NCBI GenBank assembly: GCA_963204835.1
Contig: CAUJHJ010000048.1
Coordinates: forward strand, 1-64,000
DNA from: Pseudomonadota bacterium
GTDB taxonomy: Bacteria > Pseudomonadota > Gammaproteobacteria > Steroidobacterales > Steroidobacteraceae
Direction: 5' to 3'
DNA length: 64,000 bases
The notes below the pieces were generated by a model that was given only the letters and a program-made list of their open reading frames with translations, ran no database searches and was not told the DNA's origin. The position numbers were made by a program, and so were the translations under genes. Shown here piece after piece: positions 1 to 64,000 of this stretch (positions are counted from its first letter, which is position 1; each line of letters begins with the position of its first letter).

Positions 1-71
1 AGGCTAGGGTCGGAATCGAACCGGCGTACACGGCTTTGCAGGCCGCTGCATGACCACTCTGCCACCTAGCC
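1..71 (-). tRNA. tRNA-Cys (GCA anticodon)
   Basis: Read on the minus strand, the acceptor arms GGCTAGG and CCTAGCC pair. The anticodon loop carries GCA, the T-loop reads GGTTCGATTCC, and the discriminator base is U, as expected for tRNA-Cys. The 3' end coincides with the window edge, so an encoded CCA cannot be checked. It follows tRNA-Gly by 18 bases, matching the E. coli glyW-cysT order; E. coli has a tRNA-Leu next, which would lie outside this window. Confidence 0.96.
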
Positions 72-89
72 GGCGGACCCGAGGAAGAT

Positions 90-165
90 TGGAGCGGGAA
101 ACGAGGCTCGAACTCGCGACCTCAACCTTGGCAAGGTTGCGCTCTACCAACTGAGCTATTCCCGC
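90..165 (-). tRNA. tRNA-Gly (GCC anticodon)
   Basis: On the minus strand the acceptor arms GCGGGAA and TTCCCGC pair. The D-loop reads AGCTCAGTTGGTAGAGC, the anticodon stem-loop carries GCC, the T-arm reads GAGTTCGAGCCTC, and CCA is encoded at the 3' end. The total is 76 bases including CCA. It is the first gene of a two-tRNA unit downstream of pgsA and has its own good promoter. Confidence 0.97.
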
Positions 166-184
166 GCCCTTGGTGAGGGGCGGA

Positions 185-212
185 ATTGTAGAGAGGCCCG
201 TTGCCAAGTCAA
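185..212 (-). promoter_or_regulatory. sigma70-type promoter of the tRNA-Gly/tRNA-Cys unit
   Basis: The minus strand reads TTGACT, 16 bases, TACAAT, followed by a GC-rich discriminator (TCCGCCCC). That layout is typical of stably transcribed, stringently controlled tRNA promoters. The predicted start lies about 12 bases before the mature tRNA-Gly. The -35 lies inside a small perfect inverted repeat (CCAAGTC, 3 bases, GACTTGG; 204-220). Confidence 0.75.
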
Positions 213-238
213 GGACTTGGCACGCGCATCGTGCGCTT

Positions 239-796
239 TCAGCGTGCCCGCAATTCGGGCCAGGCGGCCCGCAGGTAGCTCACCATGGAGGACAGCGTCA
301 ACACCGCCGCGAGGATCGTGAGCGCCAGTCCGAGCCGGTAGACGGGCAGGCCGAGGAGGTCCCACCTAAACAGCATCAGCGACAGGCCGGTGATCTGCAG
401 GATGGTCTTGTGCTTGCCGATGCGCGACACGGCCACCTTCTTGCGCTGGCCGATTTCCGCCATCCATTCGCGCAGCGCCGAAATCGCGATCTCGCGGCCG
501 ATGATCACGATCGCGGTCAGCACGACGACGAGCTGCGGGTCCTTGCTGACGATCAGCACGAGCGCGACTGCGACGATGAGCTTGTCGGCGACGGGATCGA
601 GGAAGGCGCCGAGCTTGGAGGTCTGGCCGTACTTGCGCGCGAAATAGCCGTCGAGCGAGTCGGTGATGCCCGCGGCGGCGAACAGCAGGCCCGCTGCCGG
701 ATCCGACCAGTGGTACGGCAGCGAATAGAGCACCACCACGAGCGGGATCGCGAAGATGCGCAGCCAGGTCAGGGTATTCGGTAGGTTCCAGATCAT
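239..796 (-). CDS. pgsA: CDP-diacylglycerol--glycerol-3-phosphate 3-phosphatidyltransferase
   Basis: This 185-residue integral membrane enzyme makes phosphatidylglycerophosphate, the committed step to phosphatidylglycerol and cardiolipin. The CDP-alcohol phosphotransferase motif D-x2-D-G-x2-A-R-x8-G-x3-D-x3-D is complete, with D46, D49, G50, A53, R54, G63, D67 and D71. Hydrophobic segments flank it. The start ATG shares one base with the uvrC stop (TGATG), so the two are translationally coupled. The uvrC-pgsA-tRNA-Gly-tRNA-Cys order is conserved with E. coli. Confidence 0.97.
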   Translation of the reverse strand: MIWNLPNTLTWLRIFAIPLVVVLYSLPYHWSDPAAGLLFAAAGITDSLDGYFARKYGQTSKLGAFLDPVADKLIVAVALVLIVSKDPQLVVVLTAIVIIGREIAISALREWMAEIGQRKKVAVSRIGKHKTILQITGLSLMLFRWDLLGLPVYRLGLALTILAAVLTLSSMVSYLRAAWPELRAR

Positions 797-2616
797 CAGG
801 CACCCGGGTGCAGGTGATCATATAGAGTTTGCGCGAGTGCGGGGCCGATCCCCGCGACCCGTTCGAGGTCGGCCGCGGCCGCCTTTAGCACGCCCTGCAG
901 CCCGCCGAAATGCCGGATCAGCGCACGGCGCTTGGCGGGACCGAGGCCCGGCACCGACTCGAGCACCGATTCGTTGAAGCGTCGCGCCCGCCGCCGGCGG
1001 TGACCGGTGATCGCGAAACGATGCGCCTCATCCCGGATGCGCTGCACGAGGCGCAGCGCGGGCGAGGCGGCATCGAGCACCCGGGGCGCCTCCTCGCCGT
1101 AGACGAACAGCCTCTCCTGCCCGGGGCGGCGATCGGCGCCCTTCGCCACGCCGACGAGACGCAGCCCCTCGAAGCCGAGCGGCGCGAGGATCGCACGTAC
1201 CTCGTTCACCTGGCCTCGCCCGCCGTCGATCAGCAGCAGGTCCGGCGGCGCAAGCTCCCCGCTCCGGATGCGCGTGTAGCGCCGCTCGAGCGCCTGGCGC
1301 AGCGCGCCGTAGTCGTCGCCGGGCGCGACCCCCGTGATGTTGAAGCGCCGGTAGTCCTTCTTGAGCGGACCGTCGGGCCCGAAGACGACGCAGGAGGCCA
1401 CGGTGCCCTCGCCGCCCGTATGGCTGATGTCGAAGCACTCCATCCGCGCGGGCGACGCCGGGAGGTCGAGCGCCGCGGCCAGCGCCGCGCGCATCTCGGC
1501 GACTCCGTCACGCTGGGCGCGCCGCATCCGCAGTGCCTGCGCAGCGTTCTCTGCCGTGAGTGCCACCCAGCGCGCCGCGAGGCCGCGCGCGGGACGGCTG
1601 ACGTCCACTTGCCGGCCCGCGCGCCCGGCGAGCGCCGCAGCGAGCGGTCCGGCATCGGGCAACGTCAGATTGACGTAGACCTCGCGCGGCGGCTCGCAAG
1701 CCCCGTAGTACTGCATCAGGAACGACGACAGCGCCTCCTCGGGCTCGGCGAGCACCGCGGTGGGGAAGCTCGTCGACGTGCCGAGGTTGCGCCCGCCGCG
1801 CACGATCATGGCGCTCACCGCGAACTCGGTCGGCTCGCCTGCGATGGCGAAGACATCGACGTCGCGATCGCTGCCCGCGGTGACGACCTGCTGTGCCTGG
1901 ATGTCGCGCAGGGCGGCGAGCTGGTCGCGGATCTGCGCGGCCTTCTCGAACTCGAGCTTCGCCGCGGCCTCTTCCATCCGGGCCACGAACGCGCGTTCGA
2001 TCTCCCCGCCGCGGCCTTCGAGCAGGTCGACGGCCGCGGCGACATCGCGTGCGTAGTCCTCGCGTGATATGAGCCCGACGCACGGCGCCGTGCAACGGCC
2101 GATCTGGTATTGCAGGCAGGGCCGGCTGCGGTTGGCGAAGAAACTGTCGCGACAATTGCGGATCCGGAACAGCTTCTGGATCTGTGCCAGCATCTCGTTG
2201 ACGGATGAGGCGTTCGGGAACGGGCCGAAGTAGCGCCCGTCGCGGTGTCGCGGGCCGCGGTAGGACAGGAAGCGCGGGAAGTCGTGGCTGGTGCGCAGCA
2301 GGATATAGGGAAAACTCTTGTCGTCGCGCAGCAGGATGTTGTAGCGCGGCCGGTGTTCCTTGATCAGGTTGTACTCGAGCAGCAGCGCCTCGGTCTCGGA
2401 GTTCGTGACCGTCACCTCGACGCGTGCGATCTGGGCGACGAGCGCAGCCACTTTCGGCGCGAGGTTGCGCGGGCTGAAGTAACTGCCCACCCTGTCGCGC
2501 AGGCGCTGCGCCTTGCCGACGTAGAGGATCGAGTCGTCCGCACCGTACATGCGGTAGACGCCGGGCCGCCGCGGCAGGTTCGCCACGAAGGCCCTGGCGT
2601 CGAACGGCCCGCTCAT
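796..2616 (-). CDS. uvrC: UvrABC excinuclease subunit C
   Basis: This 606-residue protein makes both incisions in nucleotide excision repair. The N-terminal GIY-YIG nuclease domain is at about residues 15-95 (PGVYRMYG, ILYVGKA). A UVR domain (UvrB contact) is near 205-240, the RNase H-like 3' nuclease domain carries FDISH and LLLIDGGRGQ, and the C-terminus has two helix-hairpin-helix motifs. The frame stays open about 95 codons upstream, but the ATG at 2616 matches the family start and overlaps the upstream glycosylase stop as ATGA. It sits in an icd-udg-uvrC-pgsA run. Confidence 0.97.
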   Translation of the reverse strand: MSGPFDARAFVANLPRRPGVYRMYGADDSILYVGKAQRLRDRVGSYFSPRNLAPKVAALVAQIARVEVTVTNSETEALLLEYNLIKEHRPRYNILLRDDKSFPYILLRTSHDFPRFLSYRGPRHRDGRYFGPFPNASSVNEMLAQIQKLFRIRNCRDSFFANRSRPCLQYQIGRCTAPCVGLISREDYARDVAAAVDLLEGRGGEIERAFVARMEEAAAKLEFEKAAQIRDQLAALRDIQAQQVVTAGSDRDVDVFAIAGEPTEFAVSAMIVRGGRNLGTSTSFPTAVLAEPEEALSSFLMQYYGACEPPREVYVNLTLPDAGPLAAALAGRAGRQVDVSRPARGLAARWVALTAENAAQALRMRRAQRDGVAEMRAALAAALDLPASPARMECFDISHTGGEGTVASCVVFGPDGPLKKDYRRFNITGVAPGDDYGALRQALERRYTRIRSGELAPPDLLLIDGGRGQVNEVRAILAPLGFEGLRLVGVAKGADRRPGQERLFVYGEEAPRVLDAASPALRLVQRIRDEAHRFAITGHRRRRARRFNESVLESVPGLGPAKRRALIRHFGGLQGVLKAAAADLERVAGIGPALAQTLYDHLHPGA

Positions 2617-3275
2617 GGCCGCGGCGCACCGAGGCCGGCGAGGCCGGCGGCGCGGCCGAGCACTGTGCGGAACATGACCGCTGTCAGGCGCCGTGTCTGC
2701 GTGTTGTAGCGGCTGCAGTGATAGGAGTCGACCAGTATCCTCCCGTCCGGTAGCGCATGTTCGGCGCCATGCGCGAAGGGGAGGCTCGGGCGGCGCAGGT
2801 CGAGCGCCCCGAGCACGGCGTCGTGCGCGATGCGCCCGAGCGCGAATAGCACCCTTGTGTGGCGCAGCCCGGCGATTTCGCTGCGCAGGAAGCCGAGACA
2901 CTCACGCGCCTCGGCTGGCGTCGGCTTGTTCCCCGGCGGAACGCACTTGACGGCGTTGGTGATGCGCACGCCGTGCAGCTTGAGCGCATCGTCGGCCGCG
3001 ACCGAGGCCGGCTGCGAGGCGAGCCCGAGCGCGTGCAGGGTTTCGTAGAGCAGGATCCCGGCGTAGTCGCCGGTGAACGGCCGGCCCGTGCGGTTCGCAC
3101 CGTGCATGCCCGGCGCGAGGCCGACGATCAGCAGCTGCGGGTCCTCAGCCCCGAAGGCCGGCACCGGCGCGCCGTGGTAACCGGGATGCCCGCGGCGCGA
3201 CGCCTCGCGGAACTCCACGAGTCGCGCACAACGCCTGCACTCGGCATCGAACGCGGACAAGCCACAGGCGGTCAC
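2613..3275 (-). CDS. Type 5 uracil-DNA glycosylase (UdgB family, iron-sulfur)
   Basis: This 220-residue glycosylase should excise uracil (and in family 5 also hypoxanthine or xanthine) from DNA. The nucleotide-pocket motif GLAPGMHGANRTGRPFTGD lies at residues 52-70, and the second motif H-C-S with NTQT follows at 186-194. Cysteines C13, C16, C111 and C126 fit the C-x2-C and C-x14-C pattern of the 4Fe-4S cluster. The usual HPS-type triad reads HCS here. Its stop overlaps the uvrC start by ATGA, coupling base and nucleotide excision repair. Family 5 rather than 4 is inferred from NRTGR-FTGD. Confidence 0.9.
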   Translation of the reverse strand: MTACGLSAFDAECRRCARLVEFREASRRGHPGYHGAPVPAFGAEDPQLLIVGLAPGMHGANRTGRPFTGDYAGILLYETLHALGLASQPASVAADDALKLHGVRITNAVKCVPPGNKPTPAEARECLGFLRSEIAGLRHTRVLFALGRIAHDAVLGALDLRRPSLPFAHGAEHALPDGRILVDSYHCSRYNTQTRRLTAVMFRTVLGRAAGLAGLGAPRP

Positions 3276-3288
3276 GGGCGCCGCCGCC

Positions 3289-4617
3289 TCAATCGGCCAT
3301 GTGGCGTACGATGGCCTCCGCGAAACCCGAGCAGCTCATCAGCGTCGCGCCGGGAATCAGCCGCTGCATGTCCTCCTCGACATTGCGGCGCGCCGCGAGG
3401 TCGCGCTTCGGCGCCCGGATCGCTTCGCGCAGGCGCGCGAGGTCGTAGGTGAGTTCCTTGGCGGCGATCGTGTTGGCGACGCCCTTGTGGATGAGGTCCG
3501 CGGCCTCGGTCCACTTGAGGTAGCGCAGCATCATCTCCGCCGACAGGATCAGTGAACCGGGGTTCACGCGATCCTTGCCGGCGAAGCCCGGCGCGGTGCC
3601 GTGGGTCGCCTCGAACACGGCGAGCCCATCGCCGATGTTGCCGCCCGGCGCTATGCCGATGCCGCCGACCTGGGCGGCGAGCGCGTCGGAGATGTAATCG
3701 CCGTTGAGGTTGAGCGTGGCGATCACGTCGTACTCTTCCGGGCGCAGCAGCACCTGTTGCAGGAAGTTGTCGGCGATCACGTCCTTCACCACGATGTCCT
3801 TGCCGGTAACGGGGTTGCGGAAGCTCATCCAGGGCCCGCCGCCGATCTCGGTGGCGCCGAATTCGTCCTTCGCGAGCTGGTAGCCCCAGTTGCGGAAGGC
3901 GCCCTCGGTGAACTTCATGATGTTGCCCTTGTGGACGAGCGTCACCGATACACGGTCGTTCTCGACGGCGTACTGGATCGCCTTCCTGACCAGGCGCTGG
4001 CTGCCCTCCTTCGACACCGGCTTGATGCCGATGCCGGAGCTCGCCGGGAAGCGGATGCCGGTTGCGTGCAGCTCGGCCTGCAGGAAGTGGATCAGCTTCT
4101 GCACTTCCTGCGAACCGGTCGGGTACTCGATGCCGGCGTAGATGTCCTCGGTGTTCTCGCGGAACACCACCATGTCGGTGAGGCTCGCGTCCTGCATCGG
4201 GCTCGCAACGCCCGGGAAATACCGGATCGGGCGCACGCAAGCGTAGAGGTCGAGATTCTGGCGCATGGCCACGTTCAGCGAGCGGATGCCGCCGCCGATC
4301 GGCGTCGCGAGCGGCCCCTTGATCGACACGACGAATGCGCGCAGCGCATGCAGCGTTTCGTCCGGGAACCACTGGCCGTAGAGCCGGTTGGCCTTCTCGC
4401 CCGCGAAGATCTCCACCCAGGCGATGCGGCGCTTGCCGCCGTACGCCCGTGCCACGGCGGCATCGACGACCTTCAGCATCGCGGGCGTGACATCGATGCC
4501 TATGCCGTCTCCTTCGATGTAGGCGATGTACGGGTGGTCGGGGACTTCGATCGTGGCGTCGGGATTGATGGCGATGTGCTTGCCGGATGCGGGCAGCTTG
4601 ATGTGATCGTATTGCAT
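3289..4617 (-). CDS. icd: NADP-dependent isocitrate dehydrogenase
   Basis: This 442-residue enzyme oxidatively decarboxylates isocitrate to 2-oxoglutarate in the TCA cycle. It is the E. coli-type homodimeric form. The substrate loop GGGIRSLN places the phosphorylatable serine at S113, the same number as in E. coli, so AceK-type control against the glyoxylate shunt is possible; no aceK lies in the window. IEGDGIG and the [14 protein letters not shown] stretch are family hallmarks. It is about 26 residues longer than E. coli Icd. No Shine-Dalgarno precedes the ATG (see the promoter at 4624). Confidence 0.97.
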
Positions 4618-4623
4618 CGGGGA

Positions 4624-4632
4624 ATTTTATCA
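4624..4632 (-). promoter_or_regulatory. extended -10 promoter of icd, predicted leaderless
   Basis: The minus strand reads TGA-TAAAAT, an extended -10 element, followed by exactly six bases and then the icd ATG. A start site seven bases after the -10 would fall on the A of the ATG. No Shine-Dalgarno is visible, and there is no convincing -35. The prediction rests on spacing alone. Confidence 0.5.
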
Positions 4633-4682
4633 GCAGGCCCCGATGCCCGGCGATCCGCGAACGGCGAATCCATCCCGGCCCC

Positions 4683-4710
4683 GGGCGTCCCGGAGCGGAG
4701 CCGGGCGCCC
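4683..4710 (-). terminator. GC-rich hairpin after aceA
   Basis: GGGCG-T-CCCGG pairs with CCGGG-CGCCC around a 7-base loop, giving 10 pairs with one bulged base, 23 bases past the aceA stop. There is no U-tract, so intrinsic termination is uncertain. It could be a processing or 3'-protecting stem. Confidence 0.35.
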
Positions 4711-4732
4711 GAGGCTGCGATTGATCAAGGGC

Positions 4733-6013
<1,281 letters not shown>

Positions 6014-6027
6014 CGGGGTTCTCCGTT

Positions 6028-7620
6028 TCAATGGAGCTGCCGGTAGGCAGCGAGGGTAAGGAAGGTCTGGAACTCGTCGTTGGCAGTGATGTCGTCGAGC
6101 AACGCACCGGCTGCATCGAAGTGCCCGGCCCGATAGGCGGCGGCACCGAAGGTTGCGGCGAGACGCTGTTGCTCGGCCGCCAGCAACTCGCGAAACAGCG
6201 CCAGCGTCACTCGCCGGCCATCCGCGAGCACGCCGCGCGGATGGCGGATCCACTGCCAGACCTGCGCACGCGCGATCTCGGCGGTGGCGGCGTCCTCCAT
6301 CAGGTTGTTGATCGGAACGCAGCCGTTGCCCGACAGCCAGGCCGCCATGTATTGGAGCGACACGCTGACGTTGTTCGCGAGGCCCTCCGCGGTGATCGTG
6401 CCCGGCGGAATCGCAAGCAGGTCGCTCGCTCCGACCTGGACATCCTCGCGCAGGCGATGCACCTGGTTCGGGGCCGGCATGAGGCGGTCGAACACTTCCA
6501 TGGCGACCGGTACCAGCGCCGGATGCGCGACCCAGGTGCCGTCGTGCCCGTCGCCGGCCTCGCGCTCCTTGTCGGCGCGCACCTTGGCGAGGGCCTGTTC
6601 GTTCGCGACCGGGTCGTTCTTGATCGGGATCTGCGCCGCCATGCCGCCCATCGCGAACGCGCCGCGCCGATGGCAGGTGCGGATGCACAGCAACGAGTAG
6701 GAGCGCAGGAAGTGCGTCGTCATCGTTACCTGCTGGCGGTCGGGCAGCACGAAGTCGGGCCGGCCGGCGAACTTCTTGATGAAGCTGAAGATGTAGTCCC
6801 AGCGCCCGCAGTTGAGCGCGACGATGTGGTCGCGCAGCTCGTGGAGGATCTCGTCCATCTCGAAGGCCGCGAGGATCGTCTCGATCAGCACCGTGCAGCG
6901 GATCGTGCCGTGGGCGAGGCCGAGTTCGCGTTCCGCGAAATCGAAGACTTCGGCCCACAGCCGCGCCTCGAGGTGGCTTTCGAGTTTCGGCAGGTAGAAA
7001 TAGGGTCCCGTGCCGCGCGCCGCCAGTTCGGCCGCGTTGTGGAACAGATAGAGGCCGAAGTCCAGCAGCGCACCGGGAATCGCCTCGCCGCCCAGCAGTA
7101 CATGCTTCTCGTAGAGGTGCCAGCCGCGTGGCCGCACGATCAGCACGGCGGTCACGGGGTTCAGCCGGTAGTGCTTGCCCTCGGGGCTCGTGAACGCGAT
7201 CGTGCGGCGCACCGCGTCGCGCAGGTTGGCCTGCCCGCCGATCACATTGTCCCAGCCCGGCGAGAGCGAATCCTCGCAATCGGCCATGAAGACCTTCGCG
7301 CCGGAATTGAGCGCGTTGATGATCATTTTGCGCTCGGTGGGACCGGTGATCTCGACGCGCCGGTCGAGGAGGTCCGCCGGAATCGGCGCCACGCGCCAGT
7401 CGCCCTCGCGGATGGCGCGGGTCTGCGGCAGGAAGTCGGGCAACTCGCCGGCGTCGATGCGGGACTGGCGCTGCTCGCGCGCCGCCAGGAGCGCACGCAC
7501 TTGCGGCGCGAAACGCCGCGCCAGGGAGGCGATGAAGGCTTGCGCAGGCGGCGTCAGGACCTGCGCGTGGCAGGCCGGCATGTCGCCCAGGATCTCGAGT
7601 GCGCTGTCCGTTCCCTGCAT
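6028..7620 (-). CDS. aceB: Malate synthase A
   Basis: This 530-residue enzyme condenses glyoxylate with acetyl-CoA to malate, completing the glyoxylate shunt. The family signature [17 protein letters not shown] and the upstream block [20 protein letters not shown] are intact. The frame is open to 7800, but the ATG at 7620 gives the usual length (E. coli 533) and leaves the divergent promoter region free. It is first in the aceBA operon, facing an XRE-family regulator. A perfect -35 lies inside a palindrome upstream, pointing to repression at the promoter. Confidence 0.97.
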
Positions 7621-7687
7621 GTAGGCGTTCCGGGGGCCGCGCCGTTGCGCGGGTTCGGGGTGCAGTCTATGCTCGGCTGGTGTGTCA

Positions 7688-7716
7688 TTTACACAATAGA
7701 AATTTGACAATGTCAA
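7688..7716 (-). promoter_or_regulatory. aceBA promoter with a palindromic operator over the -35
   Basis: The minus strand reads TTGACA, 17 bases, TGTAAA, with a predicted start about 60 bases before aceB. The -35 hexamer is one arm of a perfect palindrome TTGACA-A-TGTCAA (7704-7716), and a second inverted repeat TGTGT-N5-ACACA (7681-7695) covers the -10. The layout suits a repressor encoded by the adjacent divergent regulator. Operator function is inferred. Confidence 0.65.
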
Positions 7717-7732
7717 TTTCACACGCGATTGC

Positions 7733-9244
7733 ATGAACGCAAGCCCGGTCCGCCACGGCGCCCTGCTCGGCTCGAAGCTGCGCCTGCTGCGCAAGCGCAA
7801 CGGCCTGACGCTCGAGGAACTCTCGGCCCGCTGCGCGCAGCTCGATCCGGCCGCCGCGCCTTCGGTGTCCTATCTCAGCATGCTCGAGACCGGCAAGCGC
7901 ACGCCTTCGCCGCAAGTGCTCGCGATGGTTGCGGGCGTGTTCGGCAAGCCGGCGCAGTGGTTCCTCGACGGCAGCCTCGACGGAGCGCCGGTCGATGGGC
8001 GTCGCGGCGGGCCTGGCCCTGCGGCGGCAGGGCTCGACGCCACCTCTTTCGAGCCCTCGTTCCTCTTCTCGCCCGGGATGCTGCGCCATGTGCTCCCGGA
8101 ACTTCTGTTGCAGACCGGCACGCCGGGCCCTGCCTTCGCGCAGTTGCTGATACGCGTCTGGCAGGAGACCCAGCAGAACGACTTTCCGGAGATCGAGCGC
8201 ACCGCCGAGGCTGCTGGCGATCGCGCCATGCCGCTGTCGCTCGAGGCGCTGGTCGCCATCTGCGCGCGCCACGGACTTGCGATCCGCTGGGTCGATGATG
8301 ACCGGCGGCGCCTCAATCGCGGCCTTGCCCGCGCCCGCTTCGAGGCGCCCGGCACCCTGCTCGTGAGCCGCCGGCTTCGCAGCCGGGAGGAGCGCCTGAA
8401 GTATGAACTGGCGTTCTTCCTCGGCCACAAGTTGCTGCACAACGGCGACGGTGCAATTTCGGCGGCGCGCGTGGATCGCGCCACAGGCACCGATGCGGCG
8501 TCTCCCGAAGTTCCCGGCCTCGGAGCGAGGGATGCCTTGCACGCGTGGCGCGAGTTCGAGTGCAGCTTCTTCGCGGGCGCCCTGCTCTGCCCGCGTGCGC
8601 CGTTTCGCCAGTTGCTGGTGCGCGAATCGCACCGGATCGCGATCCATCGCAAGCTGGGCGTCGGCCCGGCCGTGGTGATGCGGCGCATGACAGCCGTCTC
8701 GCCTTATCGGCACTGGCATTTTTTCGACGGCTACCCTCCCGGCTACCTGCGCACCGTCTACCGCGGCAACGGCATCCCGCTGCCCTGGGGCAACCTGTCG
8801 GTCGTGCCCGATCCCTGCCCGCACTGGGCGGTCTTCAGGCTGCTACGCGAGGACGCCAGGCAGCGCGGCACCCCGGCGGCTCGGCCCACCTCGCAGATCT
8901 CGGCGATGCTCGAGGGCGGCGAAGTGCGGCTCTACTGCTGCCATTCGCTGCTCACGCGCGACGCGGCAGACGCCACGCGCGTGCTGTCTGTTGGCATCGA
9001 CCTTGCGCCGGCGCTCGCTGCCCAAGGCTACGATGCGCCGGGACTTTCCCAGGCGGTGTGGGATGCCTGCCAGCGGGGCCGCGGCGCGCGCGCCATTCCC
9101 GAGGAGGCCGCCGCGGCCGTCCGCACCGTCGCGCATGTGCTCAAGATCGGCTGGGTCGCGGAAGCGCTCGAGGCACCCGCACAGATCATCTGTCCGCGCA
9201 GTGCGGCGTGCCCGCGTGGGTCGGGTGCGGCATGCAGCGGGTAG
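7733..9244 (+). CDS. XRE-family regulator with an IrrE/ImmA-like domain, likely glyoxylate-shunt regulator
   Basis: This 503-residue protein has an N-terminal helix-turn-helix at about residues 12-70 ([33 protein letters not shown]). A long domain follows, resembling the ScfR/RamB and DUF3612-type acyl-CoA-responsive regulators. The peptidase-like motif reads GHKLLH near residue 230, so the zinc-binding HExxH glutamate is replaced by lysine and catalysis is unlikely. RamB of Corynebacterium controls aceA and aceB. Its position divergent from aceBA supports a similar role. No clear Shine-Dalgarno precedes the ATG. The C-terminus is cysteine-rich. Confidence 0.8.
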
Positions 9245-9320
9245 AGGCGGTGCGCCGGAGGGGGAGCGGGACATCGCGTTCCTCGCCTCAAGGAGATCGA
9301 GCTGAGTCATTCGAGCCGCA

Positions 9321-9425
9321 GGCCGGAGGCGCGGTGATTCATCCGCGGACGAGCGTGGAGGGCACGCCCCCGCAGGGGGCGCGCCCGGATGGCGAGGGAG
9401 TGGATGAATCACCGCGCCTCCGGCC
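9321..9425. repeat. nested perfect inverted repeat between convergent genes
   Basis: A 24-base arm at 9321-9344 is exactly repeated in inverse at 9402-9425. The 57-base spacer contains a second hairpin: GGGC, mismatch, CGCCCCC, GCA loop, GGGGGCG, mismatch, GCCC. Flanking bases extend the outer stem imperfectly. No gene lies within. It could be a REPIN-like or MITE-like extragenic palindrome, or a bidirectional terminator for the regulator and aroG. No second copy was noticed in the window. Confidence 0.85.
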
Positions 9426-9457
9426 CGCGACACGCATCACGCAACTCGCAGCCCGTG

Positions 9458-10816
<1,359 letters not shown>

Positions 10817-10902
10817 CCCCTTCATCCTACATGGAAAAGCCCGGGGGTGGCGGACCGGCAGGCGGACGGGCAGAATGCGCGCCTTCCAAAAAGGTGGATT
10901 TC

Positions 10903-12068
10903 ATGCATCGCGTACTCGTGCTCGGAGCCGGCAAGATCGGTTCGCTGATTTCGGGACTGCTCGCGGAATCGGGCAGCTACAAGGTCCACCTCGCCGATGT
11001 CGACGGCGAGCACGCTGCCTCCGTCGCACGCGCGCACGGCGTAGCGATCGACGCCCACGCCGTCGATGCGCGCAACGCCAAGGCGCTCGAGCGGCACCTC
11101 GCGGCGCATCCTGTCGATGCGGTGATCTCGAGCCTGCCCTTCTACTGCAACACGGGCGTGGCAGAGGCCGCGCGCCGTGCCGGCACGCACTATTTCGACC
11201 TCACGGAAGACGTGGAAGTGACACGCGCCGTGCGGCGCATTGCCGAGGGCGCGCAGCAGGCCTTCGTGCCGCAGTGCGGGCTTGCGCCCGGCTTCATCAG
11301 CATCGCGGCGAGCGAATTGATCACCCATTTCGACTCGCTGCGTTCGGTGAAGCTGCGCGTCGGCGCCCTGCCCCAGCATCCGAACAACGTGCTGAAGTAT
11401 TCGCTCACCTGGTCCACCGAGGGACTGATCAACGAGTACGGCAATCCCTGCGAGGCGATCGTCGACGGCCGCCGCATCGAGGTGGCGCCGCTCGAGGGCC
11501 TTGAGGAAATCGAGATCGACGGCACGGCGTACGAGGCCTTCAATACCTCCGGCGGCCTCGGCTCGCTCGCTGAGACCTCCGGGAAGTCCTGCGAGCACAT
11601 GACCTACAAGACGATCCGGTATCCCGGGCATTGCCAGCAGATGCGCCTGCTGATGAACGACCTGAAGCTGAACCAGGACCGGCCGACGCTCAAGCGCATC
11701 CTCGAGAGCGCCGTGCCCCAGACGTTGCAGGACGTGGTGATCGTCTATGCCGCGGTGACGGGGCTGCAGGACGGTGAGCTGCGCGAAGAGAACTACGTGA
11801 ACAAGGTGTACCCGCAGGTCATCGCGGGGCGCCTGTGGTCGGCAATCCAGGTCACGACCGCTGCGGGCATCACCTCGGTCGTCGACCTCGTGCTGGGCGG
11901 CGGCAATCGCTACCGGGGCTTCGTGGCGCAGGAGCAGTTCCGCCTGCCGGAAATCCTCGCCAACCGCTTCGGTCACTACTACGCGCCGGGCGGCACCAAG
12001 GACCTGTCCTCGCAAGTCGTGGTCGCGGGCAAGGCAGGGCGCCAGCGCAGCGCCGGGAGTGCCAGCCG

Positions 12069-12072
<4 letters not shown>
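10903..12072 (+). CDS. Saccharopine dehydrogenase family protein (glutamate-forming type)
   Basis: This 389-residue oxidoreductase begins with a Rossmann motif [12 protein letters not shown] at residues 4-15 and continues into the saccharopine dehydrogenase C-terminal domain (LYS9-like). The expected reaction is NAD(P)-dependent oxidation of saccharopine to glutamate and 2-aminoadipate semialdehyde. The frame opens earlier, but the ATG at 10903 has AAGGTGG five bases upstream and places the Rossmann fold at the N-terminus. The next gene, an ALDH7-type dehydrogenase, overlaps by ATGA and would oxidise the semialdehyde. No lysine-ketoglutarate reductase domain is fused or adjacent. Confidence 0.85.
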
Positions 12073-13592
<1,520 letters not shown>

Positions 13593-13604
13593 GGCCGCCG
13601 CGCT

Positions 13605-14327
13605 TCAGACCAGCGTGTGGAACACCCGCTGCACGTCGTCGTCCTGCTCGAGGCTGTCGATCAGCTCGAGCGCCTCGGTGGCCTGCGCTTCCGGCAGCTC
13701 GGTGGGCACGGTGCAGACGAATTCCTGCTCCGCGGACACCGGCGCAAGACCGCGCGCCTCGAGCGCCTCCTGCAGGCGGCCGAAGTCGCCGAACGCGCAG
13801 CGGATGACGATCTGCGATTCACCCGCCTCGCCGGTTCCCTCGCCCATCTCGTCGAGGCCGTGGTCGATCAGGTAGAGCTCGAGGTCGTCCTGGTCGATGC
13901 CCTCGGGCTTGAGGCGAAAGACGCCCATGCGGCGGAACTGGAAGGCGACGCTGCCGCTCGCGCCGAGGTTGCCGCCGCCCTTGGCGAAGATGCTGCGCAC
14001 ATGGGCCACGGTGCGCGTCGGGTTGTCGGTTGCCGTTTCCACCAGCACCGCGACACCATGGGGCGCGTAACCCTCGTAGATCACCTGTTCGTAGTTCGCC
14101 GCTTCCTTGCCGGACGCGCGCTTGATCGCCGCCTCGATCCGGTCCTTCGGCATGTTGACCGCGCGCGCGTTCTGTATCACGCGGCGCAACGCCGGATTGG
14201 ACCCCGGATCGCCGCCGCCCGACTTGACGGCCATGGTGATGTCCTTGGCGATCCGCGCGAACTGCTTGGCCATGCGGTTCCAGCGCGCGAACATCGTGTG
14301 CTTGCGGACTTCGAAGATTCTTCCCAT
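13605..14327 (-). CDS. YebC/PmpR family transcription/translation factor
   Basis: This 240-residue protein belongs to the YebC/TACO1 family, whose members act as DNA-binding regulators or help ribosomes through difficult proline motifs. [18 protein letters not shown] and [19 protein letters not shown] are family blocks. The N-terminus ([21 protein letters not shown]) resembles the subgroup common in Bacteroidetes more than E. coli YebC, so it may be a second paralogue; that comparison is from memory. The frame opens further upstream, but the ATG at 14327 is the family start. It is convergent with the ALDH gene. Confidence 0.9.
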
Positions 14328-14333
14328 GCGCAA

Positions 14334-14342
14334 ATGATGCCA
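14334..14342 (-). promoter_or_regulatory. possible extended -10 of yebC, leaderless spacing
   Basis: The minus strand reads TGG-CATCAT, then six bases, then the yebC ATG. The hexamer matches the -10 consensus at four of six positions and carries the TGn extension. No Shine-Dalgarno is seen. It is weak alone and is reported because the same spacing recurs at icd, the Rieske gene, mnmA and the gene at 44714. Confidence 0.35.
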
Positions 14343-14365
14343 CGGGAAGCGCTCCGCTGGCGCGC

Positions 14366-15718
14366 TCAGCGTCCGGGCAGCGCAAGCTCGATGCAGGTGC
14401 CGCCGAGCGTCCCGGAGCGCCCGATGGCGAGGCTCCCGCCGTAGAGTTCGACCGCGTCGCGCAGCATCGACAGGCCGAGGCCATGGCCCGGCGTCGCCTC
14501 GTCGGCCCGCTCGCCGCGCTCGAGCACGCGTTCGCGGTCCGCCGCCGGGATGCCGGGGCCGTCGTCCTCGATCGCGATGTGCAGGCGTGCGCGCGCCGCC
14601 ACCGGGCCATCGAGCCGCGCCGATACCCGCACCTGCGCCGCGCACCACTTGCAGGCGTTGTCCATCGCGTTGCCGAGCATCTCGGCGAGGTCGTCCCGGT
14701 CGCCGACGAACGACAGTTCGGCCGCGACGGCGTTCTCGATCGAGAAATCCTTGTTCGCATGGGCACGCAGGAGCGCTGCGCGCAGGTCGGCCACCACCGG
14801 CCGCAAGGCGCTCGCGCCCTGCCCCACGGTCGCGCCGCCGCTTGTCGCCGCGCGTCGCAGCTGGTGCGCGACGATGCCGTCCATGCGGTCGATCTCGCGC
14901 TCAAAGGGGGCGCGCAGCGCCTCGACCGACGCCGCATTGCGCAAGGTCGCCCGCATCACGGCGAGCGGCGTCTTCAGGCTGTGGGCCAGGTTGCCGAGCG
15001 TGTTGCGATAGCGTGCGATACGTCCGCGCTCGGCGGCCAGCAGCGCGTTGAGGTTGGTCGCCACGCCGTCGAGTTCGCGCGGCCAGCGCTGCGAGAGCGC
15101 CTCCCGCTCGCCGGACTCGATGCCACGGATTTCGTTCTCCAGCTGCTGCACGGGCGCGAGCGTGCGGCGCAGGAGCAGCGCGAGGGTGGCGAGCAGCAGC
15201 AGCGCGAGCGCGGCAAACCAGCCGAACATCTGGGTGCGCACCCGCCCGAGCTGCGCGCTGTAGGGTCCGAGGCTCGTCGCGACACTGAAGGTGAGTTCGA
15301 ACGAGCGGCCGGCGTCATCCCGCCACGCGATGCCGCGGCTGCGCACCGCCACTTCCCCGACTCCCGGCCAGAGGCTGTGCACGGTGCGCCGCGCGCCGGG
15401 GCGCAGCGGGCCGCCGAAGCGGGTCTGGGTGCCGACGCTCGAGGGTGAACGCCATCCCCGCCGGCCGTCGTCGATCTGCGCGAAGAGGCCGGACCCTGGC
15501 GTCGCGAGCCGCGGATCGGCGAGGCGGGTAACCGCAATTCCCGCCGGTGCCGTTTCCGTCGCCGCGATGAGCGCGACCGTCTGCGCATCGAGCAACTCGT
15601 CGAGCGAGCGGTCTGAAAGTGCGCGGAAGACGGCGTCGAGCGCCACGATCGTCACGCCGAAGAAAAGCACGAGCGACACCGAAACGGAAACGATCAGGCG
15701 CCGTCGCAGCGAGCGCAT
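14366..15718 (-). CDS. phoQ: PhoQ-like sensor histidine kinase
   Basis: This 450-residue inner-membrane kinase has a membrane segment at residues 7-30, a periplasmic sensor of about 135 residues, a second membrane segment near 165-187 and a HAMP-like linker. The phosphorylated histidine lies in [12 protein letters not shown] (about residue 245). N-box DNACKW and G-boxes EDDGPGI and GHGLGLS follow. The N-box and SLKTPL motif are of PhoQ type. It starts nine bases after phoP in a PepSY-phoP-phoQ operon. The sensed signal is not evident from sequence; Mg2+ or antimicrobial peptides are the family precedents. Confidence 0.85.
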
Positions 15719-15727
15719 GTGGCCCCT

Positions 15728-16411
15728 TCAGTGCGGATCGCGGGGCAGGCTGAAACGGTAGCCACGGCCGCGCAGCGTTTCGATCGGCCGCAGGGTATCG
15801 GCCGGGTCGAGTTTCTTGCGCAGCCGCCCCATGAACACCTCGATCGTATTGCTGTCGCGCTCGAAGTCCTGCTCGTAGAGCCGTTCCGTGAGCTCGGTCT
15901 TCGAGATCACCTCGCCCGCGCGCATCATCAGGTGTTCGAGCAGGCGGTACTCGAAGGTCGTGAGCTCGACCGCCGCACCGTCGACCGCGACGGTCTGCGC
16001 GCGCAGGTCGAGGACGACGGGCCCGCAGGCGAGCTGGGGGCTTGCCCAGCCGCCCGCGCGGCGCAACAGCGCCTGCACGCGGGCCAGCACTTCCTCGAAA
16101 CGGAAGGGCTTGGCGACATAGTCGTCGGCGCCCGCATCGAGGCCGGCGACCTTGTCCTGCCAGCGATCGCGCGCCGTCAGGACGAGGATCGGGAACGCCT
16201 TGCGCTCGGCGCGCAGGCGGCGGATGAGATCGAGCCCGGGCAGCTTCGGCAGTCCGAGATCGACGATCGCGAGGTCGACGGGATATTCCCGGCCGGCGTA
16301 CAGGCCTTCCTCGCCGTCCGCCGCGAGGTCGACGGTGAATCCCGCCGCCACGAGATCGCCCTTGAGCGCTTCGCGCAGCGCGGCCTCGTCTTCGACCACC
16401 AGGATGCGCAT
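15728..16411 (-). CDS. phoP: PhoP-like response regulator (OmpR/PhoB family)
   Basis: This 227-residue regulator has a receiver domain with acidic VVEDE, phosphoacceptor aspartate in AIVDLGLP (about D51), TAR and KPF lysine, followed by a winged helix with GRLRKKLDP and RGRGYRF. PILVLTARDRWQDKV and GADDYVAKPF track E. coli PhoP closely. Its start abuts the stop of the small PepSY protein directly. It probably binds the direct repeat at 16747-16762 upstream of the operon. Confidence 0.9.
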   Translation of the reverse strand: MRILVVEDEAALREALKGDLVAAGFTVDLAADGEEGLYAGREYPVDLAIVDLGLPKLPGLDLIRRLRAERKAFPILVLTARDRWQDKVAGLDAGADDYVAKPFRFEEVLARVQALLRRAGGWASPQLACGPVVLDLRAQTVAVDGAAVELTTFEYRLLEHLMMRAGEVISKTELTERLYEQDFERDSNTIEVFMGRLRKKLDPADTLRPIETLRGRGYRFSLPRDPH

Positions 16412-16720
16412 CTAGAGTTCCGCTCCGCTCGCGGCGTCGATCCGCACGGTCCACACGCGGCCATCGTCCGACAGCAGGCGCAGCTGGTGCACCTGCCGGC
16501 CATTCGCTTCGTGGGTTTCCGCGCGGATGACGCGGGCGCGGTACTTGCGTTCGGCCCGATTGACGGCCTCGTCGAGGCTGATGCCGTCCGCGCGCGGCGC
16601 CTGCGTGGCGTTTCCGCGGCCGCCCTTGCGCGCCCAGGGCGGCGGATCGGCCCAGGCCCCTGGCACCGCGAGAACGTTGCCGAGCAGCAGCGCGGCGGCG
16701 AGGACGACAGCCTTCTTCAT
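16412..16720 (-). CDS. Small exported PepSY-domain protein
   Basis: This 102-residue protein has a signal peptide (MKKAVVLAAALLLGNVLAVPGAWA, described over residues 1-24 with a likely AWA cleavage). A short linker and one PepSY-like domain follow (ISLDEAVNRAERKYRARVIRA, then the VHQLRLLSDDGRVWTVRID strand region). The start at 16720 is chosen over an upstream in-frame ATG because it begins the signal peptide. It is the first gene of the PepSY-phoP-phoQ operon. Such small PepSY proteins often sit beside PhoPQ-type systems and may modulate the sensor; that role is inferred. Confidence 0.8.
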   Translation of the reverse strand: MKKAVVLAAALLLGNVLAVPGAWADPPPWARKGGRGNATQAPRADGISLDEAVNRAERKYRARVIRAETHEANGRQVHQLRLLSDDGRVWTVRIDAASGAEL

Positions 16721-16746
16721 GGCAGGCGCCAGTCTAATCACCCCCG

Positions 16747-16762
16747 CTGAACCCTGCCTGAA
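16747..16762. promoter_or_regulatory. direct repeat CTGAA-N6-CTGAA, candidate PhoP-like binding site
   Basis: Two CTGAA copies with 11-base periodicity lie upstream of the PepSY-phoP-phoQ operon, about ten bases before a possible -10 (TAGACT, 16731-16736, minus strand). OmpR-family regulators typically bind 11-base-spaced direct repeats placed just upstream of the -10, and the layout resembles PmrA/PhoP boxes. Autoregulation is inferred. Confidence 0.5.
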
Positions 16763-16767
16763 GATCG

Positions 16768-17565
16768 TCACGCCGGCCGGGTGCCGGCCTTGGCGGCGGT
16801 CCAGAGCCGATCCCAGTTCGCGGCATCGAGGCTGGCGAGGGTCGTCCCCTGTGCCACCGCGAGCGCCTCCATGCGTCGAAAGCGTGCCTCGAACTTCCCG
16901 TTCGCCTCGCGCAGGGCCTGCTCGGGGTCTATGCCCAGGTGACGCGCCCAGTTCACGATTGCGAGCAGCAGGTCGCCCAGTTCCTCGGACTGCCGCGCCG
17001 CCGGTTCGCTGCGCACCGCTGCATCGAGTTCGGCGAGTTCCTCACCCACTTTGTCGCGCGCGCCCGCGGCGTCAGGCCAGTCGAAGCCCACGCGGGCGGC
17101 GCGGCGACCGAGCTTGGCCGCGCGGCTGAGCGCCGGCAGCGCGCGCGGCACGTCGGCCAGGGCTCCGTGGTCGCCGGCCGCAGCGCGTTCGTCGGCCTTC
17201 ATCGCCTCCCAGGCCGCGCTCTGCTCCGCGGCATCGGCAAAGCGCGCATCCGCGAAGACATGCGGGTGCCGGACCGTGAGCTTGTCGGCGATCGCGGTCG
17301 CGACTTCGCTGAAACCGAACCAGCCCTGCTCCTCGGCGAGCCGCGCATGGAACACTACCTGGAACAGCAGGTCGCCCAGCTCGGCCCGCAGGCGCGCCGG
17401 GCTGCCGTCCGCGATCGCGTCCGCGACCTCGTACGCCTCCTCGATCGTATACGGAGCGATCGTCGCGAAGGTCTGCTCGCGGTCCCACGGGCAACCTCCG
17501 GCGGGTGACCGCAGCCGCTCCATGATTCGCAGCAACCGATCGAGCGATGAACCGGCCCCGCTCAT
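16768..17565 (-). CDS. mazG: Nucleoside triphosphate pyrophosphohydrolase MazG
   Basis: This 265-residue enzyme hydrolyses nucleoside triphosphates to monophosphate and pyrophosphate, clearing damaged or excess nucleotides. Two MazG repeats are seen: CPWDREQTFATIAPYTIEEA with EELGDLLFQ-type residues in the first (AELGDLLFQVVFHARL), and EELAELD with EELGDLLLAIVNWAR in the second. KVGFDWPD-like sequence (RVGFDWPDAAG) links them. Its start overlaps the nudL stop by ATGA in a fumC-nudL-mazG run. Confidence 0.96.
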   Translation of the reverse strand: MSGAGSSLDRLLRIMERLRSPAGGCPWDREQTFATIAPYTIEEAYEVADAIADGSPARLRAELGDLLFQVVFHARLAEEQGWFGFSEVATAIADKLTVRHPHVFADARFADAAEQSAAWEAMKADERAAAGDHGALADVPRALPALSRAAKLGRRAARVGFDWPDAAGARDKVGEELAELDAAVRSEPAARQSEELGDLLLAIVNWARHLGIDPEQALREANGKFEARFRRMEALAVAQGTTLASLDAANWDRLWTAAKAGTRPA

Positions 17566-18197
17566 TGCCCGCCACGCATCACGAAGTCGCGCAAGGTCAT
17601 GAGCATGCCCGCCGTCGCGCCCCAGATGTGGCGTTCCCCATAGGGGATGTCATAGAACTCGACGTCTTCGTCGCCGATGCGGCGCACCTTCACGCGTTGG
17701 TTGTGCACATCGAAGACATGTGCCAGCGGCACCTCGAAAGTCTCGCGCACTTCCCGGTCGTCGAGCCTGAGCGAGAAGCCCGGATCGACGAAACCCACGA
17801 CCGGGGTGACCCGAAATCCGGTGCCTACCAGGTGATCCGGCAGGAAGCCGATGACGTGCACTCGCACGGCATCGAGGCCGATCTCCTCGCGCGTCTCGCG
17901 CAGGGCCGCCGCCAGCGGGCCATCGTCGCCTCGCTCGATGCGCCCGCCCGGGAAACTGATCTGGCCGCCGTGCTTGCGCAAGCCCTCGGCGCGCTGCGTC
18001 AGCAGCACCGTGAGCCCGTCGGGATGATCGACGAGCGGCACGAGGACCGCGGCCGGCACCGGGTTGGCCGGAAAATGCGCACGGCGGCGCTCGCTCTCTT
18101 GCGGTGGCAGGCCGGCAAGCCGCCATTGCCCCGCGTTGGCCGACGGCGCCGTACCGCGCAGGCGCGCAACGATGCGTTCGCGCAGCTCGGCTTGCAC
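17562..18197 (-). CDS. NUDIX hydrolase, CoA pyrophosphatase (NudL-like)
   Basis: This protein of about 211 residues should cleave CoA or its derivatives. The CoA-specific block LLTQRAEGLRKHGGQISFPGG precedes the Nudix box, with REXXEEXG present as RETREEIG. The frame opens to an ATG at 18284, but that would overlap fumC by 77 bases; the GTG at 18197, ten bases past the fumC stop, is preferred. The Shine-Dalgarno is weak, so the start is uncertain. The downstream mazG is another nucleotide-cleaning enzyme. Confidence 0.88.
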   Translation of the reverse strand: MQAELRERIVARLRGTAPSANAGQWRLAGLPPQESERRRAHFPANPVPAAVLVPLVDHPDGLTVLLTQRAEGLRKHGGQISFPGGRIERGDDGPLAAALRETREEIGLDAVRVHVIGFLPDHLVGTGFRVTPVVGFVDPGFSLRLDDREVRETFEVPLAHVFDVHNQRVKVRRIGDEDVEFYDIPYGERHIWGATAGMLMTLRDFVMRGGQ

Positions 18198-18207
18198 GGT
18201 GGCCCCG

Positions 18208-19611
18208 TCAGCCCCCGCCGCTGGTGCCGCCCTTGATGCCGCCCCGCGCGAGTTCGGCCGGATCGAGCAAGGCGGCAAGTTCATCGCGCGCGAGATCGGT
18301 CATTTCCGCCGCAACAGCCAGGATGGGCTTGCCCTGCGCGTACGCCTTCTTTGCTATGGCCGCACCCTTTTCGTAGCCGATTACAGGGTTCAGCGCGGTG
18401 ACCAGGATCGGGTTGCGGTCGAGGGCCTCCGCGAGGCGTGCCTGGTTCACGGTGAAGCCGGCGATCGCGGAGTCCGCCAGCAGCCGCGAGGCGTTCGCGA
18501 GCAGCCGCACGCTCTCGAGCAGGTTGTGCGCGATGACGGGCAGCATCACGTTCAGCTGGAAATTGCCCGACTGGCCCGCCACGGTGATCGTGGTGTCGTT
18601 GCCGATCACCTGCGCGGCCACCATCGCGGTCGCCTCCGGGACCACGGGGTTCACCTTGCCGGGCATGATGCTGCTGCCCGGCTGCAGCGCGGGCAGGGCG
18701 ATCTCGCCGAGCCCGGCGAGCGGACCGCTGTTCATCCAGCGCAGGTCGTTCGCAATCTTCATGAGGCCGACCGCAATCACCTTGAGCTGGCCCGACAGTT
18801 CGACGGCGGCGTCCTGCGAGGACAGCGACTCGAAGTAGTTCGGGCTCGCCACGAACGGCAGCTTCGTGAGACCCGCGAGCACGGCGCAGAAGCGCGCGCC
18901 GAACTCGGGGTGGGCGTTGATCCCGGTGCCGACCGCCGTGCCGCCCTGGGCCAGCGCGTACAGGCGTGGCGCGGTCGATGCGAGCCGCGCACGGCCGTTC
19001 TCGACCTGCGTGCGCCAGCCGGAAAGCTCCTGGCCGAGGGTCACCGGCATCGCGTCCATGAGGTGCGTGCGGCCTGTCTTGACGATGGCGCCGACCTCGC
19101 GTTCTTTCGTAGCGAGTACTTTGGCGAGATGGGCCAGCGCCGGCGACAGCGCCTCGCCCACCGACAGCGCAGCACTCACGTGGATCGCAGTCGGGATCAC
19201 GTCGTTGCTGCTCTGGCTCATGTTGACGTGATCGTTCGGGTGCACCTTGAGCCCCGAGGCGCGGCTCGCCAGGTGAGCGATCACCTCGTTGGCATTCATG
19301 TTGGTGCTGGTGCCCGAGCCGGTCTGGAAGACGTCGATCGGGAAATGCGCATCGTGCCGGCCCGCGGCGACTTCCATGGCCGCCGCCTCGATCGCGCGCG
19401 CGATGTCCGCCGGCAACAGGCCGAGCTGCGCATTGGCCGTGGCGGCCGCCGCCTTGATCAAGCCGACCGCGCGCAGGAACTCGCGCGGCATGGTGAGCCC
19501 GCTCACCGGGAAGTTCTGCACGGCGCGTTGCGTCTGAGCGCCCCAAAGCGCCTCGAGCGGCACCTGCAGCTCACCCATGCTGTCGTGCTCGGTACGGAAG
19601 GAAGCAGTCAT
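18208..19611 (-). CDS. fumC: Fumarate hydratase, class II
   Basis: This 467-residue iron-independent fumarase interconverts fumarate and malate in the TCA cycle. The superfamily signature GSSIMPGKVNP is present, with upstream blocks GSGTSTNMNANEV and TGRTHLMDA. A GGAG Shine-Dalgarno lies seven bases before the ATG. It diverges from purB, another member of the same fold superfamily, and leads a fumC-nudL-mazG run. Confidence 0.98.
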   Translation of the reverse strand: MTASFRTEHDSMGELQVPLEALWGAQTQRAVQNFPVSGLTMPREFLRAVGLIKAAAATANAQLGLLPADIARAIEAAAMEVAAGRHDAHFPIDVFQTGSGTSTNMNANEVIAHLASRASGLKVHPNDHVNMSQSSNDVIPTAIHVSAALSVGEALSPALAHLAKVLATKEREVGAIVKTGRTHLMDAMPVTLGQELSGWRTQVENGRARLASTAPRLYALAQGGTAVGTGINAHPEFGARFCAVLAGLTKLPFVASPNYFESLSSQDAAVELSGQLKVIAVGLMKIANDLRWMNSGPLAGLGEIALPALQPGSSIMPGKVNPVVPEATAMVAAQVIGNDTTITVAGQSGNFQLNVMLPVIAHNLLESVRLLANASRLLADSAIAGFTVNQARLAEALDRNPILVTALNPVIGYEKGAAIAKKAYAQGKPILAVAAEMTDLARDELAALLDPAELARGGIKGGTSGGG

Positions 19612-19708
19612 CGGTTACTCCGGAAAGTGCGCCGTCCCCGGCGCGCATCGGCCGGGACGGCCGCATGCGTTATCATCGCGATCCTATCATTCCCGGTGAC
19701 CCGCCCGC

Positions 19709-21085
19709 ATGACCCCAGCTTCGATCGACGCCCTGTCGCCGGTGGATGGCCGATATCGCGCCGGCGCCGAACCGCTGCGCCCGATCCTGAGCGAGGCCGG
19801 CCTCATTCGCGAACGCATCCGCGTCGAAGCCGAGTGGTTCCGGTTCCTGCTGGCCGAGGTCCCCGCCTTTCAGCGGCGCGCGCCCGCGCCCGCCGTGCTG
19901 GCCTGTGCCGCGCAACTCGCCGCCGACCCAGGCGGGACAGCGGCCGCGGCGGTCAAGCAGGTCGAAGCCCGCATCAACCACGACGTCAAGGCGGTCGAAT
20001 ACTATGTGCGCGATGCGCTCGCGGCGGCCGGTGCGTCCCCGGCCGCGCTCGAGCTGGTGCACTTCGGCTGCACGTCGGAGGACATCAACAACGTGTCGTA
20101 CGCGCGCCTGATGGTCGCGGCGCGCACGGTCCTGCTCGGCGTGCTTGATGCGCGCATCGCGACGCTGCGCGAACTCGCGGCCCGCTACGCCGCGCTGCCC
20201 ATGATGGCGCGCACGCATGGCCAGACGGCGAGCCCGACCACGCTCGGCAAGGAATTTGCCAACGTGGCCGCTCGCCTCATGCGGGCGCGGGCGCGTTTTG
20301 CCGCCGTGGCTGCACTCGGTAAGTGGAACGGCGCGGTCGGCAATTTCAACGCGCACCTCGCAGCGTTCCCCGACCTCGATTGGCCGGAGCTGTCTGCGCG
20401 CTTCGTCGCGCAGCTTGGGCTCGAGCACAATGCCTTCACCACCCAGATCGAGCCGCACGACTGGATCGGCGAGTATTGCGACGCGCTCGCCGCGGTGAAC
20501 GTGATCGTGCTCGATTTCTGCCGCGACGCCTGGGGATACATCTCGCTCGGCTACCTGCGCCAGCGCGCGGTCGCGGGCGAAGTGGGCTCCTCGACCATGC
20601 CTCACAAGGTCAACCCGATCGATTTCGAGAACGCCGAGGGCAACCTCGGCATCGCGAACGCCCTGCTGCGGCATTTCGCGGAGAAGCTGCCGGTGTCGCG
20701 CTGGCAGCGCGACCTGACCGATTCCACGGTGTTGCGCAACCTCGGCGTCGCGCTGGCGCACGCGCTGATCGCCTGGCAATCGCTCGGCCGCGGCCTTGGC
20801 AAGATCGAGGCGAATCCCGCGCGTCTCGCCGCCGACCTCGACGGCGCCTGGGAAGTGCTCGCCGAGGCGGTTCAGACCGTGCTGCGCGCCCATGGTGTCC
20901 CGGATGGCTATGAGCTGCTGAAGGCGTTCAGCCGCGGTCGCCCCATCGACGCCTCGATGCTGCGCGAACTCGTCGCCGGCTTGCCCCTGCCCGAAGCGGC
21001 CCGTGCGCGACTCACGGCCATGACCCCGGCGGACTACACCGGCCTCGCAGCCTCGCTCACGGCCGCGCTACCGTCCGCAAACTGA
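19709..21085 (+). CDS. purB: Adenylosuccinate lyase
   Basis: This 458-residue lyase acts twice in purine synthesis, releasing fumarate from SAICAR and from adenylosuccinate. SPVDGRY at the N-terminus and the signature GSSTMPHKVNPIDFENAEGN are typical of the E. coli-type enzyme. Two TATCAT-like -10 candidates (19671, 19685) lie in the 97-base divergent region with fumC. Downstream are a DUF7931-like gene, nudJ and mnmA; E. coli has nudJ-mnmA-hflD-purB, so the cluster is conserved but rearranged, without hflD. Confidence 0.98.
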   Translation: MTPASIDALSPVDGRYRAGAEPLRPILSEAGLIRERIRVEAEWFRFLLAEVPAFQRRAPAPAVLACAAQLAADPGGTAAAAVKQVEARINHDVKAVEYYVRDALAAAGASPAALELVHFGCTSEDINNVSYARLMVAARTVLLGVLDARIATLRELAARYAALPMMARTHGQTASPTTLGKEFANVAARLMRARARFAAVAALGKWNGAVGNFNAHLAAFPDLDWPELSARFVAQLGLEHNAFTTQIEPHDWIGEYCDALAAVNVIVLDFCRDAWGYISLGYLRQRAVAGEVGSSTMPHKVNPIDFENAEGNLGIANALLRHFAEKLPVSRWQRDLTDSTVLRNLGVALAHALIAWQSLGRGLGKIEANPARLAADLDGAWEVLAEAVQTVLRAHGVPDGYELLKAFSRGRPIDASMLRELVAGLPLPEAARARLTAMTPADYTGLAASLTAALPSAN

Positions 21086-21094
21086 GAACCGCGG

Positions 21095-21138
21095 CACGGT
21101 TTGGCGCCGCGGGGCGCCGCGAGCGGACCGAAACCGTG
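21095..21138. terminator. two-tier inverted repeat after purB
   Basis: CACGGTTT (21095-21102) pairs with AAACCGTG (21131-21138), enclosing GGCGCC-GCGG-GGCGCC (21103-21118). It begins ten bases after the purB stop. There is no U-tract beyond it, so a terminator role is plausible but unproven. Confidence 0.4.
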
Positions 21139-21219
21139 ACGGCCTCGTCATGCCGCCCCGGCCGACCTGCACGAGAATCGGCGCCAAACGCCATCCGGCG
21201 CAGGGCTGTGGAAGATTCC

Positions 21220-21780
21220 GTGACGGGCACCGGGGAATTCGAGTTGAGTCTGCTGTCGCAAGCGCCGGCGCCGCGGCTCGACTTGCCGCCGCTCGAGACG
21301 CCGCCGCAGGTCAATGTCGTGACCTCGCTCGAAGAGACGCTCGCCGCCACGATCCGCATCGCAGGGAGCGCGCAGCGCCTGATGTCGATCTACACGCCGA
21401 ACCTCGAGCCCGAACTCTACGACCAGCCCCCGTTCCTCGAGATCATCAAGCGCTTCGTGCTCGCGCGCAGCTTCGCCAAGGTGCGCGTGCTGCTGGGCGA
21501 CGGCAGCCGCATGATCCGCGACGTGCACCGCTTCGTCGCGATGAGCCGCCGGCTCACGAGCTACATCGACATCCGCGCGCTTGGCGCGGATGCGCCGAAC
21601 CCGCACCCCGGGTACATCATCGCCGACGATCGCGCGATCCTGTACCGGGCCAATGCCGCGCAATGGGACGGCGTCGCCGACCACGACAATCCCGCGGTGG
21701 CGCGCATGCACCTCGCCGACTTCGACGCGCAATGGATTTCCCACGCGCCCGACTACGGCTACCGGATCGCGCACCGCTGA
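21220..21780 (+). CDS. DUF7931-like, phospholipase D-fold-like protein of unknown function
   Basis: This protein of about 186 residues is recognised as the conserved partner found beside nudJ/purB in many gammaproteobacteria. It has a single domain with blocks such as RIAGSAQRLMSIYTPNLEPELYD, LARSFAKVRVLLGDG and PGYIIADDRAILYR that recall a phospholipase D-like half without a clear HKD motif. The GTG at 21220 has GGAAG five bases upstream; GTGs at 21136 and 21208 are alternatives. Function is unknown. Confidence 0.65.
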   Translation: MTGTGEFELSLLSQAPAPRLDLPPLETPPQVNVVTSLEETLAATIRIAGSAQRLMSIYTPNLEPELYDQPPFLEIIKRFVLARSFAKVRVLLGDGSRMIRDVHRFVAMSRRLTSYIDIRALGADAPNPHPGYIIADDRAILYRANAAQWDGVADHDNPAVARMHLADFDAQWISHAPDYGYRIAHR

Positions 21781-21799
21781 CCGCGGTCGCGCGCGAACC

Positions 21800-22285
21800 A
21801 TGCCCGGTCGTCCGGAAATCACCGTAGCCGCCATTGCCGAGCGTGACGGCCGTTTCCTCCTCGTCGAGGAACGCGCCAACGGCCGGCTGGTGCTGAACCA
21901 GCCCGCCGGCCATGTCGAAGCGGGCGAGACGCTGCTCGAGGCCGTGGTGCGCGAGACGCTCGAGGAGTCGGCCTGGCGCTTCCTTCCCGCGCACCTGCTC
22001 GGCCTCTACCTGTGGCGAAATGCGCGCACCGGTCGCACGACCCTGCGCGTCGCCTTCACAGGCGAAGTGACCGGCCACGATCCGCACGCACGGCTCGATC
22101 GCGGCATCGTCGGCACGCACTGGATGACGCGCGCGTCAATTGCCGGAGCGGCCGCGCGCCTGCGCAGCCCGCTCGTGCTCCGCTGCATCGACGACTACCT
22201 TGCCGGCCAGCGGCTGCCGCTCGGCTCGGTCGCCGACATCGGCATCGACGGCGCCGCGCAACTGCGTGCCGTGCAAGTCGGCTGA
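21800..22285 (+). CDS. nudJ: NUDIX phosphatase NudJ-like
   Basis: This 161-residue Nudix enzyme carries the box GHVEAGETLLEAVVRETLEE with REXXEE read as RETLEE. E. coli NudJ hydrolyses thiamine pyrophosphate precursors and nucleotides. The ATG at 21800 starts the domain; the frame opens earlier inside the preceding gene. It lies 19 bases after the DUF7931-like gene and directly before mnmA, as in E. coli. Confidence 0.88.
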   Translation: MPGRPEITVAAIAERDGRFLLVEERANGRLVLNQPAGHVEAGETLLEAVVRETLEESAWRFLPAHLLGLYLWRNARTGRTTLRVAFTGEVTGHDPHARLDRGIVGTHWMTRASIAGAAARLRSPLVLRCIDDYLAGQRLPLGSVADIGIDGAAQLRAVQVG

Positions 22286-22340
22286 AGACCCAACCGGCCA
22301 CCCGCAACCCGCGACCTGACGCGCCACGTACAATGCCGGC

Positions 22341-23444
22341 GTGAGCGAGCGCGCCTCCCGCATCGTCGTCGGCCTGTCCGGCGGAGTCGATTCCGCCGTG
22401 GCGGCGCTGCGCCTGCTCGAGCGCGGCCACGAAGTGCACGGCCTCTACATGGCGAACTGGGAGGACGACGACGGCTATTGCACGGCCGCGCAGGACTTCC
22501 AGGATGCGCGCGCAGTGGCGGACGTGCTCGGCATCCCGTTGCACAGGGTCGATTTCTCGCGCGAGTACCGCGAACGGGTGTTCGCCAGCTTCCTCGCGCA
22601 GTACGAGGCCGGGCGCACGCCCAATCCCGACGTCCTGTGCAATCGCGAGATCAAGTTTGGCGTGTGCCTCGCGCATGCGCGGCGGCTCGGCGCCGCCCGC
22701 TTTGCCACGGGTCACTATGCGCGGCTGCGGCACGACGGCCCGCCCCAGTTGCACAAGGGCGCGGACCTGGCGCGCGACCAGTCGTATTTCCTTCATTCGA
22801 TCGAGCGCGAGGCGCTTGCCGCCATCGAGTTCCCGATCGGCGACCTGCTGAAGGACGACGTGCGCGCGATCGCACGCGCCGCGGGCCTGCCGGTCTACGA
22901 CAAGCCCGACAGCACGGGCATCTGTTTCATCGGCGAGCGGCCGTTCCGCGAATTCCTGGGGCGCTATCTCGACGACCGGCCGGGACCGGTCGAGACACCG
23001 GAGGGCGAGTGGCTCGGCAGCCACCATGGCCTCGCTTTCTATACGCTCGGCCAGCGAAGCGGCCTCGAGATCGGCGGTCGCGCCGGCCACACCGGGGGCG
23101 CCTGGTACGTCGCGCGCAAGGACGCGGCGCGCAATGCGCTCGTGGTCGTGCAAGGCCACGACCATCCGCTGCTGCAGGGGCGCGCGCTGCTGACGGGCCC
23201 GGTGCACTGGCTGGGCTCGCCGCCGGCGGGGCCCTTCAGGGCGCAGGCCAAGGTGCGCTACCGCCAGGCCGACCAGGCGGTGGAGGTGACGCCGCTCGCC
23301 GACGGCCGGGCGCTGCTGGAATTTGACCTGGATCAGCGCGCCGTGACGCCCGGCCAGTACGCTGTGCTCTATGAAGGCACACATTGTCTCGGCGGCGCCG
23401 TCATCGAATCGGGCGGAGCGAGCGCCGGCGCCCTCATGCCCTGA
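22341..23444 (+). CDS. mnmA: tRNA-specific 2-thiouridylase MnmA
   Basis: This 367-residue enzyme adds sulfur to U34 of tRNA-Lys, -Glu and -Gln. The PP-loop SGGVDSAVA is at residues 13-21. Catalytic cysteines lie in [12 protein letters not shown] and [10 protein letters not shown]. The GTG start is preceded by TACAAT and exactly six bases (22329-22340) with no Shine-Dalgarno, suggesting a leaderless message or readthrough from nudJ. The next gene begins inside its 3' end. Confidence 0.97.
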
Positions 23445-24474
23445 GCCGGCCACGCGGCCCCTGCCCGCGCGCCTTGCAGCCTTGAAGAGCCTCACCGGAC
23501 GCACGCCCCTCATCGAAATCGATTGTGAATTCCGCGGCGTGCGGCACCGCATCCATGCCAAGCACGAGGCGCTCAACTTCACCGGCAGCATCAAGGACCG
23601 CATGGCGCTGCACATCCTCGAGCGCGCCTATGCCGAGGGTGCCATCGAGCCGGGCGACGAGATCGCCGAGGCAACCAGCGGCAATACCGGCATCGCCTTC
23701 GCCGCGATGGGTCGCGCACTCGGCCATCCGGTACGCATCTACATGCCCGACTGGATGAGTCGCGAACGCGTGCTCGTCATCCAGAGCCTCGGCGCCGCGG
23801 TGATCCCTGTTTCCCATGAGCAGGGAGGCTTCCTCGGCAGCATCCGCATGGCCGACGAGTACGCAGCGGCGACGCCGCACGTCTTCCGGCCGCGCCAGTT
23901 CGACAGCGCCGCCAACGTGCAGGCGCACGGCGAAACCACGGGCCCCGAGCTCCTGGCGCAACTTGGACGGTCGCCGACCGCGTTCGTCGCTGGCGTAGGC
24001 ACCGGTGGCACCGTGATGGGCGTCGGCCGTTTCCTGCGCGGGCGGGCGCCCGGCGTCGCGGTCCATCCGCTCGAGCCGGCCAATTCGCCCACCCTGCGCA
24101 CCGGCAGCAAGGTCGGCCGCCACCGCATCCAGGGCATCAGCGACGAATTCATCCCCTCGATCGTCAAGCTGGCGGAACTCGACCGCATCATCGATGTCTG
24201 GGACGGCGATGCGATCTGCATGGCGCAGCGGCTCGCGAGCGAACTCGGCATCGCCGTCGGCATCAGCTCCGGCGCCAACCTGCTGGGAGCCCTCGAGATC
24301 GCCCACGAGCAGGGCCGCGACGCCGTGGTCGCCACAGTCTTCTGCGATGACAACAAGAAGTACCTGTCAACCGATCTCTGCAGCGTCGAGGAGTGCAAGG
24401 ATCACTATCTGTCGCGCGAAGTGCGCCTGCACGGCTTCCGGGTGATCCCGATGCCGGAAAATACGGATACCTGA
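23371..24474 (+). CDS. PLP-dependent cysteine synthase family protein
   Basis: This protein of up to 367 residues has the CysK/CBS fold. The PLP lysine is in [23 protein letters not shown] follows, and the phosphate loop reads [13 protein letters not shown]-acetylserine sulfhydrylase or a beta-replacement relative is likely; the exact substrate is not evident. The ATG at 23371 overlaps mnmA by 74 bases. A TTG at 23482 would remove the overlap and begin right before the conserved [10 protein letters not shown], so the true start is uncertain. Confidence 0.82.
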
Positions 24475-24521
24475 ACGTCCCGGCGGGGGGCCGCGCGGTC
24501 GCGCGGGACGCGCGTGGCAGC

Positions 24522-24527
24522 TATAAT
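24522..24527 (+). promoter_or_regulatory. -10 element (TATAAT) upstream of acnA
   Basis: A perfect TATAAT lies 43 bases before the acnA ATG in otherwise very GC-rich sequence, predicting a leader of about 37 bases containing GGAG. No convincing -35 is visible at the usual distance. Confidence 0.55.
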
Positions 24528-24570
24528 TCGCGGCTGTTCCATGCCCTTTCGTCCCGTCGCGGAGAACACG

Positions 24571-27264
24571 ATGACCGACAGTTTCAAGGCGCGCAAGCAG
24601 CTCGCCGTGGGATCACGCAGCTACGAAATCCACTCGCTGGCGGCCCTGCCCGCCGACAAGGTGGCGAAGCTGCCCTACTCGCTCAAGATCCTGCTCGAGA
24701 ACCTGCTGCGCTTCGAGGACGGCGTCAATGTCACGCGCAAGGACATCGACGCCCTGCTCGACTGGGACCCGAAGGCGGCGCCTTCGCACGAGATCTCGTT
24801 CACGCCCGCGCGCGTCATCATGCAGGACTTCACCGGCGTGCCCTGCGTGGTCGACCTCGCCGCGATGCGCGAGGCGATCAAGCGGCTTGGCGGCGATCCG
24901 CAGAAGGTCAATCCGCTCGCGCCCGCGGAACTCGTCATCGACCACTCGGTGCAGGTGGATGCCTACGGCACGCCGCTTTCGCTCGAGGAGAACAACCGCA
25001 TCGAGTTCGAGCGCAACGGCGAACGCTACGCCTTCCTGCGCTGGGGCCAGTCCGCATTCGAGAACTTCAAGGTCGTGCCGCCGAACACCGGCATCGTGCA
25101 CCAGGTCAACCTCGAGTTCCTCGGGCGAGTGGTGTTCGACGCGGCGCGCGGCGACGGTCGCGCGGCCTACCCCGACACCGTGGTGGGCACCGATTCGCAC
25201 ACCACGATGATCAACGGCCTCGGCGTGCTCGGCTGGGGCGTGGGCGGCATCGAGGCCGAGGCCGCGATGCTCGGCCAGCCGATTCCGATGCTGATCCCGC
25301 AGGTGATCGGCTTCAAGCTCCACGGCAGCCTGCAGCCCGGCGCGACCGCGACCGACCTCGTCCTCACCGTCACCGAAATGCTGCGCAAGAAGGGCGTGGT
25401 CGACAAGTTCGTCGAGTTCTTCGGCGACGGCCTCGCGAACCTGCCGCTCGCCGACCGCGCGACCCTCGGCAACATGTCGCCGGAGTTCGGCAGCACCTGC
25501 GCCATCTTCCCGATCGACGCCGAGACCATCCGCTACCTGCGCCTCTCGGGCCGCGCCGACGACCAGGTGGCGCTGGTCGAGGCCTACGCGAAGGCGCAGG
25601 GCATGTGGCGCGAGAACGGCCAGGCTGCCGCGCAGTACACCGACGTGCTCGAACTCGACCTGGCGAGCGTCGAGCCGAGCCTCGCCGGCCCGAAGCGCCC
25701 GCAGGATCGCGTGCCGCTGCGCACCGCGAAGGGCGCCTACCAGAAGGCGCTCAAGCCCATGGCCGAGGAGCGCGCGAAGAAGACCGGCGGGTCGGGCAGC
25801 GCGAAGGCGGCGCTCGACGGCAAGAGCTTCGAGTTGAAGGATGGCGCCGTCGTGATCGCCGCGATCACGAGCTGCACCAATACTTCGAATCCCTACGTGA
25901 TGATCGGCGCGGGCCTCCTTGCCCGCAATGCCGCCCGGCGCGGGCTCACCGCCAAGCCCTGGGTCAAGACGAGCCTCGCACCCGGCTCGCGCGTCGTCAC
26001 CGACTACCTGAAGAAGGCCGAACTGCTCGACGACCTTGCGCTGGCGGGCTTTTATCTCGTCGGCTACGGTTGCACCACCTGCATCGGCAATTCCGGCCCG
26101 CTGCGGCCCGAGATTTCCGCCGGCGTGGGCGCGGGCGACATCGTTGCCTGCTCGGTGCTGTCCGGTAACCGCAATTTCGAGGGCCGCATCCATCCCGACG
26201 TGAAGATGAACTTCCTCGCGTCCCCGCCGCTCGTGGTGGCGTATGCCCTTGCCGGCACGCTCGACATCGACCTCGCGACCGATTCGCTCGGGGAAGACCC
26301 GGACGGCAAGCCCGTCTACCTGAAGGACATCTGGCCGAGCGATCGAGAGGTTGCCGACAAGGTGCGCGCCGCCATCGGCTCCGAAATGTTCAAGAAGAGC
26401 TACCAAGGCGTGTTCGATGGTGATGCGAACTGGTCGGCCATCAAGATCCCGGCCGGCAAGATCTACCAGTGGGATGCGAAGTCGACCTACGTGAGGAACC
26501 CGCCTTACTTCGACGGCATGACGATGCAGCCGGGCGAAGTGCGTGACATCAAGGGCGCTCGCGTGCTGGCGCTGCTCGGCGATTCGGTCACGACCGATCA
26601 CATCTCGCCGGCCGGCAACATTTCGAAGTCGAGTCCCGCCGCACGCTACCTGATGGGCGAAGGCGTGCAACCGGCAGACTTCAATTCCTACGGTTCGCGC
26701 CGCGGCAACCACGAAGTCATGATGCGCGGCACCTTCGCCAACGTCCGCCTGCGCAACCTCCTTGCGCCGGGCACCGAAGGCGGCGTGTCGATCCACCTGC
26801 CCTCGGGCGAACAGTCGAGCATTTTCGACACGGCGATGCGCTACAAGGCCGACGGCACCCCGCTCGTGGTGCTCGCCGGCAAGGAATACGGCTCGGGCTC
26901 CTCGCGAGACTGGGCCGCCAAGGGCACGATGCTGCTCGGCGTGAAGGCGGTCATCGCCGAGAGCTTCGAGCGCATCCATCGCTCGAACCTGATCGGCATG
27001 GGCGTGCTGCCGCTGCAGTTCCCCGTTGGCCAGAATGCGCAGTCCCTCGGCCTGACCGGGCGCGAGGTGATCGACATTGCCGGTGTCGCCGATGCCGCAT
27101 CGAAAACCGTCAAGGTGGTCGCGACGCCGGAGAACGGCGGCAAGCCGATCACGTTCGACGCACGCGTGCGCATCGATACGCCGAAGGAGCGGGACTACTA
27201 CCGCCACGGCGGCATCCTGCAGTACGTCCTGCGGCAGCTCGCCGGGGCGGGCCGCGCCGCCTGA
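24571..27264 (+). CDS. acnA: Aconitate hydratase A
   Basis: This 897-residue 4Fe-4S enzyme converts citrate to isocitrate. Cluster cysteines lie in [11 protein letters not shown] and [10 protein letters not shown]. The C-terminal swivel domain carries [16 protein letters not shown]. The size and order match the AcnA/IRP type rather than AcnB. The ATG at 24571 has GGAG six bases upstream; in-frame upstream starts lack this. A phosphatase gene overlaps its stop (TGATG). Confidence 0.98.
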
Positions 27265-27971
27265 TGAGCGCCACCGCGGCGGTGATCGCTGTCTTCGACC
27301 TCGACGGCACGATCACCCGCCGCGACACGCTCTTTCCTTATGTCCTGCACTACCTCGCGCAACGGCCCCTGCGGCTGCTGCGCCTCCTGCGCTTGCTGCC
27401 CGCCGTCGCAGCCTATGTCTTCGCCGGGCGCGACCGCGGCCGTCTCAAGGCGGCGCTCCTGCGCCATACGCTGCGCGGCGAGACCCGTGCCGGCATCGAC
27501 TCCTGGAATGCCCGCTACCTGCCACGCGTGATCGCGCGCGACCTGCTTGCGCCAGCGATCGCCGCGATCGAGCGGCATCGGGGCGCCGGTGACACGCTGG
27601 TCCTGATGTCGGCGAGCGTCGACCTCTATGTACCCGAACTCGCGCGCCGCCTCGGCTTCGCTCAGACGATCTGCACCGGCGTCGCCTGGCAGGGCCAGGC
27701 GCTCGACGGTGCGCTCGTCACGCCCAATAGGCGGGGCGACGAGAAGGCTCGCTGCCTCGAGGGCCTGCGCGCCCACGACCGCGAGGCGCGCATCGTTGCC
27801 TACGGCAACAGCACATCGGACCTGCCGCACCTGCGCCTCGCCCACCATGGCGTCCTCGTCAACGGATCGCGCGCCGCGCGGGCCGCCGCAGCCGCCCTCG
27901 GGATCGAATGTGTGGACTGGCGGGGAACATGGCGCCCGGCCGCTTGCTCCAATCCGGACAGCCCCGGTTAG
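27264..27971 (+). CDS. HAD-IB family phosphatase (SerB-like)
   Basis: This 235-residue hydrolase has HAD motif [12 protein letters not shown] (residues 11-21), motif II in VLMSASVD, motif III lysine in RRGDEKARC and motif IV in [12 protein letters not shown]. The cap and length resemble the HAD-IB subfamily that includes phosphoserine phosphatase-like and CDP-archaeol-type enzymes. The substrate cannot be named. Its start shares a base with the acnA stop, so it is coupled to acnA. Confidence 0.88.
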
Positions 27972-27994
27972 CGACCTTCCGGGCCAATCAAGAT

Positions 27995-28966
27995 ATGGCT
28001 TTAAATATGGCTCGGAATATTTTGATTAATAACAATATAATTTCAGCGTCCGAGCTGACGCCGGAGTGCGTGTACCTCGATCGTCGGCGCCTGCTGCTGG
28101 GCGGGACGGCCCTCGCTCTCACTACGGCGACGGCCACCGCCGCAGCTGCGGCCCCTGCGCAGGCTCCCATGAAAGCGGCCCTCAATGCGCGCTATTCGTC
28201 CACGGAGCAGCCGACGGCCTACGCGGACATCACGGGCTACAACAACTTCTACGAGTTCGGAACCGGCAAGGACGATCCGCGGCGCAATGCCCACACGCTG
28301 CGCCCCCGCCCCTGGAGCGTCACGATCTCCGGCGAAGTCGAAGTTCCCGGGACGCTCACGCTCGAGGATATCCTCGCGCCGCATGCGCTCGAGGAGCGCG
28401 TGTATCGCATGCGCTGCGTGGAGCGCTGGTCGATGGTGATTCCCTGGGTCGGCTTTCCGCTCGCGGATTTCATCAAGCGCTTCCGGCCCACATCGAAGGC
28501 CAAGTATGTCGCCTTCAGGACGCTGCACGACCCGAAGCAGATGCCCGGCCAGCGTGCCGGCTGGCTCGAGTGGCCCTACGTGGAGGGGCTGCGCATCGAC
28601 GAGGCCATGCATCCGCTCACGCTGCTTGCCGTCGGGCTCTACGGCCGCCTGCTGCCGAACCAGAACGGCGCGCCGCTGCGGCTCGTGGTGCCGTGGAAGT
28701 ACGGGTTCAAGGGCATCAAGTCGATCGTCGCGATCCACTTCACCGAGCGCCGCCCGCCGACATCCTGGAACGTCGCCGCAGCCTCGGAATATGGCTTCTA
28801 CGCGAACGTGAACCCCGCGGTCGACCATCCGCGCTGGAGCCAGGCGAGCGAACGGCGCATCGGCGCAAGCCTCTTCGATGCGACGCGCCCCACCCTGCCA
28901 TTCAACGGCTACGCGGCCGACGTGGCCTCGCTCTACAGCGGCATGGACCTGCGCCGCTGGTTCTGA
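27995..28966 (+). CDS. msrP: Protein-methionine-sulfoxide reductase catalytic subunit MsrP
   Basis: This 323-residue periplasmic molybdoenzyme repairs oxidised methionines in envelope proteins. A Tat signal ([11 protein letters not shown], residues 29-39) precedes the sulfite-oxidase-like fold. The molybdenum-ligating cysteine is C141 in [12 protein letters not shown]. The region before the RR motif aligns with E. coli ([10 protein letters not shown] versus SDVTAESVFF), so the long N-terminus is real and the start is at 27995 or 28007. Bases 27990-28050 are strikingly AT-rich. msrQ overlaps its stop. Confidence 0.97.
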
Positions 28967-29622
28967 TGACGGTCACGCAGCGCTATCGCTACTGCTGGAA
29001 GCCGCTCGTCTTCGCGGCCGCCATCGTGCCGCTGCTCTCGATGCTGGCGGGCATCTTCGGCATCGCGGGCCAGCGCCTCGGCGCCGACCCGGTGGAGGAC
29101 TTGCTGCTGACCTGCGGCAAGACGGCGCTCAACCTCCTGTGCCTGACGCTCGCAGTGACGCCAGCGGCGAAGATCGCGCACCGTCCGCAGTGGTTGCGCC
29201 TGCGCAGGATGCTGGGTCTCGCCGCCTTCAGCTATGCGGTGCTGCATTTCGCGGTCTACCTCGTGCTCGACCGCAGCCTCGATGCCGCGATGATCGTGGA
29301 GGACATCGCGAAGCGCCCCTACATCACGATCGGCTTCACGGCGCTGTTGTGCCTCGTTCCACTGGCGGCCACTTCCACGCAGCGCATGATGCAGCGGCTC
29401 GGCCGCCGCTGGCAGCAGCTGCACCGGCTCGTCTACCCGATCGCGATCCTCGCGGTGTGGCATTTCTACTGGCAGGTCAAGCGGGACGTGACGGAGCCGC
29501 TCATCTATGCGGCGATCGTTGCCATGCTCCTCGGCTGGCGCCTCTGGCATCGCCGGCGGCGCGGCGGGCCGGCGCGCGTCACATCGAAGTCCGGACTTGC
29601 CACAATTCCGGGAAGAACCTGA
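28966..29622 (+). CDS. msrQ: Heme-binding membrane subunit MsrQ
   Basis: This 218-residue inner-membrane b-type cytochrome passes electrons to MsrP. About six hydrophobic segments are present, with candidate heme histidines in FSYAVLHFAVY, WQQLHRLVYP and VWHFYWQVK, matching the ferric-reductase-like family. The ATG overlaps the msrP stop (TGATG). The last 44 bases overlap the 3' end of the convergent kynA gene. Confidence 0.96.
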   Translation: MTVTQRYRYCWKPLVFAAAIVPLLSMLAGIFGIAGQRLGADPVEDLLLTCGKTALNLLCLTLAVTPAAKIAHRPQWLRLRRMLGLAAFSYAVLHFAVYLVLDRSLDAAMIVEDIAKRPYITIGFTALLCLVPLAATSTQRMMQRLGRRWQQLHRLVYPIAILAVWHFYWQVKRDVTEPLIYAAIVAMLLGWRLWHRRRRGGPARVTSKSGLATIPGRT

Positions 29623-30451
29623 GTTCGAGCGCCTTGACGAGGTAGGAGACGCCGCCGGTGCCGCCCGTGCCGGGCTTGTAGCCGATGATGCGCTCCACCG
29701 TCTTCATGTGCTGGAAGCGCCAGGTCTGGAACCGGTGGTCGACATCGACCAGGCATTCGGCGAATTCGTAGAGGTCCCAGTCCTTCGCGGCGTTGTGGTA
29801 GACGGCGAGCCAGGCGCCCGCGACCTGCTTGCTGGCGCGATAGGGCTCGCTGAAATCGCGCATGAGGTATTCGTCCGGCACGCCGTAACCGCGACGCGAC
29901 AGCATTCGCAGCGCTTCGTCGTACAGGGACGGCGCCTCGAGCGCACGCCGCAGCTGCTGGCTCGCGGCGGCATCGCGCTGGTGCACGGCGAGATGGTCGG
30001 CATTCTTGTTGCCGAGCTGGAACTCGAGCAGGCGGTACTGGATCGACTGGAACCCGGACGCGCGCCCCAGCGAATTGCGGAACGAGGAGTAGTCGGCGGG
30101 GGTCATCGTCGACACCACGTCCCACACCGCGAGCAGCTGCGCCTGGATCCGCGCGATGCGCGCGAACATCTTGAAACACGGGTCGAGATCGTCCTTCCTG
30201 ACGCAGGCGAGCACGCCCGCGAGCTCGTGAAGCAGCAGCCGGATCCAGAGCTCCGAGACCTGGTGCACGATGATGAACAGCATCTCGTCGTGCTCGCGGG
30301 AATTCGGCCGCTGGGCGCCGAGCAGCCGCTCGAGCGCAAGGTAACCGCCATAGGACTGCGAGGCCGGCAGGTTCCAGTGCACCTGCTCGTCCGACAGGTC
30401 GACCCGCTCGCTCGGCGCGAACGGACAGGTCGGCGGTGGTTCAGTCGCCAT
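29579..30451 (-). CDS. kynA: Tryptophan 2,3-dioxygenase
   Basis: This 290-residue heme enzyme opens the indole ring of tryptophan to N-formylkynurenine, the first step of the kynurenine pathway. Family blocks include SYGGYLALERLLGAQ, HDEMLFIIVHQVSELW and GYKPGTGGTGGVSYL. The ATG at 30451 gives the bacterial family length; the frame opens earlier in the upstream protease gene. No kynB or kynU lies in the window. It overlaps the upstream metallopeptidase gene by 11 bases and msrQ by 44. Confidence 0.96.
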   Translation of the reverse strand: MATEPPPTCPFAPSERVDLSDEQVHWNLPASQSYGGYLALERLLGAQRPNSREHDEMLFIIVHQVSELWIRLLLHELAGVLACVRKDDLDPCFKMFARIARIQAQLLAVWDVVSTMTPADYSSFRNSLGRASGFQSIQYRLLEFQLGNKNADHLAVHQRDAAASQQLRRALEAPSLYDEALRMLSRRGYGVPDEYLMRDFSEPYRASKQVAGAWLAVYHNAAKDWDLYEFAECLVDVDHRFQTWRFQHMKTVERIIGYKPGTGGTGGVSYLVKALELRFFPELWQVRTSM

Positions 30452-31190
30452 CGTCGAACATCCAGTGTGGCACATGCCGCCATCCGCCAGTGAGCTCGCG
30501 ATCAAGCGAACGCCACCCGGGCTCGTGTTGCGCGACCAGGCGCCAGAAGCCCGCCGCATGGTTCATGTGCCGCGTGTGGGCCAGTTCGTGCAGCAGCAGG
30601 TAGCGCACGACCGCCGGGCGCTGGAAGGCGAGACTGGCATTCAGGCTGATGGTGCCGCGGGTGGAACAGCTGCCCCAGCGCGTGCGCTGGCGCCGGATTG
30701 CCATGCGCGCGTAGCAGAGCCCGGTCTCACGGGCGAGGGCGTCGAGCCAGGGCCCGAGCTGCGCGACGCAACGCGCCCGCACCCAGGCGCGCAGCATCGG
30801 TCGCAGCGCCCGGCCGGCGGGTTCACCGCGATGTTCGAGCTCGCCAGCCGCCACTTGCGCGAGGCGGACCCGCCCGGGCCCGGGCACCGCGCGCAGCGAC
30901 CAGGACTCGCAGAATGCGGGCAGTTCGATGGCAGCCGGCGGGAACGCCGGCGGCGGCGGGCGGTCGCGCTGCGCATGCTGGCGGCGCGCCTCGATCCAAT
31001 CTTGATGGAGCTCGAGAAATTCGCGAACCGTGCGCTCAGGGGTGCGTGGCGGCACCACGACCTCGACCCGTCCGCCGGGGAATACGCGCACGCTGAGGCG
31101 ACGCGCGCGGCGGCTGTGCCGTACGGTGGGCACCGACGTGGCGTCGCGCGCGTCGAACAGGGAAATCTGTGTGGTGGCAACGTCGCTCAT
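30441..31190 (-). CDS. YgjP-like zinc metallopeptidase (M48/DUF45 family)
   Basis: This 249-residue protein has the zinc motif HELAHTRHMNHAAGFW near the C-terminus and the upstream RWGSCSTRGTISLN block typical of YgjP/WLM-like proteases. The N-terminal part contains RRARRLSVRV, as in the family. No signal peptide is seen, so it is cytoplasmic. The substrate is unknown. It probably leads a two-gene unit with kynA, which overlaps it. Confidence 0.9.
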   Translation of the reverse strand: MSDVATTQISLFDARDATSVPTVRHSRRARRLSVRVFPGGRVEVVVPPRTPERTVREFLELHQDWIEARRQHAQRDRPPPPAFPPAAIELPAFCESWSLRAVPGPGRVRLAQVAAGELEHRGEPAGRALRPMLRAWVRARCVAQLGPWLDALARETGLCYARMAIRRQRTRWGSCSTRGTISLNASLAFQRPAVVRYLLLHELAHTRHMNHAAGFWRLVAQHEPGWRSLDRELTGGWRHVPHWMFDDGD

Positions 31191-31204
31191 GGCAGGCAGC
31201 TGCC

Positions 31205-31229
31205 ATCATATCAGCCGATCGGCTAGCAT
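31205..31229. promoter_or_regulatory. divergent promoter region with central 12-bp palindrome
   Basis: A perfect palindrome AGCCGATCGGCT (31213-31224) sits between TGA-TATGAT reading left toward the protease gene (-10 at 31205-31210) and TAGCAT reading right (31224-31229), which ends six bases before the GTG of the ABC gene. A second palindrome GGCAGCTGCC lies at 31195-31204. An operator is suggested by position only. Confidence 0.4.
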
Positions 31230-31235
31230 GATGGC

Positions 31236-32120
31236 GTGGCGCCGATCCTCGAAGTCCGCAACCTCGTCAAGCTGTACCCGCGCGTCACCGCCGTCGACGG
31301 CGTGTCGCTGGACGTCGAGGAAGGCTGCTGCTTCGGGCTGCTCGGCCCGAACGGTGCGGGCAAGACCACGACAGTCGAGATCATGGAAGGCATCCTGCCC
31401 GCCTCCTCCGGCGAAGTCCGCTACCGGGGCGCACCGCTCGGCAGTCGTTTCCGCAATGAGGCGGGGATCCTCTTCCAGAAGACGGCGCTGCAGGATTTCC
31501 TGACCGTGCGCCAGACCCTGCGGCTCTTTCGCGGCCTTTATGCGCAGGGCTATGACATCGACGAACTGCTGCAGCTCTGTTCGCTGCAGAAGCTCGCGGA
31601 CCGCGACAACCGCAAGCTCTCGGGCGGCCAGCAGCAGCGCCTGCTGCTCGCCGTGGCACTCGTCAATGACCCGGCGATCCTCTTCCTCGATGAACCGACC
31701 ACCGGCTTCGATCCGCAGGCGCGGCGCAACTTCTGGAAGCTGATCGAGTCGGTGAAGGCACGACGGCGCACCATCATCCTGACGACCCATTACATGGAAG
31801 AGGCGCAGCGGCTGTGCGACGAGATCGCGATCATGGATCGCGGCCGCATCATCGCCCGCGGCCCGCCGCGGCGCCTGCTCGCGGAACACTTCGCGGACGT
31901 GCTGATCGAGCTGCCGCGCGACGACTTCCCGGCCGCTGCACGCGACCTGCCGCTGCGGCTGATCGAGGGCGCCGAGCGCATCGAGATCTCGACCAATGAC
32001 CTCGAGGGTACCCTCAAGACCCTGCTCGCCGCGCAGGTGCCGCTCGGCAACCTGCGGATCCGCCCGCCGAACCTCGAGGACCTGTTCCTCGAGCTGACCG
32101 GCAAGGAGCTGCGGGCGTGA
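31236..32120 (+). CDS. ABC transporter ATP-binding protein
   Basis: This 294-residue ATPase has Walker A GPNGAGKTT (about 35-43), signature LSGGQQQRL, Walker B AILFLDEPTTGFD and H-loop TTHYMEEA. The C-terminal extension after residue 220 resembles ABC-2 exporters of the drug, polyketide or polysaccharide type (DrrA/NodI-like). The start is GTG; ATGs just upstream are out of frame. It pairs with the permease downstream, overlapping by GTGA. Confidence 0.95.
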   Translation: MAPILEVRNLVKLYPRVTAVDGVSLDVEEGCCFGLLGPNGAGKTTTVEIMEGILPASSGEVRYRGAPLGSRFRNEAGILFQKTALQDFLTVRQTLRLFRGLYAQGYDIDELLQLCSLQKLADRDNRKLSGGQQQRLLLAVALVNDPAILFLDEPTTGFDPQARRNFWKLIESVKARRRTIILTTHYMEEAQRLCDEIAIMDRGRIIARGPPRRLLAEHFADVLIELPRDDFPAAARDLPLRLIEGAERIEISTNDLEGTLKTLLAAQVPLGNLRIRPPNLEDLFLELTGKELRA

Positions 32121-33127
32121 TCCGCCGCCTGCTCGCCATCTGGCACGCCCGCAACCTCGAGTTCCTGCGTGACCGCGGCGCGCTGGTTTTCTCGCTGCTG
32201 CTGCCGCTGGCGCTGGTCGTCGGCATGAGCTTCGTTTTCGGCGGTCCCGAGCGCGCCATCTTCAAGGTCGCCGTGCTGACCGACGACCTCGCGAGCGTGC
32301 GCCATCCGTTCATGACCGAGCGCTTCGTCGATTTCGTGCCGGTCGACGACCTTGCGGCCGCGAGCCGCAAGGTGGCGCGGCACCAGTTCGACCTGCTGAT
32401 CGACTTCGCGCCCCGCGCCACGCGCTACTGGGTCAACGAGGACTCGCCCAAGGGCTATGTCGCCGAGCGGCTGCTGCTGCAGTCGGAGCCGGCCGCGCAG
32501 CGCCAGCCCGTGAGCGGCCAGGCCATCCGCTACGTCGACTGGCTGTTCCCGGGCATCCTCGGCATGAACATGATGTTCAACTGCCTGTTCGGTGTCGGCT
32601 ATGTCGTGCTCCGCTACCGCAAGAACGGCTTCCTGAAACGGCTCAATGCCACCCCGGTCTCGGCCTTCGAGTTCCTGGCCGCGCAAGTGCTCTCGCGGCT
32701 CGCCCTGATCCTCGCCGTGACCACCATCCTCTACGTGGGCGTCGGCCTCGCGATCGGCTTCCACTCGGCGGGCAATCCCGGGCTGCTGCTCGCGATCGCC
32801 GTGCTCGGCGCGCTGTCACTGATCGCGCTCGGTCTCACCATCGCGGCGCGCTTTTCCAGCGACGAGCTGGTCGGCGGGATCCTGAACACGCTCACCTGGC
32901 CGATGATGCTGCTGTCTGGCGTGTGGTTTTCGCTCGAGGGCTCGCCCGACTGGATCCGCTATGTCGCCCAGGTGTTCCCGCTCACGCATATCCTCGACGC
33001 CGCCCGCGCGGTCATGATCGATGGTGCCGGCGCCGCGGCCATCGCACCGCACCTCGCCTACCTCGCGGTCACCACGCTCGCCTTCCTGGCGTTCGGCGCG
33101 TGGTCCTTCAAGTGGCGCAGCGACTGA
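32117..33127 (+). CDS. ABC-2 type transporter permease
   Basis: This 336-residue membrane protein has one N-terminal membrane segment (residues 15-35), a periplasmic stretch of about 130 residues and five further membrane segments, the usual ABC-2 exporter layout. WPMMLLSGVWFSLEGSPDWI followed by FPLTHILDAAR matches the family C-terminus. With the upstream ATPase it forms a half-size exporter pair. The substrate is unknown. Confidence 0.92.
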   Translation: MIRRLLAIWHARNLEFLRDRGALVFSLLLPLALVVGMSFVFGGPERAIFKVAVLTDDLASVRHPFMTERFVDFVPVDDLAAASRKVARHQFDLLIDFAPRATRYWVNEDSPKGYVAERLLLQSEPAAQRQPVSGQAIRYVDWLFPGILGMNMMFNCLFGVGYVVLRYRKNGFLKRLNATPVSAFEFLAAQVLSRLALILAVTTILYVGVGLAIGFHSAGNPGLLLAIAVLGALSLIALGLTIAARFSSDELVGGILNTLTWPMMLLSGVWFSLEGSPDWIRYVAQVFPLTHILDAARAVMIDGAGAAAIAPHLAYLAVTTLAFLAFGAWSFKWRSD

Positions 33128-33132
33128 CCCGC

Positions 33133-34146
33133 ATGAGTTTCTACAGTGACAACAACGCCAGCGTCTGCCCTGAACTCCTCGCCGCCATCCAGGCAGCCAA
33201 CGCGGGCCCGGCCCGTGCCTACGGCGACGATCGCTGGACCCTGGCGCTCGATGAGGCCTTCGGGCGCTTCTTCGGCACGCGCGTCGCGGTCTTCCCGGTC
33301 ACGACCGGCACGGCGGCCAACGCGCTCGCGCTGGCGACGCTCACGCCACCGTACGGTGCGGTCTTCGCGCATGAGCTGGCGCATGTCGTGCGGGACGAAT
33401 GCGGCGCGCCCGAATTCTTCGGCGGCGGCCTGCGGCTCGTGCCACTCGCAGGCGAGGGTGCGAAGCTGGACGCCGCGACGCTCGAGCGCGCGCTCGACGC
33501 CGCTCCACCCTCGGTGCACACCGTGCAGCCCACGGCCGTCACGATCACGCAGGCCACGGAACTCGGCCGTGCCTACCGGCCCGCCGAGATCGAGGCGCTG
33601 GCCGCGCTCGCGCACGCGCGCCAGCTCTTCGTCCACATGGACGGCGCGCGCATCGCCAATGCCCTCGTGACGCTCGGCTGCAGCGCGGCGGAAATCACCT
33701 GGCGCGCGGGCGTCGATGCGCTGTCCTTCGGCGCGACCAAGAACGGCGGCCTCGCCGCCGAGGCCGTCGTGTTCTTCCGCCCCGAACTCGTGCGTGACTT
33801 CGAACTGCGGCGCAAGCGCGCCGGGCACCTGCTCTCGAAATCGCGCTATGCCTCCGCCCAGTTGCTCGCCTACCTGTCGGACGATGTCTGGCGGCGCAAT
33901 GCCGCGCGCGCCAACGAGGCCGCGCGCCTGGTCGGCGCGGCCTGCTCCGCCACGCTGATCGAACCGGTCGAGGCGAACGAAGTCTTCGCACGCCTCGGCG
34001 AAGACGGCAAGGCTCGGCTGCGCTCACAGGGCTTCGAATTCTACGACTGGGGCGCCAGGGGCTCGGGTGAAGCGCGCTTCGTCTGTTCCTGGGACCAGGA
34101 CCCCGCGGAAGTCGCCGCCCTCTGCCGGGCGCTGTCCGCGGCCTGA
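33133..34146 (+). CDS. ltaE: Low-specificity L-threonine aldolase
   Basis: This 337-residue PLP enzyme cleaves threonine or allo-threonine to glycine and acetaldehyde. The N-terminal SDNNASVCPE block, HMDGARIANAL and the PLP lysine in DALSFGATKNGG are family hallmarks. The ATG at 33133 begins the conserved block, six bases after the permease stop. The frame opens earlier inside the permease gene but only as noise. The thrABC operon 2 kb away makes its substrate. Confidence 0.93.
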   Translation: MSFYSDNNASVCPELLAAIQAANAGPARAYGDDRWTLALDEAFGRFFGTRVAVFPVTTGTAANALALATLTPPYGAVFAHELAHVVRDECGAPEFFGGGLRLVPLAGEGAKLDAATLERALDAAPPSVHTVQPTAVTITQATELGRAYRPAEIEALAALAHARQLFVHMDGARIANALVTLGCSAAEITWRAGVDALSFGATKNGGLAAEAVVFFRPELVRDFELRRKRAGHLLSKSRYASAQLLAYLSDDVWRRNAARANEAARLVGAACSATLIEPVEANEVFARLGEDGKARLRSQGFEFYDWGARGSGEARFVCSWDQDPAEVAALCRALSAA

Positions 34147-34155
34147 GGGACCGCC

Positions 34156-34869
34156 TCAGCCCGAGGTGATCGTGGCGAGCAGCCGCCTCGCCTGCCCGAA
34201 CCCGGGCGCGAGCAGCAGCGCCCGCTCGAGCGCGCTGCGCGCCGCGGCGCCATCTCCCTGGTCGAGCTGGCGGCGCGCGAGCTGCAGGTAGGCCTCGGGA
34301 GCACCCCACGACGGCATCGTTGCAACGGCCCGTCGCTCCTCCTCGAATTGGGCGACCGCTTTCTGCAGGGTGGCCACGGCGCGCACGCCGTCGCGCTCCG
34401 CGAGGGCCGCGAACAGCAGCACGCGCGGATTGCGCGGCGCCAGCTCGATCGCGCGCTCGAGTTGCGCCGCACTGCGCGGGCCGAGCAAGGGCGCCTTCCA
34501 CACCTTGAGCGTGGCGACGAGTGCCTGGCAGGTGGCCTGCAACGCCAGCGCGTCGGCAAAGCTGCCGTGCGCACTGTTCGCGGCGGCCAGGTGGCCGGCG
34601 CAGGCCTCGGCCGCAGACCTGGCCGCTGCTTCGTCCCGCCCCTGCGCGAGCAGCGCGATCCGGTATTCGCCGTAGCCGCGATAGTAGGCACGCAGTGCCT
34701 CGTCGTCCGCGCCGCTCCCGATCGAGGCCACCACCGCGCGCAAGGCGCGCAGGTCCTCCGTGTACCAGGCGTATTGCAGCCGCCCCTCGATGTCGCCCCA
34801 CTCGACGGCGCAGGCGAGGGACGGCAGGCAAGACAGCAACAGGACGGCCAGCGAGGTGCGGCGGCTCAT
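34156..34869 (-). CDS. Exported TPR-like protein of unknown function
   Basis: This 237-residue protein has a signal peptide (SLAVLLLSCLPSLACA, residues 6-21) and an all-helical body rich in alanine. The C-terminus reads as tetratricopeptide repeats (PEAYLQLARRQLDQGDGAAARSALERALLLAPG region). It is probably periplasmic or lipid-anchored near the cysteine. It diverges from tatD and converges on the threonine aldolase. No specific function can be assigned. Confidence 0.7.
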   Translation of the reverse strand: MSRRTSLAVLLLSCLPSLACAVEWGDIEGRLQYAWYTEDLRALRAVVASIGSGADDEALRAYYRGYGEYRIALLAQGRDEAAARSAAEACAGHLAAANSAHGSFADALALQATCQALVATLKVWKAPLLGPRSAAQLERAIELAPRNPRVLLFAALAERDGVRAVATLQKAVAQFEEERRAVATMPSWGAPEAYLQLARRQLDQGDGAAARSALERALLLAPGFGQARRLLATITSG

Positions 34870-34904
34870 GGGGACGGGCGTATGGTTAGAATGCGCGAAC
34901 GACC

Positions 34905-35738
34905 GTGGACAACGATAACACAGCCCCCGCGCAGCTGATCGACATCGGCGCGAACCTTACCCATGCCAGCTTCGACATCGATCGCGATGCCGTGATCGCG
35001 CGCGCGCGCGCCGCGGGCGTCGCCCAGATGCTCGTGACCGGCGCCACGGTGCCAGGCAGCGCGCAGGCGGTGCAACTCGCGCGCGCGCAGCCCGGCGTGC
35101 TGTTCGCCACCTCCGGCATCCACCCGCACCATGCCCACGAACTCACCGACGATGCCGCCGCGCAGCTTGCGGAGCTCGCGCTCGCGCCCGAGGTCGTCGC
35201 GGTCGGAGAGTGCGGCCTCGACTACTTCCGGGACTATTCGCCGCGCGACGCGCAGCGACGCGCCTTCGCACGGCAGCTCGCGCTCGCGGCCAGCGTCGGC
35301 AAGCCGGTCTTCCTGCACCAGCGGGACGCCCACGAGGATTTCGCGGCGATCCTGCGCGAGCACCGCGCGAGCCTCGCCGGTGGCGTGGCGCACTGCTTCA
35401 CCGCGCAGCGCGCCGAACTGGAGTGCTACCTCGCGCTCGATCTCGCGATCGGCATGACCGGCTGGATCTGCGACGAGCGCCGTGGCGCGCACCTCGCGCC
35501 CCTGATGCCGCTCATCCCGCCGGGCCGGCTGGTGATCGAGACGGACTCGCCCTACCTGCTGCCGCGCGACCTCTCCCCGAAACCGCCCTCGAGGCGCAAC
35601 GAACCGATGCACCTGCCGCATGTCGCGGCGGCGATCGCCGCGGCGCGTGGCGAGCCGTTCGCGGCGCTCGCCGCCCATTCGACCGCGGCCGCACGCCGCC
35701 TGTTCGGCTTGCCGCCGGCGCCGGCCGCCGGCGCGTAG
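34905..35738 (+). CDS. tatD: TatD-family metal-dependent deoxyribonuclease
   Basis: This 277-residue TIM-barrel hydrolase has metal-binding blocks IDIGANLTHASF, GIHPHHAHEL, VGECGLDYFRD, FLHQRDAHEDF and ETDSPYLLPR. TatD acts as a 3'-5' exonuclease in DNA repair and quality control. The start is GTG, preceded by TAGAAT twelve bases upstream, predicting a leader of only about five bases. The spelling FLHQRDAHEDF matches TatD rather than the paralogue YcfH. Confidence 0.93.
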   Translation: MDNDNTAPAQLIDIGANLTHASFDIDRDAVIARARAAGVAQMLVTGATVPGSAQAVQLARAQPGVLFATSGIHPHHAHELTDDAAAQLAELALAPEVVAVGECGLDYFRDYSPRDAQRRAFARQLALAASVGKPVFLHQRDAHEDFAAILREHRASLAGGVAHCFTAQRAELECYLALDLAIGMTGWICDERRGAHLAPLMPLIPPGRLVIETDSPYLLPRDLSPKPPSRRNEPMHLPHVAAAIAAARGEPFAALAAHSTAAARRLFGLPPAPAAGA

Positions 35739-35745
35739 GCGGGCT

Positions 35746-36345
35746 TCAGATCGGACGCGGCTTGCCGAGCGGGCTCGGCAGGGCGGCCGTGCGCAGGGAC
35801 GACCAGCCGGCGTGGTAATGCGCCAGCGCCGACTCGAACAGGCTGCGGTCCGCAGGCGGGAAGTCCGCGCGCAGGCCATCGACCGGCACCGTCCACTTGG
35901 GCAGGCCCTTCGGGAAGCGCGCCCGGCGGGTGAACACGATGCGTCCTTCGACGGGTGCCTCGCCAACGATCGCCTTGACCGCCGCTATGCGGTCGTACAG
36001 CGCGCCCTGCGGGTTCGCGAAAGTGTGGCGCGCGGCTCCGTTCATGACGGTCCAGTCCGTCATCTGGTCGCCGCCGAAGATGTTGCCGGCCACGTCGCGC
36101 AGGTCGACGACCAGCACGCCGCGCGCGGTCAGCACGAGGAAGTCGACGTGATAAGTGCCACCACTGCCATCCGGCACGAGCACGTCCTCGAGGTGCTCGA
36201 AGCCGGTCGAGACGATCGCCTGCACGAGGCGACGCCGCGCGCGACGCAGCCGCCACCAGCGCCAGCCCCAGGACACGCCGAGGCCGAGCACGACGCCGCC
36301 CAGCACGAGGCCCACGAGGATCGGTGTCGCCGGCAGGTGATTCAT
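35746..36345 (-). CDS. NERD-domain (nuclease-related) membrane-anchored protein
   Basis: This 199-residue protein starts with a membrane segment (residues 7-28) and a basic stretch, followed by a NERD domain: HLEDVLVPDGSGGTYHVDFLVLT and VLVVDLRDVAGNIFGGD, where the restriction-endonuclease-like D-x-n-(D/E)-x-K position reads DFLV and VVDLRD. The lysine of a catalytic site is not obvious. The ATG overlaps the thrC stop (ATGA). The role is unknown; attachment to the thr operon may be only transcriptional. Confidence 0.8.
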   Translation of the reverse strand: MNHLPATPILVGLVLGGVVLGLGVSWGWRWWRLRRARRRLVQAIVSTGFEHLEDVLVPDGSGGTYHVDFLVLTARGVLVVDLRDVAGNIFGGDQMTDWTVMNGAARHTFANPQGALYDRIAAVKAIVGEAPVEGRIVFTRRARFPKGLPKWTVPVDGLRADFPPADRSLFESALAHYHAGWSSLRTAALPSPLGKPRPI

Positions 36346-37664
36346 GGCTGCACCCGGGCGGCGGGAATCGCGCCGAGCAGCGCGCCACGCAACGCTTCGA
36401 GCTGCGGCGCGAGGTCCTCCTTCGCGACGGGCAACTCGTAGAGTCGCGCGAGCGAATCGGGCGTCGGCACGGCACGGCCGATCAGGGGCTCGACGATCTC
36501 GCGGAACTTGGCCGGATGCGCGGTCGCGGCGATCACCCAGGCGGCCGAGCGCCTGCGCGCCTCGGGCATGCGCGCCATGACCTCGGCCGCGATCGCCGTG
36601 TGCGGGCACCAGATCCTGCCGTAGGCGGCGTAGTCGGCGGCGATGCGCTCGCGAATAGCGGCATCGTCCACGACCTCCGCCGTGACGGCGGACTGCAGCG
36701 CAGGCAGCCCGGGATACAGCGCTCGCAGTCTTTCCATATTGCTCGGATCGCCGACGTCCATGGCAGAGGCAAGCGTAGCGATACTCCGCCGCGGCTGCCA
36801 CGGCAGGCCGGACAGGAAATCCGGGACCGTGCGATTCGCGTTGTGCGCGAGGACGATTTCGCCAATCGGCAGGCCGACATGGCGCGCCCAGACGCAGGCG
36901 AGCGCATTGCCGAGGTTGCCGCTCGGGATCACGAACGACGCGGGGCGCCCCTCGCGGCGCCAAACGGCGAGCGCCGTCGCCGCGTGATAGGCAGCCTGTG
37001 GCAGCAGGCGCCCGAGGTTGATGCTGTTCGCGGACGACAGGTCACGCGTCGCGCGCAGCGCGGGGTCCATGAATGCGGCCTTCACGAGGCGCTGGCAGTC
37101 GTCGAAGCTGCCGCGCACGGCGAAGGAACGCACGTTGTCGCCCCAGCACGTGAGCTGCTGTTCCTGTGCGGGCGAGACAAGTCCCCGTGGATACAGCACC
37201 GCCACGCGGATCCCCGGCCGGCGATGAAACGCCGCGGCCACGGCGCCGCCTGTGTCGCCCGAGGTGGCGACGAGGATTTCGAGCGGCTTCGCTGCCGTCG
37301 CGCGCAGGCGCGTGAGCGAGGCCGCCAGGAAACGCGCGCCGAAGTCCTTGAACGCCGCGGTGGGGCCGTGGAAAAGCTCGAGCACCGAGTACCCTGCCCC
37401 GTCAACCGCCACCAGCGGCGCCGGGAAATTGCAGGCATCGGCAGTGATCTCGGCCATCGCGGGTGCGAGGATGTCGCCCGCCGCGAACGGCGCGATGAGC
37501 TGCCGGGCGACCTGCGCGAGCGTGGCGCCCGGCGGAAAGTCCGCCGGCTCGAAGCGTGGCCATCCCGCCGGAATGTAGAGCCCGCCATCGGGAGCGAGGC
37601 CGGCTAGCAGCGCCTGGGAGAACGATGCGGCGGGGCTTTCGCCCCTGGTACTGTGGTATTGCAT
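36342..37664 (-). CDS. thrC: Threonine synthase
   Basis: This 440-residue PLP enzyme converts phosphohomoserine to threonine. The N-terminal MQYHSTRG and PDGGLYIP blocks and the PLP lysine in GPTAAFKDFGARF are diagnostic, with TSGDTGGAVAAAF following. It is of the E. coli type. The ATG at 37664 is the family start; open frame upstream is noise inside thrB. It is third in thrA-thrB-thrC, five bases after thrB. Confidence 0.97.
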   Translation of the reverse strand: MQYHSTRGESPAASFSQALLAGLAPDGGLYIPAGWPRFEPADFPPGATLAQVARQLIAPFAAGDILAPAMAEITADACNFPAPLVAVDGAGYSVLELFHGPTAAFKDFGARFLAASLTRLRATAAKPLEILVATSGDTGGAVAAAFHRRPGIRVAVLYPRGLVSPAQEQQLTCWGDNVRSFAVRGSFDDCQRLVKAAFMDPALRATRDLSSANSINLGRLLPQAAYHAATALAVWRREGRPASFVIPSGNLGNALACVWARHVGLPIGEIVLAHNANRTVPDFLSGLPWQPRRSIATLASAMDVGDPSNMERLRALYPGLPALQSAVTAEVVDDAAIRERIAADYAAYGRIWCPHTAIAAEVMARMPEARRRSAAWVIAATAHPAKFREIVEPLIGRAVPTPDSLARLYELPVAKEDLAPQLEALRGALLGAIPAARVQP

Positions 37665-37669
37665 GGGTA

Positions 37670-38605
37670 TCAGGCGGCTTCGACGAAGGCACCGCGAGTG
37701 CCGATGTCCACGACCCAGGGGTCCGTGCCGATTTCGCGCGCGGCAAAGGCCGCGACCATCGCGTCGCGCACGGCTGCGGCGCTGTCGGCCCTGCTCCACG
37801 CGAACATCGTCGGGCCGGCGCCCGAAATCGAACAGCCGAGCGCACCCGCGGCCATCGCTGCCGCCCGCACGGCAGCGAAACCCGGGATCAGCGCCTGTCG
37901 CTGCGGCTCGATGACCACGTCCTCGAAGGAAGCGCGCAACAGGTCGAGGTCGCCGGTGTAGCAGCCGGATATGAAGCCGGCGAGGTTCGCGGTCTGCCAG
38001 ACGAAGTCGGAGAGCGGCACGCTCTTGCTCAGGATGGCCCGCGCCTCGCGCGTGCCGAGGAACATGTGGGGATGCACGATCACCGCGCGCACATCCGCCG
38101 GCACCGGGATCTGCTTGACGCGCGGATGGTCTATGCCCACGGTCAGCACGAGGCCCCCGTAGAGCGAGGGCGCGATATTGTCGACATGCATCGACCCGCT
38201 GGCGACCGCCTCGCCCTGCATCGCGAATTTCAGCAACTCGAGGCGCGGCAGCGGCGTGTCGAGCAGCGCGTTCGCGGCCACCACCGCCCCTACCGCCGAA
38301 GCCGCCGAGCCGCCGAGGCCCGATCCGAGGGGAATGCCCTTCTCGATGCTCATCTCGATGCCGAACCCCGGCGCCAGCGCCTCGTGCATCGCAAGCAGCG
38401 CCCGGCCCGCGGTATTGCGCGCAGCCTCGAGAGGCAGGTCGGCGGCAACCCCTGTGATCGCCTTGATCGTCACGCCCGGGCTGGCCGTGCGGCGCACGGT
38501 GACGCGATCGCCGATCGCATCGACACTGAAGCCGAGGATGTCGAATCCGATCGCGACATTGCCGACCGACGCGGGCGCGAAGGCTGTCGCCTGCTCGAGG
38601 CTCAC
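37670..38605 (-). CDS. thrB: Homoserine kinase
   Basis: This 311-residue GHMP kinase phosphorylates homoserine. The ATP loop IPLGSGLGGSAASAVGAV and the C-terminal GCSISGAGPTMFAW are intact. The start is GTG at 38605, overlapping the thrA stop as GTGA. The N-terminus AFAPASVGNVAIGFD is typical. It lies between thrA and thrC. Confidence 0.97.
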   Translation of the reverse strand: MSLEQATAFAPASVGNVAIGFDILGFSVDAIGDRVTVRRTASPGVTIKAITGVAADLPLEAARNTAGRALLAMHEALAPGFGIEMSIEKGIPLGSGLGGSAASAVGAVVAANALLDTPLPRLELLKFAMQGEAVASGSMHVDNIAPSLYGGLVLTVGIDHPRVKQIPVPADVRAVIVHPHMFLGTREARAILSKSVPLSDFVWQTANLAGFISGCYTGDLDLLRASFEDVVIEPQRQALIPGFAAVRAAAMAAGALGCSISGAGPTMFAWSRADSAAAVRDAMVAAFAAREIGTDPWVVDIGTRGAFVEAA

Positions 38606-41088
38606 AAGTGCGCTCCGAGGTAGGCGCACAGGCGCAGCAGGTCGGCGAACACGCCGCCTGCGGTCACCTCGGGACCGGCGCCCGGGCCCTGCACGATGAG
38701 CGGATTGGCGCTGTAGCGCGCGGTGGCGAAGCGCACGATGTTGTCGGTGAGCGCGATGTTGGCGAAGGCGTGCCGGCCCTCGACCTCGACGACGCCCACG
38801 GTTGCCTCGCCCGCGGCCGTGATGCGGCCGACGTAGCGCAGCACCCGGCCGCGCGCCTTGGCAGCCGCGAAGCGCGCCTGCCACGCCGCATCCGAAGCAG
38901 GCAGTTGCCGCAGGAAGTCCTCGATAGAGCCGGCCTCGAGCCCGGCGGGCACGAGGCTTTCGACCTTCACGTCCCGCATCTCGAGCGACAAACCCATCTC
39001 GCGGCCTAGGATGATCAGCTTGCGCGCGACATCGGTGCCCGACAGGTCGTCGCGCGGATCGGGCTCGGTGTAGCCGCGCTGCTTCGCGTCGGCGACGATC
39101 TGCGAGAACGGCACGCTGCCGTCGTAGACATTGAAGAGGTAGGCGAGCGTGCCCGAGAAGATGCCCTCGATGCTGCGCACCTCGTCACCGGTGTCGCGCA
39201 GGTCGCGCAACGTCTGCACGACCGGCAGGCCTGCGCCGACAGTGGTTTCGTAAAGATAGTGCGCACCGGTGGTGCGCCGCACCTGCTGCAGTTCACGGTA
39301 GTAGGCGAGGTCGCCGCTGTTGGCCTTCTTGTTCGGCGTGACGATGTGGATGCCCGCGGCGAGCCAGTCGCGATAGCGCGCCGCCACCTCGGGGCTCGCA
39401 CTGCAGTCGATGATCACGGAATGCGGCAGGTAATCGACGTGCACGTGCTCGACGAAGCGGTCGAGGTCCGCGGGCGCGGCGCCGGCCTGCAGCGCCGTGC
39501 GCCACTCGCCGAGCGGCAGGCCCGCCTCCGACAGCGTCATCGACTTCGACGCGAGGATGCCGCGGATGCGCAGGTCGAGCTTCAGCTCGCGCAGGCGCCC
39601 GACCTGGGCGGCTAGCTGGTCGAGGAACACGCGTCCCACGGTGCCCGGGCCGATCACCCCGATCGACAGGGTATGCGGCGAGAGGTAGAAGCCCGCGTGC
39701 ACGGCGCGCAGCGCGCGCGTCGCGTCCTTGCCGTCCACCACGACGGAGATGTTGCGCTCCGAGGCGCCCTGCGCGATCGCGCGCACGTTGACGCCGCTCG
39801 CGCCGAGCGCGTTGAAGACCTTGGCCGACACGCCGGGCATGCCCGCCATGCCGTCGCCCACCACCGCGAGGATGGCGAGATCGCGGTCGACGTCGACGCT
39901 CTGGATCTGGCCGTCGGCGAGCTCGCGCGCGAAGGCCTCGCGCACCGCCTGCACCGCCCGCCCGGCCTGCGCGCCCGGCACGGCGCAGCAGATCGAGTGC
40001 TCGGAACTGCCCTGCGAAATCACGATGACCGAAATGTCCGCTTCGCGCAGCGCGCCGAACAGCCGGTGCGCGGTGCCCGGCACGCCGATCATGCCCGCGC
40101 CCTCGACGTTCACGAGCGCGACCTGCTCGATGCTGGTGATGCCCTTGACCGGCATGCCCGACTGCGGCTGCGCGCAGATGAGCGTCCCGGGCTTCTCCGG
40201 GGCGAAGGTATTGCGGATCCAGATCGGGATGCCGCGGCCGACGGCCGGCGCCATGGTCTGCGGATGGATCACTTTCGCACCGAAATACGCGAGCTCCATC
40301 GCCTCGCTGTAGGACAGCGAGTCGATCACGCGCGCGTCGGGCACGCGCCGCGGATCGGCCGACAGCACGCCGTCGACATCCGTCCAGATCACGATCTCGG
40401 CCGCATCCAGCAGGGAGCCGAAGATCGACGCCGAGAAATCGCTGCCGTTGCGGCCGAGCGTGGTCTGCACCCCCCGCCCGTCGGAAGCGATGAACCCCGT
40501 GACAACGAGCGTGTGCCGACCGGCGGCCGACGCGGCAGGGGAGAGCTTCTCCTTCGAGGCGGCCCACTGCACCGCTGGCCCGAGCGCACCCCACTCCACG
40601 ACCAGCACCCCGCGTGCATCGACCCAGTCGATGGCGCCGCGGCGCAAGCCGCGATGGACGAGATAGTCGCGGAACAGGCGCGTCGACCACAGCTCGCCGA
40701 AGCCGACGATGGCGTCGCGCACGGCTCCGGCCGCCGAGCGGGTGAGGCGCACGGTATTGAGGATGCCCTCGAGGTCGTGGCAATCGCGATCGAATGCGGC
40801 GAGCCAGAGCTTCGCGCCCCTGGCGTCGAGCACGGACTCCGCGATGGCCGCGTGGCGGGTGCGCAGCGCGTCGAGCTCATGGCGCACGCCGTCCTGCTGC
40901 TGCTCCGCAAGCTGCACGAGCCGATAAAGCGCGTCGGTCACGCCGCGGCAGGCCGACAGCACCACGGCGAGCCTTTCGTCGGGGGCAGCTTCGATGATCT
41001 TTGCCACGCGCTCGAAACACGCGGCATCGGCGACACTCGAGCCGCCGAACTTGTGGACGCGCCAGGCGGCCCGATCGGAACCGGTCAT
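38602..41088 (-). CDS. thrA: Bifunctional aspartokinase / homoserine dehydrogenase I
   Basis: This 828-residue fused enzyme catalyses the first and third steps of threonine synthesis. The aspartokinase domain begins VHKFGGSSVAD (residues 11-21). Paired ACT regulatory domains follow at about 310-460, and the homoserine dehydrogenase part has GVIGPGTVGRVF and TPNKKANSG. Threonine feedback inhibition is expected from the ACT domains. An upstream TTG (41112) is possible, but the ATG at 41088 has AGAGAG nearby. Only 56 bases separate it from divergent xdhC, leaving no room for a thrL attenuator. Confidence 0.97.
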   Translation of the reverse strand: MTGSDRAAWRVHKFGGSSVADAACFERVAKIIEAAPDERLAVVLSACRGVTDALYRLVQLAEQQQDGVRHELDALRTRHAAIAESVLDARGAKLWLAAFDRDCHDLEGILNTVRLTRSAAGAVRDAIVGFGELWSTRLFRDYLVHRGLRRGAIDWVDARGVLVVEWGALGPAVQWAASKEKLSPAASAAGRHTLVVTGFIASDGRGVQTTLGRNGSDFSASIFGSLLDAAEIVIWTDVDGVLSADPRRVPDARVIDSLSYSEAMELAYFGAKVIHPQTMAPAVGRGIPIWIRNTFAPEKPGTLICAQPQSGMPVKGITSIEQVALVNVEGAGMIGVPGTAHRLFGALREADISVIVISQGSSEHSICCAVPGAQAGRAVQAVREAFARELADGQIQSVDVDRDLAILAVVGDGMAGMPGVSAKVFNALGASGVNVRAIAQGASERNISVVVDGKDATRALRAVHAGFYLSPHTLSIGVIGPGTVGRVFLDQLAAQVGRLRELKLDLRIRGILASKSMTLSEAGLPLGEWRTALQAGAAPADLDRFVEHVHVDYLPHSVIIDCSASPEVAARYRDWLAAGIHIVTPNKKANSGDLAYYRELQQVRRTTGAHYLYETTVGAGLPVVQTLRDLRDTGDEVRSIEGIFSGTLAYLFNVYDGSVPFSQIVADAKQRGYTEPDPRDDLSGTDVARKLIILGREMGLSLEMRDVKVESLVPAGLEAGSIEDFLRQLPASDAAWQARFAAAKARGRVLRYVGRITAAGEATVGVVEVEGRHAFANIALTDNIVRFATARYSANPLIVQGPGAGPEVTAGGVFADLLRLCAYLGAHL

Positions 41089-41144
41089 TGCAACTCTCTG
41101 AATGGGGGGCAAAAACCTTGGAAGCCTAGCATAATGAAGCGCAG

Positions 41145-42128
41145 GTGGACCACGAACTGCATTTGCTCCTGCCCTTCTACGCCGACTCGCGCGCCGCAGG
41201 AGAACCCGTGGCGCTCGCGGTCGTGTTGCGCACGGCCGGCTCCACCTATCGCAAGCCGGGCGCCTGCATGCTGATCGCGCGCGACGGCCGCTTTGCCGGC
41301 CTGCTGTCCGGCGGCTGCCTCGAGGGTGACCTGCGCGACCACGCCGCGCGCGTCATCGACTCCGGCGGCAGCACGCTCGTCCGCTACGACATGCGCGGCC
41401 CCGACGACTTGCTTTGGGGTCTCGGCAGCGGCTGCGAAGGCGCGATGGACATCCTTCTCGCGCGCGTCGGTCCGGCGGAAGGCTGGCAACCGCTCGAGGC
41501 ACTCGCCACGGCCCACGCCCGCGAGGAGAGTTTTGCTTTCGGGCTCGAGCTGCCGCGTGGCACGGATGCCGCGGCGGGCACGCAAGTCGTGCTCGATCCA
41601 CGCGACGATCCTGGCTTGTTCGTGGTCCGCATCGCCCCCCCTCCCCATGTGCTGCTGCTCGGGGGTGGGCCGGATGCACTGCCCGTCGCGGAACTCGCCC
41701 GCTTCCTCGGCTGGCGCCTCTCGGTGGCCGACCATCGGTCCGCCTATTGCGCGCCCGGGCGCTTTCCCGGATCCACCCGGGTGATTGCCTGTCGTGCGGA
41801 CGAACTCGCGCGGCACTGCGACCTCTCGCGCGTCGATGCCGCGGTCGTCATGAGCCATCACATGGACAGCGACCGGGCGTACCTCGCTGCGCTCGCCGCT
41901 TGTGCCGTGCCGTACGTCGGCCTGCTCGGACCGCAGCCGCGGCGCGAGCGCCTGCTCGCCGAACTCGGCGAACTCGCCGCACCCCTGCACTCGCGCCTGC
42001 GCGCACCCATCGGCCTTGATATCGGGGCGCAATCACCCCGCACGATTGCGCTCGCTATCGCCGCCGAGATCCAGGCGACGCTAGCGGGTCGGGATGGTCG
42101 TTTGTTTACTAGTATTATCAATAAATAA
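41145..42128 (+). CDS. XdhC/CoxI family molybdoenzyme maturation protein
   Basis: This 327-residue protein has the N-terminal XdhC/CoxI domain (VLRTAGSTYRKPGACMLI, GLLSGGCLEGDL, LGSGCEGAMDILL) and a C-terminal Rossmann domain (HVLLLGGGPDALPVAEL, VVMSHHMDSDRAYL, YVGLLGPQPRRERLL). XdhC inserts sulfurated molybdenum cofactor into xanthine dehydrogenase-type enzymes. No such hydroxylase is in the window, but mocA lies 3 kb downstream. The start is GTG; CATAAT nine bases upstream suggests an almost leaderless transcript. Confidence 0.9.
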   Translation: MDHELHLLLPFYADSRAAGEPVALAVVLRTAGSTYRKPGACMLIARDGRFAGLLSGGCLEGDLRDHAARVIDSGGSTLVRYDMRGPDDLLWGLGSGCEGAMDILLARVGPAEGWQPLEALATAHAREESFAFGLELPRGTDAAAGTQVVLDPRDDPGLFVVRIAPPPHVLLLGGGPDALPVAELARFLGWRLSVADHRSAYCAPGRFPGSTRVIACRADELARHCDLSRVDAAVVMSHHMDSDRAYLAALAACAVPYVGLLGPQPRRERLLAELGELAAPLHSRLRAPIGLDIGAQSPRTIALAIAAEIQATLAGRDGRLFTSIINK

Positions 42129-42135
42129 CGATAAT
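42114..42135. repeat. inverted repeat ATTATC-N10-GATAAT before the MFS gene
   Basis: Perfect 6-base arms lie in a locally AT-rich patch spanning the xdhC stop and ending five bases before the transporter ATG. The right arm GATAAT resembles a -10, so this could be an operator over a promoter. No Shine-Dalgarno precedes the ATG. Confidence 0.45.
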
Positions 42136-42140
42136 TACCT

Positions 42141-43436
42141 ATGAAGACTTCTATGCACGCATGGTACGTGGTCGTCGTGCTCATGCTCGCCAATACAGTG
42201 TCCTTCATCGACCGGCTGATACTTTCGCTGCTCGTGACACCGATCAAGATGGAACTGCAGCTCAGCGACACGCAGGTGAGCCTCCTGCAGGGCCTCGCGT
42301 TCGCCCTCTTCTACTGCGTGGCGGGCCTCGCCCTCGGCCGCCTCGCCGATCGCACGAGCCGCAAGTGGATCGTGACCGCGGGCATCGCGACCTGGTGCGT
42401 CATGACTACGCTGTCGGGCACCGCGCGCCACTACTGGCAGTTGTTCCTTTATCGTTTCGGCGTCGGCATCGGCGAAGGCACGCTGTCCCCTTCCGCCTAC
42501 TCGCTGATCGCGTCGTATTTTCCGCGCGAGCGCTTGTCGCTCGCGATCGGCGTCTACAGCCTCGGCATCACCGCAGGCATCGGGCTTGCGTATCTCGGCG
42601 GCGGCGCCGCGATCCATTGGGTGGCGACGCAGGGCGCGATCGTGCTGCCCGGCCTGCCGGCCCTAGAGGGCTGGCGGCTCGTGTTCGCGCTCGTCGGCCT
42701 GCTGGGCCTGCCCGTCGCGGTGCTCATGCTGTTCGTGCGCGAGCCGCCGCGCCCACCGGGCGAACGCAAGGCCAACGTGCGCGAAGTCCTCGCGCACTAT
42801 CGCCGCGAGGCCGGGCGCTACACCTGCGTGATGTTCGGTTACGGCGCCACTTCGATCACGATCTACGCCGTGATGACCTGGACGCCCACGTTCTACCTGC
42901 GCCACTACGGCGCAACCATCACGCAGGCCGCGACGATCCTCGGCGTCATGGCCCTCGCAGGGGGGCTCTCCGGCACCTGGCTCGGCGGCCTGCTGGCGGA
43001 CCGGCTCGAACAGCGCGGCGATCCCCTCGCGAAGTTGCGCGTGCTCTACTGGGGCGCGATGGGCCTCTTGCTGCCGGCCGTGCTCGCGCCGTTCATGCCG
43101 ACCTTGACGGGATCGGCCCTGGTGCTCGCGCTGACCTTCTTTTTCGGTGCCGCCTGCACCGGGCCGGCCGGCGCCTTCGTGCAGTCGATCACGCCGCCTT
43201 CGATGCGCGCGCAGTTCGGCGCCATCTACCTCCTCGCATTGACCCTCGTCGGGGCCACGTTCGGACCGCTGCTGACCGCCCTGTTCACCGATTACGTATT
43301 CCGGGACGAAGCCCTGCTCGGTTACTCGCTGTCGGCGGTGGGCCTCGTGGGCAACGGCCTTGCGCTGTGGCTCCTGCGACGGGCCTACCGCGCCGGCGCG
43401 ACCGCCTTGCAGACAGCGCGGCAGGCCCCGACCTGA
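42141..43436 (+). CDS. Major facilitator superfamily transporter
   Basis: This 431-residue protein has twelve predicted membrane segments. The motif between segments 2 and 3 reads GRLADRTSRKWIV, an MFS motif A variant, with the equivalent GGLLADRLEQRGD in the second half. It resembles the anion/aromatic-acid type of transporter that often accompanies catabolic genes. It lies between xdhC and a Rieske oxygenase, so it may import that enzyme's substrate; this is inferred from position. Confidence 0.9.
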   Translation: MKTSMHAWYVVVVLMLANTVSFIDRLILSLLVTPIKMELQLSDTQVSLLQGLAFALFYCVAGLALGRLADRTSRKWIVTAGIATWCVMTTLSGTARHYWQLFLYRFGVGIGEGTLSPSAYSLIASYFPRERLSLAIGVYSLGITAGIGLAYLGGGAAIHWVATQGAIVLPGLPALEGWRLVFALVGLLGLPVAVLMLFVREPPRPPGERKANVREVLAHYRREAGRYTCVMFGYGATSITIYAVMTWTPTFYLRHYGATITQAATILGVMALAGGLSGTWLGGLLADRLEQRGDPLAKLRVLYWGAMGLLLPAVLAPFMPTLTGSALVLALTFFFGAACTGPAGAFVQSITPPSMRAQFGAIYLLALTLVGATFGPLLTALFTDYVFRDEALLGYSLSAVGLVGNGLALWLLRRAYRAGATALQTARQAPT

Positions 43437-43478
43437 CAATTCTTTGCACCGGGCCGCATACTCTGCGGCAGGCGGGTT

Positions 43479-43487
43479 TGCTAAGGT
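43479..43487 (+). promoter_or_regulatory. possible extended -10 of the Rieske gene, leaderless spacing
   Basis: TGC-TAAGGT is followed by six bases and the ATG of the Rieske oxygenase. There is no Shine-Dalgarno. The hexamer is a four-of-six match. It is listed because the spacing is identical to that at icd and at 44714. Confidence 0.35.
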
Positions 43488-43493
43488 TTCGCC

Positions 43494-44675
43494 ATGTTCA
43501 TCAACTTCTGGTATCCCGTCATCCGCTCGGCTGAGCTCGGCACGACGCCACAGCGAGTGCGCATTCTTTCGCACAACTTCGTCGTGTTCCGCGACGCACA
43601 GGGCAAGCCCGCCGTGCTCTCGGACACCTGCGTGCACCGCGGCGGCTCGCTGTCGGGCGGCAAGTGCAAGGATGACGGCACGGTGCAGTGCCCCTACCAC
43701 GGCTGGCGCTTCAACCGCGACGGCCAGTGCACCCGCATCCCCTCGCTCGGCATCAATGCGAAGATCCCGACGCGCGCACGCGTGGACGCCTATCCGGTCG
43801 AGGAGCGCTACGGCATCGTGCACGCCTTCCTCGGCGACCTGCCCGAGGCCGAACGGCCGCCGATCATGCCGATCTTCGAGGCCGACGACCCGAACTGGCG
43901 CTCGCATTCGATCTCGTTCGAAGTGCCTTATCACTACGAACGATCGATAGAGAACGGCCTCGACCCCGCGCACAACGAGTACGTGCATACGACCCACGGC
44001 CACCAGGGCGAGCGCGAGAGCGAGTACAAGGTCAACGAGCTCGAGCCCTCGCAGGACAACCCCTGGGGCTACGGCTTCATGCACACCTACGACGCGCCAC
44101 CGCTGCGCAACGGCGTGTTGCGCTTCTCGCGCAGGAAGGGCGGCAAGATGCAGGCAGGCTCGGGTACCTACGGCCCGAACCAGATGTGGACCCACATCAA
44201 CATTTCGCCGACCAAGTCGATGCGCCAGTACCTGTTCGAAGCGCCGATCGACGAGCGCCATACGCGCGTGTTCCTGGTGACCTACCGGAACATCGTCTTC
44301 TTCAAGGGCGGCCTGCTCTCGAAACTCAACAACTGGCTGGACAGGAAGGTCACCGTCCGCAACCTGTTCGTCGCGAGCCAGGACATCACCGTGGTCAAGC
44401 AGCTGCAGCCGGTACTGACCCCGCCCTCGACCGCGCGCGAGTTGATGATGCCGGCCGACAGGATCATCGCGCAGTATCGCGAGAAGCTCGACGAATTCGA
44501 GGTCAAGGGCTGGCGCATCGACATGGAGCGCATCAAGCGGGATTACGAGCGCGGCAACGTGATCTACGCGATCCCGTCCCCGGCGCGCCGCGAGTCGAAG
44601 GGCTGGGTGCTGGAGTCGATCCCGCTCGTGGCCGCTGCCGATCCCGGCAAGGTCGCGCACCTCGTCACGGGCTGA
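43494..44675 (+). CDS. Rieske non-heme iron oxygenase, alpha subunit
   Basis: This 393-residue oxygenase has a Rieske 2Fe-2S centre C46-x-H48-x17-C66-x2-H69 and mononuclear iron ligands in ENGLDPAHNEYVH (D157 bridging position, H160, H165). The layout matches the vanillate demethylase / pheophorbide-oxygenase-like group acting on aromatic or polycyclic substrates. No ferredoxin or reductase partner is adjacent, so electron supply must come from elsewhere. An MFS transporter lies just upstream. The substrate is unknown. Confidence 0.92.
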   Translation: MFINFWYPVIRSAELGTTPQRVRILSHNFVVFRDAQGKPAVLSDTCVHRGGSLSGGKCKDDGTVQCPYHGWRFNRDGQCTRIPSLGINAKIPTRARVDAYPVEERYGIVHAFLGDLPEAERPPIMPIFEADDPNWRSHSISFEVPYHYERSIENGLDPAHNEYVHTTHGHQGERESEYKVNELEPSQDNPWGYGFMHTYDAPPLRNGVLRFSRRKGGKMQAGSGTYGPNQMWTHINISPTKSMRQYLFEAPIDERHTRVFLVTYRNIVFFKGGLLSKLNNWLDRKVTVRNLFVASQDITVVKQLQPVLTPPSTARELMMPADRIIAQYREKLDEFEVKGWRIDMERIKRDYERGNVIYAIPSPARRESKGWVLESIPLVAAADPGKVAHLVTG

Positions 44676-44686
44676 GCCTGCACACC

Positions 44687-44717
44687 CCATGGTCGCACTG
44701 CTACAGTGCGACCATGG
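44687..44717. repeat. perfect 14-bp palindrome (triloop) over a promoter and start codon
   Basis: CCATGGTCGCACTG, CTA, CAGTGCGACCATGG forms perfect 14-base arms 11 bases after the Rieske stop. The right arm contains the ATG of the next gene (44714), and the centre contains TGC-TACAGT six bases before that ATG. As DNA it could be an operator over a leaderless promoter. As RNA read through from upstream it would bury the start codon. No U-tract follows. Confidence 0.85.
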
Positions 44718-45247
44718 ATGAACTCGCCATATTGCGCGACCAGGTCGCCACCGAGCGCCGCCACCTCGCGGCGCTGAAGCAAGCTTGCCGCGCCGCCCTG
44801 CAATCTTCGACCGATGCGCCCGGCAAGGCCGCGCTCTGCCGTGCGGCCGCCGCCTATCTTGCCTACGGCGGCCATCGCCTGCTTGCGCAGGACCAGGCCC
44901 ACTGCCTGCTGCTGCGCCCACGCGTATCGCGCGCAGATGCGGCAAGCCATGCCTTGCTCGATGACCTCGAATCGGCCCTGCAACGCGCACGCGTCGCACT
45001 GCAGGCGCTCGAATCTGCCACGGACCCCGTAGCGGGTGTCCGCGATTATCTCGACTTCATCGACGCGGTGCTCGGCAAGCGCCGCCACGGACTCGAGGCT
45101 CTGTTCCAGATGCACTATACGATCGAGGACTGGCGCGCAGCGTCTTTCGTCGATGCCGACAGCATCCTCGAGGAACGCGAGCGGTACGCCGCGGTGCGCG
45201 GCGCGTTTCCGGCCGGCCTCGAGCCGGGTGCCGGGGTCACGGCCTGA
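44714..45247 (+). CDS. Helical protein of unknown function
   Basis: This 177-residue protein is predicted to be almost all helix, acidic and soluble, without a signal peptide. Blocks such as LRDQVATERRHLAALKQACR and LLDDLESALQRARVALQAL suggest coiled or bundled helices. Five histidines are scattered without a hemerythrin pattern I can confirm. It lies between the Rieske gene and mocA. The ATG sits inside the palindrome at 44687. Alternative starts downstream are not better. Not recognised. Confidence 0.6.
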   Translation: MDELAILRDQVATERRHLAALKQACRAALQSSTDAPGKAALCRAAAAYLAYGGHRLLAQDQAHCLLLRPRVSRADAASHALLDDLESALQRARVALQALESATDPVAGVRDYLDFIDAVLGKRRHGLEALFQMHYTIEDWRAASFVDADSILEERERYAAVRGAFPAGLEPGAGVTA

Positions 45248-45256
45248 CGGGGTCGC

Positions 45257-45871
45257 GTGGATTTCCCGTCCGCAGAGGCGCCCACCCTGCACGCGGTCGT
45301 GCTCGCCGCTGGCGCCTCCACCCGGTTTGGCTCGCCGAAACAACTCGTGCGCATCGATGGCAGGCCGCTGCTGCATGCTGTCGTTGGCCGCGCGGTCGAA
45401 GTGGCTGGGCATTCGGTCACGGTCGTGCTCGGCGCGCATGCGACCCAACTGACACCGCTCCTGCGCCACACGCCTGCTTCCGTGGTGGTCAACCGCGAAT
45501 GGCAGGAAGGCATGGCGAGCTCTATCCGCAGCGGCATGTCCCAGGTGCCCGGCGCGGCCGATGGTGTGCTGCTGGTCCTGGCCGACCAGCCGGGTGTCAG
45601 CAGCGAGGACCTGCGACGCCTTGCAGGCGCCTGGCGGCGCCAACCGGATTCGATCCTCGCCGCGCAGTACAGCGGCATCCTCGGGGTGCCCGCGATCTTT
45701 CCGCGCTGGGCGTTTCGCGATCTCGCCGAACTGCGCGGCGATCGCGGCGCGCAATTGCTGCTCAAGCGCTACATCGACCGGGTCGCGCGGCTGCCGATGC
45801 CTTCCGCCGCGGTCGACATCGATACGCCCGAGGACCTGCTCGCGATCGAGCCGGGCAAGGAGGCCCGCTGA
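45257..45871 (+). CDS. mocA: Molybdenum cofactor cytidylyltransferase (MocA-like)
   Basis: This 204-residue nucleotidyltransferase has the signature VLAAGASTRFGSPKQLV (residues 15-31) and LADQP near 110. MocA makes molybdopterin cytosine dinucleotide for xanthine dehydrogenase-family enzymes, fitting xdhC upstream. The related NboR/MobA-type enzymes use GTP, but the GSPKQL spelling favours MocA. GTG start, nine bases after the preceding stop. Confidence 0.88.
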   Translation: MDFPSAEAPTLHAVVLAAGASTRFGSPKQLVRIDGRPLLHAVVGRAVEVAGHSVTVVLGAHATQLTPLLRHTPASVVVNREWQEGMASSIRSGMSQVPGAADGVLLVLADQPGVSSEDLRRLAGAWRRQPDSILAAQYSGILGVPAIFPRWAFRDLAELRGDRGAQLLLKRYIDRVARLPMPSAAVDIDTPEDLLAIEPGKEAR

Positions 45872-45919
45872 TGGCTCACCCTCCGTCAACCCCGCCGGGT
45901 CCGGGGCGTTGAAGGCAGC

Positions 45920-46987
45920 ATGACAAACGCATGCCGCCGGCCGGCCGTGATCAGCCGGGGTCCGTGGACCGCACCATTGACCCTGACCCTGCTCGTGCTC
46001 GCCGGCTGCGGCGGTGGCGGCGACAGTCCGGTCGTAGGGGCCCCATCCCCTCCGCCGGCGACGACACCCACGCTGGAGCAGCGCAGCGCCGCCGCGGCCC
46101 AGACCGCGCAAAGCGATGGCAATCCGTGCGCCCCGATACGTCCCTTCTACTGGGAGATCGGCGACCGCAATGCGCGGGCCGCCTCGGGATCCATTGCCGT
46201 GGCAGGCAATCCGCCTGCCTACACCGCCGACAGCACGATGCCAATCGCGTCGGCTTCCAAGTGGATCTACGGCGCGTACGTGGCGCAGCGGCGCGCCGGC
46301 TCCCTGACCGACGAAGACATCCGCTTCCTGACCTTTCGCAGCGGTTACACGAGCTTCAGCCGCTGCCTGCCATCGCAGACGGTCGATGGGTGCGTCGGTT
46401 ACGCCGACAACGGCGTTTACCACCCGGCCGCCGACGGGCTCTTCTCCTACGGCGGCGGGCACATGCAGAAACACGCCAGCCTGATCGGTCTCGGAACCAT
46501 GGACAGCGGAGCGCTCGCCACCGAGGTCCGCGCGAAGCTCGGCACCGACATCGAACTCGGCTACTCGCAGCCCCAGCTGGCCGGGGGCATCTTCACTTCC
46601 GCTGCCAACTATGCGCGCTTCCTGCGCAAGCTCCTGGGGGGCGAACTCATCCTCGGCAGCCTGCTCGGGTCCCATGCGGTCTGCACCAATCCCGCCACCT
46701 GTCCGCAGGCGCTCAACGCACCCGTGCCGGGCAATGAAAGCTGGAGCTATTCGCTGGGCCACTGGGTGGAAACGGACCCGGCCGTCGGCGACGGCGCCTT
46801 CAGCAGCGCCGGCGCATTCGGCTTCTACCCGTGGATCGATGCAAGCCGCTCCTGGTACGGGATCATCGCCCGACAGCAGGCGCCCGCCCCAGGCACCGAT
46901 GAAGACGAGAGCCTCGGCGAAGGCGCGCGGTCCGTGCAGTGCGGCCGCCTCATTCGCAAGGCGTGGATCAGCGGCATCGCGCAGTGA
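45920..46987 (+). CDS. Lipoprotein with serine-hydrolase (beta-lactamase-like) features
   Basis: This 355-residue protein has a lipobox (LLVLAGC, cysteine near residue 30) followed by a glycine/proline/threonine-rich linker. The body contains ASASKWIYGAYV, an S-x-x-K motif like the class C beta-lactamase/DD-peptidase fold, and YSLGHWV as a possible later motif. Six further cysteines could form disulfides. It is probably outer-membrane anchored. Catalytic competence is not certain. It lies last in the run after mocA. Confidence 0.7.
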   Translation: MTNACRRPAVISRGPWTAPLTLTLLVLAGCGGGGDSPVVGAPSPPPATTPTLEQRSAAAAQTAQSDGNPCAPIRPFYWEIGDRNARAASGSIAVAGNPPAYTADSTMPIASASKWIYGAYVAQRRAGSLTDEDIRFLTFRSGYTSFSRCLPSQTVDGCVGYADNGVYHPAADGLFSYGGGHMQKHASLIGLGTMDSGALATEVRAKLGTDIELGYSQPQLAGGIFTSAANYARFLRKLLGGELILGSLLGSHAVCTNPATCPQALNAPVPGNESWSYSLGHWVETDPAVGDGAFSSAGAFGFYPWIDASRSWYGIIARQQAPAPGTDEDESLGEGARSVQCGRLIRKAWISGIAQ

Positions 46988-46997
46988 CGCAAGTCCC

Positions 46998-47015
46998 GCC
47001 GGCCGAAGGCCCGGC
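46998..47015. terminator. hairpin between convergent genes
   Basis: GCCGGCC pairs with GGC-CCGGC around a GAA loop with one bulge, filling the 28-base gap between the lipoprotein stop and the yjdF-like stop. No U-tract is present on either strand. Confidence 0.3.
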
Positions 47016-47699
47016 TCACAGGGGTGCGCGCCTTTTCACCCGCAGGCTTTCCTGCCACTCGCGCGCGAAATCGCGCTGGCAGCGGTAGTTCACCGCCGCC
47101 GTCACGCACATTGCGATCAGCGCCCCGAGGCTCGCGAGCGCCATGTCCTTCTGCGCATCCCAGGGATCGCCCTGGCTGCCGAGGAATGCGGCGCCGAGGT
47201 CACCGCCGAAGACGACCGCCGCGGCCCACTCGACCATTTCGTAGAGCGCGGAGCTCGACATCGTGAGGTCGAGCGGCAGGAAGTAGCCCCAGAAACCCTT
47301 GACGGCGGCGACCCGCAGGAACAGTTCGCGGATCGGATAGGCGAGCAGCAGCCCATAACCGAAGTGCACCATCCGGTCGAAGTTGTTCCGTTCCCAGCCG
47401 AACAGCGCGTCGATCGAGAAGCCGAGCATCCGTCGCGACCAGTCGTCGTACGGGACTTCGGAGTAGGTGTAGTGCGCGCCGATCGTGTGCAAGGCGAGGA
47501 ACGTGAAGATCAGCGCGTATGAAGTGCGCGACAGCGGGAACGATCGCCACGTGGCGGCGAGCAACGCGATCGCCGCGACAGCCAGCGCATTTTCGAGCAA
47601 CCAGTCGCTGCGGTTGAACGGCTCGATGGCAAGCGGCAGCCAGAGCGCGAACCAGGCGAGGAGCAGCGCGAGGGCGAAGCGGCCATTCGACTGCATCAC
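47016..47699 (-). CDS. DUF2238 (YjdF-like) membrane protein
   Basis: This 227-residue protein has about six hydrophobic segments. The block FDRMVHFGYGLLLAYP and the SSSALYEMVEWAAAVVFGGDLG stretch are characteristic of the DUF2238/YjdF family. Its function is unknown. The start overlaps the biotin carboxylase stop by four bases, so it is translated with that gene. Confidence 0.9.
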   Translation of the reverse strand: MMQSNGRFALALLLAWFALWLPLAIEPFNRSDWLLENALAVAAIALLAATWRSFPLSRTSYALIFTFLALHTIGAHYTYSEVPYDDWSRRMLGFSIDALFGWERNNFDRMVHFGYGLLLAYPIRELFLRVAAVKGFWGYFLPLDLTMSSSALYEMVEWAAAVVFGGDLGAAFLGSQGDPWDAQKDMALASLGALIAMCVTAAVNYRCQRDFAREWQESLRVKRRAPL

Positions 47700-49624
47700 C
47701 CGGCGGCCTCCCCTTCGATCGACAGCAGCCGCTCGCCTTCCCGCACGCGCTGGCCGGCGCGCACGTCGACGGCGGTCACGCGCCCCGCCACGGCTGCCCG
47801 CAAGGTGTGCTCCATTTTCATCGCCTCGAGCACTACGAGCGGCTGGCCGCGCTCGACCTGGCTGCCCTCCGTCACCTTGATGTCGAGTACCGCTCCGGGC
47901 ATGGGCGCAAGCACTTGCCCGCCGCCGCCCATCGCCTCCGCCGGAGTACCCTTCGCGACGCGTGCCAGGCGGAAGAACTCGCCGTCGAGCCAGACGCGGA
48001 CCTCATCGGGAAGGACCGCCACTTCCACCGGGGGTTCGTTGCCGGCTATCGCGCCATCGGCAAGGCCAGGCGTTCCCGCCAACGGCGCCACCACCACGAG
48101 CGGCTTCTCCACGCCCGGCAGCATGAACCTCACCTCGGTCTCACCCGGCCCCTGCACGCGCCAACCGTCCGTCGCGGCCCAGGGATCGAGGGCAGCGCCC
48201 GCCGTGGGCGTGAGCAGCGCGATCGCCGCGAGCCCTGCGGCGCGCCCGCACTGCGCGGCGTGATCCGGCAGCAGCGCATCGCCCCGCGCGTCGATCAGGC
48301 CCGTCGTCATGCGGCCGGCGCGGAAATCGGCGTCGCGCGAAAGCGCCACGAGCGCGGCGAGGTTCGTGGTCACGCCTTCCACGCGGCTCGCGAGCAGCGC
48401 GACCTCGAGTTCCCGCAGGGCGGCCTCGCGGGAACTCCCATGGACGATCACTTTCGCGAGCAACGCGTCGTAATCGGTAACTACCCGGTCGCCCTGCTCG
48501 ACGGCCGCATCGACACGCACGGCGCCACCGGGCCAACGCAGCACTTCCACGCGCCCGCCGGCCGGCAAGTAACCATTGCGCGGATCCTCCGCGTAGACGC
48601 GCGCCTCGAAGGCATGGCCGCGCGGTGCTGCCGGTCGCGCAGGCAAGGGCTCGCCCGCAGCCACCCGCAACTGCCATTCGACGAGGTCGATGCCGAGCAC
48701 CGCCTCAGTGACCGGGTGTTCAACCTGCAGGCGCGTGTTCATTTCGAGGAACCAGCCCTCCTCGCCCGCCACGATGAACTCCACAGTGCCCGCATTCTCA
48801 TAGCCGACCGCCTGGGCCGCCCGCACTGCGGCCTGGTGCAGCCGCTCGCGCAAGGCCACGGAAAGCCCCGGGGCGGGACACTCCTCGATCACCTTCTGGT
48901 AGCGGCGCTGCAGGGAGCAATCGCGCTCGTACAGGTGCAGGCAGTTGCCGTGGCGATCCGCGATCACCTGCACTTCGACATGCCGCGGCGACTCGATGTA
49001 GCGCTCGAGCAGCAGCCGGCCATCGCCAAACGCGCGCTCGGCCTCGCCGCGCGCGGCCGATATCGCGGCCGGAACTTCGGCCAGGCTGCGCGCCACGCGC
49101 ATGCCCTTGCCGCCGCCGCCTGCGATCGCCTTCACGAGCAGCGGGAAGCCGACGCGTTCGGCCTCGCGGCACAGCGTGGCCTCGTCCTGGACTTCACCCT
49201 GCCAGCCCGGCACCACCGGCACGCCCGCGGCGCGCATCAGCGCCTTCGCCTCGTCCTTGCGGCCCATCGCACGCATCGCCGCGCCGCCCGGGCCGACGAA
49301 CACGATGCCGGCCACCGCACAGGCGTCGGCAAAATCCGCGTTCTGCGACAGGAAACCGTAGCCGGGGTGGATGGCATCCGCGCCACTTTCGCGGGCGGCG
49401 CGCAACACGGCCTCGATGTCGAGGTAACTCTCGCGCGCCGCCGCCGGGCCGACGCGCACGGCGAGGTCGGCACTGCGTACGTGCAGCGCATCCACGTCGG
49501 CGTCGGAATGGATCGCGACCGTGCGCATGCCGAGCCGGTCCGCCGTGCGCATCACGCGGCAGGCGATCTCACCGCGGTTTGCGACCAGCAGCGTGCGCAG
49601 CGGCCTCGCGACCGGACTACTCAT
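47696..49624 (-). CDS. Biotin-dependent acyl-CoA carboxylase alpha subunit, probably methylcrotonyl-CoA
   Basis: This 642-residue protein has an N-terminal biotin carboxylase ([24 protein letters not shown] loop [21 protein letters not shown]) and a C-terminal biotinyl domain with EAMKMEH. The length fits MCC or PCC alpha chains. Directly upstream is isovaleryl-CoA dehydrogenase, so methylcrotonyl-CoA carboxylase (liuD) of leucine degradation is likely. The carboxyltransferase beta chain is absent nearby. The start overlaps the dehydrogenase stop by eight bases. Confidence 0.88.
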
Positions 49625-50774
49625 CGGCCCCGAACAGCTCGCGGCCGATCAGCATGCGGCGGATCTCGCTGGTGCCAGCCCCGATTTCATACAACTTCGC
49701 GTCGCGCAACAGGCGGCCGGCCGGGTAGTCGTTGATGTAGCCGTTGCCGCCGAGTGCCTGGATCGTCTCGAGCGCGCACTGCGTCGCCCGTTCGCTCGCG
49801 TAGAGGATGCATCCCGCGGCATCGTAGCGGGTGGTGCGGCCCCGGTCGCAGGCGCGCGCCACGCCGTAGACGTAGGCGCGGCAGGCGTTCAGCGTCGTGT
49901 AGAGGTCGGCGATCTTGCCCTGCATCAGCTGGAACTGGCCGATCGCCTGGCCGAACTGCTTGCGCTCGCGCACATAGGGCAGCACCGTATCGAGGCAGGC
50001 CTGCATGATGCCGAGCGGACCGCCCGCGAGCACCACGCGTTCGTAGTCGAGGCCGCTCATCAGCACCTCGACCCCGCGTCCCGGTTCGTGCAGCAGGTTG
50101 TCCATCGGCACGCGGCAACCGTCGAACACGAGTTCGGAAGTGTCCGAGCCGCGCATGCCGAGCTTGTCGAGCTTCTGCGCCGGATGGAAACCCGGCATGC
50201 CGCGCTCGACGATGAATGCGGTGATGCCCTGCGGGCCGCGCGTGCCGGGCAGGCGCGCATAGACAACCACGACATCGGCCTCAGGCCCGTTCGTGATCCA
50301 CATCTTGCGGCCATCGAGCACGTAGTGATCGCCCGCAAGGCTCGCCGCGAGGCGCATGCCGACGACATCCGAACCCGACTCCGGCTCGCTCATCGCCAGC
50401 GCGCCGACATGCTCGCCGGAGAGCAGCCGCGGCAGGTATCGGCGCTTCTGTGCCGGGGTGCCCCAGCGGCGCAGCTGGTTGATGCAAAGGTTGGAATGCG
50501 CGCCGTAAGAGAGGCCCACCGACGCCGAGGCGCGGCTCACCTCTTCCATCGCTATCACGTGCTCCAGATAGCCGAGGCCACTACCGCCGTCCTCGATGGA
50601 CACCGTGATGCCGTGCAGTCCCAATTCGCCGAGCTCCGGCCACAGGTCGCGCGGGAATTTGTTATCCCGGTCGATGTCCCGGGCACGGGGCGCGATGCGT
50701 TCCTGGGCGAAAGCCCTGACTGTCTGGCGCAGGAGCTCGCCGCTCTCGCCCAGGTCGAAATCGAACTCCGCCAA
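49617..50774 (-). CDS. liuA: Isovaleryl-CoA dehydrogenase
   Basis: This 385-residue flavoenzyme oxidises isovaleryl-CoA to 3-methylcrotonyl-CoA in leucine degradation. Acyl-CoA dehydrogenase signatures are [17 protein letters not shown] and [22 protein letters not shown], and the catalytic-base region reads [16 protein letters not shown]. The frame is open to 50909, but the TTG at 50774 gives the family length, has GCGAGGGG just upstream and avoids the TadE-like gene. It overlaps the carboxylase start by eight bases. Confidence 0.93.
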
Positions 50775-50826
50775 GACCCCTCGCTCATCCGCTGCGCGGA
50801 TCGGAATTTTGGGGCCGCAGTTTACA

Positions 50827-51510
50827 CTAGAGCCCCATGGCGTCGCGTCGCGCGGCTGATTGCATATGCACGAGCGCCCGACCATGCAGGGCAATGGCAC
50901 CCTGGGCATAACAACCCAGCGCGAAGGCGCTCGAGTCGCCTAGCCGCAGGCCGGCGATGAAGAGCGGCGCGGTGATCGGGAAAAGCAGCGGCCGGCAGAT
51001 GCTGACGCGCAGCCCGAGCTGGTTGGCTTCGGCGATCGACTGGCCGGATGCCGCGCCGCGCGCGGTGCGCCGCCGCGACCATACATTCGGGATTTCGACC
51101 CGGCCGTCGACCTGCCTGCCGTGATCCGCAAAGCTCGCCGACGTCGGGCTCCAGATCTCGATGCGCGTGCGATCGCGCCGCTGCGCATCCGCCAGGCTGG
51201 CCGCCCAGGCTTGCGACGCACCGCGCGTCGCGTGCAACGGCACGAGGCCGCGCGCGAGCGCGCGGCGCATGGCGCCGCGGTCCCCATGTTCGGTGGCGCC
51301 GGCGCGAGCCGCCATGAGGGTGGCGACGCCGAGCGTCTGCCGGGCCACGGTGAGCAGGGCGATCTCGAGCGTGCCGAAGATGAGCGGCACGAGCACGGCG
51401 AACGCCACGACCAGGAACTCGATCGTCGCGGCGCCACGGTCACCGCGGAGCCTGCCCGAGGCACGGAACACGCGCGCGCGAGGCCCCTCAGGATTTCGCC
51501 CGTCGGTCAT
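50827..51510 (-). CDS. TadE-like pseudopilin / Tad assembly protein
   Basis: This 227-residue protein has a class III-like prepilin motif RG-AATIEF with glutamate at +5, followed by a membrane helix ([21 protein letters not shown]). The periplasmic part is a TadE-type body. ATG at 51510 has GGAG upstream and overlaps the DUF192 stop by 23 bases. It is the last gene of the Tad run and likely needs a prepilin peptidase encoded elsewhere. Confidence 0.85.
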
Positions 51511-51841
51511 CAAGACGGTCTCCAGGCCGGATCGCAAGCTGGCGGCACAGCCCCGCTGGCATCTCCCATGCGCTCAATGCACTGCCACACACCGCGATGC
51601 GCCAGGGGCGCAGGCCGTGCACGCAGCGCAGGACTTCGCCAGCGCGATCGGTGAACACGACGTCGATCGCGGCACGGAGCCCGAAGGTATGCACGCCCGC
51701 GCAAGGCGTGATCTTCACGACCGTGGGACGCTGGAGCCGGCGCCGCAGCGCGAGGCCGCGCGCACGCTCAAGGAAGGTTTCGCAGGCCAGCACCCGCGCC
51801 TCGAGCAGGCGGCCGTTGTGGTGCAGGCAACGCAGGTCCAT
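51488..51841 (-). CDS. DUF192 family protein within the Tad operon
   Basis: This 117-residue protein belongs to DUF192 (small beta-rich domain; block ETFLERARGLALRRR, VVKITPCAGVHTFGLRAAIDVVF, WRIAVCGSALSAWEMPAG). No signal peptide is evident, unlike many relatives. It lies nine bases after tadC and overlaps tadE, so it is co-translated with Tad components. Function is unknown; a role in pilus assembly is inferred only from position. Confidence 0.85.
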   Translation of the reverse strand: MDLRCLHHNGRLLEARVLACETFLERARGLALRRRLQRPTVVKITPCAGVHTFGLRAAIDVVFTDRAGEVLRCVHGLRPWRIAVCGSALSAWEMPAGLCRQLAIRPGDRLDDRRAKS

Positions 51842-51850
51842 GGCGGCTCC

Positions 51851-52732
51851 TCATGCCCAATGCAGCAGGCGCTGCGCGATGGGAAAGCCGATCACGAGGA
51901 AGGCGCAAGGGAAGATGCAGAGGATCAGGGGCGCGAGCATCTTCACAGGGCTTTCCATCGCCAGCCGCTCGGCGCGCGCAAAGCGTTCCTCCGTGCGCTG
52001 CACCGCCTGCGCGCGCAGGGTGGTGGCCACGCCGGCGCCGCTCGCGTCGGCATGCACGATCGCGGCGAGCATCGCCTGCTCGCCTGGGTGGGCGTGCCGC
52101 GCGGCGAGCTCGGCAAGCGCCTCGGCGCGTGGGCGGCCCGCATGGATCGCGCGCAGGGCCTCGGCGAGCCCTCGCTGCAGCACGCCCGCGCCCACCGCCC
52201 CGACGCCGAGGCGCAGTGCCGCGCCGAGGGCGCAGCCCGCCTCCACGGCGAGCGTCGTCAGCTCGAGGAAGTGCGGCAGCTCACGGTCGATTTCGCGCAC
52301 GACCCTGCGCCGGCGATCGCGCAGCCACAGCACCGGCCATGCGGTCCCCACGGCGCCCGCGAACCCGGCGGTGGCCGGTGATGCGCCGCCGACGAGGCCG
52401 AGGGTTGTCGCAATGGCACCTGTGAGGAGGGGCAGCACGAGCCATTCGCCAGGCTGTATCGCCTCGTCGAGGTCGGCACCCCGCAGGCGCTGGCCGGCAC
52501 CCGACATCCATTGCCGGCGTTGCACGGGGGCGAGCGACACCCGGGCGAGTGCCGCGGCCAGCAGGGCGGCGATCGGCAGGAGCAGCCGCAACCAGTGAGG
52601 CAGGCCGGCGAGTGGACGATTTTGGCGCGCGCGCTCCGCGAGCACGGCGCACACGCCGAGCCAGCCGAGCGTCGCGGTCGCCATGCCCATGGTCAGGGCG
52701 AGCAGCGCGATCCATGGGTCGAATCGAGTCAT
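51851..52732 (-). CDS. tadC: TadC inner-membrane platform protein
   Basis: This 293-residue type II secretion F-like protein forms the inner-membrane platform of the Tad system with TadB. Membrane segments lie near residues 8-30, 48-66, 98-135 and at the C-terminus, and the GspF-type block LPHFLELTTLAVEAGCALGAAL with MLAAIVHADASGAGVATTLRAQA is present. The ATG at 52732 overlaps the tadB stop (ATGA). Confidence 0.92.
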   Translation of the reverse strand: MTRFDPWIALLALTMGMATATLGWLGVCAVLAERARQNRPLAGLPHWLRLLLPIAALLAAALARVSLAPVQRRQWMSGAGQRLRGADLDEAIQPGEWLVLPLLTGAIATTLGLVGGASPATAGFAGAVGTAWPVLWLRDRRRRVVREIDRELPHFLELTTLAVEAGCALGAALRLGVGAVGAGVLQRGLAEALRAIHAGRPRAEALAELAARHAHPGEQAMLAAIVHADASGAGVATTLRAQAVQRTEERFARAERLAMESPVKMLAPLILCIFPCAFLVIGFPIAQRLLHWA

Positions 52733-53574
52733 ACGTCGATCGCCACGATCCGGCGGATCAGCAGCCAACCGGTCGTCTCCAGCAGCGCGATGCAGGCGAG
52801 CACCATCCATCCACCGGCCGTGGTGAAAAGCGGGCGCATCGACTGCGGGTCGAGCGCCAGCAGGGCCAGCATCAGCGCAATGGGCAACGCAGTCACGATC
52901 ACGGCCTGCAAGCGACCCTGCGAGGTGAGCGCGCGCAGTTTCGACTCGATCACGTGCTTGCGGCGCAAGGTGTCGGCCAGCCGATCGAGCGTTCCGCAGA
53001 GGCTCCCGCCGACCTCCATCGCGAGGGCGATCGCCGTCACCAGCAGGCGCACTTCGGCGAGCGGCAGCCGGCGGGCCATTTCGCGCAAGGCATCATCGAG
53101 GCGCACGCCGAGTCGATGGCGGCGCATCACGAGCATGAGCTCGTGGCCGAGCGGCAGGGCAACGCGGGCCGACACCTGGTCGAGACCCTGCGAGAGTGCA
53201 GCGCCGGCCCTCACGGCACCGGCCAGCATCGCCATTGCGTCGGGGAGCTGTGCGCCGACCTGCCGCAGGTAACGCCGGCGCCACCCTGCCTGCAACAGCC
53301 GCGGCGCCCCGAAGGCGGCCACGGCGGCCGCGCACGCGAGCAGCGGCGACTGCAGCACCGCGATGGCGAACGCCAGCGCGAGCACTGCCGAAAGGGCACT
53401 TGCCCTGAGGAGGCGTTCGGGCTCGATGAAGATGAAGAGGTCTGCCAGCGCAGAGGCCGGGGCCTCGATGGCCTCGCGGCGAAAGGAACCCGCGGCCACG
53501 CGCAGGCTGCCTGCGAAACCGATCGCCGCAGCTGCCGCCGCGAGTGCGGACAGCGCGCAGATCAGTGCCGGCAC
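52729..53574 (-). CDS. tadB: TadB inner-membrane platform protein
   Basis: This 281-residue GspF-like protein has N-terminal and C-terminal membrane segments and the cytoplasmic block LPDAMAMLAGAVRAGAALSQGL and AIALAMEVGGSLCGTLDRLADTLR. It partners with TadC as the platform for the TadA ATPase. The start overlaps tadA by 13 bases and its stop overlaps tadC. Confidence 0.92.
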   Translation of the reverse strand: MPALICALSALAAAAAAIGFAGSLRVAAGSFRREAIEAPASALADLFIFIEPERLLRASALSAVLALAFAIAVLQSPLLACAAAVAAFGAPRLLQAGWRRRYLRQVGAQLPDAMAMLAGAVRAGAALSQGLDQVSARVALPLGHELMLVMRRHRLGVRLDDALREMARRLPLAEVRLLVTAIALAMEVGGSLCGTLDRLADTLRRKHVIESKLRALTSQGRLQAVIVTALPIALMLALLALDPQSMRPLFTTAGGWMVLACIALLETTGWLLIRRIVAIDV

Positions 53575-54851
53575 GGTTCCGACTCCCCGGACAACGGCGC
53601 ACGGCGAAATATCGAGTAGTCGAGCTCCGCCCCGGCGGCCCGCAGCGCCTCGTAGAATGACGGCACCTGTCCCGTTGCCTCGAACGCACCCTCCGCGCCC
53701 ATGCGGCTGCGCGTGTAGCGGAACAGCTCCTGCGTCGAAATTACCCCGGCGTCCATGCCGGTGACCTCGACGATGTGCGTGACCCGCCGTGCACCGCAGG
53801 CGAAGCGGGCCACTTGCACCACGAGGTCGATCGCCGAGGCGATCTGCTCGCGCACGGCCTGCAGTGGCAGCTCCACGCCGGACATCAGCACCATCACTTC
53901 GAGGCGCGACAGCAGGTCACGCGGCCCGTTGGCATGGGCGGTGGTCAGGCTGCCGTCGTGGCCGGTGTTCATCGCCTGCAGCATGTCGAGCGCCTCGCCG
54001 CCGCGGCATTCACCGACGACGATGCGGTCCGGCCGCATGCGCAGCGCGTTGCGCACGAGGTCGCGTATCCTGATTTCGCCGCGACCCTCGATATTCGCGG
54101 TACGCGCCTCGAGTGGCACGAGGTTCCCGTGCGCGAGCTGCAACTCGGCCGCATCCTCGATGGTGACGATGCGCTCGGACTCCGGGATCAGCGAGGAGAG
54201 CACGTTCAGCAGGGTCGTCTTGCCCGAGCCGGTGCCGCCCGACACGACGATGTTGCGCCGGTGGCGCACGCACTCGGCAAGGAAGGCGACCATTGGCTGG
54301 CTGATCGCACCGAGCGCCACGAGGTCGTCGACCGCAAGGCGACGCCGCGCGAACTTGCGGATCGTGAGCGCTGCGCCGCACAGCGACAACGGCGCCAGCA
54401 CGACATTCACGCGCGAGCCGTCCGGCAGGCGCGCGTCGACCAGCGGCGAGGCGTCGTCGACGCGCCGGCCGACGCGCGACACGACCCGGTCGATAACGGC
54501 ACGCAGCGCCGCCTCGCTGGTGAAGCGCGTGGCGGTCGACGCGAGCCGCCCGCCGCGCTCGACGAACACCCGCCCTGCCCCGTTCACCATGATCTCCGAG
54601 ACACTGTCGTCGGCGAGCAGTGACTCGAGCGGCCCCAGCCCGATCGCCTCGTCGACCACGAACTGCACGAGCGCGCACCGGTCGGTGCCCTGGGGCAGCT
54701 GCATTGGCGCAATGATCGCGGCGAGCCGCTCGCCCGCGAGGGCCCGCAGCTCGGCCTCCGGCATCTGGACGATATCGCGGCGACGCAAGTCGAGCGACGC
54801 GAGCAGCGCCTGGTGCAGGCTGCGTGCCAGTTCCGGATCCGGCACCATCAT
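53562..54851 (-). CDS. tadA: TadA/CpaF secretion ATPase
   Basis: This 429-residue ATPase powers Flp pilus assembly. Walker A GGTGSGKTT lies at residues 205-213. IVTIEDAAELQL, the Asp box, TLTTAHAN-type SLTTAHANGPRD and Walker B DRIVVGECRGGEALDML follow. The N-terminal domain EAIGLGPLESLLADDSVSEIMVNG is CpaF-like. It overlaps rcpA upstream by four bases and tadB downstream by 13. No tadZ precedes it, unlike most loci. Confidence 0.95.
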   Translation of the reverse strand: MMVPDPELARSLHQALLASLDLRRRDIVQMPEAELRALAGERLAAIIAPMQLPQGTDRCALVQFVVDEAIGLGPLESLLADDSVSEIMVNGAGRVFVERGGRLASTATRFTSEAALRAVIDRVVSRVGRRVDDASPLVDARLPDGSRVNVVLAPLSLCGAALTIRKFARRRLAVDDLVALGAISQPMVAFLAECVRHRRNIVVSGGTGSGKTTLLNVLSSLIPESERIVTIEDAAELQLAHGNLVPLEARTANIEGRGEIRIRDLVRNALRMRPDRIVVGECRGGEALDMLQAMNTGHDGSLTTAHANGPRDLLSRLEVMVLMSGVELPLQAVREQIASAIDLVVQVARFACGARRVTHIVEVTGMDAGVISTQELFRYTRSRMGAEGAFEATGQVPSFYEALRAAGAELDYSIFRRAPLSGESEPCRH

Positions 54852-56113
54852 GGCGGCGTCCGCCGCTGCGTGAGCTGGCGCGCGAGCTCGTCGAGCTTGT
54901 GCTGCAGCCGGTCGGAGGTCTCAGCCGGTGTCTCGGGCGGGGCGGCCGTCGCGGCTTGCGCCATGACGATGCGCGGCGTGATGAAGATCGCCAGTTCAGA
55001 GTCGAGGCCGCGGCGCGCGCGGCTGCGAAAGGCCCCGCCGACAATCGGCAGGCTGCCGAACCCCGGGATCTGGCGACGTTCGCCGGAACGATTGCGATTG
55101 ACGAGGCCGGCAATCACCAGCGTCTCCCCTTCGCGCAGGTTCACCTCCGTGGCCGACTGGCGCTTGAGGAACCCCGGCACGCCGAGTACCTGCTGCGTCC
55201 CATCGACTTCGCTCACTTCGGTGTCGATGCGCGCGTAGATGCTGCCGTCAGGCTCGGCAACGGGCTTGACGTCGAGGATCACGCCGTACTCCTTGTACTC
55301 GACGTCGGCGCCGCCCTGTGGATCGAACACCGGGATCGGCAGCTCGCCGCCGGACACGAAACGGGCGCTGCCGCCGCTGCGGCAGGACAGCATGGGCTCG
55401 GCGATGATCACCGCGTCCCCGCGCTGCTCGAGCAACCGGATGCGTGAGTCGAGGCTCGACACCCAGCCGAGGTGCAACTTGGGCGGCCAGACCCGGGTGC
55501 GGTCGGGATCGTTCTTCGGCAGGTCGGCAGCGATGCCGGCATCCGGGCCCGCGATGTCGTCACGCCAGCGCACGCCCGCCTCACGCAAGGCGCTGCTGCG
55601 CAGCTCGACGATGCGGACCTCGAAGTGGATCATGCTCTCCCATGCGACCTTGCCGACGAAGTTGAGCACGACGCCCGGATAGAGGCCGGCGACGGCCGCA
55701 GCGCGATCCTGCGCGCGGGCGCCGGCGGCGAGGCCGTCGAGCACGATCCGGTTGCCGACCAGTCGCGCACCGACGCCTGCGACGCCCTCGAGGAGTTCAC
55801 GCACGGTGCGCAGCGTCGCCTCCATGTCGTTCGCGGCGACATCCACCACCACCCGGTGTTGCGATCCGTCGCGCAGCCAGAGCTGCAGGGTGGTACGCCC
55901 GGCGGCCTCACCGAGCAACAGCAACTCACCGGCCGGCAGGGTGGTCACCGAGACGATCGCACCGTTGCCGATGGCGACCCGTGCCGGATTTACCTGCAGA
56001 ACGCGGCTGTCGCCGACGAACAGGTCGAGGCGCGACGGCAGGCCGGCGGCGCGCGCGTTCGCAAACCCGAGCAGGAGGCAGAAGCAGCCGAGGACGCGCG
56101 TGACCCTGCTCAT
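54848..56113 (-). CDS. rcpA: RcpA/CpaC outer-membrane secretin
   Basis: This 421-residue protein has a signal peptide (CFCLLLGFANARAA region), an N-terminal pilus-secretin domain (LDLFVGDSRVLQVN), a BON-like middle and the secretin domain with IAEPMLSCRSGGSARFVSGGE, YGVILDVKP and VIAGLVNRNRSGER. It forms the outer-membrane ring for Flp pili. The start overlaps rcpC by four bases. At 421 residues it is near the short end of the family. Confidence 0.93.
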   Translation of the reverse strand: MSRVTRVLGCFCLLLGFANARAAGLPSRLDLFVGDSRVLQVNPARVAIGNGAIVSVTTLPAGELLLLGEAAGRTTLQLWLRDGSQHRVVVDVAANDMEATLRTVRELLEGVAGVGARLVGNRIVLDGLAAGARAQDRAAAVAGLYPGVVLNFVGKVAWESMIHFEVRIVELRSSALREAGVRWRDDIAGPDAGIAADLPKNDPDRTRVWPPKLHLGWVSSLDSRIRLLEQRGDAVIIAEPMLSCRSGGSARFVSGGELPIPVFDPQGGADVEYKEYGVILDVKPVAEPDGSIYARIDTEVSEVDGTQQVLGVPGFLKRQSATEVNLREGETLVIAGLVNRNRSGERRQIPGFGSLPIVGGAFRSRARRGLDSELAIFITPRIVMAQAATAAPPETPAETSDRLQHKLDELARQLTQRRTPP

Positions 56114-56952
56114 GTCGGCGGCACCTCGACACGCTGCATCGGCTGCGCGGCCGAGCCGCCGATGATCAGGCTCACTGTCGGGCCGCGAAACCTGCGCTGC
56201 GGCAGGCGCGGCCCCGTGAGCTCGCTCTCGTCGACGACGCGCAGCGCACCCGCTCCCCCGCGGTCGGCGCCCCGCAGCAGCACCGTGACTTCACCAGTAC
56301 GTTGGGCCAGCACGAGGCGTTGCGCATCGACCGGAGCCACATCGAGCGCAACGCTCGCGTAGTCCACGTCGACATCACGGGCGACACCATTGCCGTCCGT
56401 GGCGCGCACTCGCCGCGTGCTGCGGCCCGTGGCGATCACGGTGACCCCCTCGAGCAGCGGGCGCGCCGTCGGACGGTCGCGCTGCGCCGCCTCGGTATCG
56501 GCGACGTAGACGAGGTCCACGATGTCACCCGGCGAGAGCAGCCCCGCGAATCCGTTGATCTCATCGACCGCCAGCGTGATGGCGCGCCGCTGCTCGCCGA
56601 CGAGCGACGCGAGCGGCGGCAGGTCGCTCGACTGCAGCGCCGAGGGAAGCACCGGATCGCCGGCGGCGAGTGCGTGCAGGGTCGCGCGGCCGACGATCTC
56701 GCCCGCCGCCGCCGCGCCCTGAGCGTCGCTCGGTGCGAAGCGCACCGGCACCTTGCGCAGCGCAAGGTCGTCGACTTGCACTGTCTCGCCGGCCGGGATG
56801 GCTCGCGCCGCCACGATCACCGGGCGAAGCTCGTACTCCCTCGCGAGCGCTGCCTCCGCTGAAGCGATGCGCGTGCTCATGTAGCGGGAGGCAAGCAGCG
56901 CGGCGCCGCCTCCGGCCAGCAGGGAAGCCAGCCAAGGCAGCCAGCGGTTCAT
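56110..56952 (-). CDS. rcpC: CpaB/RcpC pilus assembly protein
   Basis: This 280-residue protein has a membrane anchor (residues 5-22), a SAF/CpaB domain beginning VIVAARAIPAGETVQVDDLA, and the LLSPGDIVDLVYV block typical of CpaB. It stabilises the secretin in the periplasm. The ATG at 56952 overlaps the stop of the small pilin-like gene. Confidence 0.9.
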   Translation of the reverse strand: MNRWLPWLASLLAGGGAALLASRYMSTRIASAEAALAREYELRPVIVAARAIPAGETVQVDDLALRKVPVRFAPSDAQGAAAAGEIVGRATLHALAAGDPVLPSALQSSDLPPLASLVGEQRRAITLAVDEINGFAGLLSPGDIVDLVYVADTEAAQRDRPTARPLLEGVTVIATGRSTRRVRATDGNGVARDVDVDYASVALDVAPVDAQRLVLAQRTGEVTVLLRGADRGGAGALRVVDESELTGPRLPQRRFRGPTVSLIIGGSAAQPMQRVEVPPT

Positions 56953-57119
56953 GCCGCCACCGCCGCGGTCAGCAAGGCCGCGGTCCAGGATTGCCAGTAG
57001 AGCCGCAACGCCTGCTCGAGCTGCACCATGACGGCGGGCCCGCCGAAGGCTGGCAGGCAAAGGGCCGCGATGAGCACCAACAGGAGCCCCACATACTCGG
57101 CGAGTGCCTGGCCGCGCAT
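56949..57119 (-). CDS. 56-residue Flp-pilin-like protein
   Basis: MRG-QALAEYVGLLLVLIAA shows a two-residue leader before a G, then E at +5 and Y at +6, and a single hydrophobic helix. That is the Flp/type IVb prepilin pattern. A second amphipathic stretch (QLEQALRLYWQSW) follows. Its stop overlaps rcpC by four bases. Either a minor pilin or an assembly pseudopilin is possible. Confidence 0.75.
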   Translation of the reverse strand: MRGQALAEYVGLLLVLIAALCLPAFGGPAVMVQLEQALRLYWQSWTAALLTAAVAA

Positions 57120-57124
57120 CCTGC

Positions 57125-57784
57125 TCACGGCTGCGGACTCACGAACCCGATCACCGCGCGCGAGCCCCGGCCGCTCGCCCGCAGCGAAAGCCCGAGCGTT
57201 TCGGCACCTCGCAGGAACCAGGCGGTCGCTGCCGTGACCGGCATTGCGCAACCATCGGTGGCAACCGGCTGCCACCCGCCTTCGAGCAGGCGTGCACACA
57301 GCAGCGACATGGCGCGCGGCGGCGAGCCTTGAATGGCCACGATGAACTGGCTGCCGCGGCCGGCACGGTCGTGGAAAGCGAGGGTGCGCAGGACGGCCCC
57401 GCCTGCGGGCAGGGCAAAGGGCAGCGACTCCGGTCGCGCAAGCGGCGCACGCAAGTCGACCCGCGAGCGCAGCACTTCGCTGCCACCTGCGCCATCGGAG
57501 CGGACCTGCAAGGTCTCCTGCCACGACCCCTCGATCCGGCTCGCGACACGCCAGCCGCCTGCGATGTCGCGGACGGGGGGGCGATCTGAGGCGCCCCCGC
57601 TCCAGAGCGCGAACAGGCGGGCGGGCGCCAACACTGACCGGTAGCGATGGAGCGCCATCGGGACCCGATCGACGACCACGGCATCGCTCGCGAGCTGTAC
57701 GAGCGCCCGCGCCAGCTCCGGCGGGGCCTGCGCGCCCGTGGCCGCAGCCAGCGTCGACTGCAGGACGAGCGCGGCGATCAGCAT
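57125..57784 (-). CDS. Exported protein of unknown function in the Tad locus
   Basis: This 219-residue protein starts with a signal peptide (MLIAALVLQSTLAAATGAQA). The body is rich in beta-type segments (GGWRVASRIEG, LRTLAFHDRAGRGSQFIVAIQG) and ends with VIGFVSPQP. The ATG at 57784 is preferred over an upstream one because it opens the signal peptide. It overlaps the TadE-like gene by seven bases. No family is recognised; a periplasmic Tad accessory is inferred from position. Confidence 0.65.
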   Translation of the reverse strand: MLIAALVLQSTLAAATGAQAPPELARALVQLASDAVVVDRVPMALHRYRSVLAPARLFALWSGGASDRPPVRDIAGGWRVASRIEGSWQETLQVRSDGAGGSEVLRSRVDLRAPLARPESLPFALPAGGAVLRTLAFHDRAGRGSQFIVAIQGSPPRAMSLLCARLLEGGWQPVATDGCAMPVTAATAWFLRGAETLGLSLRASGRGSRAVIGFVSPQP

Positions 57785-58551
57785 CGCAGGTACTCCCGCG
57801 TCCGCGGCCACGTGCGAGGCAGGAGCCGATCGGCGGGCACGATGTCGGGCGCGACCTTCGCGGGGCAGAACTCGCGCAGACGCGGTTCAAAGAGAGACAG
57901 CGGCGGAGTGAGCGGTTGCAGCAGCGCCGTCACCGGCGTCAGGACCCGCAAGGGCGCGAGCCCCCGCACCCGCGCGGAGACCTGCCGGCTGTCCTCGGCA
58001 GCCCAGGCATCGCCGAGCACGCTCACCTCTGCGGACAGCATGAAGCGCTGGGGCAGGAAAGGGAGGCTGACGCCCGCGAGCGGCACACGCACCGTCGCTC
58101 GCGCCGGTCCCCCGGCACGCAGGTCGAAACGGCCCGGCGCGAGCGGCGCTGCGGGCGCCACCAGTGCGAGTGCCGCCTTGCTCGCCGTGCCGGCGAGCCC
58201 GGCCAGCGGCGAGCTCCGGGTCGAAACCGATACACGGCCGGGCGCGGGAAGCCACTGCGCGCGTGTCGCCGGATCGAACCACAGCCCGGGATAGATGCCC
58301 CACTGCCGGGACTGCGTGGCCGAGTTCACCGGTCCCGGCGCCGCATCAAAGATGAAGCGGCGCGCGCGACCTTCCAGGGTGGCGGCTCCCTCGGGCGCGA
58401 GCGCGCGATCGAACGCCGCGTAGCGTGCCGCCGCCTGCGTCGTCGCGGCGAGGTCCTGCAGGCCCGCATAGGCCATCAGCCCGAGCCACAGCGGAACGAG
58501 GCCCAGCACCACGACCAGCATTTCCGCCATGGCCTGGCCGCGCGCGTTCAT
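57778..58551 (-). CDS. TadE-like protein with class III prepilin motif
   Basis: This 257-residue protein reads NARG-QAMAEMLVVVLGLVPLW: leader, G, then E at +5, then a membrane helix. The large periplasmic part is proline/alanine-rich without recognised domains. The ATG at 58551 overlaps the TadG-like stop (ATGA); another at 58563 is possible. It is probably a pseudopilin. Confidence 0.78.
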   Translation of the reverse strand: MNARGQAMAEMLVVVLGLVPLWLGLMAYAGLQDLAATTQAAARYAAFDRALAPEGAATLEGRARRFIFDAAPGPVNSATQSRQWGIYPGLWFDPATRAQWLPAPGRVSVSTRSSPLAGLAGTASKAALALVAPAAPLAPGRFDLRAGGPARATVRVPLAGVSLPFLPQRFMLSAEVSVLGDAWAAEDSRQVSARVRGLAPLRVLTPVTALLQPLTPPLSLFEPRLREFCPAKVAPDIVPADRLLPRTWPRTREYLRC

Positions 58552-59723
58552 GGCGCGAGCCATCGCGGCGAGGTGGCGAGGCGCGCCTGCCAGTAAGGTG
58601 AATAGAGGCTCGCAAGCTCGCGACGGCGGTCGGTACGCGACTCGGCGCGCGCATGGAAAACCCGTGCCGACGAAAGCGCCAGCATGTCCCTGCGGGCCGG
58701 GCCGCCACCGCCCACGGGCACCGCGAGTTCGAGGTCGAGCCGCAGGTCGTTCACCGCCGTGGCTTCGAGCCGGCTCACGTCGCGCATGGCCGGCAGGCCG
58801 CGAAAGAGACGCGAGCTGCGCAGGTCGCGCATCGCGGCTCGCGACGTGCGGCGGTTCACCCGGTAGCTGCCGCCGTGCTCCCCGCGCAGTGAACTGCGCG
58901 GCCCCTGCTCCGCCGCGCCCCAGCCGATCGAGAAGGTTTCACGCCAGTCGAAGAGCAGGCGCTGGTGCAGGGCGAAGGTATCCATGCCGCGCCAGGTGTC
59001 GTAGCCGAGCAGATCGGTGCCGCCGCGCTTCTGCAGCTGCACGATTGCGGCACTGGCCAGCACGGCGCCCCGATCGGCGGTGAAGCGGTCCAGTGAACGA
59101 AGGACGACATCCTTCTGCCGACCACGCTGCGCGCCCCCATAGGCGCGAGTGAGACGGTTCCACTGGCCGGCGTGTACGCCGAAGAAGGCCTGGCCCCGCG
59201 CGCTCGGCACCGCGCCGGGAAAGTTCTCCGCGGCGACGCGCCGCGCAAGATCGAGCGTGGCGGGCGCCGCGGCCCCATGCAGTGCATCGGCGGCACGCGC
59301 AAAGTCGGTGGTGAACACCGCGAGGGTGCCCTCGCCGGCCGCGAGCAACGGCTGCGCGGCACGGTTCACGCCGGACATCACCCGGCTCAGCGCCGTAGTC
59401 GCCGCCCCGAGCCAGGGGACGAAGCGGGCGACCCTGTTCACGCGGCTGACCGTGCGTGTCATGTACTCGAGCCAGGACCGCAGGCTGACCGACTGCGCCA
59501 TGGCGGCCTGGTTCGCGACGATCGCACGGTTCATGTAGCTGTCGAAGTTGAGCACGCGCGCCTCGAAGGTGGCGGCCGACAGCGCCGCGGCATCCGCGGC
59601 GTCGATGAGACGCCGCTTCTGCGCGGCGAGCCGGCCGCCCTCGTGCACGAACAGGGCGGCCGCCGCCAGGCAAGCGAGCACCACGAGGGTGAAAACCACG
59701 GCATGTCCATGCTCGCGCCGCAC
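58548..59723 (-). CDS. TadG-like pilus assembly protein
   Basis: This 391-residue protein has an N-terminal helix (AVVFTLVVLACLAAAALFVHEGG) followed by KRRLIDAADAAALSAAT, the TadG/TadE-like N-terminal block. No von Willebrand A domain is seen in the remainder, so it is shorter than classical TadG. A periplasmic fibre or adhesion role is possible. It lies three bases after the Flp gene. Confidence 0.8.
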   Translation of the reverse strand: MRREHGHAVVFTLVVLACLAAAALFVHEGGRLAAQKRRLIDAADAAALSAATFEARVLNFDSYMNRAIVANQAAMAQSVSLRSWLEYMTRTVSRVNRVARFVPWLGAATTALSRVMSGVNRAAQPLLAAGEGTLAVFTTDFARAADALHGAAAPATLDLARRVAAENFPGAVPSARGQAFFGVHAGQWNRLTRAYGGAQRGRQKDVVLRSLDRFTADRGAVLASAAIVQLQKRGGTDLLGYDTWRGMDTFALHQRLLFDWRETFSIGWGAAEQGPRSSLRGEHGGSYRVNRRTSRAAMRDLRSSRLFRGLPAMRDVSRLEATAVNDLRLDLELAVPVGGGGPARRDMLALSSARVFHARAESRTDRRRELASLYSPYWQARLATSPRWLAP

Positions 59724-59726
59724 GGC

Positions 59727-59972
59727 CTACTGCTCGAAGTCCTGCAGGGTCTTCTGTGCCTGGCCCTCGGTGTTCGAGCGCTGCTGCGCCTGGTTCACCG
59801 CGCCGCGGGCACCGCCGGATTGCGAGCCGGCGAGCGCCGATGCCGCCACCGAGGTCTGTCCGCGCACGATGTCGCCGAATGCCGTGTAGACGCCGATCGC
59901 GGCGACGGCGATGAGCGCCACGATGATGATGTACTCGGTCATGCCCTGACCACGGGAGCTGCGCCTTGTCAT
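59727..59972 (-). CDS. Flp-type pilin
   Basis: This 81-residue prepilin reads RG-QGMTEYIIIVALIAVAAIGVY: G before the cleavage site, E at +5 and Y at +6, then the long hydrophobic helix. The soluble tail is glycine/alanine/glutamine-rich. A GGAGG Shine-Dalgarno lies about eight bases before the ATG, the strongest ribosome site in the locus, fitting the major pilin. It is first in the Tad run. Confidence 0.88.
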   Translation of the reverse strand: MTRRSSRGQGMTEYIIIVALIAVAAIGVYTAFGDIVRGQTSVAASALAGSQSGGARGAVNQAQQRSNTEGQAQKTLQDFEQ

Positions 59973-60082
59973 TGCGATTTCCTCCGCTGGTTCGAGCTTC
60001 GATTGAACGCGCGGGCCGTGCCGCAAGCACGCCGAGAAACGACGGTCTTTACGGCGAAATCCGCACGCGCGACACTCGTCGC

Positions 60083-61225
60083 ATGCACACTCGCCGCAAG
60101 TCACTGCGCCTGCTGCCCGCCTGCGCCGCCGCCACGCTCCTTGCCGCCGTGGCCGCGACCGATGCCGCCGTTGCATCGCCGCCGCCCGAAGTGGAGCAGC
60201 TCATCGCGCAACTCGGCCTGAAAGTCGACGCCGTGCCCGTGCGCGAGCGCGCGACCTGGCGGCCGCTGCGCCGGATCGTCGTGCGCGCCAATCTCGCGCC
60301 GCAGGCCGCGCAGTACCTCGCGCCGGTCGCGGCCGGCGCCCATATCGTCGTGGCGGCCACGCCTGCCGAGGCGCTGGCGGCGGCACCGGGCGCCGATGCC
60401 TTCCTCGGCTTCTGCGAAGCGGACTTGCTGGCCGCGGCGCCCGGCACTCGCTGGGTCCAGGCATTCTCGGCCGGCATCGAAAAGTGCGTGGCCCTGCCCG
60501 CCATCCGCACGCGCGGCATCGTCGTCACCAACATGCAGCGCGCGCTCGGCCCGCCCATGGCGGAACACGCGATCGCACTGCTGCTCGCGCTCGCGCGCCA
60601 CCTCGATGTCTACATCGCGCGCGGGGCCGCCGGACGCTGGGACGATTCTCCCGGCCCCGGTGCACCCGTGCAGGTCCTCGCCGGCAAGACATTGCTCGTC
60701 GCCGGCCTCGGCGGCATCGGCACCGAGGTCGCGCGCCTCGCGCACGCGCTCGGCATGCGTGTCATTGCCACGCGCGCATCGGATCGCCCGGGGCCGCCGT
60801 TCGTTGAACAGGTCGGCAAGCCCGCCGACTTGCTCCCTTTTGCCGCGCGCGCCGACGCCGTGGTCGCGGCCCTGCCGCTCACCGCGGAGACGCGCGGCCT
60901 CTTCGATGCGAATTTCTTCGCGGCCATGAGGCGTGGCGCCCTGTTCGTGAACCTCGGCCGTGGCGCGAGCGTCGTGACCGGCGACCTCGTCGCTGCGCTC
61001 GCTAGTGGACAGGTCGGCGGCGCCGGGCTCGACGTGACCGATCCCGAGCCCCTGCCGCCCGGCCATCCGTTGTGGCGCGCGCCGCGCACGATCATCACGC
61101 CGCACATGTCAGCGACCACCGATGCCGACGAGGGCCATCGTCGCAGGATCGTGCGCGAGAACCTGCGGCGCTGGCAGGCGGGTGAGGCGCTGCTTTCGGT
61201 GGTCGATGTCGAACGCGGCTATTGA
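60083..61225 (+). CDS. D-2-hydroxyacid dehydrogenase with a Tat-like signal peptide
   Basis: This 380-residue NAD-dependent dehydrogenase has the Rossmann motif GLGGIGTE and catalytic R, E and H in NLGRG, DPEPLPPGHP and TPHMSA. The first 32 residues look like an export signal: TRRKSLRLLPA followed by a hydrophobic stretch and AVA before SPPP. The twin arginine suggests Tat export with cofactor bound. A cytoplasmic start inside the domain is possible but no better Shine-Dalgarno was seen. It overlaps the next hydrolase gene by 20 bases. Confidence 0.85.
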   Translation: MHTRRKSLRLLPACAAATLLAAVAATDAAVASPPPEVEQLIAQLGLKVDAVPVRERATWRPLRRIVVRANLAPQAAQYLAPVAAGAHIVVAATPAEALAAAPGADAFLGFCEADLLAAAPGTRWVQAFSAGIEKCVALPAIRTRGIVVTNMQRALGPPMAEHAIALLLALARHLDVYIARGAAGRWDDSPGPGAPVQVLAGKTLLVAGLGGIGTEVARLAHALGMRVIATRASDRPGPPFVEQVGKPADLLPFAARADAVVAALPLTAETRGLFDANFFAAMRRGALFVNLGRGASVVTGDLVAALASGQVGGAGLDVTDPEPLPPGHPLWRAPRTIITPHMSATTDADEGHRRRIVRENLRRWQAGEALLSVVDVERGY

Positions 61226-61985
61226 GCTCGATCCGCAGTCCCGCGGCGACGTCGACCGCCCGCCCTTGCTGCTGCTGCACGCGCTCGGCAGCTCGCTCGC
61301 GATGTGGGACGCGCAGGTCGCGGCGCTCGAGCCGTATTTTCATCTCGTCCGCTACTCCCTGCGCGGCCATGGTGCCTCGGCCCGCGCCGGCGTGGAGGAG
61401 TCGGACATTGCCGCACTGGCCGCCGATGCCTGTGCGGTGCTCGACCGCCTTGGCATCGAACGCGCGCACTGGTGCGGCCTGTCGCTCGGCGGCATGGTGG
61501 CGATGCGCGCCGCGATCCACACACCCGGTCGCGTCGACCGGCTGGTGCTCGCCAACACCGCCGCCCATATGCCGCCGGCGGCCGCCTGGTCGGAGCGGAT
61601 GGCGCTCGTGCGCCATGGCGGCATGGAGCCGCTCGCCGAACCCACGATGGCACGCTGGTTCACGCCGGCATTCCGGCAGCGCGCACCCTGCGAAGTCGGG
61701 CGCATCCGGAAGATCTTCCTCGGCACGGATCCCGCCAGCTACGCGGCGGCCTGCGCCGCCATCCGCGACCTGGACCTGCGCGCCGATCTCGCCCGCATCG
61801 GCGCGCCGACGCTGCTGCTGGCGGGCGCCCACGATGCCGGCGTGCCGCCCGCCCGAATGGCCGAAATGCAGGCCGCCATCTGCGGCGCCCGCCTCGTGAC
61901 CCTCGATGCCGCCCATCTCTCGAACATCGAGGCGTGCGCGGAGTTCACCGCCGCGCTGTGCACGCACCTCGGCGTCAGCCCGTGA
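61206..61985 (+). CDS. Alpha/beta hydrolase, 3-oxoadipate enol-lactonase-like
   Basis: This 259-residue hydrolase has LLLLHALGSSLAMWD, the nucleophile elbow GLSLGGMV, the acid-loop LLAGAHDAGVPP and a C-terminal histidine in DAAHLSNIEA. PcaD-type lactonases are the closest match, but a general esterase is possible. The ATG at 61206 lies inside the 3' end of the dehydrogenase, indicating coupling. It converges on the sensor kinase, overlapping by 11 bases. Confidence 0.85.
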   Translation: MSNAAIELDPQSRGDVDRPPLLLLHALGSSLAMWDAQVAALEPYFHLVRYSLRGHGASARAGVEESDIAALAADACAVLDRLGIERAHWCGLSLGGMVAMRAAIHTPGRVDRLVLANTAAHMPPAAAWSERMALVRHGGMEPLAEPTMARWFTPAFRQRAPCEVGRIRKIFLGTDPASYAAACAAIRDLDLRADLARIGAPTLLLAGAHDAGVPPARMAEMQAAICGARLVTLDAAHLSNIEACAEFTAALCTHLGVSP

Positions 61986-63399
61986 GCGGTGTCGGCGGCT
62001 CGCTGAAGTAGTCCGGCTCGAGCGGGACGGCGCCCACGGTCAAGGTCGGCAAGGTCAGCGTGACTTCGAGGCCGCCCGCGGGCAGGTTGCGCGCCCTGGC
62101 GGCGCCTCGGTGCAGCCGCATGGCCCGCGCGACGATCGCGAGCCCGAGACCCGAGCCGCCCGGCTGGCGCATGCGCGCATCGTCCATGCGGAAGAACGGT
62201 TCGAAGATGTGCTCGAGCGCATCCACCGGCACGCCGGGGCCGCGGTCCTGCACGATGATCGCGGCCTCCCCGCCCTGCACCCGCAGCCGCACGTCGATAT
62301 GCGTGCCCTCGGAGGTGTGATGGATGGCATTGCGCAGCACGTTCTGCAGCGCGCTGCCGAGGATCATCGGGCTGCCGTAGACCTGCACCTCGAGGCCCTC
62401 GGCATCCAGCAGCCCGAGCACGCAGTGGCGCTGCGCGGCCTCGAGCTGCGCATCCTCGACCACCTCTTCGACGAACGGCGCCAGCGCGATGCGCTGGAAC
62501 TTCGGTGGCGCCGACATCGCGTCGAGCCTCGAGAGGCTCAGGATGGACCCAATCATGTGGTCGAGCCGGTCGACCTGTTGCTGCAGGCGCGCGACATCGC
62601 CCTCCAGCCGGCCGTCCGGGTCGCGCCGGCGCAGCAGCTCGAGCGCCACGTTGAGGCGCGCGAGCGGCGTACGCAACTCATGCGACATGTCGCGAACCAG
62701 CCGGTCGCGGGCCTTCAGCAAGTGCCCGAGGCGCCCCGCCATCGCGGTGAAATCGCGGGCAAGCGCGCCAAGTTCGTCGTTGCGCGCGATCACGCGGCCG
62801 CTGACCTCGGGCGCCGCGAGGCCCGCGGCAAACGAACGGGTGGCGCGCGCGAGCTCGCGGATCGGCCGGCTGAAGCTGCGCGCGAGGATGCCGGCTACGG
62901 CGCCGCTCATCAGGATGGCGAGCGCGATCAGCAGGATCGGCAACTGCTTGATGCCGACGCCGTCCCACCAGGATGGATTGCGCTCGACGAGATACACCGC
63001 GAAACGCCGCCCATCCGCCAGCTGCACCTGCGGAATCCAGCGGGAGGCGTACAGGGAGCGTGAGCGGTCGGCCGGGTCCAGCTTGAGGACGGCCGGCGTG
63101 CGCATCGCAAGGCCTGCGGGCACCGCGCGGCCGATGAGGTCGGCACCTGTGCTGTCGACAACGAGCACCTGCATGTGGCCCGGGCGCGCCTCCTCGGCGC
63201 GCAACCAGTCACGCAGCGCCGGCTCGCCACCCCGGTCGATCGCGGCGGCGGCGGCGGCGGCGACATGCGCCGCATCCTGTCCCGCGAGCCGCTCGATGCG
63301 CTCGCTCACCATCAGGAAGCTGACCGCCGTGCCGAGACCGAGCATCAGCAGGCTCGCGATGCTGACCGTGAGGAAGATCCGGCCGTAGACGCTCTTCAC
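61975..63399 (-). CDS. CpxA-like sensor histidine kinase
   Basis: This 474-residue kinase has membrane segments near residues 8-30 and 165-185 around a periplasmic sensor, a HAMP domain, the H-box MSHELRTPLARLN, N-box LRNAIHH and G-boxes DRGPGVP and GSGLGLAI. The start is GTG, overlapping the regulator stop (GTGA). The CpxA resemblance is from HAMP/H-box context; the signal is unknown. Confidence 0.88.
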   Translation of the reverse strand: MKSVYGRIFLTVSIASLLMLGLGTAVSFLMVSERIERLAGQDAAHVAAAAAAAIDRGGEPALRDWLRAEEARPGHMQVLVVDSTGADLIGRAVPAGLAMRTPAVLKLDPADRSRSLYASRWIPQVQLADGRRFAVYLVERNPSWWDGVGIKQLPILLIALAILMSGAVAGILARSFSRPIRELARATRSFAAGLAAPEVSGRVIARNDELGALARDFTAMAGRLGHLLKARDRLVRDMSHELRTPLARLNVALELLRRRDPDGRLEGDVARLQQQVDRLDHMIGSILSLSRLDAMSAPPKFQRIALAPFVEEVVEDAQLEAAQRHCVLGLLDAEGLEVQVYGSPMILGSALQNVLRNAIHHTSEGTHIDVRLRVQGGEAAIIVQDRGPGVPVDALEHIFEPFFRMDDARMRQPGGSGLGLAIVARAMRLHRGAARARNLPAGGLEVTLTLPTLTVGAVPLEPDYFSEPPTPLTG

Positions 63400-64000
63400 G
63401 CCGGCGCGCCCGGGTCCATGGCATAGCCCGCGCCGCGCACGCCGCGGATCTCCGGCGCGTCCTCGCCGAGCTTGCGGCGCAGGTTCGCCACGTGCGTGTC
63501 GATGCTGCGGTCGAATGCCTCGAGCGGCCGGCCGAGCGCGCGTTCGCACAGCAGCTGCCGGCTCACCACCTGCCCGGCCGAACGCGCGAGCTCCTCGAGC
63601 ACGCGCGCCTCGGCGCCGGTGAGCGTGACCTCGCGTCCCGCGACCGCTGCGCGGCCGCGCGCCAGGTCGAGTACCAGCGCCCCGACCGTGAGCAGCCGCT
63701 CGGCGGGCCCGGCGGCGCTGGCCGTCGGCCGGCGCAGGATGGCGCGGATGCGCGCGATGAGTTCACGCGGGTGGAAGGGCTTTGCGAGGTAGTCGTCCGC
63801 ACCCACCTCGAGGCCGACGATCCGGTCGACGGCTTCGCCGCGCGCGGTCAGCATGAGGACAGGCAAGGCGCTGCGCCGGCGCAGCGTGCGCAGCACGTCG
63901 AACCCGCTCATGCCCGGCAGCATCACGTCGAGCACCGCGAGGTCGACCCTGTGCTGCTCGACATGCGCGAGCGCGGCGGGGCCCGAGTGCGCGCTCGCCA
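63396..64000 (-). CDS. CpxR-like response regulator (partial)
   Basis: The OmpR-family regulator is cut by the window end, so its N-terminus is missing. The phosphoacceptor aspartate is in LAVLDVMLPG, followed by TAR, KPF and a winged-helix domain ending in NLRRKLGEDAPEIRGVRGAGY. It is paired with the downstream sensor kinase. Confidence 0.88.
   Translation of the reverse strand, partial: ASAHSGPAALAHVEQHRVDLAVLDVMLPGMSGFDVLRTLRRRSALPVLMLTARGEAVDRIVGLEVGADDYLAKPFHPRELIARIRAILRRPTASAAGPAERLLTVGALVLDLARGRAAVAGREVTLTGAEARVLEELARSAGQVVSRQLLCERALGRPLEAFDRSIDTHVANLRRKLGEDAPEIRGVRGAGYAMDPGAPA

Follow-up and report, generated by a model that had tools for sequence, protein, structure and literature searches.

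A predicted exported D-2-hydroxyacid dehydrogenase-family protein with a conserved leader and cysteine pair in Steroidobacteraceae

Introduction

The common view of dinucleotide-dependent dehydrogenases places them in the cytoplasm, unless they are exported by the Tat pathway with the cofactor already bound. A locus in the stretch of 64,000 nucleotides analysed here (the window), from a genome of the family Steroidobacteraceae, raises the question of whether a member of the D-2-hydroxyacid dehydrogenase family could work outside the cytoplasm and, if so, by which route it would get there and how it would be supplied with a nucleotide. A first-pass annotation of this DNA had proposed a Tat-exported, NAD-dependent dehydrogenase acting in one pathway with the lactonase-like hydrolase encoded by the overlapping gene. 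Below, we weigh the export, the route, the proposed chemistry and the gene pairing against the homologues of both proteins.

Results and discussion

The gene encodes an intact D-2-hydroxyacid dehydrogenase-family domain

Both domain profiles of the D-2-hydroxyacid dehydrogenase superfamily match the predicted protein (Table 1) above their curated cut-offs, PF02826 on residues 164–343 (E 2.7e-49; 167.4 bits, cut-off 25.1) and PF00389 with an E-value of 7.6e-10 (39 bits, cut-off 24.6). The nucleotide-binding GxGxxG motif (GLGGIG, residues 208–213) and the catalytic Arg/Glu/His residues (R293, E322 and H341) are all present, so the intact cofactor site and catalytic triad described in the first-pass annotation are borne out. 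Residue R231 is kept in 75 of 76 clade members and suggests a preference for NADP(H) over NAD(H). The protein scored far below every NCBIfam cut-off when compared with the named equivalogs SerA, GhrA, GhrB, PdxB, VanH and Dhydh_Halo, the top model being that of the haloarchaeal D2-HDH (NF041369; 176.7 bits against a cut-off of 400).

An AlphaFold2 model of the protein had a mean pLDDT of 91.9 and a pTM of 0.86, with poor prediction in the leader only, and its top Foldseek matches were human GRHPR (2gcg) and the Haloferax D2-HDH (5mh5). These two, together with 3hg7 and 8hpg, which are the best sequence matches, are the nearest solved structures; this group of GhrA, Haloferax D2-HDH and GRHPR proteins shares with the window protein the two-domain fold, the GxGxxG motif and the Arg/Glu/His residues, at TM-scores of 0.83–0.88 by target length. 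None of the proteins in this group is known to have a leader. Between leader and domain, the window protein has a segment that contains a helix (residues 35–44 in the model) and that follows a loose family pattern, LIxxLGLxExxxPVRERxGW, in the consensus of a 51-sequence alignment (A1).

Table 1. Positions in the window of the two genes and of the sites discussed in the text.
Feature	Position	Strand	Basis or remark
D-2-hydroxyacid dehydrogenase-family protein, predicted exported, 380 aa	60083..61225	+	ORF, ATG start, PF02826 and PF00389
N-terminal leader, residues 1–31, likely Sec-type	60083..60175	+	Sequence; leader conserved in 69 members
Twin arginine R4-R5	60092..60097	+	In the window; 10/69 leaders against 7.0 expected by shuffling
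Pre-domain segment, residues 32–63, from leader to first beta strand	60176..60271	+	A1 consensus
C111	60413..60415	+	Invariant in A1; absent there in all leaderless relatives of the residue table
C135, possible disulphide partner of C111	60485..60487	+	Invariant in A1
Dinucleotide-binding motif GLGGIG, residues 208–213	60704..60721	+	Alignment and residue table
R231, just past beta strand 226–230	60773..60775	+	Residue table
Catalytic R293	60959..60961	+	Alignment and residue table
Catalytic E322	61046..61048	+	Alignment and residue table
Catalytic H341	61103..61105	+	Alignment and residue table
Leaderless alpha/beta hydrolase, 259 aa, PcaD-like, neighbour of the dehydrogenase	61206..61985	+	Abhydrolase_1, TIGR02427

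The leader is conserved throughout the family and predicts export

The protein starts with the leader MHTRRKSLRLLPACAAATLLAAVAATDAAVA, followed by SPPPE, in which an n-region (TRRKSL, including R4-R5) is succeeded by a hydrophobic h-region and a cleavage-like A29-V30-A31 (A-x-A after residue 31). L001 and L003, the other two clear members of the enzyme family in this genome, have no such leader in the frame examined. Homologues were sampled from 59 genomes, with the gene occurring in 5 of 7 genomes of the genus and, at E <= 1e-55, in 62 of 217 genomes and 13 of 25 genera of the family; one homologue (L019/L048) was left out, its match running past an upstream stop. N-termini were read in 69 family members, the window protein among these, and all 69 carried a leader, as did seven further clade members from named genomes. 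Homologues starting directly at the domain, which the first-pass annotation had named as the observation that would count against export, were thus not encountered among the 69, and the leaderless relatives are all distant.

Every one of the 69 leaders contains a hydrophobic stretch, with a best 12-residue hydropathy of 1.31 to 3.18 (median 2.37; 2.18 in the window protein), and 68 have an A-x-A-like site. The leader is not a chance feature, because aligning the upstream regions of five congeneric sequences shows the equivalent ATG to be an invariant column. Start codons were picked by hand among candidates, a procedure biased toward leaders; this bias is limited, since the ATG is conserved in congeners and leaderless relatives examined in the named-genome set have no comparable hydrophobic stretch. 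The n-region is positively charged in 59 of 69 leaders, and in 64 of 69 members its charge is more positive than that of the segment behind the h-region, a positive-inside (N-in/C-out) pattern that places the enzyme domain outside. In our judgement, which was not computed, the window protein is very probably exported, although its enzyme family is normally cytoplasmic, and this part of the first-pass proposal holds.

Anchoring of the window protein as a lipoprotein was considered and rejected, as its leader has no lipobox and even a loose lipobox pattern was matched by only 3 of the 69 leaders. In two leadered relatives from Planctomycetota (L135 and L139), the leader ends in the lipoprotein-like LLGAC and LAAC, which count as a further Sec-type sign.

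Export is more probably by Sec than by Tat

The first-pass annotation had read TRRKSL as a convincing Tat signal. The hexapeptide and the leader are there, but the motif is not convincing as a Tat motif: the pattern used by TatP, RR.[FGAVML][LITMVF], covers 97% of that program's training set (PMC1182353), and RRKSL fails it by having Ser at the +2 position, where F, G, A, V, M or L is expected. The proposed check, an alignment of N-termini among homologues, revealed a conserved leader in all 69 members without conservation of the twin arginine, which occurs in 10 of the 69 n-regions against 7.0 expected when each n-region is shuffled and is missing from all four congeners (MRTHSV.., MRSRLQ.., MKSRIA.., MHRLIV..). 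It is not the twin arginine that the dehydrogenase family conserves, as judged from these sequences. Pfam TAT_signal likewise had no match in the window leader, while the same model did pick up three Tat-type leaders of neighbouring genes, with 14.9, 20.0 and 12.2 bits, none of which reaches the gathering score.

The strongest competing explanation is that Tat exports the dehydrogenase folded around NADP(H), in the manner of glucose-fructose oxidoreductase, and that the twin arginine of the window protein is functional. R4-R5 is preceded by T and has L at +3, the genome encodes TatC, and the TatP pattern fits the leaders of three relatives (L090, L111 and L119). According to a review that also cites the glucose-fructose oxidoreductase precedent, twin arginines are not strictly essential, so that Tat accepts some leaders lacking them, some Sec leaders engage Tat, and twin arginines are rare among Sec leaders of E. 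coli (PMC7317946). Glucose-fructose oxidoreductase serves as a works-like comparison only: it is an exported NADP(H) enzyme with no need of free cofactor and a true Tat substrate, but it belongs to another fold family (Gfo/Idh/MocA), whereas the dehydrogenase family has no conserved twin arginine.

Sec transports unfolded proteins, and a Sec-delivered dehydrogenase would therefore have to pick up its cofactor outside, which is a difficulty for the Sec reading. Folded export by Tat would remove this difficulty, yet it conflicts with the leader evidence set out above, and we regard it as unlikely. Sec is, in our judgement rather than by calculation, the probable export route of the window protein.

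An invariant cysteine pair marks the clade of the window protein

The mature window protein has two cysteines, C111 and C135, and no others. Both are invariant in the 51-sequence alignment A1, and they occur together in 68 of 69 family members and in all seven extra clade members, but in none of 52 leaderless relatives. Cysteine counts in leaderless relatives range from 0 to 11. The solved GhrA, Haloferax D2-HDH and GRHPR structures also lack the pair in alignments, unlike the window protein. Exactly two domain cysteines are found in 49 of the 68 pair-bearing members, and the remaining 19 have a third, always at position 263. Even cysteine counts are frequent in extracytoplasmic proteins and are a recognised sign of dependence on the Dsb system (PMC5403849), of which DsbB is encoded in the genome. 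In the AlphaFold2 model, the two residues lie in loops or short helices after strands 106–108 and 124–126, a placement compatible with a disulphide. A leader and a conserved cysteine pair, the combination taken here to mark an exported protein with a disulphide, are thus both found in the dehydrogenase, and the invariance of the pair in the clade of the window protein, together with its absence from the 52 leaderless relatives, suggests a C111–C135 disulphide formed outside the cytoplasm.

Leadered dehydrogenases cluster in the family tree

In a scan of named genomes, leadered relatives were found in Gammaproteobacteria, Acidobacteriota, Planctomycetota, Verrucomicrobiota and one Marinimicrobia bin, whereas the leaderless ones came from Bacillota, Actinomycetota, Alphaproteobacteria and Chloroflexota, among other groups. 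A tree of 128 rows, computed after removal of the leader and of both cysteine columns, required two changes of the leader label, compared with about 40 for shuffled labels, showing that leadered proteins cluster. The branch joining all of them has an SH-aLRT support of 94. A single origin of the leadered dehydrogenases is likely, short of proof because this value comes without a bootstrap and the branch also takes in four leaderless long-branch rows. The sub-clade with the cysteine pair is supported at an SH-aLRT of 99, and leadered proteins of Acidobacteriota and Planctomycetota outside it have no such pair; for this reason, the pair seems to have been added later and not to be a precondition for export. 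We found no description of a clade of exported 2-hydroxyacid dehydrogenases in the literature, a weak negative given that subscription journals lay mostly outside the search.

It could also be supposed that the exported protein is no longer a working dehydrogenase but a binding or structural derivative. A leadered sister group (L061:5197-6366, L062:7789-8940, L063:2153-3301 and L125:2236-3375) has indeed lost the catalytic Glu and His (replaced by T/A and W) while retaining the leader and the nucleotide motif. Against this, the clade of the window protein shows no variation at R293, at H341 or at the GxGxxG glycines and almost none at E322, and nearly all of its members keep GLGGIG, which makes loss of activity there quite improbable. 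At two of the sister-group loci (L062 and L063), the gene comes after a thiamine-pyrophosphate enzyme with a Tat leader and a cytochrome c, and a third (L125) has an upstream gene whose product carries a Tat-type leader.

Still less credible is an ordinary cytoplasmic glyoxylate/2-oxoacid reductase whose leader is unused or is a mere tether. Internal GTG codons at residues 37, 51 and 53 are conceivable starts for a leaderless form, and the relatives identified among solved structures are ordinary dehydrogenases; set against these are the universal presence of the leader, the ATG conserved among congeners, the N-in/C-out charge pattern and a cysteine pair that is missing from leaderless relatives.

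A proposed envelope oxidoreductase with bound NADP(H)

We propose, with a rough probability of 0.55, that the dehydrogenase is an envelope 2-hydroxyacid/2-oxoacid oxidoreductase whose bound NADP(H) is recycled by a second substrate. The leader would take the protein across the inner membrane, most likely by Sec, like its relatives, and oxidation of C111 and C135 to a disulphide would follow export. The mature protein would then bind NADP(H) at the GLGGIG/R231 site and interconvert 2-hydroxyacids and 2-oxoacids by means of the usual Arg/Glu/His residues. The cofactor may stay bound and be recycled on the enzyme by a second substrate, either a 2-oxoacid or a 2-hydroxyacid, a scheme favoured because no free, regenerated pool of NADP(H) is expected outside the cytoplasm.

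The analogy for this last step is PdxB (4-phosphoerythronate dehydrogenase), a cytosolic enzyme of the same superfamily; the PdxB model NF001309 gives the window protein 47 bits against a cut-off of 434. Its NAD is non-exchangeable and is regenerated by 2-oxoacids (PMC5264612). By analogy, we judge, again without computing it, that such cycling in the dehydrogenase is plausible at somewhat below even odds.

Directly upstream of the dehydrogenase, at a distance of 4–11 bases, three loci (L045, L053 and L090) encode a leadered NmrA-like NAD(P)-binding protein matching PF13460, and in L045 and L090 also PF05368; these form a second apparently exported nucleotide-binding family. At a fourth locus (L088), the gene in this place encodes an aldo-keto reductase (PF00248) whose leader, with SRRQVLAGG, is of the classic Tat type. 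The cases are few and, for NAD(P) chemistry in the envelope, suggestive.

A wider reading, which we put forward tentatively and consider possible but doubtful, is that a clade spanning several phyla has long been outside the cytoplasm, delivered unfolded by Sec and either acquiring and holding NADP(H) in the envelope or using another redox partner. If true, it would, together with the exported NmrA-like and aldo-keto reductase neighbours in some genomes, mean nucleotide-linked redox chemistry in the periplasm. A large clade with Sec-looking leaders and an added cysteine pair makes the rule that such enzymes leave the cytoplasm only by Tat with cofactor bound directly testable. Should the dehydrogenase work outside, the plain annotation 'D-2-hydroxyacid dehydrogenase' puts its metabolism in the wrong compartment.

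The hydrolase is probably a cytoplasmic passenger

The hydrolase encoded next to the dehydrogenase matches Abhydrolase_1 (E 9.3e-25) and resembles 3-oxoadipate enol-lactonase (PcaD), matching the solved PcaD 2xua (E 8.4e-52) and scoring near, but just below, the cut-off of the PcaD model TIGR02427 (255.2 bits against 255.85); in addition, no match to an intradiol dioxygenase (PF00775) was detected in the genome, which is 92% complete. Its likely start, ATG 61206, gives a 20-base overlap with the dehydrogenase, while in three congeners the two genes lie about 3 bases apart without overlapping. In none of the four species in which the genes are adjacent (the window and these three congeners) does the protein carry a leader, and the hydrolase was adjacent to the dehydrogenase at none of the other 65 loci examined, a fourth congener included. 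Leaderless, restricted in its adjacency to the genus and found in a genome with no detected intradiol dioxygenase, the hydrolase is read as probably a cytoplasmic passenger on the same transcript. The coupling advanced in the first-pass annotation, one pathway in which the hydrolase opens a lactone or ester product, can appeal to the overlapping genes and to the adjacency seen in three of the four dehydrogenase-bearing congeners, but distribution and compartment are both against it and we reject it as barely credible. A conserved operon as a clue to the substrate was likewise rejected, the neighbours of the dehydrogenase varying between lineages.

Divergent from the dehydrogenase, on the minus strand of the window (58548–59970), lie genes for a small Flp-pilin-like protein (GQGMTEYIIIVALIAVAAIGVYTAFG) and a 391-residue protein with an N-terminal hydrophobic segment, a pair that adjoins the dehydrogenase in all four congeners having it. 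On the other side, also on the minus strand (61975–63998), sensor kinase-like and response regulator-like open reading frames converge on the hydrolase.
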